Of a stretch of DNA of 36,089 nt, positions 1-36,089 are shown one piece after another. This stretch comes from Methanoregulaceae archaeon PtaB.Bin056. GTDB taxonomy: Archaea > Halobacteriota > Methanomicrobia > Methanomicrobiales > Methanospirillaceae. Location of the stretch: contig MVQD01000041.1 in assembly GCA_002067095.1 (NCBI GenBank), positions 1 to 36,089 of the forward strand, written 5' to 3'. A program made the position numbers and the translations under genes. The first letter of the stretch is position 1. Each line of letters starts with the position of its first letter. The notes under the pieces are model-generated. The model saw nothing but the letters and a program-made list of their open reading frames with translations. It was not told the DNA's origin and did not search any database.

Positions 1-4
1 TCTC

Positions 5-16
5 GGTATATAAAAG
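5..16 (+). promoter_or_regulatory. TATA box of the first amidohydrolase gene
   Basis: The AT-rich stretch TATATAAAAG lies at 7-16, about 20 bases before the ATG at 30. This spacing predicts a transcript starting almost at the start codon, so the mRNA is probably leaderless. The assignment rests on motif and distance only. Confidence 0.5.
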
Positions 17-29
17 CAAGTCAGCACGC

Positions 30-1079
30 ATGGCCGGAGGAGAACTCCTCGTGGAAGGTCGGGCGCTTCTTGGCGGGGAACTCGAGGAAGCGCCCGTGGC
101 AGTGGTGGTCAAAGACGGAGTCATCCACAGAATCGAGCACCTGACAGCAGCTCCTGATGACTCTCCCTGGATATGCCCTGCATTCTTCAACGCGCACACT
201 CACCTTGGCGACAGTCTTGCCATGGACCTCCCTTTCCGCGGCACGCTCGACGAACTGGTCAGGCCCCCTGACGGGCTCAAGCACCGGATCCTCAAGTCGG
301 CCGCGCGACCCGAACTGGTCAGGGGAATGCGCCTTACCCTCCTCACGATGGCCGCATCCGGGACCGCGGGATGTGCTGACTTCAGGGAAGGGGGAGTCGA
401 AGGGGTGTCAGCCCTGATGGAAGCGGCGCAGGGCATCCCGTTACGGCCCGTCATATTCGGGAGAGAGGGGGGAGAGGCGATTGCTGATGGACTCGGGGTC
501 AGCAGCGCGAGGGATGCAGGCCCAGGCCTGGAGGACGCGGTCTCGGTTGCGAGGAGATCGGGTCGCCTTGTCGCGTTCCACGCAGGGGAGAAGGATCCCG
601 GCGACGTGGACGGTGCCCTCGCATATGATCCCGACCTCCTGATCCACTGCACGCATGCCACCCGCCCCCAGCTCCGCCGCATTGCAGACCTCGATATCCC
701 GATCGCGATCTGCCCCAGGGCCAACTGGAGATTCGGGGTCACCTCGTCCCGCGACCATCCCCCCGTCGCCACCATGCAGGCCCTTGGATGCCGCATCCTC
801 CTTGGGACCGACAACGCCATGTGCGTGCAGCCCGACCTCTGGAGGGAGGCCCATTTCCTCTGCACCGTGTACGGCACCGCCCCCCGGGACGCGCTAAAAG
901 CTGCGACGCTCGGCTCTTTGCTGTATTCCGGGTCATATTCCATAAAAGAGGGCAATAAGGCAAATTTTCTCGTCATCGACCCCGGGCAGTCGAACCTTTC
1001 GCTCAGTCGCGATATCGCAGGAACCCTGGTAAACCGGGCGGGCCCGGAAAATATCGTGAGAAAGGTTATAAATTTATAG
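30..1079 (+). CDS. Amidohydrolase of the cytosine deaminase/chlorohydrolase (TRZ/ATZ) type
   Basis: This 349-residue protein belongs to the metal-dependent amidohydrolase superfamily, which typically deaminates purine, pyrimidine or triazine compounds in the cytosol. Visible metal ligands are H56 and H58 (motif HTH after the first strand), H184 in the VAFHAGE strand, H206/H209 in IHCTHA, and D261 in LLGTDN. This is the full set expected of a mononuclear deaminase. The N-terminal 45 residues and the C-terminal segment form the usual composite beta-sandwich. It is shorter than typical 420-450 residue deaminases such as the dadD product later in the window and has diverged from it, so the substrate cannot be named. 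The ATG at 30 is preferred because it keeps the first sandwich strand; an in-frame GTG at 51 follows a GGAGG and is the alternative. The next gene is separated by 37 bases with its own promoter. Confidence 0.8.
   Translation: MAGGELLVEGRALLGGELEEAPVAVVVKDGVIHRIEHLTAAPDDSPWICPAFFNAHTHLGDSLAMDLPFRGTLDELVRPPDGLKHRILKSAARPELVRGMRLTLLTMAASGTAGCADFREGGVEGVSALMEAAQGIPLRPVIFGREGGEAIADGLGVSSARDAGPGLEDAVSVARRSGRLVAFHAGEKDPGDVDGALAYDPDLLIHCTHATRPQLRRIADLDIPIAICPRANWRFGVTSSRDHPPVATMQALGCRILLGTDNAMCVQPDLWREAHFLCTVYGTAPRDALKAATLGSLLYSGSYSIKEGNKANFLVIDPGQSNLSLSRDIAGTLVNRAGPENIVRKVINL
1066..1078 (+). promoter_or_regulatory. TATA box for the UspA-CBS operon
   Basis: TTATAAATTTATA overlaps the last codons of the upstream gene. 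A start about 25 bases downstream (near 1097) leaves a short leader containing GGAGG at 1106-1110, six bases before the GTG start at 1117. Confidence 0.5.
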
Positions 1080-1116
1080 ATGACATTCATTAAGGAGACT
1101 GTTTTGGAGGGTAACC

Positions 1117-1554
1117 GTGTTCTCAGAGATATTGGTGGCTGTAGACGGGTCAAAAATAGGAAAGAGGGCGCTTGAGGTAGCGATCGAGGAGGCCCGCTTA
1201 TGGAAAGCGAGGGTCCATGTCATCTACGTAGTGGAGACAGGGTTGTTCTCCTCGCTTCCGATGGACAGCACGTGGGAGATAATGTACAGCATGCTCGAGA
1301 AGGAGGGACAGGAGACCCTCTCGCTCGCAAAAGAGCAGGCTGCCGCAAAAGGGGTCATGCTCGAGACTTACATCAGGCAGGGCCACGCAGGGAATGAGAT
1401 CATCAAGGCATCACGGGAACTTGGCGCCGACCTGATCATCGTGGGCTCGCACGGGAAGAGCGAGGTTGACCGCCTCCTCCTCGGGAGCGTCAGCTCGTTT
1501 GTGGTTGGGAACAGCAGCGTCGCGGTCCTGGTGGTGAGACCATCCCGGACATGA
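1117..1554 (+). CDS. Universal stress protein, UspA family, ATP-binding type
   Basis: A 145-residue single-domain UspA protein (adenine nucleotide alpha hydrolase fold). The N-terminus FSEILVAVDGS gives the first strand with the conserved Asp. The C-terminal GSHG, nine residues, then GS reproduces the nucleotide-binding signature G-2x-G-9x-G(S/T), so this is an ATP-binding rather than a non-binding Usp. The start is a GTG with a GGAGG six bases upstream. Its last codon overlaps the ATG of the CBS-domain gene (ATGA), so the two are almost certainly co-translated. Usp proteins usually dimerise and act in stress or energy sensing; pairing with a CBS protein, another adenylate sensor, fits an energy-sensing unit, but the client is unknown. 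Confidence 0.92.
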   Translation: MFSEILVAVDGSKIGKRALEVAIEEARLWKARVHVIYVVETGLFSSLPMDSTWEIMYSMLEKEGQETLSLAKEQAAAKGVMLETYIRQGHAGNEIIKASRELGADLIIVGSHGKSEVDRLLLGSVSSFVVGNSSVAVLVVRPSRT

Positions 1555-2396
1555 GCGTCAAAGCGTTTATGACATCCGACGTGGTCTCCGTGGAGATCCC
1601 CGGAAACCGCGACGACGTCCTGAAGATCCTCAAGCGTACCGGCATCTCCGGCGTGCCGGTCTTAAAGGAAGGAAAACTTGTGGGGATTATCACAAGGAAA
1701 GACCTCCTCCGCAAGGCTGAAGAGACGCAGCTTGGCCTCTTGATGACCCCTGACCCCGTGACCATCGGTCCGGATGCGACCATCCAGGAGGCTGCCACCA
1801 TGATGGTCAGGCATTCGGTCCGCCGCCTGCCGGTCGTTGAAGACGGAGCATTGCTCGGCCTGCTCTCTGTTGCAGACCTCATCGCAGCCCTCGCCCAGAT
1901 GAAGATCAGGGACGAAATAAAAGGCATCTACACCAGCCAGACCTTCGCCATATGGGAGGAGACACCCCTCCCCCTCGTGGGAAGGATCATGGAGATCTCC
2001 GGGTTCGAGGCGATACCCATCCTGGACGCCGAGAGCACGCTCCAGGGGATCATCTCGGAGCGTGACCTTATACGGCACTCCTCAATCGAGGACATGGTAG
2101 AGGTCAGCGATTTCTCGAACGGGACCGACGACGACGAGTGGACCTGGGAGAGTATCAGGGACATGCACACCATCAGTTACGGCATCTCAAAGATCCAGCT
2201 CCCCAACCGCCCGGTCAGGACAGCCATGGTCAAGAACGTCATATCTGTTCCCATGAACGCAGAGGTGAGCGAGTGCGCTCTGAAGATGAAGAGGGCGCGC
2301 GTGGACCAGCTCCCCGTGGTGAACGGGGACAAAAAACTGGTCGCCATGCTCTTTGACAGGGACCTTATCCGCGCCCTCTGCAGGGACAGTTCCTGA
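1551..2396 (+). CDS. CBS-domain protein with four CBS repeats
   Basis: This 281-residue soluble protein appears to consist wholly of two tandem CBS pairs. Repeats lie roughly at residues 1-57 (starting VKAFMTSDVVSV), 60-118 (LMTPDPVTIGPDATI), 120-180 and 222-280 (AMVKNVISVPMNAEV). Several carry the usual G(V/I)P(V/I)-type and SxxDL/RxDL motifs of adenosine-ligand binding CBS domains. No kinase, transporter or enzyme domain is attached. Between repeats 3 and 4 there is an acidic linker with NGTDDDEWTWES. Translation starts at the ATG overlapping the uspA stop. CBS pairs generally bind AMP, ATP or SAM and regulate a partner; here the partner is unknown, with the co-encoded Usp the obvious candidate. 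Confidence 0.9.
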   Translation: MSVKAFMTSDVVSVEIPGNRDDVLKILKRTGISGVPVLKEGKLVGIITRKDLLRKAEETQLGLLMTPDPVTIGPDATIQEAATMMVRHSVRRLPVVEDGALLGLLSVADLIAALAQMKIRDEIKGIYTSQTFAIWEETPLPLVGRIMEISGFEAIPILDAESTLQGIISERDLIRHSSIEDMVEVSDFSNGTDDDEWTWESIRDMHTISYGISKIQLPNRPVRTAMVKNVISVPMNAEVSECALKMKRARVDQLPVVNGDKKLVAMLFDRDLIRALCRDSS

Positions 2397-2488
2397 TAAC
2401 AACTTTTAAATTTTATAAGGACATTGTATTGTTTGAAAGCGCTTTTCGAGCATTTTACTGGCGTTTAAGAATATTTTGGGGTGTGTGA
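2397..2488 (+). promoter_or_regulatory. psmB promoter and leader, with a central palindrome
   Basis: This AT-rich spacer holds a TATA element TTTTATAAGG at 2411-2420, predicting a start near 2438. Close to that point is the perfect palindrome AAAGCGCTTT at 2436-2445, a possible operator or 5' hairpin. A second AT-rich stretch near 2463-2476 is too close to the ATG at 2489 to be the main TATA box unless the mRNA is leaderless. Confidence 0.4.
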
Positions 2489-3130
2489 ATGAATGAGAGA
2501 TACCAGGAAGGAATGAAAGGGACCACCACCGTCGGGCTAGTCTTCCAGGACGGCGTGGTCCTTGCATCCGAGATGAGGGCCACAATGGGATACATGATCG
2601 CCTCAAAGACTGCAAAAAAGATCTACCAGATCGCCGACCGGATCGGGATGACCACGGCAGGGGGTGTAGGGGACGCCCAGCAGATGGCACGGCTGATGAC
2701 CGTGGAATGCAGCCTCTACCAGATCAGGAGGGGCAGGCCAATGACAGTAGGCGCGGTCGCGACACTCCTGTCGAATATCCTGAACAACAACCGGTATTAT
2801 CCCTTCTATGTCCAGCTGCTTGTCGGCGGGATTGACGAGAACGGGCCGAACCTCTACGCGGTGGACGCACTCGGCGGGGCATCCAGAGAGGAGGAGATGG
2901 TGGCCACCGGGTCGGGTTCGCCGATGGCATTCGGCGTCCTTGAAGACCGGTACCGCAAAGACATGGACGAGGACGAAGCGGTATCGCTGGCTGTGCGGGC
3001 GGTCCGCTCTGCCATGAAGAGGGATGCAGGCTCCGGGGAAGGAATCCACGTGGTGGTCATCACAAAAGAGGCATACAGGGAGATTGGAGACCAGGAAGTC
3101 GCGAAACACTTTCCGGCCGTCCCCGCATAA
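2489..3130 (+). CDS. psmB: 20S proteasome beta subunit (catalytic), precursor
   Basis: A 213-residue threonine protease precursor. The propeptide is short (11 residues, ending MKG) and is expected to be removed autocatalytically between G11 and T12, exposing the nucleophile in TTTVG. Relative to T12 as residue 1, the conserved E17 (E28 here) and K33 (K44, in TAKK) are in place, as is the GSGSP motif that supports the active site. Length fits archaeal beta subunits. It forms the inner rings of the 20S particle, degrading proteins unfolded by PAN or Cdc48-type ATPases in the cytosol. The alpha subunit and ATPase are not in this window. The gene has its own promoter and a T7 run after its stop; downstream aCPSF1 is a neighbour I recall as common in methanogens. 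Confidence 0.96.
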
Positions 3131-3132
3131 CT

Positions 3133-3142
3133 CCTTTTTTTC
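3133..3142 (+). terminator. Oligo-T terminator after psmB
   Basis: CC followed by seven T at 3135-3141, immediately after the psmB stop, is the simple U-tract type of archaeal terminator. Because aCPSF1 begins only 24 bases after the stop, this site may be partial and also serve as a leader for the next gene. Confidence 0.4.
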
Positions 3143-3154
3143 GGGTAGGTTTTG

Positions 3155-5044
3155 ATGCTTATAGAAGAGAGGCTCAAAGAGCTCAAGAACAAGATCAATG
3201 AGAAGGTCCCCCGTGGGATCACCGTCTCTGAGGTGGAGTTCGAAGGGCCGGAACTGGTCATCTACACCGATGACCCCAAGAAGTTCGCCGACCAGGCAGA
3301 CCTGATAAAGATCCTGGCCCGCGACCTCCGGAAACGGATCGTCGTCCGCCCAAACGTCCTCGAGGACCCGGAAAAAGCGGTCCAGGACATCCGTGCAGTC
3401 GTTGCAGAGAATGCAGGGATCACCGACATCTACTTCGATGCGGATACCGGAGAGGTCCTAATCGAGGCTGAGAAGCCCGGTGTCGTGATCGGGAAGAACG
3501 GGGCGACCCTCCGTGAGATCACAAAACACATCGGCTGGACTCCGAAGGTCGTGAGGACTCCTCCCATCGAGAGCGTGACGGTCAAGCAGATCCGCCAGTA
3601 CCTTCGTTCCGTCAACGAAGAGAGGAAGGAGTTCCTCCGTACCATCGGAAGGCGGATCCACAGGGACGTGATCGCCCGGGACCAGTGGGTCAGGGTCACG
3701 ATGCTCGGCTGCTGCCGTGAGGTGGGGAGGGCGGCGTTCCTCATCTCCACCCCTGAGTCGAGGGTCCTCGTCGACTGCGGCGAGAAACCGGGGAACAGCG
3801 CGAGCACTCCCTATCTCTATGTCCCCGAGATCCACCCACTGAGCCAGCTGGACGCGGTGGTCCTCACCCATGCGCACCTTGACCACTGTGCCCTGGTGCC
3901 ACTCCTCTTTAAGTATGGATACGACGGCCCGGTCTACAGCACCCCCCCGACGCGGGACCTCTCCGCGATGCTGCAGCTCGATTACCTCGACGTGGTCAGC
4001 AAGGAAGACCGGAAGATCCCCTACAGCTCAAACGAGGTCAAGAATTACATACGCCACTCCATCACCCTCAACTACGGGAGCGTCACCGATATCGCCCCTG
4101 ACATCAAACTGACGTTCCACAATGCCGGCCACATCCTCGGATCTGCGATCACCCACTTTCATATCGGTGACGGTCTCTACAACATCGCGTTTACCGGAGA
4201 CTTCAACTTCAGCAAGAGCCGCCTCTTCAACCCGGCCACGAACAATTTCCCACGCCTCGAGGCGCTCGTGATGGAGAGCACCTACGGAGGAGGCGGTGAT
4301 ATGCAGCCGTCCAGGGCCGAGGCCGAGGAGAAACTGTACGAGACGGTGAAGACTGTCGTACAGAGGGGAGGAAAAGTCATCATCCCCGCGTTTGCAGTGG
4401 GAAGGTCTCAGGAGGTGATGCTCGCACTCGAGGAGGCGATGCGGAAGGAGAAGATCCCTCAGGTGAAGATCTACCTCGACGGGATGATCAGGGAGGCGAC
4501 CGCCATTCACACGACCTACCCGGAGTACCTGAACAGCGACCTCCGCACGCAGATCTTCAAGGAGGGGCACAATCCATTCCTTGCGGAATACTTCGTCCCG
4601 GTTGACTCGCCCGATCTCAGGGAGAGAGTGATCAACGGCGACCCCTGTGTCATCATCACCACGAGCGGGATGCTGAACGGCGGGCCTGTCATGGAGTACC
4701 TGAGCAACCTGGCACCGGACGAACGCAATGCCCTGGTCTTCGTCGGGTACCAGGCTGACGGGACACTCGGGCGGCGCATACAGAAAGGCTGGAGAGAGGT
4801 GCCGATAGGGAGGAAGGACACCATCGTCATCAACCTCGAGATCGTGACCGTGGACGGGTTCTCAGGCCACTCTGACAGGAAGCAGCTGATGAACTACATC
4901 GGCCACATCCAGCCCCGCCCCGAGAAGATCTTCACGGTGCACGGCGACGAGAACAATACTATCGACCTTGCAAGTTCGCTTTACAAGCGCTTCCACATCG
5001 AGACCCATTCCCCCATGAACCTGGAGACGTATAGGCTGGTATGA
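3155..5044 (+). CDS. fttA: aCPSF1 (FttA): KH / metallo-beta-lactamase / beta-CASP ribonuclease
   Basis: This 629-residue protein is the archaeal homologue of the cleavage and polyadenylation endonuclease CPSF73. In order it has an N-terminal KH-like region (about 1-65), a KH domain with a GKNG loop ([13 protein letters not shown], about 105-125), a metallo-beta-lactamase domain and an inserted beta-CASP domain. The zinc motif HAHLDH is at residues 239-244; the later motifs GHILGS, TGDF and the C-terminal GFSGHSD and TVHGDE histidines are all present. In methanogens this family has been shown to cut nascent RNA at U-rich 3' ends and drive transcription termination. An in-frame TTG sits one codon upstream at 3152, but the ATG at 3155 is the natural start. 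Its stop overlaps the ATG of the MFS gene. Confidence 0.95.
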
Positions 5045-6144
5045 GAACGCGCCTGCCCCTCTTCATCGGGGTCTTCGTGGTCATGGCCCTCTCCAATGCC
5101 ATCGTCCCGGTCCTCCCCTCTTTTGCCGTCGGGACGGCGGCACAGGGTGCTCTCTTCTCCGCATATTTCCTGGGTGCGTTCCTGCTTGTCCTTCCGGCGG
5201 GATACCTTGCCGACCGGATTGGCGAGATCCCGCTCATCCAGGCCGGGCTCCTGCTCACCTTCCTCAGTGGCCTCACGCTCGCATTTGCCGCATCTCCGTC
5301 TCTTTTCCTGGCAGGACGGCTGCTGGAAGGATTTGGTGCGGGGCTCTTTGTACCTGCGGCGCTTTCCCTCCTCAACGCACGGCCTGATCATGAGCGAATG
5401 AGCGGCTATTTCATGGCACTCCTCAACCTTGGCCTGCTGGTGGGCCTCCTTGGCACAGGGTGGCTCGTGCTCCGGTGGGCCGGCGTGTATGCAGGCATAT
5501 ACCTCTTCACCATCGTGTCTGTCCTCCCGCTCGCGCTCTCTTTAGCGATGGGGAGAGGCACACCGGGGACTGCAGGCATTGCGGTCGAGACCGCATCGGC
5601 CACATTCGGGCGCCTGAAATGGGTATTTTCTTCCTATTTCTGGCTCTGGGCCTCTGCGGTCCTGATCATCGGCATTACCGGCGCGCTCACCGCGCTCCAC
5701 CCCGAGTACACAGACCTGCCGCCTGACATCGTCTCCCAGGAGATCGCCCTGATGAACCTTGCCACCATCGCCGCCATCCTGGTTGCCTCCCATGCCAGCC
5801 TTCCCCCGGTCCCCACCATCCGGACTGCGGCTGTTGCAATGGCAGGAGCAGTGGTGTTGACCTTCTTCTCGGTGTGGGGATTCCTCCTCGTCGGGTGGCT
5901 CGCAGGGATGGTGATGATCTCCCAGCTCGTATTCCTCGCCGGGGTAAGCACCCGCCAGGGGGTCCTGATGGGACTCTTCAATACCGCGAGTTACGGCGGT
6001 ATGACACTCCTCCCCTTCCTTGCAGGGATCCTGGCAGAGTATGCAGGGTTTCCTGCAGCATTTGCTGCCATCGCCCTGTGCGCCCTCCTCGTCGCCGCGA
6101 CTATCGGACGCTGCGGGTGCAGCCTGAAGAAAGGGGACGCATGA
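5041..6144 (+). CDS. Major facilitator superfamily transporter
   Basis: A 367-residue, strongly hydrophobic integral membrane protein with about eleven or twelve predicted helices. The loop between helices 2 and 3 reads [12 protein letters not shown], matching the MFS signature (G-x-L-A-D-R-x-G). A second arginine-rich loop appears after helix 4 ([12 protein letters not shown]), as in drug:H+ antiporter-type members. The start ATG overlaps the aCPSF1 stop and the end overlaps the next ATG, so translation is coupled on both sides. Substrate cannot be deduced. It is shorter than typical 400-residue MFS proteins, mostly through a short central loop. Its position between an RNA nuclease and a polyphosphatase-type protein looks like an operon of convenience. 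Confidence 0.85.
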
Positions 6145-8045
6145 GGGTCAACCTGCCACGTTCCCCTGGGAGACAGGGTCCCGGGACCCGCGGGGACGGC
6201 AGGGTGGTTGCGTTCTTTGATATCGGCACCAACTCCATACGCCTCCTGGTTGTCTGCCTCCAAAGGGACTGCACGTACCAGGTGCTCACCCGCCAGAAGG
6301 AGGTCGTGCGGCTGGGAGAAGGGGAGTTCGAAGACTGCTGCATCAGCGAGAGCGCCATTGAGCGGGCGGTAGTGGTCTGCCAGAGGTTCATCGACCTTGC
6401 GCATTCCTTTGGTGCCGACGAGTACGTGGCAGTGGCAACATCTGCCACAAGGGAGGCTAAAAACAGAAACGACCTCCTCCACCGCCTCAGGCAGGAAGCC
6501 CGCCTCGATGTCAGGGTCGTATCGGGCGAAGAAGAGGCGAGGCTGATCTACCTGGGGGTGGCCGGCGGCACGCACCTTGGAGACGAGCGTGCATTCTTCC
6601 TCGATATCGGCGGCGGAAGCACCGAGATCATCGTCGGCGGGCAGCACGCGTACGAACTGCTTGTCTCTCTGCCGCTCGGCGCCATTCGCCTCACGAACCA
6701 GTTCTTTGCACGCGGCTTTGATGGCCGCGTCTCAAAGAAACGATACGAATCGATCTGCCGCCACGTGCGCGAGGTGATCGGCCGGGAGATCTGGAGGTTC
6801 TCCGGGCCAAGGCCGGTACGGGCTATCGGCAGTTCAGGGACCATCATCAACCTGGCGGAGATCGCAAGCCGGACTGCAAACGGGGCAAGATCAGCCGGTC
6901 CGGGGTTCCTGGATAAAAAGAGTCTCTCACGCGTGATCGCGCTTCTCTGTTCACTCACTCTCAAGGAGCGACGGAGTCTCCCTGGCATCAACCCTGAGCG
7001 GTCGGACATCATCATTGCCGGGGCGGCAGTCCTGGACTGCCTCATGGAGGCGTTCTCCATTGAGAGGATCGAGGTCACCGGGAGAGGCCTCCAGGAAGGG
7101 CTGCTTGCGGACTATCTCAGCAGGATGGAGGGGTTTCCTCTCCTGGACCAGCTCAGTGTCCGGGAAAGGAGCGTCCTCCAGCTCGCCCGCTCATGCGGGG
7201 TGAACGAGTTCCATTCGAGGACCGTTGCAAAGCTCGCACTGGAGCTCTTCGACTCTTCGGGAAAGGCAGGGCTCCATATGTTCGGGCCTGAGGAGAGGGA
7301 GCTTCTCCTCTATGCCACGTTCCTGCATGACGTGGGGTCGTTTATCTCCTACCAGGACCACCAGGTACACTCCCACTACATCATCCGCAACAGCGATATG
7401 CCGGGATTCTCCCGGAGAGAGGCGCTCGTCATGGCAACGATCGCCAGGTTTCACAGGAAAAAGGCGCCGGGGAAGCGGGAACTTGCGGGAACCGGGCTTG
7501 TCCCCTCAGACCAGAAGAGAGTCCGGGCGCTTGTCGCACTGCTCAGGATGGCCGAGAGCCTGGATCGGAGCCACGCCGCCCTTGTCCGCCGTGCCGCGTT
7601 CCAGGAAACAACCGGGAAGAACGCGGTACTCCTCATCAGCGCGGTGGGAGACTGCCAGCTCGAACTGTGGGGGATCGAGCATGAAGCAGGGAATTTCCGG
7701 AGGATATTCGGGCGAAGGCTCGTGACAGAAGTGCGCAGGGTCGAACTGGGCGAGATGCACGAACGGGACAAAGAACCCCTTCCAAACCTTCTCAACCATT
7801 CCACCCCGAGGGGATGGCATCCGGGAGAGGGCAGGATGGATGGGAGGTGCGATCAACCGTCTCACCGGAGCGGAGATGGAATGACAACCTGCCATGTACC
7901 TGCGGGCGATCCCCGCCATGGCCAGGCCCATGGGGAGAGACCGCCTGCCTCAAGGCCTCTCTTTGCGTCACCCAGCTGCGATCCGGGAGAATGGGAGGGA
8001 GATCACGTACCCCGCAGTCGCAAAAAGGATAATCGTCGCCCCTGA
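6141..8045 (+). CDS. ppx: Ppx/GppA phosphatase with C-terminal HD domain and an unusual tail
   Basis: An exopolyphosphatase/guanosine pentaphosphatase family protein (ASKHA fold). Phosphate loops are visible as FFDIGTNSIRLLV near the N-terminus and FLDIGGGSTEII in the middle, with the VSGEEEARLIY segment between and the SSGTI loop after. A second, HD-type domain follows (HSRTVAKLA, then LHDVG, then HSHYIIRN), as in E. coli Ppx. It is expected to hydrolyse polyphosphate or related phosphoanhydrides in the cytosol. The ATG at 6141 overlaps the MFS stop; the open frame extends upstream but only within the MFS gene. Recognisable homology ends near residue 535; the last 100 residues are rich in Arg, Pro, Gly, Ser and His and look like read-through into non-coding DNA, overlapping the convergent znuB by 78 bases. 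Total length is 634 residues. Confidence 0.88.
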   Translation: MRVNLPRSPGRQGPGTRGDGRVVAFFDIGTNSIRLLVVCLQRDCTYQVLTRQKEVVRLGEGEFEDCCISESAIERAVVVCQRFIDLAHSFGADEYVAVATSATREAKNRNDLLHRLRQEARLDVRVVSGEEEARLIYLGVAGGTHLGDERAFFLDIGGGSTEIIVGGQHAYELLVSLPLGAIRLTNQFFARGFDGRVSKKRYESICRHVREVIGREIWRFSGPRPVRAIGSSGTIINLAEIASRTANGARSAGPGFLDKKSLSRVIALLCSLTLKERRSLPGINPERSDIIIAGAAVLDCLMEAFSIERIEVTGRGLQEGLLADYLSRMEGFPLLDQLSVRERSVLQLARSCGVNEFHSRTVAKLALELFDSSGKAGLHMFGPEERELLLYATFLHDVGSFISYQDHQVHSHYIIRNSDMPGFSRREALVMATIARFHRKKAPGKRELAGTGLVPSDQKRVRALVALLRMAESLDRSHAALVRRAAFQETTGKNAVLLISAVGDCQLELWGIEHEAGNFRRIFGRRLVTEVRRVELGEMHERDKEPLPNLLNHSTPRGWHPGEGRMDGRCDQPSHRSGDGMTTCHVPAGDPRHGQAHGERPPASRPLFASPSCDPGEWEGDHVPRSRKKDNRRP

Positions 8046-8780
8046 AGGGATATCGAGGAGATAGGAGAGCCAGAGCCCGCCGAGAGAGAAAACGAGGCCA
8101 AGGAAGACGGAGACGGCCATCATGGAGAGAAGCGTCTTTGCAAATCCCCGGGCTGTGGCCGCAGGGAGGGTGAGGAGGGCTATGACGAGGATGATTCCCA
8201 CCACCCTGATGAGCATGACCACCGTGATCGCGACCAGCACGAGGAGGAGGAGCGAGAGCCACGTGACAGGCAGGTTCATCACGCGGGCATACTCCTCGTC
8301 GAAAGTGACCGCCTGCAGCTGCGTGTAGAGGACCGCCACCACAAAAATGACCACTCCGCACAGCACGGCCATCATCACGATATCCGACCTCGGCACGAGA
8401 AGGATATTTCCAAACAGGTAACTGAAGAGGTCCGGGGCATACCCCGGCGCAAGGCCTATGCAGATGATCCCGACTGCCATCCCTGCTGCCCAGACGGCTG
8501 CGACCAGGGTGTCAAGGTTCTGCCCGGCCTTCTCCTTCAGGACACCTATGCCAAGCGCCACGACCGTGGTGAACCCGAACGCACCTGCGAGGGGGTCCAC
8601 CCCGAAGAGATATCCAAGGCCGACTCCGCCAAAGGCCGCGTGGGAGATGCCCCCCGAGATCGAGACCATCCGTTTCACCACGACGTAACTGCCGATGATG
8701 CCGCAGGAGATGCTCGCAAAGAGGCCGGCAAGAAGGGCATTCTGGAAGAATTCATACTCCAGGATTCCGGGTCCGATCAT
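7968..8780 (-). CDS. znuB: Zn/Mn ABC transporter permease (ZnuB/ABC-3 family)
   Basis: A 270-residue polytopic membrane protein with about eight helices, typical of the ABC-3 permease family (ZnuB, MntB, TroC). The N-terminus EFFQNALLAGLFASISCGIIG and the following VVVKRMVSISGGISHAAFGG are hallmark segments; the latter contacts the ATPase. The reading frame is open for 48 more codons upstream, but that part lies inside znuC and is not membrane-like, so the ATG at 8780, which overlaps the znuC stop, is the start. Its 3' end overlaps the convergent ppx frame. The metal could be zinc or manganese; the family does not distinguish these from sequence alone. Confidence 0.92.
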   Translation of the reverse strand: MIGPGILEYEFFQNALLAGLFASISCGIIGSYVVVKRMVSISGGISHAAFGGVGLGYLFGVDPLAGAFGFTTVVALGIGVLKEKAGQNLDTLVAAVWAAGMAVGIICIGLAPGYAPDLFSYLFGNILLVPRSDIVMMAVLCGVVIFVVAVLYTQLQAVTFDEEYARVMNLPVTWLSLLLLVLVAITVVMLIRVVGIILVIALLTLPAATARGFAKTLLSMMAVSVFLGLVFSLGGLWLSYLLDIPSGATIILFATAGYVISLPFSRIAAG

Positions 8781-9547
8781 TGGCCCTCCTTTTCGGCGTG
8801 GTCGCCGAACACCCGGTGTGGCAGTCCGTGGGCAATAATGTCCACCGGGCAATGATAGGTTGCAGCAATCATGTCCTCGGTGATCTCTGGCGTATTGTGG
8901 GTGTGGAGCGTATGGTTCAGGCATGCAACCTTGGTCACGTGCCTCGAGATGACCCCGATATCGTGGCTGACCAGGAGAATGGTCATCGACCTCTTCAGGT
9001 CCTCGAGGATATCGAAGAACTCAAATGCAGTGGGAGTGTCAACATACACTGTTGGTTCGTCGAGGATCAGGACACGGGGGTTGCCAGCCAGTGCACGCGC
9101 GAGGATCGCCCGCTGCTGCTCTCCCCCTGAAAGGTGTGAGAGCGTCCGGTCCATGAGCCCCGTGAGATCCAGCCGTTTTAGCACTTCCCGGGTCGTCGCA
9201 TAATCCTCCTCCCGGTATCGCCTGAGCACGCCGCGGGTGTGGGAGAGCCGCCCGGAGAGGACCATCTCCTTCACTGTGATGGGATAGCGGAAGTCGAAGG
9301 TCCTGAACTGGGGTACATACCCCACCATCTGCCTTCCCTCTCTGGGATCTCGACCATAGATGGTGACCGTGCCGGTCCGGGCAGGGATGAGTCCGAGGAT
9401 GATCCTGAGGAGGGTGGTCTTTCCCCCGCCATTTGGCCCGATGAGGGCGTACATGTCCCCTTCCATGACCGAGAGCGATACCCTGTCCAGGATGAGGGCC
9501 CCGTTCTTCCCGAACGAGACGTCCTTTACCTCAATGGCCGGGATCAC
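8777..9547 (-). CDS. znuC: Zn/Mn ABC transporter ATP-binding protein
   Basis: A 256-residue ABC ATPase. Walker A is GPNGGGKTT (37-45), the signature is LSGGEQQ (139-145), Walker B is VLILDEP (159-165) and the switch histidine is in LVSHDIG. It energises metal import together with the ZnuB-type permease. The start is a GTG at 9547, six bases after the znuA stop, and its stop overlaps the permease ATG, so the three transport genes form one translational unit. The final 60 residues beyond the H-loop (NHTLHTHNTPE, then HCPVDIIAHGLPHRV) are His-rich, a common property of metal-family ATPases. Confidence 0.95.
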   Translation of the reverse strand: MIPAIEVKDVSFGKNGALILDRVSLSVMEGDMYALIGPNGGGKTTLLRIILGLIPARTGTVTIYGRDPREGRQMVGYVPQFRTFDFRYPITVKEMVLSGRLSHTRGVLRRYREEDYATTREVLKRLDLTGLMDRTLSHLSGGEQQRAILARALAGNPRVLILDEPTVYVDTPTAFEFFDILEDLKRSMTILLVSHDIGVISRHVTKVACLNHTLHTHNTPEITEDMIAATYHCPVDIIAHGLPHRVFGDHAEKEGQ

Positions 9548-9553
9548 GATCCT

Positions 9554-10528
9554 TCACTCCCCCTTCATCCCGCCATAGCTCCCGGAGATCGCGGACGCGA
9601 CCCGTTCAAGGTTCGAAAGGGTATCCGGGGCAAGGGGATCTATCAGGACCACCGTCCCGCCAATCTCGCGGGCGACCACCTCGCTTCCCCTCGTGTCATA
9701 CTGCGGTTCTGCAAAGACTACCCGTATTCCCTCTTCCCTGGCTTGCGCGATCAGCGACGAGAGCCCCCTTGCACTGGGTTCCCTGCCGCCCTCTCCCACC
9801 GCCACCTGGACGAGTCCGTACTCGCGGGCAAAGTACCCCCATGCCGGGTGGAAGACCAGGAACGGCTTTCCCTCCATCCCAAGAAGCGTGCCCCGGATCC
9901 TCCTGTCCGATTCCTCGACCCTGGCGATGTAGGCGTCCCTCGCGGCGGTATAGTCCCCTGCATTCGCAGGGTCGGCTGCGGAGAATGCCTCCGCCACGTT
10001 TTCGGCCATGAGGCGCAGGTGAGCCAAAGAGAGCCACACGTGCGGGTCGACTCCATAGGCAGTGTCATGCCCCTGGCCTGGCACCGCGATGGGGGAGACC
10101 CCCCTTGACATGTCCACGATCACCATGCCGGGGTTCAGGGTCTTGAGGCGGTCAACCAGCGCATCTTCGAATGGCAGCAACCCCGGCCCGAGCCGCAGGT
10201 AAATATCCGCCCGGGAGATCTGGACGATCTGGGTGGCAGAAGGCTCGTATGTATGCGGTTCAACGCCGGGAGGCACGACGACCGTGATGCAGACCCTCTC
10301 TCCCCCCACGGCCCTGGCAACCTCCTCCTGGGGCAGGATCGTGACAACCACTGTGAGCCGCTCCTCGTCGCCCGACGCGCATTGCCGGGAATTTTCTCCT
10401 GCACTCCATTCAAGGCACCCCGCAAGGCACACTGCGCCAAGTAACAGCATGATCAAAAGGAATGCGGACCGGACGCCTCGTCTCGCCGTTCTACTGTGCC
10501 GGTTCCTGAGAACCCGGGGGCCCCTCAC
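9554..10528 (-). CDS. znuA: Metal-binding lipoprotein of the ZnuA/TroA family
   Basis: The periplasm-side (pseudoperiplasmic) metal receptor of the ABC importer, cluster A-I. The signal segment ends in a lipobox-like LAGC, suggesting lipid anchoring at that Cys. Expected ligands are present: His in GVEPHTYEPS, His in DPHVWLS, His in FHPAWGYF, and the acidic residue in the late VLIDPLA segment. The long His-rich loop of E. coli ZnuA is reduced to a short GQGHDTAYG. The start is uncertain: the GTG at 10528 has a GAGGGGA about eight bases upstream and does not overlap the regulator, while a TTG at 10555 would overlap it by 14 bases. I chose 10528 (324 residues). Confidence 0.88.
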   Translation of the reverse strand: MRGPRVLRNRHSRTARRGVRSAFLLIMLLLGAVCLAGCLEWSAGENSRQCASGDEERLTVVVTILPQEEVARAVGGERVCITVVVPPGVEPHTYEPSATQIVQISRADIYLRLGPGLLPFEDALVDRLKTLNPGMVIVDMSRGVSPIAVPGQGHDTAYGVDPHVWLSLAHLRLMAENVAEAFSAADPANAGDYTAARDAYIARVEESDRRIRGTLLGMEGKPFLVFHPAWGYFAREYGLVQVAVGEGGREPSARGLSSLIAQAREEGIRVVFAEPQYDTRGSEVVAREIGGTVVLIDPLAPDTLSNLERVASAISGSYGGMKGE

Positions 10529-10541
10529 ATGCACGCTCCCC

Positions 10542-10973
10542 TCATTGGTCGTCAATACCGCATCCCTGCCCGTGGCTGATGGTGCCGCATATCCCCCGGG
10601 TCGGGTGGCCCATCGACTGGCACATCTTGTTTACGGCGTCCCTTGTGACGTATGACTCGAACCGCTCAGCCTCCCTGCATGCCTCCTCCCCTTCAAGGCC
10701 GTAATGGGCGAGGATGAGCCCCAGGATACGGTGGCGCCTGACAAGGAAATCTGCACATTCCCGCCCTTTCTCTGTCAGCGTCACGCCAGTGTAGGGCCGG
10801 TGTTCCACAAGGCCCGTGGCAGAGAGTTCCCTGACTGTCTTCGTGACGGTGGAGGGATCGACCGTGAAATGCGCCGCGATCTCTCCTGTCCTGGCCGTTC
10901 CATCCCTGTCGTATAGGTATTTGAGGTATGCGACTCTCCTTGGCGAGAGGCCGGTGACATCGCTTGGCTCCAT
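10542..10973 (-). CDS. DtxR/MntR-type metal-dependent transcriptional regulator
   Basis: A 143-residue winged-helix repressor. The HTH is in the region GEIAAHFTVDPSTVTKTVREL (two helices and turn) followed by a wing ending LTEKGRE; the dimerisation part contains RRHRILGLIL and EACREAERFE. In DtxR the primary metal site uses Cys/Glu/His in the corresponding helix; here Cys and Glu remain, but the His of the ExxH pattern is not obvious, so metal selectivity may differ. The additional Cys/His-rich C-terminus (KMCQSMGHPTRGICGTISHG) could provide ligands. It is the first gene of the importer operon, 13 bases before znuA, so autoregulation with the transporter is the natural inference. Confidence 0.88.
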   Translation of the reverse strand: MEPSDVTGLSPRRVAYLKYLYDRDGTARTGEIAAHFTVDPSTVTKTVRELSATGLVEHRPYTGVTLTEKGRECADFLVRRHRILGLILAHYGLEGEEACREAERFESYVTRDAVNKMCQSMGHPTRGICGTISHGQGCGIDDQ

Positions 10974-10988
10974 GGAATACCTGTAAGT

Positions 10989-11022
10989 GGTACGGGATAA
11001 AAAAATGTTGGAGAGGTACCAA
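10989..11022 (-). promoter_or_regulatory. Promoter and possible operator of the metal-uptake operon
   Basis: On the minus strand a T-rich TATA-like element (TTTTTTATCC, around 11005-10996) lies about 25 bases before the ATG, predicting an almost leaderless transcript. Just upstream is the dyad TTGG-N7-CCAA (11008-11022), and GGTAC occurs on both sides of the TATA element (10989-10993 and 11015-11019). A binding site for the DtxR-like product is plausible but unproven. Confidence 0.3.
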
Positions 11023-11042
11023 TATCCGGGAACCGGGGCCCT

Positions 11043-13034
11043 TCACATGAGGGGAGAGGCCCCGGAGAGGGAGATGTTCCCCATCAGGGGTGGGACCTGG
11101 AACCACCCCTGGACTGTCCCGTCTGATTGGGCAGGTTGGAGGGGGATCTCAAGCACGATGGTCTCTCCCTCCACTGGGTAGTCCTGCAGGTATCCGTAAT
11201 ACTGCAGGTACCCTTCTGCTTTCACCTGGATGATGCGAGAGGGAGTAGCGGTCACATAGACCGGGATCAGGAGCGATCCGTTCTCGACCGGTCCCCTGTA
11301 CCGTCCATCCAGGAAGACATGCGCCCCTTCTGCGGGACACCTTACCTCGAAGAATCCCACACTTCCTCCAATCACAGGCGGACCGACACTCACCACCCCT
11401 TCTGTTACTGCCTCCGTCACGCCATCATCGGCAACGATGGTGAGGCGGACTGTATAGATGCCCGGAGTCGCAAAGAGATGGCAGGGGGACGGATCCGTGG
11501 ACGTTGTCCCATCGCCAAAGTCCCATGACCAGGATGCGGGGTATCCGGTCGAATTGTCCTGGAACTGAACGCAGAGTGGTGCCGGACCAAAAGAGGTATT
11601 GGCTGCGAAATCTGCAAGGAGTGGCTCTCTTTCCCTTACACTGATGTAATGCTCCCTGCAGGAGAGATTGCACCCGCCTGTCCCGCATACTTCGAGGCTC
11701 ACCGTGTAGATCCCTGCCCGCAAGTAGGTATGCACGGGGGAGGATTCAAATGACGTCACATTGTCGCCAAATTCCCAGAGCATGCCGGAGACTTCACCCG
11801 TGGAGTGGTCCTGGAAAAGGACTGCAAGTGGCGCATACCCTTCGGTTCGGTTCGCGGAAAAATCTGCCACAGGGGTCGGGACCAGGGAGAAGGTCCCCCA
11901 CAGAGTGTGGTTTGCGGTCACATTTTCAAACAGGACAGGAGATTTGGCATCATACCAAACCCCATCGATCTCTACTCCGTCCAACCGGTATCCGGGGTCA
12001 GGAGAGAAGGTGAACACAGCCGAATCCCCGCCCCCTACCCTCACGCTCCCCGAAGGATACACGGAGCCATGGGTTCCCGTACCGGCGGTGATCGTATACG
12101 CCGGTTCCTCTTCGAGGATGATGTATGCAAGGTGGGACGGCTGGGTCGAGGAGACGAGCACCTCCCCTTCCCATGGGAAATAACCCTCTGCAGAGACGCG
12201 GAGGCGGTGGATCCCCTCTTCGAGCGGCAGGCACAGGGGAGTTGCACCGAGGATGCTGCCGTCAACCGTCACCTGCGCGCCGCCAGGTTCTGAGTCGGTG
12301 CAGAGCATCCCCGGCTCCCCTCCCGTCCCGGCATTTGCAGGGTCCCGGTCTTCGCTTCCGCCAGAGTCATCTATAAGAGTTTCAGGGGGACTCGCCGCCG
12401 GTTCTTCCGCAACGGCCGTTCCCTCCGGCCCCGGAGGTTCGGGAGAAAGCGTCGGAACGCTGGTTATTGGAAATACCATCTCCTGGGGCAGGGGAGAGAC
12501 TGATTGCGCAGAACTTTCCTGTTTGGGGAGATATTCAGCCGGCTCCCGTACCAGCAGGGTCCCGTCTATCCCTGGCAGGAAATACGGCGACCCGACCTCG
12601 TCCTTCATCCCACGGACCACCACCTGGATCCCGCAGGTTCCCGAGGCATCCCCGCGGATGGTAAGCGTGGCGAGGACCACCTCGCTCTGTCCGGGTCCGA
12701 CCTTCCTCCCGGTATCGGAACCTTTCAGGATGACGGAATCTGCCGGCACCTTGCTCTTGCTGTTCAGGTTCGCCCACGATGGAAATCGTATGCCCGTGAT
12801 CTCGCCGATTGCAGGGTTCTCAAGTGCCACCTGCACCTCGAACTCCGAAAGGCCGGGTGAGACCCGGTCAAGGATAAGCGTGCATTCCCCTGTCTCTCCA
12901 GGGGATTCGATACTGCAGGGGGTCGCCCTTATCTCTGATCCCGCCGCATGCCCGCATGCTGCAAGCACCAGGACCAGCAACACCGCCCCTGCATACTCCC
13001 ACCATCTTTCTCTGTCCCTCCATGCGCTCTGCAT
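11043..13034 (-). CDS. Large exported protein with cohesin-like, PEGA, repeat and two PKD domains
   Basis: A 663-residue envelope protein. A hydrophobic signal (GAVLLVLVLAACG) ends in a lipobox-like LAAC at C27. Then come: a cohesin-like beta domain (about 33-155), a Ser/Pro/Glu-rich linker (160-245), a PEGA domain (SEPGGAQVTVDGSILGATPL), a Gly-rich beta repeat with YTITAGTGTHGSVYPSG and FSPDPGYRLDGVEIDG, two PKD domains (WEFGDN with PVHTYLRAGIYTVSL, and WDFGDG with CHLFATPGIYTVRL), and a final PEGA-like domain with a VFLDGRYRG turn. No C-terminal anchor is visible. PKD and PEGA domains usually mediate surface adhesion or scaffold binding. The start at 13034 has GGAGGAAT upstream; a longer frame to 13079 lacks such a site. 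Function is unknown beyond surface localisation. Confidence 0.85.
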   Translation of the reverse strand: MQSAWRDRERWWEYAGAVLLVLVLAACGHAAGSEIRATPCSIESPGETGECTLILDRVSPGLSEFEVQVALENPAIGEITGIRFPSWANLNSKSKVPADSVILKGSDTGRKVGPGQSEVVLATLTIRGDASGTCGIQVVVRGMKDEVGSPYFLPGIDGTLLVREPAEYLPKQESSAQSVSPLPQEMVFPITSVPTLSPEPPGPEGTAVAEEPAASPPETLIDDSGGSEDRDPANAGTGGEPGMLCTDSEPGGAQVTVDGSILGATPLCLPLEEGIHRLRVSAEGYFPWEGEVLVSSTQPSHLAYIILEEEPAYTITAGTGTHGSVYPSGSVRVGGGDSAVFTFSPDPGYRLDGVEIDGVWYDAKSPVLFENVTANHTLWGTFSLVPTPVADFSANRTEGYAPLAVLFQDHSTGEVSGMLWEFGDNVTSFESSPVHTYLRAGIYTVSLEVCGTGGCNLSCREHYISVREREPLLADFAANTSFGPAPLCVQFQDNSTGYPASWSWDFGDGTTSTDPSPCHLFATPGIYTVRLTIVADDGVTEAVTEGVVSVGPPVIGGSVGFFEVRCPAEGAHVFLDGRYRGPVENGSLLIPVYVTATPSRIIQVKAEGYLQYYGYLQDYPVEGETIVLEIPLQPAQSDGTVQGWFQVPPLMGNISLSGASPLM

Positions 13035-13109
13035 GACAATTCCTCCATCACTCCGCCCCAATCCGTCTCTCCTCCCCATGAGATTGCGGTCTTGAGATCT
13101 GCGGAATTC

Positions 13110-13148
13110 TGGTATATTTTTCGATAATCTCTCCGGGTATTTATATTA
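13110..13148 (-). promoter_or_regulatory. Promoter of the PEGA/PKD gene
   Basis: Minus-strand AATATAAATA at 13147-13138 is a good TATA box, predicting a start near 13116 and an 80-base leader before the ATG at 13034. A second AT-rich element (AAAATATACC) sits around 13120-13111. Confidence 0.45.
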
Positions 13149-13178
13149 TCCCCCAAAACGCAACGTTATTCGCCTGAA

Positions 13179-14171
13179 TCACCACCACTGGCGGGCGAGA
13201 TGTCCCCTTGCTGCCGGGGTGGCCTCTCTCCCCTGGGGGGTGCGCTTGATGAACCCTGCCTGGATCAGGTAGGGCTCGTGGACCTCCTCGATGGTCCTCG
13301 TATCCTCACCGACGGCGATGGCAATCGTCTTTGCCCCTACCGGGCCTCCTCCAAACTCATCGACGATTACCTTGAGTATCCGGCGGTCCAGTTCGTCGAG
13401 GCCGAGGCGGTCCACCCCCAGCATGCAGAGCGCCCGGTCGGCAACCTCTCGGTCCACCACTCCCCTGCCGCGGACCAGCGCATAGTCCCCCACCCGTCGA
13501 AGGAGGCGGTTCGCAATGCGGGGGGTGCCCCGGCTGCGCCTTGCGATCTCCATGCTCCCTTCCGGGAGGATCGCAATGCCCATGATCGCGGCACTCCGCT
13601 CCACGATCTTCGCCAGGTCTTCGTGGCTGTACAGGGTGAGGCGTGAGATGAGCCCGAACCTGTCCCTGAAGGGAGACCCAAGCAGCCCTATCCGCGTCGT
13701 AGCCCCCACGAGCGTGAATGGCTCAAGCGTGATCTTGAGTGAGCGTGCGCTCGGCCCTTCTCCGATCATCACGTCAATGAAGAAGTCTTCCATTGCAGGG
13801 TAGAGGATCTCCTCAATCACCGTGTGCAGGCGGTGGATCTCGTCGATGAAGAGGACATCTCCCCTCTTCTGGAGGGTGAGAATCGCCGCCAGGTCACCCG
13901 GTTTTTCGAGCACGGGCCCGCTGGTGCAGTGGATAGAGGACCCCATCTCCTTTGCAATGATGTGGGCAAGGGTGGTCTTGCCGAGGCCGGGCGGCCCCGA
14001 GAAGAGGGTATGGTCCAGGGGTTCGCCGCGCCTCCTGGCAGCCTCAATCGCGATGCGCAGGGTCTCTTTCAGGGTCTCCTGGCCGATAAAGTCCCTGAAT
14101 CGGTCAGGGCGGATTGCCGGGTCGTCATCCTCGCCCTCCTGCGGGCCGGGCGAGACCACATCCTCCTCCAT
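13179..14171 (-). CDS. ruvB: Holliday junction branch-migration ATPase RuvB
   Basis: A 330-residue AAA+ helicase motor of bacterial type. Walker [10 protein letters not shown] is at 59-67, Walker B LFIDEIH at 107-113, sensor 1 GATTR at 156-160, and the arginine-finger region SPFRDRFG at 166-173. The C-terminal winged helix contains [13 protein letters not shown] and [15 protein letters not shown]. Hexamers drive branch migration of RuvA-bound four-way junctions. The ATG at 14171 is preferred over the TTG at 14180, which merely overlaps the ruvA stop. It is the last gene of ruvC-ruvA-ruvB. RuvB is a bacterial protein family; archaea normally rely on Hjc and Hel308/Hjm, so this operon was probably acquired by transfer. 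Confidence 0.97.
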
Positions 14172-14176
14172 TCCGG

Positions 14177-14773
14177 TCAACGCTCCCTCAGTATCCGAAG
14201 GGACGCCTTGATCACGTCCTGTACGGTGGGGCGGGTCATTCCCGCGAGGGCTCCCGAGACCGCGTCCCTTGACTCACGCGGGGAGAACCCCAGCGCCAGG
14301 AGGGCACTCTCGGCATCGCTCCGGAGGGGGTCGGTCCCGGCATCCATTTCTCCTGTGAGGACTGCCGCCTTCTTCTTCATCCTGTCCTGCAACTCGAAAA
14401 TGATCCTTCCTGCGTTCTTCCTGCCCACCCCTGATACCCGCGTCAGGGCTTTTTCATCCCCTCCAATCACTGCGGCCGCAAGGTCGGAGACTGTCATCTG
14501 CGAGAGGATGGCCATCGCGAGCGCCGGGCCGACCCGGTTGACGGTGATGAGCAGCCGGAACATCTCGAGTTCCCCCGGGGCGAGGAACCCGTAGAGCGCC
14601 ATCGTGTCCTCCCTTGCAACCAGGTGAGTGTGGATCACCACCTCTGCGGGGGATTTTTCGGCCTCTTCCGCGACGGGCCTTGGCATGAAGACCTGGAAGC
14701 CCACCCCTCCGGATTCGAGGATCACGTATCCGTCGCCACACCCCACGACTTTTCCTTTGAGCCTTGCGATCAT
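14177..14773 (-). CDS. ruvA: Holliday junction DNA-binding protein RuvA
   Basis: A 198-residue, three-domain protein. The N-terminal OB fold begins [11 protein letters not shown]; the first helix-hairpin-helix is in [19 protein letters not shown] and the second in [19 protein letters not shown]; the C-terminal domain III ([16 protein letters not shown]) is the three-helix module that contacts RuvB. Tetramers hold the junction in square-planar form. The ATG overlaps the ruvC stop as ATGA and the stop is five bases before the ruvB ATG. All expected domains and length are present, so this looks functional rather than a relic. Confidence 0.96.
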
Positions 14774-15252
14774 CGGTGATCCCTCGCGGTGTGGACGTGG
14801 CAGAGGGCGACGGAGAGGCCGTCGGCGACGTCGTCAGGCCTCGGCAGTTCCGGGAGGGACAGGAGGCGCATGATCATCTCTTGCATCTGCCTCTTGTCGG
14901 CCTTCCCCGACCCGGTTATTGCCTGCTTGACCTGGTTAGGGGTATATTCAACGACCGGTATCCCGCGCTTCCTGGCAGCGAGCATGATCACACCCCGCAC
15001 CTCCGCCACTCCCAGCGCCGACGTGACGTTCCGGGAGAAGAAGAGCTTCTCCATGGCCATGCATCCAGGGCCATACTCGTCAAGGATGGATGAGACCGCA
15101 TCATATATTTTCTCGAGGCGCTCGGGGGTCCCTCCCGTGGCGGGCGCGGTGCGGATACATGAGTACGTGAGCGGGATCGTCCTCCCATCCTCCTTTGCCA
15201 GTACCCCATATCCCACGGTTGCAAGTCCCGGGTCTATGCCAATCACGATCAT
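14770..15252 (-). CDS. ruvC: Holliday junction resolvase RuvC
   Basis: A 160-residue RNase H-fold endonuclease. All four catalytic acids are visible: D7 in GIDPG, E68 in MAMEKLFF, and D141 and D144 in DDVADGLSVAL. The motif FFSRNVTSALGVAEVRG is highly typical, as is the KADKRQMQEMI segment. It introduces symmetric nicks in Holliday junctions held by RuvAB. The ATG at 15252 gives the classical MIVIGIDPG start; a TTG at 15270 is less likely. It is the first gene of the operon, with a TATA element at 15290-15281. Confidence 0.97.
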   Translation of the reverse strand: MIVIGIDPGLATVGYGVLAKEDGRTIPLTYSCIRTAPATGGTPERLEKIYDAVSSILDEYGPGCMAMEKLFFSRNVTSALGVAEVRGVIMLAARKRGIPVVEYTPNQVKQAITGSGKADKRQMQEMIMRLLSLPELPRPDDVADGLSVALCHVHTARDHR

Positions 15253-15280
15253 GGTGCCTGGAAATGACAAAAAATCACTG

Positions 15281-15290
15281 CAATTTATTC
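15281..15290 (-). promoter_or_regulatory. TATA box of the ruvCAB operon
   Basis: Minus-strand GAATAAATTG lies about 33 bases before the ruvC ATG, predicting a start near 15260 and a very short leader. The spacer 15253-15352 holds nothing else recognisable. Confidence 0.4.
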
Positions 15291-15352
15291 ATTCTATCGG
15301 GGAATGCACCAGTTAAGCCTTTCTATTGCGGGGTGAAAGAGGAGGTCCTGCA

Positions 15353-16315
15353 TCAATGCAGCACCCCAGAAGAGACGGCATCCTTTAGATCGGAGAAAAG
15401 CCCGCTGGCCACGAGCGCTTCCCATTCCTCCCTAAGGGCGAGGTAATACGCGGCTCTCGCCTCTTTCCGGTCTTTCAGTATGAATGCCATCCCTGCCTCG
15501 AGTCCGGGATCCCGCTCCGCCGAAGGATCCTCCCTCCTTTTAAGCGCCTCCTCCAGGTCCATGATCCACACGTCGCAATCATGGAGGTTCCCGAGGATCT
15601 CCTGGAGCGCCTTAAGCCGTTTCAGGACGGGCTTCAACTCGTTCCGGTAGAGGGGGGCATATACCTCGATGATGTATCGAAGCCTCTTTGCCGCGATCCG
15701 CATCGCATGATGCGCTTCGACGGCATCCGGATCCCCGACCGCCGGGGAGTACGAGAGGAGCTTCTCGACCTTTTTTTGTATGGCTTTCCCGGATCTCTTC
15801 ATGGGAAACCCCCGCGAGGGGAGACGGTGGGGGGGACCATCCGGCGTATTCCAGGCTCCAATCTCCTCCTCCAGCAGTGATAATATCCCCTTCTGTTCGA
15901 GGCGCGAACAGTCCGCGATCACTTTAGGCTGCAGGGCATCCCTCTCCTCTTTTTTCCTGGAGAGGAGCGCAATGCACCCATTCACCTGTGGGCCCCCATC
16001 TTCCCGGAGACTCTCGACCAGTCCTTCAAGGTATGCGATCTGGACATCGAGGTCCCGGGCATCCCCAAGGTCTCTTGTGATCCGCCGGACCCCGCGGGAG
16101 ACCTTCTGGTACGCTTTCCGCGAAAAGCACCGGGAAAAGAGTGGGATGCCCGCGCGTAACCTCCTCGATGCCACCCGCATCCGGTGCACCGCCTCGGGAT
16201 CCCGGCCCTCCTTTACTCCCCTGATCTCGGCGCAGAACTCACGGTGGATCCGGGAGAGGTACCAGGCGCCGTACCGGCAGAACCTCCCTTCCTCTTCACC
16301 TCGCCTCTTTGCCAT
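15353..16315 (-). CDS. CHAD-domain protein (polyphosphate-associated)
   Basis: A 320-residue, highly charged helical protein. It has two CHAD repeats: the first around VHRMRVASRRLRAGI (residues about 43-60) and the second around AHHAMRIAAKRLRYIIEVY (about 205-225). Each carries the conserved H-x-x-R-(V/I)-x-x-(R/K)-(R/K)-L-R pattern whose basic face binds polyphosphate in characterised CHAD proteins. It overlaps the 3' end of ppk by 20 bases, so the two are co-translated. The likely role is binding to polyphosphate granules or modulating the kinase. The ATG at 16315 is chosen because it precedes the basic start AKRRGEEEG; the frame is open to 16357, inside ppk. Confidence 0.88.
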   Translation of the reverse strand: MAKRRGEEEGRFCRYGAWYLSRIHREFCAEIRGVKEGRDPEAVHRMRVASRRLRAGIPLFSRCFSRKAYQKVSRGVRRITRDLGDARDLDVQIAYLEGLVESLREDGGPQVNGCIALLSRKKEERDALQPKVIADCSRLEQKGILSLLEEEIGAWNTPDGPPHRLPSRGFPMKRSGKAIQKKVEKLLSYSPAVGDPDAVEAHHAMRIAAKRLRYIIEVYAPLYRNELKPVLKRLKALQEILGNLHDCDVWIMDLEEALKRREDPSAERDPGLEAGMAFILKDRKEARAAYYLALREEWEALVASGLFSDLKDAVSSGVLH

Positions 16316-18443
16316 ACTGCCAGCACCCCCTGTGGGCAATGAGCCATTCCTGGGCATTGCATGCCGCCTCTCCCACCGGCCTCTTTACACGGATATAGGT
16401 GCCATCCGCCAGCAGCTGCCGGGTCTTTTGGTTGTCCCGGAGGTGCACGGGGAGGATGATGTCCACGATCGCACGGTGGAGATCCGGGTCCCTGACGGGG
16501 AAGAGGACCTCCACCCTCCGGTCAAGGTTCCGGGGCATGAGGTCAGCACTCCCGAGGAAGACCTCCTCCTGTCCCCCGTTCCGGAAGTAGTAGATGCGGG
16601 CATGTTCGAGGAACCGCCCCACCACGCTCGTGACCGTAATTTGATCGCTCGTGCCGGGAATCCCCGGGCGCAGGCAGCAGATACCCCTGACCTGGAGGGT
16701 GACCACAACACCCGCTCTCGATGCCCGGTACAAGGCCATGATGCATTCCCGGTCAACGAGCGCGTTCATCTTGAAGATGATGCGCCCGTCCCCGTGCTCA
16801 CGGTGACGCGCGATCTCACGCTCGATGCGGGCGAGAATCCCGTTCCTGATGGACTGCGGGGCAACGAGGAGGCTTCTGTAGGAGGGGATGCGGGTATATC
16901 CCGTGAGGCTGTTGAAGAGGTGTGAGACATCTTCTCCAAGCACGGGGTCTGCGGAGAATACCCCGATGTCGGTGTAGATCCTGCTGCTGGAGGCATTGTA
17001 GTTCCCTGTCCCGAGGTGAACGTACCGCACGATCCCATCCTTCTCCCTTCGCACGACCATGCAGACCTTGGCATGCACCTTGAGACCAGCGACCCCGTAC
17101 ACCACGTGCACACCCGCCCGCTCGAGTGCCCGAGCCCACCCGATATTGTTCTCCTCGTCAAACCTCGCCTTGAGCTCGATCAGTGCGGCGACCGCCTTGC
17201 CCCGCTCCCTGGCCTCAAGGAGCGCCTTTACCACGGGAGATTGTGCACCGACCCGGTACAGCGTTATCTTGATAGCCAGCACCTGGGGGTCCCGGGCTGC
17301 CTGTCGCAGGAATGCGACTACAGGGGAGAAGCTCTCGTACGGATGAAAGAGCATGATGTCCTTCTTCCTGATACTGCGAAAGATCTCCTCCTCCCTCTCC
17401 AGGGGTGGCGGGACCGAGGGGATGAAGGGAGTATCTTTCAGGTCAGGCCGGTCAAGGGAGCAGACCTGCATGAGGTCTGCCATGCCGAGCGGCGCTTCCT
17501 GTGTGTAGAACATGTGCTGCGGGACCCCGAGTTTCCTGCCGAGAAGCGCACAGATCTTCCCTGGGATCCCAGGGACCACCTCGATCCGCACGGGAGACCC
17601 TGTCCTCCGCATCTCCACTCCCTCCTCGACTGCGGTCAGCAGGTCGGAGGCCTCGTCCTCCTCGATCTCCATGTCCGCGTCCCTTGTGACCCGGAACGGA
17701 TACGCTGCGACGACCTTAAGACCGGGGAATAGGTGGCCAAGGTTGGCGCAGATGACGTCTTCCAGAAAGACAAGGCGTATCTCTTCGTGGAGGGGGCCCT
17801 CCGCATCACGCCCGGGGATGCGCACCAGGCGGGGGAAGAGATGGGTGGGGACCTTGACCCTGGCGAACCGTTCCCCGCCGCCCTCGGGGTCTTCCACCTG
17901 CACGGCGAGCGATATGGAGAGGTTTGATATGAAAGGGAACGGGTGGGAGCGGTCGAACGCGAGGGGAGTGAGGACCGGGAAGACCTCCTCCTTGAAGAAC
18001 CGTTCAAGGTATTCCCGGTCCTCCTTTTCCAGCTCCCCGTACTGGAGGATCGAGATGCCGGATGCCTCGAGGGCGGGAAGGATAGACCCTCTCCAGAGCG
18101 CCATCTGCTCCCCGATAAGCAAAAGCAGGGCCCGGTGGATTGCCCCGAGCTGCCTGGAGGGGCTCATTCCGTCCGGGGGCGCCTCGAGGGCTCCCTGCTC
18201 CACCTGGCGGTGAAGCCCCGAGACCCTGATCATGAAGAACTCATCGAGGTTGTTGGCGAAGATCGAGAGGAACTTGACACGTTCCAGGAGGGGGTGACCG
18301 GGGTCTGCCGCCTCTTCGAGCACCCGCCTGTTGAACTCGATCCAGGAGAGTTCCCTGTTGATGAAGAGGCCCGGGTCTTCAAGGATGTCGCAGCGCTCCC
18401 TGTCCCGGGATTCTATCCCTTTCATCGAAGAAGGCCCGGCCAT
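16296..18443 (-). CDS. ppk: Polyphosphate kinase PPK1
   Basis: A 715-residue PPK1, catalysing reversible transfer of the ATP gamma phosphate to polyphosphate. The N-terminal domain begins FINRELSWIEFNRRVL, the head domain follows, and the two phospholipase D-like C-terminal domains contain HPYESF, ALIELKARFDEENN and GLKVHAKVCMV; the His in this last motif corresponds to the autophosphorylated residue (E. coli H435). The HKD-like second site SADLMPRNLDRRVEVLFPV is also present. The ATG at 18443 has GGGAGA seven bases upstream and gives the expected length; a longer open frame to 18644 adds unrelated sequence. It heads a two-gene unit with the CHAD protein. Confidence 0.96.
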   Translation of the reverse strand: MAGPSSMKGIESRDRERCDILEDPGLFINRELSWIEFNRRVLEEAADPGHPLLERVKFLSIFANNLDEFFMIRVSGLHRQVEQGALEAPPDGMSPSRQLGAIHRALLLLIGEQMALWRGSILPALEASGISILQYGELEKEDREYLERFFKEEVFPVLTPLAFDRSHPFPFISNLSISLAVQVEDPEGGGERFARVKVPTHLFPRLVRIPGRDAEGPLHEEIRLVFLEDVICANLGHLFPGLKVVAAYPFRVTRDADMEIEEDEASDLLTAVEEGVEMRRTGSPVRIEVVPGIPGKICALLGRKLGVPQHMFYTQEAPLGMADLMQVCSLDRPDLKDTPFIPSVPPPLEREEEIFRSIRKKDIMLFHPYESFSPVVAFLRQAARDPQVLAIKITLYRVGAQSPVVKALLEARERGKAVAALIELKARFDEENNIGWARALERAGVHVVYGVAGLKVHAKVCMVVRREKDGIVRYVHLGTGNYNASSSRIYTDIGVFSADPVLGEDVSHLFNSLTGYTRIPSYRSLLVAPQSIRNGILARIEREIARHREHGDGRIIFKMNALVDRECIMALYRASRAGVVVTLQVRGICCLRPGIPGTSDQITVTSVVGRFLEHARIYYFRNGGQEEVFLGSADLMPRNLDRRVEVLFPVRDPDLHRAIVDIILPVHLRDNQKTRQLLADGTYIRVKRPVGEAACNAQEWLIAHRGCWQYGKEAR

Positions 18444-18617
18444 ATATTTCTCCCTGTTTTTGGCTACTCTATCACTGTGAATTGCCGGGTACATAAGCAT
18501 GCTGCCGGAAAGGCAGAGGTTATCGCACGGACCATTCACCGGAGCGGCAGGCTTGCATACCCAATTCAAAACTGTTTTACCATACCAGTGTACAACTAAC
18601 ACTTGCTGTGATTCGCC

Positions 18618-19034
18618 ATGGGATCCAACGAAGACATCATGCATGATTTTGTACGAAGAGAGCTCAAGAGGCTGTACCCAAGCGTGGATGGCTGGCAGAT
18701 CAAAAAGGCACCCAAAGCTGGTGCCGGTTCGGGTTTCTCCATATCTCGGAGGCTGCTCGGGCGCTTTGAAGGAGCGCAGGTCCTTGTCAGCTTTGACCGG
18801 AAAGCGACTCCAGAGACCGTCAACGCGTTAAAAGAGATGGCTGCATCGAACCCTATCGCGGGAGTAGCCTCACCACGCCTTATCCTTATGGCCCCGCAGG
18901 GAATAGAGGCATCAGGTATCCCCCCTGAAGTCCAGATCCTCCCCATGCAGAGTTTTGGCTTCGAAGGGAAGGAACTGGTCTGGCTGAAGCGCAGGGCCCA
19001 GGTTACCGAGAAGACCACAGCAAAATCCGCTTAA
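18618..19034 (+). CDS. Conserved-looking small protein of unknown function
   Basis: A 138-residue soluble protein I do not recognise. The N-terminal half is basic (KRLYPSVDGWQIKKAPKAGAG) and the middle has an alternating pattern of strands and helices (VLVSFDRKATPETVNALKEM, then ASPRLILMAPQGIEASGIP), ending in a Lys-rich tail. It has no signal peptide, membrane segment, cysteine cluster or nucleotide motif. The pattern of a DNA/RNA-cleft or nuclease-like alpha/beta fold is possible but not demonstrable. GTGAT lies five bases before the ATG. It is divergent from ppk across 174 bases and its stop overlaps the convergent Mut7-C gene by four bases, so it is transcribed alone. Codon use resembles that of its neighbours, supporting a real gene. 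Confidence 0.75.
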   Translation: MGSNEDIMHDFVRRELKRLYPSVDGWQIKKAPKAGAGSGFSISRRLLGRFEGAQVLVSFDRKATPETVNALKEMAASNPIAGVASPRLILMAPQGIEASGIPPEVQILPMQSFGFEGKELVWLKRRAQVTEKTTAKSA

Positions 19035-19534
19035 TCCTGCAATACATTCTCTTTTATTCTTTTTTCCAGGTCCTTCCCGTGGGAGCCCTGCCAGTAGAGC
19101 TTCCTGCACTGCGGGCACCAGAAGAATTCCATCCCCGGCGTGCTCCGCGGGGCGTGGCGCGCCTTGGAGATCTCTTCTTCCCTGGCAGGACGAAGAGGGG
19201 TATTGCAGAGCGAGCACCTGTTCAGTCTCACGGCAGGCACGATCAGGCCTTTCCCTGCAAGTACCCGAATCTGCTCCATCACGTCCCGGTCTTCGATGAG
19301 GACGGCATCTTCCCCCGCTCTCTTCGCCAGCTCGCGGTCCATCGTGAGCAGCACTCTTCCCTCCCCCCGTGCCCTCTTCAGGAGAAGCGTGTCCTCGCGG
19401 GTGTTCCCTTCGCGGTACCCTGATGCGCTCACCGTATCGTACCCCATGAAGCGCAGGTACCGGCAGAGGGTGCCGAGCATCCGGTCGGCGAGAAACCGGG
19501 TGCTCCGCGCAGGGTCATCCGGGGTTCCCGACAT
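19031..19534 (-). CDS. Mut7-C RNase domain protein with zinc ribbon
   Basis: A 167-residue protein with the PIN-like Mut7-C domain (RFLADRMLGTLCRYLRFMGYD, then ILLKRA and VLLTMDRELAKRAG) containing the conserved acidic residues of a metal-dependent ribonuclease. It is followed by a zinc ribbon with two Cys pairs, CSLC and CPQC. The combination is common in archaea and bacteria and is predicted to act in RNA turnover or translation quality control, with no defined substrate. The ATG overlaps the end of amrS by 20 bases, making it the third gene of the zinc ribbon-amrS-Mut7-C unit. Its 3' end overlaps the convergent unknown gene by four bases. Confidence 0.9.
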   Translation of the reverse strand: MSGTPDDPARSTRFLADRMLGTLCRYLRFMGYDTVSASGYREGNTREDTLLLKRARGEGRVLLTMDRELAKRAGEDAVLIEDRDVMEQIRVLAGKGLIVPAVRLNRCSLCNTPLRPAREEEISKARHAPRSTPGMEFFWCPQCRKLYWQGSHGKDLEKRIKENVLQD

Positions 19535-20528
19535 ACTCTATGCGTTCACCGCACTTTGTGCACGTATGACCCTCGAGGTTACGGAAGACTGCGGAAAATC
19601 CCCTGCGTTCGATGCAGAGCGCCCCGCACCGGGGGCAGTAGGTGCTCTCGAGAGGGTGGGGATAGACGTTTCCAAGGTAGGGATACCGGAGCCCAAGCTC
19701 CTTTGCCTGCCGGTGGATCCTCTCGAGGACCGCAAGTGGCGTGGCGTTCCTGTCCTGCATGTGGTAATCGGGATGGAAGCGGGTGAAATGGACAGGGGTT
19801 CCTGCTCCAAGGTGGTCAACGACCCACCGGATGAGCGCTCCTGTCTCCTCGGGGGAATCGTTCAATCCCGGGATGACGAGGTTCACGACCTCCACGTGCA
19901 TCCCGAGCTCCCGGGCAAGGACCGCCGAGTCCAGCACCGGCTGGAGGCGGGCGCCGCACACCTTTTTGTAGAAATCCTCCGAGAACGACTTGATGTCCAC
20001 GCGGTATGCCATCAGCATTGAAGAGAGCTCCCGCAGCGCCTCCTCGGTGATATACCCGTTGGTCACATACACTGTGGCTAGCCCTTCTTTCCGTGCACAC
20101 GTCCCCATATCGAGGGCATACTCGTGCCAGATGGTGGGCTCGTTATACGTCCAGGAGATGCTGGCGCACCCTGCTTCCCTGGCCCGCCGGACCCCCTCTT
20201 CAGGCGAGAGGTCCGGGAGGGACGATGCGTCCCGCTCTGCACGCGAGATGTGCCAGTTCTGGCAGTGCTCGCACCTGAAGTTGCAGCCGATGCTGCCGAG
20301 CGAGTAAGAGAGGGTGCCGGGCAGGAAGTGGTAAAGCGGCTTCTTCTCGATGGGATCGACCGCCTCTGCGCTCACCTTCCCGTACGTGGTCGCGTAAAGG
20401 ACACCGTTCATGTTCCGCCGGACGCCGCAGATGCCGGTCCTGGCCTCCTTTATCAGACACCTGTGACTGCAGAGCGAACACTGTACCGCACCATCCCCTG
20501 CCGGAGACCACTGATGTGCCCTGTGCAT
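19515..20528 (-). CDS. amrS: AmrS-type radical SAM protein (AMMECR1/MEMO-associated)
   Basis: A 337-residue radical SAM enzyme of the AmmeMemoRadiSam group. The SAM cluster motif is CNFRCEHCQNW, and before it lies CSLCSHRCLIKEARTGICGVR, the four-Cys N-terminal region typical of the group. The C-terminus has another zinc-type cluster (YCPRCGALCIERRG, then HTCTKCGERIEYVG). SAM is probably cleaved to 5'-deoxyadenosine, which would feed the DadD pathway present in the window; the substrate is unknown. The ATG at 20528 gives the family's usual length; the frame is open to 20597 but overlaps the zinc-ribbon gene. The partner AMMECR1 and MEMO genes are not seen here. Confidence 0.92.
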   Translation of the reverse strand: MHRAHQWSPAGDGAVQCSLCSHRCLIKEARTGICGVRRNMNGVLYATTYGKVSAEAVDPIEKKPLYHFLPGTLSYSLGSIGCNFRCEHCQNWHISRAERDASSLPDLSPEEGVRRAREAGCASISWTYNEPTIWHEYALDMGTCARKEGLATVYVTNGYITEEALRELSSMLMAYRVDIKSFSEDFYKKVCGARLQPVLDSAVLARELGMHVEVVNLVIPGLNDSPEETGALIRWVVDHLGAGTPVHFTRFHPDYHMQDRNATPLAVLERIHRQAKELGLRYPYLGNVYPHPLESTYCPRCGALCIERRGFSAVFRNLEGHTCTKCGERIEYVGNPG

Positions 20529-20532
20529 GTTC

Positions 20533-20739
20533 TCAATCAGGCGTGCAGGAATTATTAAATTGATGCCCCGGATCCTCCAGTGGAGGGTTGCCTTCATCCG
20601 GGTCGCGCTCCCGGAGCCCTTCGCACTCCATGATCAGTGAACCCCGGTACCCACAGGACTTGCAGCGGTAGACCTGGCCGATGCAGCCTCCCACCACGCA
20701 ATAGACATCCCTGCTCCCGCAGGACGGACACCTCAGCAT
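20533..20739 (-). CDS. Small zinc-ribbon protein
   Basis: A 68-residue protein with CPSCGSRDVYCVVGGCIGQ followed by YRCKSCGYRGS, i.e. two CxxC knuckles spaced as in a rubredoxin-like zinc ribbon; the last 28 residues are acidic and without clear structure. Such one-domain ribbons are frequent in methanogens with no assigned function; an RNA- or protein-binding adaptor is a reasonable guess. The stop lies four bases before the amrS ATG, so co-transcription is likely. Confidence 0.75.
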   Translation of the reverse strand: MLRCPSCGSRDVYCVVGGCIGQVYRCKSCGYRGSLIMECEGLRERDPDEGNPPLEDPGHQFNNSCTPD

Positions 20740-20749
20740 CTCTTCAACA

Positions 20750-20757
20750 CTTATATG
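20750..20757 (+). promoter_or_regulatory. TATA box of pyrH
   Basis: CTTATATG centred near 20754 is 31 bases before the pyrH ATG, predicting a start near 20779 and a leader of about six bases without a Shine-Dalgarno. The same AT-rich core sits too close to the divergent zinc-ribbon ATG (20739) to serve it in the normal geometry. Confidence 0.4.
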
Positions 20758-20784
20758 TGCCGCATGGAGAAATGATACTGTAGC

Positions 20785-21507
20785 ATGACACGCCTGGTCC
20801 TCTCTCTCGGGGGCTCAGTCCTCTTCCCTTCCCTCGAGGGGCACACTCTCCGCGCCTGGGCTCCCGTGCTTACCGCCCTGGCACGCTCCGTCGACCTCTT
20901 CGTGGTGGTCGGCGGCGGCGGGGAAGCCAGGAGGTATATCCAGGCTGCAAGGGACACATGGGCAGACGAAGCCTTCTGCGACGAGGTTGGGATCCTGGTT
21001 ACCCGGCTGAACGCAACGCTCCTCATCGGTGCGCTCGGGACCGCCGCATATCCGCGTGTCGCGTTCAACCCCGGGGAGGCAATTGAGTACTCCGGACGGG
21101 GAAAGATCGTCGTGATGGGCGGGGTCACCCCGGCCCAGACCACCGATGCGGTCGCCGCGGTCCTTGCCGAGCGGGCCAGGGCTGCCCTGCTCGTCAACCT
21201 CACTTCGGTTGACGGAATCTACTCAGCGGACCCGAAGAAGGACCCTGCAGCCACGAAGTACTCGCGCATGACCCCGCAGGAGCTGCTCGAGGTTGTCGGC
21301 TCCGGGGGACTTGCAGCCGGTTCGAACGCGGTCGTTGACATGGTGGCCGCAAAGGTGGTGGAGAGGAGTCGTATCCCCCTCCTGGTGCTGGACGGCCGCG
21401 ACCCCCGGCTCCTCGGGAAGGTGCTCTTCTCCGGCGATGTTGCCGGGACCATGGTCATCGGTGACCAGGAGAACCCCCTCCCCCTCGAGACCTCCAGTCC
21501 ACCATAA
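20785..21507 (+). CDS. pyrH: UMP kinase, archaeal type
   Basis: A 240-residue amino acid kinase-fold enzyme that phosphorylates UMP to UDP in pyrimidine synthesis. The N-terminal LSLGGSV loop, the VVVGGGGEARRYI glycine loop, and VNLTSVDGIYSADPKKDPAA near residue 135-155 are the nucleotide and phosphate-binding elements. The domain layout and lack of an insertion near residue 60 match archaeal UMP kinase rather than isopentenyl phosphate kinase or carbamate kinase. A tail of about 20 residues after the last strand (GDQENPLPLETSSPP) is a little longer than usual. The downstream tRNA-Pro follows after 38 bases. Confidence 0.92.
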   Translation: MTRLVLSLGGSVLFPSLEGHTLRAWAPVLTALARSVDLFVVVGGGGEARRYIQAARDTWADEAFCDEVGILVTRLNATLLIGALGTAAYPRVAFNPGEAIEYSGRGKIVVMGGVTPAQTTDAVAAVLAERARAALLVNLTSVDGIYSADPKKDPAATKYSRMTPQELLEVVGSGGLAAGSNAVVDMVAAKVVERSRIPLLVLDGRDPRLLGKVLFSGDVAGTMVIGDQENPLPLETSSPP

Positions 21508-21545
21508 CTTATTTGCCGGGCCCTGTCCAACATGTGATCTTGTCT

Positions 21546-21620
21546 GGGGTAGTAGGGTAGCCTGGTCCATCCTAGAGCGTTTGGGACGCTTTGACGGCAG
21601 TTCGAATCTGCCCTACCCCA
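21546..21620 (+). tRNA. tRNA-Pro (anticodon TGG)
   Basis: Acceptor GGGGTAG (21546-21552) pairs with CTACCCC (21613-21619), discriminator A at 21620, no encoded CCA. The anticodon stem GAGCG/CGCTT encloses the loop TTTGGGA, giving anticodon TGG. The T-arm reads CGGCAGTTCGAATCTGCC. There is no intron. A TATA-like AACTTATTTG about 35 bases upstream overlaps the pyrH stop. The nth start codon is only five bases past the tRNA end. Confidence 0.96.
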
Positions 21621-21624
21621 TGCC

Positions 21625-22275
21625 ATGGAGAGGGAGACCGCGTGCAGGGTATACTCCTTGCTCCGCCGAAAATTCGATGACCCGGCCTCACCCCGCACGT
21701 TCCTCGAGTTCGAGAACCCCTACCAGATCGTTATCCTCACCATCCTCTCCGCACAGACCACCGACCGGAACGTGAACGCCGTCAGGGATGAACTTTTCAG
21801 CCGTTACCCGGGGCCCGGAGACCTCGCTAAAGCACGCAGGGAGGAGGTGGAAGAGATCATCCGGAGCCTCGGGTTCTACCGCGCCAAGGCAGCACATATC
21901 ATCGGCGCGGCAAAGATCCTTGCCGAGAGGTTCAACGGCCGGGTGCCGTGCACAATGGAAGACCTCCTCACTCTTCCAGGTGTCGGGCGCAAGACTGCCA
22001 ACATCGTGCTGAACCACGCGTACGGCATCAACGAAGGAATCGCCGTTGACACCCATGTCCGCAGGGTCTCGGTGCGCATCGGGTTCTCTTCCCACCCTGA
22101 CCCGGCCAGGATCGAACGCGACCTGATGGCCCTCTTCCCAAAAAAGGTCTGGGGGGACCTCAACTATCTCCTCATCAGGCACGGGCGTGCGACGTGCACC
22201 GCGAGGAACCCCAGGTGCAGCGAATGCCCGGTGCAGTCATACTGTGCGTATTTTTCCCGGGGCCGGACATCCTGA
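21625..22275 (+). CDS. nth: Endonuclease III (DNA glycosylase/AP lyase)
   Basis: A 216-residue base-excision repair enzyme. Helix-hairpin-helix LPGVGRKTANIVL contains catalytic K123, and D142 lies in VDTHVRRV. The C-terminal [4Fe-4S] ligands C191, C198, C201 and C207 follow the canonical C-x6-C-x2-C-x5-C spacing. It removes oxidised pyrimidines and nicks AP sites. The ATG at 21625 begins four bases after the tRNA-Pro 3' end, without room for a promoter or ribosome binding site. It is followed by a four-base gap to the convergent phosphate permease. Confidence 0.97.
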   Translation: MERETACRVYSLLRRKFDDPASPRTFLEFENPYQIVILTILSAQTTDRNVNAVRDELFSRYPGPGDLAKARREEVEEIIRSLGFYRAKAAHIIGAAKILAERFNGRVPCTMEDLLTLPGVGRKTANIVLNHAYGINEGIAVDTHVRRVSVRIGFSSHPDPARIERDLMALFPKKVWGDLNYLLIRHGRATCTARNPRCSECPVQSYCAYFSRGRTS

Positions 22276-22279
22276 CCGG

Positions 22280-23461
22280 TCAGACCCAAAAGAGCGCCCG
22301 GTATGCCAGGAACCCAGCAAACGAACAGGTCGCGGTGAGCGGGATCGTCAGGACCCATGCGGCGACGATGCGGCGGACGATCCCCCACTGGACCGCAGAA
22401 TAGCCCCTGGTCGCCCCCACCCCCATAATTGAGCCGCTGATGGCGTGGGTGGTGGAGACCGGGACCCCGAATGCCGTGACAAAGGAGAGGACCACCCCTC
22501 CACCCGTCTCCGCGCAGAACCCCTGATAAGGGCGGAGTTTCGTGATCTTTTTGCCCATCGTCTCAACAACCCTCCAACCGCCAAGGAACGTTCCGAGTGC
22601 GATTGCGAGGCCCGAAATGATGATCACCCAGGCGGGAACGATGAACTCTGAGAGGATCCCTGCGGCGACAAGGAGCGCGGTGATGACCCCCATTGCGTTC
22701 TGGGCGTCGTTGCTCCCGTGCCCTATGCTGTAAAAGGCGGCAGAGAAGATCTGCAGTTTCGAGAAGATATAATTCATCCACTTTGAGTTCGCGTTCCGGA
22801 ACAGCCTGATGATGACCATTCCCAGGAGATAGGCGGAGATCATCCCGAGAGTGGGCGAGACGACGATGAAGATGATGATGGCGAGAATCCCGCTTACCGG
22901 GAGGAACCCGGTGATCACTCCCGCCGGGATCACGATTGATATCCCGCACAGAGCCCCAAGCGCGGTATACTCCGGCCAGTTCTCCTCCCCCTTGCCCCTC
23001 GCGGTGAATGAGAGGACAAGCGCGCCGCAGATCCCTCCCGCTGCTGCCATCGCCACCGCACGCAGGAACAGGTCCGATGACGGCCACAGCACCGAACCGA
23101 TACCCCCGGATGCGATGGCGGACCCTATAAGGCCGCCGACAAGGGCATGGCTCGCGGAGATGGGGATCCCCCCATAGGATGAGATGAACACCCAGAGGAC
23201 CGCCGCACTCATACCGACCAGGATGACCTCGGTGGTGAGGAACCCGGATTCGACGATCCCCTTTCCGATGGTCTTTGCGACCACGGTCGTGAAGATGAAT
23301 GGCCCTGCCATGTTGAAGAACGCCGCCATCAGCACGGCCTGGAGGGGGGTGAGCACGCGGGTTGCTACGACAGTGGCGATTGAATTTGCCGCATCATTGA
23401 GGCCATTGACAAAGTTGAAGAGGAGTGCAAGGAATATCCCGGCGATGACGATATTCTCCAT
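22280..23461 (-). CDS. pit: PiT-family inorganic phosphate transporter
   Basis: A 393-residue permease with about ten or eleven helices. The two PiT signature repeats are visible: NFVNGLNDAANSIATVV near residue 16-32 and IGHGSNDAQNAMGVITALL in the second half, giving the inverted two-fold architecture of low-affinity phosphate symporters. The family usually uses Na+ or H+. The ATG at 23461 is five bases after the stop of the PhoU-like gene, which is the typical partner. Phosphate import next to ppk, CHAD and ppx suggests a local concentration of phosphate functions. Confidence 0.95.
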   Translation of the reverse strand: MENIVIAGIFLALLFNFVNGLNDAANSIATVVATRVLTPLQAVLMAAFFNMAGPFIFTTVVAKTIGKGIVESGFLTTEVILVGMSAAVLWVFISSYGGIPISASHALVGGLIGSAIASGGIGSVLWPSSDLFLRAVAMAAAGGICGALVLSFTARGKGEENWPEYTALGALCGISIVIPAGVITGFLPVSGILAIIIFIVVSPTLGMISAYLLGMVIIRLFRNANSKWMNYIFSKLQIFSAAFYSIGHGSNDAQNAMGVITALLVAAGILSEFIVPAWVIIISGLAIALGTFLGGWRVVETMGKKITKLRPYQGFCAETGGGVVLSFVTAFGVPVSTTHAISGSIMGVGATRGYSAVQWGIVRRIVAAWVLTIPLTATCSFAGFLAYRALFWV

Positions 23462-23468
23462 TGTTCAC

Positions 23469-24098
23469 TCATGAATGGCGTATCGCGATGTCCGAGAGTA
23501 CGTTTGCGACGTCCTCGCACTTGTCGGTGGCGATCTCCAGGTGCTCGTAGATGTCCTTGCGCTTGATGATGGCGATGGCATCATTCGACCTGAAGAGGTC
23601 GTCGTAGGCGTGGTGAAGGACGTCGTCTGCGAGGTTTTCGAGCCTGTTGACCTCGATGCACCGCTGTTCTATCTGCCGCGGGTTCTTCATCGTCCGGATC
23701 CCCTTCACCGCCTCTTCGATCTCCACCACCGAGAGCTGGATGAGTTTTGCGAGTTCCACCATGTGCGTGTCCGTTCCCGGAATCCCATAATGGTACATCC
23801 TGGTGGCGGTGCTCTTTATGTAGTCGAGGATATCATCGAGCGCAGACGCAAGCTTTGAGATCTCTTCGGGGTCAAGGGGTGTGATGAACGTCTGGTTCAG
23901 CTGCTCGTAGATCTCGTGGGTGATCTTGTCGCCCTCATGCTCCAGCTGCTCGATCTGGTGGACTTTCTCACGGACAGAGGTATAGTCGTCTGCGAGGTCC
24001 ACAATGCGGTAAGAGGCGAGTACGACCACCGCGGCCAGCCTCTCGAAGAGGGTGAAGAACACCTCGTCCTGGGGGATTATCCACTCTTTGATTCCCAA
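23469..24098 (-). CDS. PhoU-like DUF47 protein, partner of PiT
   Basis: A 209-residue, nearly all-helical protein of the DUF47 family (distant PhoU relatives). The N-terminus GIKEWIIPQDEVFF, the EHEGDKITHEIY segment and the RLENLADDVLHHAYDDLF segment carry the E/D-x3-D-type acidic clusters that bind metal in PhoU. It starts at a TTG at 24098, supported by homologous N-terminal sequence and a GTGAT about five bases upstream. It is followed directly by the PiT permease, and such proteins are thought to gate or regulate the permease. Confidence 0.92.
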   Translation of the reverse strand: MGIKEWIIPQDEVFFTLFERLAAVVVLASYRIVDLADDYTSVREKVHQIEQLEHEGDKITHEIYEQLNQTFITPLDPEEISKLASALDDILDYIKSTATRMYHYGIPGTDTHMVELAKLIQLSVVEIEEAVKGIRTMKNPRQIEQRCIEVNRLENLADDVLHHAYDDLFRSNDAIAIIKRKDIYEHLEIATDKCEDVANVLSDIAIRHS

Positions 24099-24165
24099 AG
24101 TGTATCACAAGAGAATTTTTTCCAGGGGGGAAAAACACTCCGGTTTGATGGCCGGGGTGCAGTGA

Positions 24166-24237
24166 TGGACCGAGCGGGAATTGAACCCGCGGCCTCTTCC
24201 ATGCCAAGGAAGCGATCTTCCGCTGATCTATCGGCCC
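24166..24237 (-). tRNA. tRNA-Ala (anticodon GGC)
   Basis: On the minus strand the acceptor GGGCCGA pairs with TCGGTCC, discriminator A at 24166, no encoded CCA. The anticodon stem CTTCC/GGAAG encloses TTGGCAT, giving GGC. The T-arm is GCGGGTTCAATTCCCGC. No intron. A TATA-like CTTTTAACCC (24270-24261) is centred 29 bases upstream. Confidence 0.96.
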
Positions 24238-24260
24238 GTGCCTACAATGTATGCTGCAGG

Positions 24261-24270
24261 GGGTTAAAAG
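24261..24270 (-). promoter_or_regulatory. TATA box of tRNA-Ala
   Basis: Minus-strand CTTTTAACCC is centred about 29 bases before the tRNA 5' end at 24237, the expected archaeal distance. Confidence 0.4.
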
Positions 24271-24282
24271 AATTGTTTCCCG

Positions 24283-24294
24283 GCTAAAAAAAAA
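24283..24294 (-). terminator. Oligo-T terminator after the nicotinate phosphoribosyltransferase gene
   Basis: A run of nine T on the minus strand (24294-24286), flanked by CCGG on both sides, lies about 50 bases after the stop and before the tRNA-Ala promoter. Confidence 0.45.
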
Positions 24295-24340
24295 TTCCGG
24301 ATTTCCTCACGCGTCCGGGTCTTCTGCTCATCCCTCTGCC

Positions 24341-25492
24341 TCACGCGCGGCCACTCTGTCCGCCAAGCCCGCTCTCCCGGAGGACCGGGATTCGGGCGAG
24401 GACACGCTGCCTGGCATCCTCTACAGTTGTCCGGGAGAGCACGGAACCCTTGCGGATCCGCGGCTGGAGAAGGGGTTCTGCACCGGGTGGGCCCGCCACC
24501 TCTACGGGCAGCACGACATGCCTTCCCCCGGAAAACTCCCATACCTGCTTTGAACCGCTCCGCTTCCCCCTCTTTGCGCATTTTTTCCCCTCCTTCTCCA
24601 CCACGTCCATGGCAAAATCGATCACGGGAGCGTTGGCGATTGCTCCTCCGACACCAAAAGCCCCCACGATGTCCCGGTACCGGGCCACGTCATCGAGGGT
24701 GACACCCCCAGACAGGAATATCCTGACACCCGGGTAGCCAGCGGCATCGAGTTCCCAGCGGACCTCCTCGAGGATAGTCCTCATGTCACCCCTCCGCGAA
24801 CGGGGGGTGTCGAGCCTGACTGCTTCCGCGCCGCAGCGTGCACCGGTAAGTGACTCCCTCTTTTCGTCGCAGAAGGTGTCGCAGAGCATGATTCGGGGGA
24901 CCACAGGCGGGGAATGGCGGTCAAACTCCCTGAATGCCTCTTCGGGAGAGGGATAGCACATCACGAACGCATGCGGCATGGTGCCTGCAAGCGGTATCCC
25001 GCCCGGTGCACAGGTATTGCTCACCCCGTCGACACCGCCGATCCATGCCGATCGTTCGACCATCGTGGCAATGGCCGGGTGCTGCCGCCGGGAACCAAAC
25101 GAGAAGATCTCCCGATCAACGGCCACGGCCCTGAACCTCGCAGCGGCGGTCGCGATTCCTGATGCGTGGCAGAGAAACCCGAGGACCGCCGTCTCGTACC
25201 GGGCAATGTCGCGGTACCTGCCCTCTACCCGCAGGACCGGCTCCCAGGGGTAGAAGAGCGAGCCTTCAGGCATGGAATATGCATCCAGGGGGAGGTCTTC
25301 AAGGAGGGATATCACGTCCTCCATCCCGCAGAGGATGCCTGCGCCTCCAGGGATCGCAGATGCCGTGACTTCCATGGAAACCAGGGGATCCCGGCCGGAC
25401 GCCGAGAGGACCGCCTCGCTCCTCAAGAAATAGATGTCCGTGCATTCTCCTCTCCTTATCCGGTCGTCGTCGACAATGCCGAACCTGCCCAT
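24341..25492 (-). CDS. pncB: Nicotinate phosphoribosyltransferase, archaeal type
   Basis: A 383-residue type II phosphoribosyltransferase that converts nicotinate and PRPP to nicotinate mononucleotide in NAD salvage. Diagnostic segments are the SFGSRRQHPA loop, ERSAWIGGVDGVSNT, the ARCGAEAVRLDTP region and FLSGGVTLDDV (phosphate-binding Gly pair). The C-terminal part, with KGSVLSRTTVEDARQRVLARI, is the additional domain seen in thermoplasmatal and methanogen homologues. The frame is open to a TTG at 25513, but the ATG at 25492 gives the natural MGRFGIVDDDRI start. The final 13 residues are Gly/Ser/Arg-rich and look unstructured. It diverges from the purine salvage pair. Confidence 0.9.
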   Translation of the reverse strand: MGRFGIVDDDRIRRGECTDIYFLRSEAVLSASGRDPLVSMEVTASAIPGGAGILCGMEDVISLLEDLPLDAYSMPEGSLFYPWEPVLRVEGRYRDIARYETAVLGFLCHASGIATAAARFRAVAVDREIFSFGSRRQHPAIATMVERSAWIGGVDGVSNTCAPGGIPLAGTMPHAFVMCYPSPEEAFREFDRHSPPVVPRIMLCDTFCDEKRESLTGARCGAEAVRLDTPRSRRGDMRTILEEVRWELDAAGYPGVRIFLSGGVTLDDVARYRDIVGAFGVGGAIANAPVIDFAMDVVEKEGKKCAKRGKRSGSKQVWEFSGGRHVVLPVEVAGPPGAEPLLQPRIRKGSVLSRTTVEDARQRVLARIPVLRESGLGGQSGRA

Positions 25493-25579
25493 GGGTGTTT
25501 GATATGAGCCCAATGTTGATACAGGTATTGAATTCCTGCGAAAGTCTGCACCGAAAGTCAGAACACCCGGCCGCTCAAG

Positions 25580-25590
25580 AATATTAAAGG
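25580..25590 (+). promoter_or_regulatory. TATA box of the purine salvage operon
   Basis: AATATTAAAGG centred near 25585 predicts a start near 25611 and a 19-base leader before the ATG at 25630. Confidence 0.45.
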
Positions 25591-25629
25591 AGAGATCATG
25601 AACCCGAAGATTTGCGTGGCGGTGGCCTG

Positions 25630-26301
25630 ATGCTCGGGATCATCGGTGGCACAAGCCTCCTATATGCAAGGCTTCCCGACCTGGAGAAGAGGGTGGTGCA
25701 CACGCCGTACGGCAACAGCGAGGTGATGGGAGGCGAATTTGCCCTCCTCCTCCGCCACCAGCGGAATTCCCCGCCGCACCGTATAAACTACCGGTCGCAC
25801 CTCTCCGCGCTCGCCCTCCTCGGCGTGGACCGGCTGGTGGTGCTCGGGTCGTCGGGGTCGCTGAAGAGAGAGATCCCACCCGGGAGCATGGTGATCCCGA
25901 CCGATTACTTCTCATCCGCATATGTCCCTACTCTCCATGATCATGCCATATGCCACGTGCACCCTGGATTCTCCCCGGAGTTGTCGAACCGGCTGAAGGA
26001 GATCGTCCCTGAGGCAATATTCGGGGGGACCTATGTCCAGACCCTGGGACCGAGGATCGAGACCGTGGCAGAAGTGAGGGCCCTTGCCCTCTGCGGCGAT
26101 ATCGTGGGGATGACGCTCGCGAGCGAGGCAACCCTTGCAGTCGAACTCGGAATGGAGGTTGCGGCGCTCTGCACCATCGACAACTACGCGAACGGGCTTT
26201 CCGACGAGCTGCTCACTTACGAGGGGATCGTGGAATGCTCCGCGCGCCACAAAGAGCGGACAGAGGAGATAGTCTCTCGGATCATCCGGGAGCTTGCATA
26301 G
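25630..26301 (+). CDS. S-methyl-5'-thioinosine / 6-oxopurine nucleoside phosphorylase
   Basis: A 223-residue member of the purine nucleoside phosphorylase/MTAP family. The phosphate-site N-terminus is MLGIIGGTSLL; RHQRNSPPHRINYRSH supplies the ribose/phosphate contacts; GTYVQTLGPRIETVAEVR and DIVGMTLASEATLAVELG form the base and ribose pocket, the latter with Ser-Glu in place of the Pro-Glu usual in MTAP. CTIDNYANGL contains the Asp/Asn of the purine pocket expected for 6-oxopurines. The methanogen family is known to phosphorolyse methylthioinosine. Its position directly before dadD, which makes inosine derivatives, fits. It starts at ATG 25630; the upstream TTG at 25612 is unlikely. Confidence 0.88.
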   Translation: MLGIIGGTSLLYARLPDLEKRVVHTPYGNSEVMGGEFALLLRHQRNSPPHRINYRSHLSALALLGVDRLVVLGSSGSLKREIPPGSMVIPTDYFSSAYVPTLHDHAICHVHPGFSPELSNRLKEIVPEAIFGGTYVQTLGPRIETVAEVRALALCGDIVGMTLASEATLAVELGMEVAALCTIDNYANGLSDELLTYEGIVECSARHKERTEEIVSRIIRELA

Positions 26302-26312
26302 GTGATATTCTC

Positions 26313-27629
26313 ATGAACCCGACGAATACGAAAGGCACGTCGCTCCTGATCGAGCGGGTCGTCGTCAATGGAACGCTCCAGGACATCTTCGTGGACGAGA
26401 CCGGGACCATCGCTTCGGTGGGCGAGGGCACCGCACGCACTTTCCGCGGCGAGGCGGAGACCCGCATCGACGGTGCCGGCGACCTTGCGCTCCCGGGACT
26501 GGTGAACACCCATACTCACGCCGCCATGACCCTGCTGCGTGGCTATGCCGACGATATGCCGCTGCAGGAATGGCTGACCCAGAAGATCTGGCCCCTCGAA
26601 GCCCACCTCACCGGGCAGGACGTATACTGGGGCACGAAACTTGCGTGCCTCGAGATGATCAGGTCAGGCACCGTTGCCTTCAACGACATGTACTTCTTCA
26701 TGGAAGAGGCCGCACGCGCGGTTGACGAGACGGGGCTCTGCGCGGTCCTCGCCTATGGGTTCATCGACCTCTTCTCGGAAGAGAAGCGCGAGGCCGAGTG
26801 CCGGGCGACCGAGCGCCTGGTGCAATCGATCCATAGCCTGCAAAACCCCAGGATCAAGGCAGCCGTCGGGCCGCACGCAGTCTACACCGTTTCGCCTGAA
26901 GGATTCAGATGGATCTCCGAATTTGCTGCCGAGGAGGGGATTGGGATCCACGTACACCTGAGCGAGACGGAGAAGGAGGTAACGGACGCGGTCTCCCAGT
27001 GGAAGACGCGCCCGGTGAAGATCCTCGACGAATGCGGCGTCCTGACGCCCCGGACGGTTGCAGCCCATTGCTGCTGGCTGGATCGGGACGAGTGCAGCCT
27101 CCTTGCAAAAAGGGGAGTGCACGTCTCCCATAACCCGGCCAGCAACATGAAGCTTGCCACGGGGAGGGCCATGCCCTACCACTGGCTGAAAGAGGCGGGG
27201 GCGTCCCTAACCCTCGGCACCGACGGGTGCGCTTCCAACAATAACCTGGACCTCTTCGAGGAGATGAAGATCGCATCGCTCCTCCAGAAGCATGCCTGGA
27301 ACTCACAGACCCTGCTTCCCGCCGGCGAGGCCCTCGCGATGGCGACCTCCGCAGGCGCAAAGGCCCTCGGGTTCGGGCAGGGCGTGATTGCACCCGGCGA
27401 GCCTGCAAACCTCATCCTGGTGGATTCCCATGCCGTGTGCAACACTCCGTTACACCACGCCGCCTCGAACCTTGTCTATTCCTGCTCGGGGAGCGCCGTG
27501 AAGACCACCATCTGCCAGGGAAAGGTGCTGATGAAGGACCGGGTCGTCCCCGGAGAGGAGGAGATCCTCGCCGGTGCTGCAAAGGCTGCGGCATCGCTCG
27601 TGAAGAGGGCGATGGAAGTGAAGGATTAG
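26313..27629 (+). CDS. dadD: 5'-deoxyadenosine deaminase (DadD; MTA/SAH deaminase family)
   Basis: A 438-residue amidohydrolase. Metal ligands are in NTHTHAAMTLLRG, IHVHLSETEKEV, AAHCCWLD and LGTDGCASNNNLD. In methanogens this family deaminates 5'-deoxyadenosine, methylthioadenosine and S-adenosylhomocysteine to the inosine forms, which the upstream phosphorylase can cleave. The ATG at 26313 is preceded by AGGTGAT, an almost perfect anti-Shine-Dalgarno match; the frame extends upstream into the phosphorylase gene but without a better start. A G5-CTTT-C5 hairpin begins at the stop codon. Confidence 0.92.
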   Translation: MNPTNTKGTSLLIERVVVNGTLQDIFVDETGTIASVGEGTARTFRGEAETRIDGAGDLALPGLVNTHTHAAMTLLRGYADDMPLQEWLTQKIWPLEAHLTGQDVYWGTKLACLEMIRSGTVAFNDMYFFMEEAARAVDETGLCAVLAYGFIDLFSEEKREAECRATERLVQSIHSLQNPRIKAAVGPHAVYTVSPEGFRWISEFAAEEGIGIHVHLSETEKEVTDAVSQWKTRPVKILDECGVLTPRTVAAHCCWLDRDECSLLAKRGVHVSHNPASNMKLATGRAMPYHWLKEAGASLTLGTDGCASNNNLDLFEEMKIASLLQKHAWNSQTLLPAGEALAMATSAGAKALGFGQGVIAPGEPANLILVDSHAVCNTPLHHAASNLVYSCSGSAVKTTICQGKVLMKDRVVPGEEEILAGAAKAAASLVKRAMEVKD

Positions 27630-27642
27630 GGGGCTTTCCCCC
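27629..27642 (+). terminator. GC hairpin at the dadD stop
   Basis: GGGGG (27629-27633), loop CTTT, CCCCC (27638-27642) forms a strong short hairpin overlapping the last base of the stop codon. No T-run follows, so a role in mRNA 3' end stability is as likely as termination. Confidence 0.35.
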
Positions 27643-27719
27643 GACTCCCTGGTCACTAAGTTGGCATTCATCCCGATGATAATGCTTCCCGGGGACTTAC
27701 ACCCAGCACTCTTGCGCAA
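27643..27719. other. Spacer between dadD and the repeat array
   Basis: Unique-looking sequence with no supported gene, promoter or strong secondary structure. Confidence 0.4.
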
Positions 27720-27807
27720 CCCCAAAATGCGATAGAGCCAGTACGGGGTTTCTCCCAGATACAGAGGTTTCCATTTTCCCCTTCTTGCAGACTATCGCGT
27801 ATTGGGG
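27720..27807. repeat. Module A, copy 1 (terminal inverted repeats)
   Basis: Starts CCCCAAAATGCGATAG and ends CTATCGCGTATTGGGG; these 16-base ends are inverted repeats matching at 14 of 16 positions. This copy borders unique DNA on its left. It differs from copy 3 at two positions. Confidence 0.85.
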
Positions 27808-27877
27808 GGAGGTCCGGAGGGGGATTCTCCCCCTCCGGTCAAATGTCCCGGGGCACTTTAATCGAGGACCAATCAGA
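27808..27877. repeat. Module B, copy 1 (strong hairpin)
   Basis: Contains CCGGAGGGGGA, loop TTC, TCCCCCTCCGG: a perfect 11-base-pair stem, followed by a conserved 37-base tail ending AATCAGA. Identical to copy 2 over its length as far as I can align by eye. Confidence 0.8.
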
Positions 27878-27930
27878 CCGCACTCAACACATGATGACGT
27901 TCTTGGGGCTTCGCCCCGCCACTGTGGCAT
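27878..27930. repeat. Module C, copy 1
   Basis: Contains the hairpin GGGGCTTCGCCCC (stem of five, small loop) and ends just before the CCCC of module A. About three differences from copy 2. Confidence 0.75.
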
Positions 27931-28018
27931 CCCCAAAATGCGATAGAGCCAGTGCGAGATTTCTCCCAGATGCAGAGGTTTCCATTTTGCCCTTCTTGCA
28001 GACTATGACGTATTGGGG
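27931..28018. repeat. Module A, copy 2 (most diverged)
   Basis: Differs from the other copies at about seven positions. Two of these lie in the right terminal repeat (CTATGACG in place of CTATCGCG), lowering the inverted repeat match to 12 of 16. Confidence 0.8.
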
Positions 28019-28060
28019 GGTCTGGCGGTCGAAATTATCACTCTCACCTCTATGTGAAAA
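28019..28060. other. Unique 42-base segment replacing module B
   Basis: Sequence between A2 and C2 with no similarity to module B beyond the first two G; it lacks the B hairpin. It marks either a deletion/replacement or the ancestral junction before B inserted. Confidence 0.6.
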
Positions 28061-28113
28061 CCGCACTCAACAAACGATGACGCTCTTGGGGCTTCGCCCC
28101 GCCACTGTGGCAT
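28061..28113. repeat. Module C, copy 2
   Basis: Same 53-base layout as copy 1, including GGGGCTTCGCCCC, with differences near ACAAACGATG and one C/T change. Confidence 0.75.
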
Positions 28114-28201
28114 CCCCAAAATGCGATAGGGCCAGTGCGGGGTTTCTCCCAGATACAGAGGTTTCCATTTTCCCCTTCTTGCAGACTATCGCGTATTGGG
28201 G
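28114..28201. repeat. Module A, copy 3
   Basis: Terminal inverted repeats 28114-28129 and 28186-28201 match 14 of 16. Nearly identical to copy 1. Confidence 0.85.
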
Positions 28202-28271
28202 GGAGGTCCGGAGGGGGATTCTCCCCCTCCGGTCAAATGTCCCGGGGCACTTTAATCGAGGACCAATCAGA
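28202..28271. repeat. Module B, copy 2
   Basis: Same 70 bases as copy 1 with the perfect 11-base-pair hairpin. Confidence 0.8.
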
Positions 28272-28313
28272 CTACACTCACCACATGATGACGCTCTTGG
28301 GGCTTGAAGCCCC
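28272..28313. repeat. Module C, partial copy 3, ending in a hairpin
   Basis: Matches module C to the GGGGCTT (28305); the sequence then becomes GAAGCCCC, converting the C hairpin into the longer palindrome GGGGCTTGAAGCCCC (28299-28313). It lies 15 bases beyond the acyl-CoA synthetase stop on the minus strand and could act as its 3' end structure. Confidence 0.65.
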
Positions 28314-28328
28314 TCCGCGTCTGCCCTC

Positions 28329-30029
28329 TCACGCCGTCTCAATCTTCGAGGCGTCCTCGAGCCCGAGCGCCTTGATCGAAGCCTCGCGCATCTTGAACTT
28401 CTGGATCTTCCCGGTGATGCTCATAGGGAACTCGTTGACAAACATGACGTAACGCGGGATCTTGTAGTGGGCGATCTTGCCGCGGCAGAACTCCTTGACC
28501 TCTTCCTCGGTAAGATTGTGCCCGTTCTCCACCATGACCCAGGCGCAGAGCTCCTCTCCGTACTTGACATCCGGCACGCCGACCACGTACACATCGGCAA
28601 TCTTCGGGTGGTGGTGCAGGAACTCCTCGATCTCCCTCGGGTAGATGTTCTCCCCGCCGCGGATGACCATGTCCTTTAAGCGGCCCACGATCTTCACATA
28701 CCCCTCCTCGTCGATTGTCCCGAGGTCCCCGGTATGGTTCCAGCGGTTCTCGTCGAGCGTGGCATTGGTGGCGCTCGGGTTGTGGTAATAGCACTTCATC
28801 ACGCAGTAGCCGCGTGCACATATCTCCCCGATCTCGCCCCTGGGCACGATCTTCCCGCTTTTCGGGTCGATGATCTTGATCTCGGTGTGAGGAAAGACCC
28901 GGCCCACAGTCGAGACACGGCGTTCCAGCGGGTCCTTTGTCGTGGTCATCGTCACGCCAGGGGCGGTCTCTGTCTGCCCGTAGACGATGACAATCTCGGA
29001 CATGTTCATCTTCCGGTTGACCTCCTTCATCACCTCAATCGGGCAGGGGGAGCCCGCCATGATCCCGGTGCGAAGCGTCTTCATGGAGTACTTCGGGAAG
29101 TCGGGGTGTGAGAGCTCGGCGATGAACATCGTGGGGACCCCGTGCAGGGCGGTGCAGCGCTCCTTCTCGACGGTCTTTAACACCTCCAGGGCATCGAAGG
29201 TGGGGGACGGCAGGACCATCGTGCTCCCGTGGGTCATGCAGGCGATGTTTGAGAGGACCATCCCGAAGCAGTGGTAGAACGGGACCGGGATGCAGAGCCG
29301 GTCCTTCTCTGAGAAGTTCATCCCCTCCCCGATGATGTAGCCGTTGTTGAGGATGCTGTGGTGGGAGAGGACGACTCCCTTGGGAAAGCCCGTGGTCCCG
29401 CTGGTGTACATGATGTTGATGGGATCATCGAAGTCAAGCGACTCTTCCCTTGCCACGAGCTCGTCCCTGCTCACCTCCTGCCCGCGGGAGATGATCTGGG
29501 ACCAGGAGAACATCCCCTTCTGCGGCTCATCGCCCATGTAGATGACATTCTTCAGGAACGGAAACTTCTCGGTCTCCAGGTGCCCCGGGCGCGATGTTTC
29601 GGCTTCAGGGCATGCCTCCCTAAACATCCCCACATAGTCGGAGGTCTTGAACCTGCCCTGGACGATCACAGTCTGGATCTCGGCCTGTTTGAGGACATAT
29701 TCGAGTTCATAGGTGCGATAGGCAGGGTTGATGTTCACCATGATTGCCCCTATTTTGGCAGTGGCGCACTGGGTAAGGACCCACTCGGCATGGTTCATGG
29801 CCCATATCCCCACGCGGTCTCCCTTCTCCACCCCGATCGCCATCAGGCCCCTGGCGAGGTCGTTCACCCTCTCGAGGAATTCTCCGTACGAGTAACGGAT
29901 CCCCTGGTGCACCGAGACCAGCGCATCAGTGCGGGGATACTTCCGGGCTATCCGGTTCAGCATCTCACCTATTGTGTATCCGAGCAGAGGGCATGTGGAG
30001 GTTCCGCAATCATAACTGCCTGCATCCAT
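28329..30029 (-). CDS. AMP-forming acyl-CoA synthetase
   Basis: A 566-residue member of the ANL adenylating superfamily, activating a carboxylic acid to acyl-AMP and then acyl-CoA. The P-loop is [15 protein letters not shown], then [10 protein letters not shown] (adenine pocket), [20 protein letters not shown] (hinge and CoA face), and the catalytic Lys in [13 protein letters not shown]. Sequence and length are closest to medium/long-chain fatty acyl-CoA synthetases rather than acetyl-CoA synthetase. Substrate cannot be read from the sequence. The ATG at 30029 is favoured because a TATA box at 30060-30053 predicts transcription starting at about 30030, a leaderless mRNA; a GTG at 30047 is the alternative. 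Confidence 0.9.
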
Positions 30030-30052
30030 CCTAAAGAAGTGAGTCACGAGAT

Positions 30053-30060
30053 CTTATATC
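30053..30060 (-). promoter_or_regulatory. TATA box of the acyl-CoA synthetase gene
   Basis: Minus-strand GATATAAG is centred about 27 bases before the ATG at 30029, so the transcript would begin at or next to the start codon. Confidence 0.5.
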
Positions 30061-30082
30061 CCCACCGGATCAACAGCATAAC

Positions 30083-30099
30083 CATTAAATCGGCATAAA
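30083..30099 (+). promoter_or_regulatory. Promoter of tRNA-Trp
   Basis: CATTAAATCGGCATAAA includes TTAAAT and CATAAA elements 20-33 bases before the tRNA 5' end at 30118. It is divergent from the acyl-CoA synthetase promoter. Confidence 0.35.
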
Positions 30100-30117
30100 G
30101 CGACCTCATAGAGTCAC

Positions 30118-30276
30118 GGGGTCGTGGCCTAGTCCGGAATGGCGACGGGCTCCAGCGGTCTTTCGCGTCGTGTGAATGATGAACAATGGGTCTCCTGAAC
30201 CAAATGATGATCCGTTGGAGCACTGACGCATGTCGGAGAGACCCGTCGATCGTGAGTTCAAATCTCACCGACCCCA
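30118..30276 (+). tRNA. tRNA-Trp (anticodon CCA) with an 85-base intron
   Basis: Acceptor GGGGTCG (30118-30124) pairs with CGACCCC (30269-30275), discriminator A at 30276. Anticodon stem ACGGG pairs with CCCGT; the loop CTCCAG + A gives anticodon CCA at 30152-30154. The intron is 30156-30240, between positions 37 and 38. A bulge-helix-bulge fits exactly: central helix CTCC (30150-30153) with GGAG (30235-30238), bulges AGC (30154-30156) and AGA (30239-30241), each cut after its second base. The mature tRNA is 74 bases. T-arm GTGAGTTCAAATCTCAC. No CCA encoded. Confidence 0.95.
30156..30240 (+). ncRNA. Box C/D methylation guide RNA inside the tRNA-Trp intron
   Basis: The intron has box C ATGATGA (30176-30182), D' CTGA (30195-30198), C' ATGATGA (30204-30210) and D CTGA (30223-30226), with exactly 12 bases in each guide interval. 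The D' guide (ending GGGTCTC) pairs with GAGACCCGT at the intron/exon 2 junction; the fifth base upstream of D' faces C39. The D guide (CCGTTGGAGCA) pairs with GCTCCAGCGG at the exon 1/intron junction; its fifth base faces C34. The RNA should therefore direct 2'-O-methylation of C34 and C39 before splicing, as known for euryarchaeal tRNA-Trp introns. Confidence 0.93.
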
Positions 30277-30383
30277 CATTTTCTGCACTCCCTTGATCCC
30301 GGCTGATGACTCCCCGCCAGGACCAATGAACATGGGACATTGTTTCATCATCCCTGCAGCTTAAGATTCACCGGTAATGCAGC

Positions 30384-30779
30384 ATGACTGATGACAGGTT
30401 CGAACGAGGAAGAACGCAGTTGACCACCATGCAGGGTGCCGGCATCGATGCGATGCTCAACAGCCTGGCCGACATCGCCCCCGACCTCGGCAGGTTCGCG
30501 GTCGAGTTTCCTTACGGCGATATTCTCTGCAGGCCCGGGCTTGACCTCAAATCGCGAGAAATTGCAACGGTTGCGGCGCTCACTGCGCTCGGCAACGCAC
30601 CTGTCCAGCTGAACGGCCATATCTCGATGGCGCTGAACGTCGGGTGCACCAGGGAGGAGATTGTGGAGGTCATCACCCAGATGGCCGTCTATGCAGGGTT
30701 TCCTGCCGCACTGAACGGCATGGCGGTAGCAAAGGAGGTCTTTGCGGCAATAGACAGGGAAAGGGCGATGCAACAATAA
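30384..30779 (+). CDS. Carboxymuconolactone decarboxylase / AhpD-like family protein
   Basis: A 131-residue helical protein of the CMD superfamily. The core segment DLKSREIATVAALTALGN followed by QLNGHISMALNVGCTREEIVEVITQMAVYAGFPAALN is typical, including the E-x-I-x-E-V-I-T-Q turn. It keeps a Cys and a His in the active-site region but not the CxxC redox pair of AhpD, so a decarboxylase-like or unassigned role is more likely than peroxidase support. It is monocistronic. AT-rich GCTTAAGATTC about 20 bases upstream suggests a short or absent leader. Oligo-T runs follow at about 30810 and 30835. Function is not known in methanogens. Confidence 0.85.
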   Translation: MTDDRFERGRTQLTTMQGAGIDAMLNSLADIAPDLGRFAVEFPYGDILCRPGLDLKSREIATVAALTALGNAPVQLNGHISMALNVGCTREEIVEVITQMAVYAGFPAALNGMAVAKEVFAAIDRERAMQQ

Positions 30780-30984
30780 GAAGAGCCGGATCGTGTCTCC
30801 TGCAGGGTATTTTTGAAAATTCCAGTTTATTTGGGTTTTTCGCAACGCGGGGGGTCTTCGGTACCTCCGCCCAGTTTTCCGGCAAACAGGGATCACAACG
30901 CACCTTTCCATGCCCAGGGATTCTGACCATTACAAGATTTATCATATAACGCAGCCACATACTACAGCAGGAATTGAGAATTTT
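30780..30984 (+). promoter_or_regulatory. Spacer with CMD terminators and the fae-hps promoter
   Basis: T-rich stretches GTATTTTTG and GGGTTTTTCG near 30810-30840 are likely 3' ends of the preceding gene. TTTATCATATAA at 30938-30949 is a TATA box for fae-hps, with a start near 30970 and a leader of about 15 bases including AGGA at 30969-30972. No gene is seen here. Confidence 0.45.
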
Positions 30985-32166
30985 ATGTATCTTATAGGTG
31001 AAGCACTGGTGGGCGACGGGCCGGAACTGGCCCATGTCGACCTGATTCTCGGGGACAAGGAGGGACCGGTAGGGGCCGCATTCGCAAACGCCCTCTCCCA
31101 GCTCTCTGCCGGGCACACCCCGCTCCTCGCGGTGGTCCGCCCAAACCTCCTCGCAAAGCCGGCAACACTGATCATCCCCAAGGTGACGCTGCGCAAGGGG
31201 GTCCAGATCAAGGAGATGTTTGGTCCAGTCCAAGCCGCGGTGGCAAAGGCCGTCGCCGACTGCGTGGAGGAAGGGCTCTTCGGGAAGTCGGATCTCGAAT
31301 CCCTCGTTATCATGGCAAGCATCTACCTCGATCCCACAGCAGCGGACTATAACAAGATCTACCGGTACAACTACGGGGCCACGAAACTCGCACTCTCCAG
31401 GGCGATTGAGAAGTTCCCTGACCAGAAGACCCTTATTTACGAGAAGGACCGGGCCGCCCACGCGGTCATGGGGTTCAAGGTCCAGAGGCTCTGGGACCCG
31501 CCGTACCTGCAGGTCGCCCTTGACCTCGTGGACATGAACAAGGTGCACTCCGTCCTCGCAGAGCTCCCGCAGAACGACCACCTGATCATCGAGGCCGGGA
31601 CACCCCTGATCAAGCGGTTCGGCCTCTCGATCATCCCGGAGATCCGGAAGGTCAGGCCGAACGCCTTCATCATCGCCGACATGAAGATCCTCGACACAGG
31701 GAACCTCGAGGCCCGCATGGCCGCAGACGCCTCCGCCGACGCCGTGGTCATCTCGGGCCTTGCACCCCTTCCCACCCTCGAGAAGGCGATCGCCGAGGCA
31801 AAGAAGACCGGCATTTACTCGGTGATAGACATGCTCAACGTCCCCGAGCCCCTGAAAGTAATTAAAGCGCTCAAGGTCAAGCCCGACATCGTCGAACTTC
31901 ACCGGGCGATCGACGCTGAGAGCTCCGAGCATGCCTGGGGAGACATTCCCGCCCTGAAGAAGGCTGCCGGGGGCAAGCTTCTTGTCGCCACCGCCGGGGG
32001 CATCCGGGTCGACGGCGTGAAGAAGGCGTTTGCTGCCGGTGCGGACATCATCGTGGTCGGTCGGGCAATCACGGCGAGCAAGGACGTGCACACCGCCGCG
32101 GACTTATTCCTGGAACAGATGAACAAGGAAGAGATTGACCAGTTCCGGGTGATGACCGATTTCTAG
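30985..32166 (+). CDS. fae-hps: Bifunctional formaldehyde-activating enzyme / 3-hexulose-6-phosphate synthase
   Basis: A 393-residue fusion. Residues 1 to about 160 are Fae, which condenses formaldehyde with tetrahydromethanopterin; catalytic H17 is in ELAHVDLILG. Residues about 170-393 are hexulose-6-phosphate synthase, an OMP decarboxylase-fold barrel: IEAGTPLI, then IIADMKILDTG (the D-x-K-x-x-D catalytic set) and the C-terminal phosphate loops ATAGGI and VVGRAI. In methanogens without the oxidative pentose pathway, the reverse reaction supplies ribulose 5-phosphate from fructose 6-phosphate and passes formaldehyde to the C1 carrier. The ATG at 30985 gives the characteristic MYLIGEALVG start; the upstream open frame contains the promoter. 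Confidence 0.97.
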   Translation: MYLIGEALVGDGPELAHVDLILGDKEGPVGAAFANALSQLSAGHTPLLAVVRPNLLAKPATLIIPKVTLRKGVQIKEMFGPVQAAVAKAVADCVEEGLFGKSDLESLVIMASIYLDPTAADYNKIYRYNYGATKLALSRAIEKFPDQKTLIYEKDRAAHAVMGFKVQRLWDPPYLQVALDLVDMNKVHSVLAELPQNDHLIIEAGTPLIKRFGLSIIPEIRKVRPNAFIIADMKILDTGNLEARMAADASADAVVISGLAPLPTLEKAIAEAKKTGIYSVIDMLNVPEPLKVIKALKVKPDIVELHRAIDAESSEHAWGDIPALKKAAGGKLLVATAGGIRVDGVKKAFAAGADIIVVGRAITASKDVHTAADLFLEQMNKEEIDQFRVMTDF

Positions 32167-32174
32167 TCCGTCAT

Positions 32175-32197
32175 AAACCGCATATTTTTTTACGGTT
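32175..32197 (+). terminator. Terminator of fae-hps
   Basis: AACCG (32176-32180) and CGGTT (32193-32197) flank a T7 run (32185-32191), a small stem with a U-rich loop just after the stop. Confidence 0.45.
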
Positions 32198-32224
32198 CAT
32201 AAACTGGCCGTCTGATCGCCAGAA

Positions 32225-32257
32225 AGAAAAAAGGTGAGGGAATTTTTATTTTCCCTC
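32225..32257 (-). terminator. Hairpin terminator of the first paralogue
   Basis: Minus-strand GAGGGAA (32257-32251), eight-base loop, TTCCCTC (32242-32236), followed by CACC and then a T6-C-T3 tract (about 32232-32223). This is a complete stem plus U-tract for the gene ending at 32283. Confidence 0.6.
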
Positions 32258-32282
32258 GCGTTTCTTGTGTCGATACAGAGGT

Positions 32283-33278
32283 TTACAGCCGGCGGACGCC
32301 GTCCTGGATCGCCATCGACTTGCTGAACGCTTCGATCACGCCTGACGCGGTGGTCTTCTCCTTGTAGACGAGGTCAACACCCTGCATGAAGCCTGTCCTG
32401 CCATTTCCGCCAACATATGGGATAGCGCCATCACCGGTATCGTAGTTCCAGAACATAATACCGGAACCACCGAAATCTTCATAAGGATAATACCCTGCAG
32501 TCCTGCCTTCCATGACATGGGTGTTGATCCATGCTGCGGCAGAGCCTGTTCCGGAAAGCCCAACGGAGTAGCTGGCCTGGGTCGGGACATCCGCGGACTT
32601 CGCGATGAAGTTCGTGCCGGCCTGGGTCACTTCAGAGACCTGGCTACCGGTGAAGGAGCTCCCCATCTCGTAGACGTTGCAGTACGGCGGGATGAAGCCC
32701 TGGTCTCCGGTTGCGAACGGACAGAGGAACCGGTCGGCGGCGACCGAACCCTGGCTCACCAGGTCGAGCAGGAGACTCTCTGAAGTGGTTGCCCTTCCCA
32801 TCGCATCAGGGAATGCAACAAAGTCGAACTGTTCAGTTGAAGCAAAGTTCTTCTGGTTTGCAACCTTGTTGCCAGTGTCCATGGACTGCATCTCGTTGAA
32901 CTCGGAGTACCCATTGTCGGCAAGCACCGATTCGGTGTATGACATCACAGCCTGGCGCTCTGGTAATGAAAGCAACTCAATACCTGGGCCATACACAAAG
33001 TGAGCCCAGTGATTACTTGGATTCATACCAGAAATGAACCCTCCCCCATCATAGGCTGGAGTGTGACCGAGTGCCCCCAAAGGCGGGTTGTCACGGAGAT
33101 CCATGGTGGATATGGTCATCACGACCGATTCAGAGTTTGACATCGTGCCCATGACGACTACTCCGGTGGTGGTAGATATTCCCTGGGTCTCGGTGGTCGC
33201 GTTGATCGGGTCGGCCGCCATTGCAAGTCCTATAACGAGGACGATAAGTGTGAGAACAACAATTGAGATTTTTTTCAT
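32283..33278 (-). CDS. Exported protein of unknown function, paralogue 1
   Basis: A 331-residue protein with a Sec-type signal (MKKISIVVLTLIVLVIGLAMA, cut after AMA) and no lipobox or C-terminal anchor. I do not recognise the family. It shares almost all of its sequence with two tandem neighbours: ATTETQGI-TTTGVV near the N-terminus, LPERQAVMSYTESVLADNGY, a Cys pair C186/C200 (CPFATGDQGFIPPYC), LSGTGSAAAWINTHVMEGRTA, and the C-terminal VDLVYKEKTTASGVIEAFSK. Two windows differ wholly: residues 72-104 and about 264-297 (aromatic- and Gly-rich). A secreted or S-layer-associated protein is the likely class. A 5'-terminal stem-loop and GGGGGAAT precede the ATG. The core is closest to paralogue 3. 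Confidence 0.85.
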   Translation of the reverse strand: MKKISIVVLTLIVLVIGLAMAADPINATTETQGISTTTGVVVMGTMSNSESVVMTISTMDLRDNPPLGALGHTPAYDGGGFISGMNPSNHWAHFVYGPGIELLSLPERQAVMSYTESVLADNGYSEFNEMQSMDTGNKVANQKNFASTEQFDFVAFPDAMGRATTSESLLLDLVSQGSVAADRFLCPFATGDQGFIPPYCNVYEMGSSFTGSQVSEVTQAGTNFIAKSADVPTQASYSVGLSGTGSAAAWINTHVMEGRTAGYYPYEDFGGSGIMFWNYDTGDGAIPYVGGNGRTGFMQGVDLVYKEKTTASGVIEAFSKSMAIQDGVRRL

Positions 33279-33297
33279 AATTCCCCCTAAATTTTAC

Positions 33298-33317
33298 ACT
33301 GAATGTATCCATTCAGT
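33298..33317 (-). promoter_or_regulatory. Stem-loop at the predicted 5' end of paralogue 1 mRNA
   Basis: ACTGAATG and CATTCAGT form a perfect eight-base-pair stem with a four-base loop. The TATA box at 33350-33343 predicts transcription starting at about 33320, so the stem would begin within a few bases of the mRNA end. An RBS-like AGGGGGAAT follows before the ATG at 33278. Confidence 0.5.
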
Positions 33318-33319
33318 AT

Positions 33320-33382
33320 AAGACTGGTTTTTTGATTTGGGTATTATATACCTATTCAAGCACTTCTCAAAGAACCAGTCTT
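33320..33382 (-). promoter_or_regulatory. Promoter of paralogue 1 with flanking inverted repeats
   Basis: The TATA box TATATAAT (33350-33343, within GGTATATAATACC) sits between two perfect ten-base inverted repeats: AAGACTGGTT at 33320-33329 and AACCAGTCTT at 33373-33382. The same ten bases occur beside the TATA box of paralogue 2. A shared regulator binding site is a reasonable inference. Confidence 0.5.
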
Positions 33383-33491
33383 TTTCATGGATGAGGTTTC
33401 ACTTCAGAGCAATCCAGTCATAATGAACTTTTATTCCCTAATTCACGGAATCCCAATACAATAGACATGAATCATTCCGGAAATCGGTAAC
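33383..33491. other. AT-rich spacer between paralogues 1 and 2
   Basis: No gene or clear secondary structure is seen. It lies upstream of the paralogue 1 promoter and downstream of the paralogue 2 terminator. Confidence 0.4.
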
Positions 33492-33513
33492 AAAAAGAAA
33501 AGGGGCTAGCCCT
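33492..33513 (-). terminator. Terminator of paralogue 2
   Basis: Palindrome GGGCTAGCCC (33503-33512) followed on the minus strand by CTTTTCTTTTTG, about 30 bases after the stop at 33541. A compact hairpin with a U-rich tract. Confidence 0.5.
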
Positions 33514-33540
33514 CCTTATTCATCTCTCAATACTAGCAGA

Positions 33541-34512
33541 TTACAGCCGACGAACTGCATCCTGGATCGCCATCGACTTGCTGAACGCTTCGATCACGCC
33601 TGACGCGGTGGTCTTCTCCTTGTATACAAGGTCGACGCCCTGCATGAAGCCGGAACCGCCCAGGCTCTCGTATGGGAATGAACCTGTGTTCATGTCGTAG
33701 TTCCAGAACGCGATAGCCCAATAATTACCCTCGGCTTCTGGATAATATGCGGCAGTCCTGCCTTCCATGACATGGGTGTTGATCCATGCTGCGGCAGAGC
33801 CGGTTCCGGAGAGGCCCACAGAGTAGGCTGCCTCGGTCGGGACATCCGCGGACTTCGCGATGAAGTTCGTGTTCGCCTGGGTAATCTCGGAGACCTGACT
33901 TCCGGTGAACGAGCTGCCCATCTCATATACATTGCAGTACGGAGGGATGAACCCCTGGTCTCCGGTGGCAAACGGACAGATGAACCGGTCAGCGGCGAGC
34001 GATCCCTGGCTCACCAGGTCGAGCAGGAGGCTCTCGGAGGTGGTTGCCCTTCCCATCGCATCCTCGAAGGACACGTAATCAAACTGCTCGGTCGACTTGA
34101 AGTTGTCCTGGTTCACCACCTTGTTGCCGGTGTCCATGGACTGCATCTCGTTGAACTCAGAGTACCCGTTGTCAGCGAGAACTGACTCGGTATAGGACAT
34201 CACGGCCTGGCGTTCAGGTAATTGAACTTGAGGACCAAAGGGATCTTCAGGGTCGTTAAGCCAGAGGTTATTGGGATTCACACCAGGGATTAATCCTTCA
34301 CCTTGTGCACCTAACGGCGGGTTGTCCCTGAGATCCATGGTGGATGCGGTCATCACGACAGTCTCCGAATTCGACATCGTGCCAAGGACAACCACTCCTG
34401 TCGTGGTAGCAATGCCCTGGGTCTCGGTGGTCGCGTTGATTGGGTCAGCCGCTATTGCAAGTCCTACAATGAGAACGGCAAAGGCGAGAACAGTAAGTGT
34501 GAGTTTCTTCAT
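33541..34512 (-). CDS. Exported protein of unknown function, paralogue 2
   Basis: A 323-residue protein of the same three-member family, with signal MKKLTLTVLAFAVLIVGLAIA cut before ADP. Conserved blocks and the Cys pair (C179 and C193) match paralogue 1; it is slightly more diverged in the core (VVNQDNFKSTEQFDYVSFEDA, EITQANTNF). Variable window 1 (residues 72-97) is shorter, with NPNNLW; variable window 2 (about 257-287) reads PEAEGNYWAIAFWNYDMNTG then SFPYESLGGSGFM. No repeats, transmembrane anchor or enzyme motif. RBS GAGTGATG is near the ATG. The gene stands between its own promoter and terminator. Confidence 0.85.
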   Translation of the reverse strand: MKKLTLTVLAFAVLIVGLAIAADPINATTETQGIATTTGVVVLGTMSNSETVVMTASTMDLRDNPPLGAQGEGLIPGVNPNNLWLNDPEDPFGPQVQLPERQAVMSYTESVLADNGYSEFNEMQSMDTGNKVVNQDNFKSTEQFDYVSFEDAMGRATTSESLLLDLVSQGSLAADRFICPFATGDQGFIPPYCNVYEMGSSFTGSQVSEITQANTNFIAKSADVPTEAAYSVGLSGTGSAAAWINTHVMEGRTAAYYPEAEGNYWAIAFWNYDMNTGSFPYESLGGSGFMQGVDLVYKEKTTASGVIEAFSKSMAIQDAVRRL

Positions 34513-34531
34513 TACATCACTCTTATAATGT

Positions 34532-34551
34532 ATGCTGATCTTTCACAGCAT
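34532..34551 (-). promoter_or_regulatory. Stem-loop at the predicted 5' end of paralogue 2 mRNA
   Basis: ATGCTG (34532-34537) and CAGCAT (34546-34551) form a six-base-pair stem with an eight-base loop. The TATA box at 34583-34575 predicts a start at 34552-34556, so the stem begins at the mRNA end. The layout and stem sequence recur upstream of paralogue 3. Confidence 0.5.
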
Positions 34552-34574
34552 CAAGTTGAGAATATGAGAGGGGA

Positions 34575-34591
34575 CTATATAAAGACTGGTT
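34575..34591 (-). promoter_or_regulatory. Promoter of paralogue 2 with the shared AACCAGTCTT motif
   Basis: TTTATATAG (34583-34575) is the TATA box. AACCAGTCTT (34591-34582) directly precedes and overlaps it, in the place of the BRE. The same ten bases occur twice around the paralogue 1 promoter. Confidence 0.5.
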
Positions 34592-34971
34592 CATTTTTTT
34601 TAGAGATGACTCACTTTCATTCCCCTATGCTCTCTCGTGTATTCACCTCAACTGGATGAATACTCCGACCCCCTTTCATATTACAAATTAAAATTGGGAA
34701 TATACTGCTCTCAATCCAGTAAGGTGCAGTTACTGAAGCTGGTTCCATTTACCTCTCCAAAATTTGCTAAAAATTAAAAGTTGACCGGATCAGTCCAGAA
34801 AGAATAATCGCGAATTTGGGAGACTCCCAGTTTGATTAAAAATATGCCCGCTCTTTCTGATATTGTGTCTTCAAATTAGGTTCTCCCGAAACAGGTCCTG
34901 GTAACGAATCCCCTAAAAAAGATTAGGAGCTTTTCGGAGCCCCAGTTGGTCTTTGATCAATGCTGAGATAT
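34592..34971. other. Gene-free AT-rich spacer between paralogues 2 and 3
   Basis: Nearly 400 bases without a plausible gene. It holds TGGGAGACTCCCA, an imperfectly looped palindrome at 34817-34829, a loose copy of the promoter motif (AAGCTGGTTCC near 34735), and at about 34914-34921 a minus-strand T-run that may be the end of paralogue 3. The base composition is lower in GC than the rest of the window. Confidence 0.5.
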
Positions 34972-35958
34972 TTACAGCCGGCGAACTGCATCCTGGATTG
35001 CCATCGACTTGCTGAACGCTTCGATCACTCCGGACGCGGTGGTCTTCTCCTTGTAGACGAGGTCGACGCCCTGCATCCAGCCACCACCTGCGGGAACTCC
35101 AAGCCATGGGTCTCCCGTGTTCATGTCATAGTTCCAGAAACTTATCCATGACCACCCGTCATCCTCGTCATAATAATACCCAGCAGTCCTGCCTTCCATG
35201 ACATGGGTGTTGATCCATGCTGCGGCAGAGCCGGTTCCGGAAAGGCCAATGGAGTAGCTGGCCTGGGTCGGGACATCCGCGGACTTCGCGATGAAATTCG
35301 TGCCGGCCTGGGTCACTTCAGAGACCTGGGTTCCAGTGAAGGAGCTCCCCATCTCATAGACGTTGCAATACGGCGGGATGAAGCCCTGGTCTCCGGTTGC
35401 GAACGGACAGATGAACCGCTCCGAAGCATCCGATCCCTGGCTCACAAGGTCAAGCAGGAGGCTCTCGGAAGTAGTTGCCCTTCCCATCGCATCAGAGAAT
35501 GCGACAAAGTCGAACTGCTCGGTGGAAGCAAAGTTCTTCTGGTTTGCAACCTTGTTACCGGTGTCCATGGATTGCATCTCGTTGAACTCAGAGTACCCGT
35601 TGTCAGCGAGAACGGACTCGGTATAGGACATCACAGCCTGTCGTTCGGGTAAAGAAAGCCAAGCCCAACCATCAATCAGTAGATGATCCTCGACTCCCCA
35701 GTTATTGTTTGGACTTTCACCTGGTTCTAAATCTACGTCTATTAAACCTAATGCACCCAGAGGCGGGTTATCACGCAAATCCATTGTGGATGCGGTCATC
35801 ACGACCGATTCAGAGTTTGACATCGTTCCCATGACGACAACTCCGGTGGTGGTAGCTATTCCCTGGGTCTCGGTGGTCGCGTTGACAGGATCGGCTGCCG
35901 TTGCCATCCCAATGACAAGAATTGCGAGGGTGAGAACAACAATTACAAGTTTCTTCAT
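34972..35958 (-). CDS. Exported protein of unknown function, paralogue 3
   Basis: A 328-residue member of the same family, signal MKKLVIVVLTLAILVIGMATA cut before ADP. Its core is nearly the same as paralogue 1 (VANQKNFASTEQFDFVAF, EVTQAGTNF) with the Cys pair conserved. Variable window 1 (residues 72-102) contains SPNNNWGVED and WAW; window 2 contains DEDDGWSWISFWNYDMNTG followed by DPWLGVPAGGGWM. As in the others, the C-terminus ends IQDAVRRL without anchor. RBS GGAGTGATG is seven bases before the ATG. More copies may exist beyond the right edge of the window. Confidence 0.85.
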   Translation of the reverse strand: MKKLVIVVLTLAILVIGMATAADPVNATTETQGIATTTGVVVMGTMSNSESVVMTASTMDLRDNPPLGALGLIDVDLEPGESPNNNWGVEDHLLIDGWAWLSLPERQAVMSYTESVLADNGYSEFNEMQSMDTGNKVANQKNFASTEQFDFVAFSDAMGRATTSESLLLDLVSQGSDASERFICPFATGDQGFIPPYCNVYEMGSSFTGTQVSEVTQAGTNFIAKSADVPTQASYSIGLSGTGSAAAWINTHVMEGRTAGYYYDEDDGWSWISFWNYDMNTGDPWLGVPAGGGWMQGVDLVYKEKTTASGVIEAFSKSMAIQDAVRRL

Positions 35959-35977
35959 TACATCACTCCTATCATGA

Positions 35978-35998
35978 ATGCTGACATTCTCGCAGCAT
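35978..35998 (-). promoter_or_regulatory. Stem-loop at the predicted 5' end of paralogue 3 mRNA
   Basis: ATGCTG (35978-35983) and CAGCAT (35993-35998) form the same six-base-pair stem as upstream of paralogue 2, with a nine-base loop of different sequence. The TATA box at 36030-36022 predicts a start at about 36000, right at the stem. Confidence 0.5.
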
Positions 35999-36021
35999 CA
36001 ATGTGAGGGTGGGATGAAAAG

Positions 36022-36030
36022 CATATAAAA
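36022..36030 (-). promoter_or_regulatory. TATA box of paralogue 3
   Basis: Minus-strand TTTTATATG is centred at 36026, 68 bases before the ATG at 35958. The AACCAGTCTT motif of the other two promoters is not present within the remaining window. Confidence 0.45.
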
Positions 36031-36089
36031 TGGTATCGTCCGGTTTACATGAAAATATAGAGAATAGGAATTGTTTCGCTGTCGCGCCT

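Follow-up and report, generated by a model that had tools for sequence, protein, structure and literature searches.

Three tandem genes at the end of an archaeal contig encode members of the sheath protein (SH/MspA) family, and we consider it probable that their beta-arch cores co-polymerise, being kept alike by purifying selection and, in some lineages, by gene conversion, and that two variable regions, W1 and W2, form outward caps private to each locus. The sequence itself shows that the proteins belong to this family, that their linker carries the cysteines and that W1 occupies the cap insert site of Methanospirillum hungatei. The window, i.e., the whole stretch of 36,089 nucleotides analyzed here, is the entire contig C41 of a 2.24-Mb MAG (G000); among contigs with a name, those of Methanolinea sp. 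are closest to it. The genes of the array and the gene that anchors it are listed below.

30910-32166, plus strand: Fae-Hps fusion gene with Fae and OMPdecase domains; single-copy; synteny anchor of the array, found at the same position in G011, G002 and G012
32283-33278, minus strand: SH protein copy 1 (331 aa), the array's final gene, convergent with fae-hps; homologous by profile to M. hungatei SH; syntenic orthologue L045:11211-12206
33541-34512, minus strand: SH protein copy 2, 323 aa
34972-35958, minus strand: SH protein copy 3, 328 aa; the contig ends 131 bases beyond it

The original prediction of three tandem exported paralogues was borne out, as the open reading frames were confirmed at these coordinates and each has a signal-type start, judged by eye as an N-terminal MKK (K/R) and a hydrophobic stretch ending in A-x-A. 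The array may continue past the contig end, with further copies possibly cut off. Contigs of MAGs often finish in or near SH genes (G000:C41, G000:C72, G011:C10, G002:C2, G002:C39, G004:C118, and G004:C209); given these ends, SH copy numbers counted in MAGs are probably underestimates. Elsewhere in the window, a protein of 678 aa that contains PKD and PEGA domains (11043-13079, minus strand) is likely another surface protein.

The three mature proteins consist of a core, 215 of whose 237 positions are invariant, interrupted by W1 and W2 at the following positions.

32967-33071, minus strand: W1 of copy 1, cap insert 1, residues 70-104; 84% DNA identity to the syntenic orthologue, no other strong match in 13 genomes
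32388-32498, minus strand: W2 of copy 1, second insert and probable part of the cap, residues 261-297; 87% DNA identity to the syntenic orthologue
34222-34305, minus strand: W1 of copy 2, residues 70-97
33646-33753, minus strand: W2 of copy 2, residues 254-289
35653-35751, minus strand: W1 of copy 3, residues 70-102
35077-35184, minus strand: W2 of copy 3, residues 259-294; of a type common to G002:C2 and G012:C53, the fae-hps-adjacent copies there

All three copies agree at 43/48 positions of core A (copy 1 residues 22-69), 140/156 of core B (residues 105-260) and 32/33 of core C (residues 299-331), but at only 5 of 37 alignment columns in W1 and 12 of 38 in W2 (residues 261-298 in this comparison). 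The borders are as abrupt as had been predicted: the 20-residue flanks on each side of the two regions contain 18, 20, 20, and 20 identical positions, and the two densest 35-column stretches hold 31 and 25 mismatches, either value being reached in none of 5000 column shuffles. The anchors PxNxW and FWNYD are present as well. The near-identity of the copies stands for the cores at the protein level but not at the DNA level, where the cores differ considerably (dS 0.4-0.7, dN 0.02-0.08); therefore, the protein identity is mainly due to purifying selection on old copies. Since family members with neither W1 nor W2 were found in other contigs and genera, both regions are inserts. Between-copy variation at the same two sites was found in G014, which belongs to another genus, and arrays poor in these inserts, such as that of G010, have a third variable patch at the linker. 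Strand parity (S2-S3, S6-S7, and S10-S11) may place W1, the linker and W2 together at a single end, but strand limits were guessed for this and other connections also differ in length in distant members.

The first reading of this DNA knew of no described function for the family, and sequence searches of Pfam, NCBIfam, PHROGs, and PDB gave no meaningful match for the proteins. A profile built from 33 family members changed this picture by matching several ORFs in the genome of M. hungatei JF-1, including a 377-aa ORF homologous across the whole core (E 2.7e-44). This ORF carries D43, T86, S144, N157, C257, C271, and K363 at the published positions (PMC10593813, PMC6242892), and its computed precursor mass is 40.5 kDa, compared with 40.6 kDa published for MspA (PMC6242892). 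Because these seven residues and the mass agree, the ORF is the major M. hungatei sheath protein (Mhun_2271, WP_011449234.1), and the copies of the window thus belong to the SH/MspA family (PMC6242892, PMC10593813, PMC11576556). Proteins of the archaeal sheath are exported and amyloid-like; their clustered, multi-copy genes occur in Methanospirillum and Methanolinea and are absent from Methanoregula (PMC6242892, PMC10593813, PMC11576556).

Both cysteines of the M. hungatei protein, C257 and C271, have counterparts in the linker of copy 1, and copies 2 and 3 also have both linker cysteines.

32679-32723, minus strand: linker of copy 1; its C186 and C200 correspond in the alignment to Cys257 and Cys271 of M. 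hungatei SH

The proteins of the window thus share with M. hungatei SH the whole core, the two linker cysteines, a signal peptide, and an insert at the same site. The strands bordering W1 enclose the cap insert of the M. hungatei protein, and T86, S144, and N157, described as exterior-exposed cap residues (PMC10593813), fall inside this insert; therefore, W1 is at the M. hungatei cap site. By extension, W2 would be a second cap segment. The layouts differ, however: M. hungatei SH carries at the W1 site a single insert of ~110 residues that was described as helical and has next to nothing at the W2 site, whereas W1 and W2 of the window copies comprise about 28-35 and about 36-37 residues, respectively. 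Closer to the window copies are the SH proteins of Methanolinea (PMC11576556, and two M. tarda homologues in PMC6242892), with which they share the genus-level group, clustered multi-copy genes and a cap reported to be of the beta type. SH genes of Methanolinea were reported to be clustered, with 3-31 copies per genome, and a cap formed by a five-strand beta-sheet was inferred for their products (PMC11576556), which would fit two beta-rich inserts. The AlphaFold model, built with 15 sequences, was strand-rich but unreliable (mean pLDDT 38, pTM 0.40). The two-insert layout, conversion of the core with conserved caps and the leader hairpin described below were not found in the descriptions of Methanolinea SH (PMC11576556, PMC6242892), and the words "conversion," "concerted," "recombination," and "hypervariable" are absent from the main text of PMC11576556. 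The protein family is thus already known, and its evolutionary pattern, with an evened-out core and distinct caps, is unreported.

Gene conversion does occur in the family, as originally proposed, but it was detected in the core and not in W1 or W2. The evidence comes from the sister species, represented by genome G011, and involves its copies G011a and G011b. In the DNA tree of the core, these form a clade (100/99), and the grouping of copy 1 with G011b is rejected (AU p 0.0003); for W2, it is the grouping of G011a with G011b that is rejected (AU p 4e-75). These two neighboring G011 copies have a dS of only 0.20 in core B (bootstrap 0.14-0.30), compared with 1.4 in core A, 2.0 in W1, and 1.05 in W2, and the divergence of two single-copy genes among G000, G011, and G002 corresponds to dS 0.39-0.57. 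Judged by these sequence divergences, core B of the G011 pair is younger than the species split and the variable regions are old. In this pair, the longest stretch of unchanged silent sites was significant (p 1e-4 before correction for 21 pairs). The tree conflict together with the low dS of core B therefore indicates that recombination homogenized the core between W1 and W2, which is the reverse of cassette exchange. Most genomes compared are MAGs, in which paralogue cores can be mis-assembled.

Among the three copies of the window itself no significant conversion run was found (best p 0.076), and their core dS is similar to the species divergence, so that constraint alone could explain these copies. 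This, along with the core dN of 0.02-0.08 at dS 0.4-0.7, is what could be expected if the whole family were shaped by selection alone, with a core constrained by packing, cap loops that are free or diversifying and little recombination. As a general account this is unlikely: the conflict between the core and W2 trees is supported by strong AU rejections in both directions, core B in G011 is younger than the species split while the variable regions are old, and the low dN of these regions between orthologues (see below) means that they are not simply unconstrained.

The SH genes share a leader element upstream of the start codon, and copies of it precede all three genes of the window.

33298-33317, minus strand: leader hairpin of copy 1, ACTGAATG-GATA-CATTCAGT
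34532-34551, minus strand: leader hairpin of copy 2, ATGCTG...CAGCAT
35978-35998, minus strand: leader hairpin of copy 3, ATGCTG...CAGCAT

In four genera, SH genes carry this hairpin some 37-41 bases ahead of the start codon, directly upstream of the Shine-Dalgarno sequence, and SH leaders of G000-G024 contain the form ATGCTG-AGAGTAT-CAGCAT and covarying forms of it. Twenty of 99 leaders have a stem reached by at most 2% of shuffles, where two would be expected. In a hand-picked set of 23 leaders, pairing was 91%, with compensatory changes at two pairs. When the 13 genus genomes were searched for a 17-base hairpin core, allowing one mismatch at most, 12 of the 13 matches were directly before SH genes and the remaining one was at a contig end; the reversed pattern had no occurrences in the same genomes. 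Rfam contains no family matching the array or the hairpin, which is possibly a new regulatory RNA element. Copies 1 and 2 also share an upstream element, AAGACTGGTT / AACCAGTCTT (33320-33335, 33367-33382, and 34581-34595), inverted in copy 1 around a TATA-like stretch; this possible operator was not seen in the array of the sister species.

Direct searching across the class (232 genomes) revealed no relatives outside the GTDB family of the window (f1), and a profile search of the order added two weak matches outside it. SH copies, from several to 34 matches per genome, occur in many genera of f1; the same profile search found none in two genera (g5 and g11), complete genomes included. No close relatives were found in the viral contigs scanned. 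Half-size SH proteins of ~150 aa, in which the signal peptide leads straight into the C-terminal half of the core, retaining W2 and lacking the half with W1, are encoded at L008:6832-7281 (minus strand), G011:C10:31734, G002:C55:46562, G012:C42:40820, G007:C5:33419, and, in M. hungatei, L126:2308-2772. They are conserved between species (dN 0.01, dS 0.49) and possibly serve as ring terminators or hoop joints. Locus L065 (G010:C19:44552 and 45738) contains two adjacent SH genes with coding sequences identical except for one internal codon; either they were duplicated or converted very recently, or the identity stems from assembly.

The large number of copies per genome (up to 34 matches) could also suggest secreted ligand-binding or adhesion proteins that descended from SH and are no longer structural subunits of the sheath; moreover, most SH genes are poorly transcribed in two sheathed archaea, and adhesive roles were proposed for some of them (PMC11576556). 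We regard this as improbable for the window copies, in which the complete SH core, the SH leader and the pair of linker cysteines are retained and no binding domain has been added.

The original prediction, that W1 and W2 are replaced by conversion or cassette exchange, was not supported by comparison between species. Copy 1 and its G011 orthologue (L045:11211-12206) each close their array, next to the convergent fae-hps gene. For this pair, dN and dS are 0.13 and 0.65 in W1, 0.06 and 0.58 in W2, and 0.07 and 0.71 in core B, with dS 0.41-0.47 in single-copy neighbor genes; given the ordinary dS and low dN of W1 and W2, these regions have been vertically inherited and constrained. The donor search, performed for the copy 1 regions only and in a MAG that is 95.65% complete, gave no strong match in 13 genomes of the genus besides the syntenic orthologue; other matches of W2 were short and mostly covered the FWNYD anchor. 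A target of a diversity-generating retroelement would call for a reverse transcriptase, but no match to the reverse transcriptase domain (PF00078) was found in the genome, control genomes being positive.

The comparison of synonymous and nonsynonymous change between close relatives was not uniform: in two orthologue pairs W1 and W2 changed no faster than the flanks, but in one they did. In the latter pair (G002:C55:44450 and G011:C10:33504), core dS is 0.14-0.28 and the variable regions are strongly diverged, a caveat that keeps change of these regions alive. Furthermore, the fae-hps-adjacent copy in G002 and G012 has W1 and W2 of the copy 3 type and not of the copy 1 type. Taken together, these two observations indicate that copies or variable regions turn over on longer scales.

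Antigenic-type variation, in which other copies or silent donors would supply new W1 and W2 sequences between conserved flanks, is thus very unlikely here. The abrupt borders, the length variation and the pair with a young core and old-looking variable regions would agree with it; against it are the absence of copy 1 donors from the genome and from the genus besides the syntenic orthologue, the vertical inheritance of W1 and W2 with purifying dN/dS, and a genome with no reverse transcriptase domain. Between close species, cassette exchange is largely refuted. A known system of this kind is TprK of Treponema, an antigen varied by segmental gene conversion (PMC8480903), in which conserved flanks likewise surround bounded variable regions; however, there donor cassettes replace the variable regions, whereas in the SH array no donors were found and it is the conserved core that was converted. 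Chimeric genes resulting from short-read assembly of repeated cores, which several SH arrays at MAG contig ends might suggest, are a highly improbable explanation, as the copies have many silent differences throughout the core, types of variable regions and cores recur in independent MAGs, and tandem SH arrays are also present in G024, a two-contig genome.

The preferred reading, with co-polymerizing cores and locus-private caps, can be detailed as follows. The three genes would encode sheath proteins of a Methanolinea-like methanogen, subunits of the tough protein tube that encloses its filaments. By homology, the monomers are expected to be exported; each would then fold into an amyloid-like core of two six-stranded beta sheets joined by beta-arches and polymerize together with its paralogues, forming rings and hoops that encircle the chain of cells, the rings presumably being joined by the linker cysteines. 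W1 and W2, inserted in two inter-strand connections, would together form an outward cap, similar to the M. hungatei cap, which was modeled as facing outward and contacting neighboring hoops. By the same homology, the caps may mediate hoop-hoop contacts, interact with partner cells or provide escape from viruses. The core would be held by strong purifying selection and, at least in some lineages, by between-copy gene conversion, plausibly since a single cross-beta lattice has to accommodate every copy. W1 and W2 would be too different to convert and would stay with the locus between close species, giving each copy its own surface. More tentatively, and with somewhat less than an even chance, the subunits could be modular: core conversion would maintain co-polymerization, heterology of W1 and W2 would block conversion, yielding a locus-private repertoire of caps and a mosaic outer surface, and the shared leader hairpin may coordinate or stabilize expression.

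A surface family with no Pfam or NCBIfam match can now be named as sheath subunits, and the leader hairpin makes SH genes easy to recognize by sequence in genomes of Methanolinea. The reading predicts different caps within one ring, outward orientation of the caps and conversion of the core, and would illustrate how an amyloid-type polymer may diversify its exterior without breaking co-assembly.
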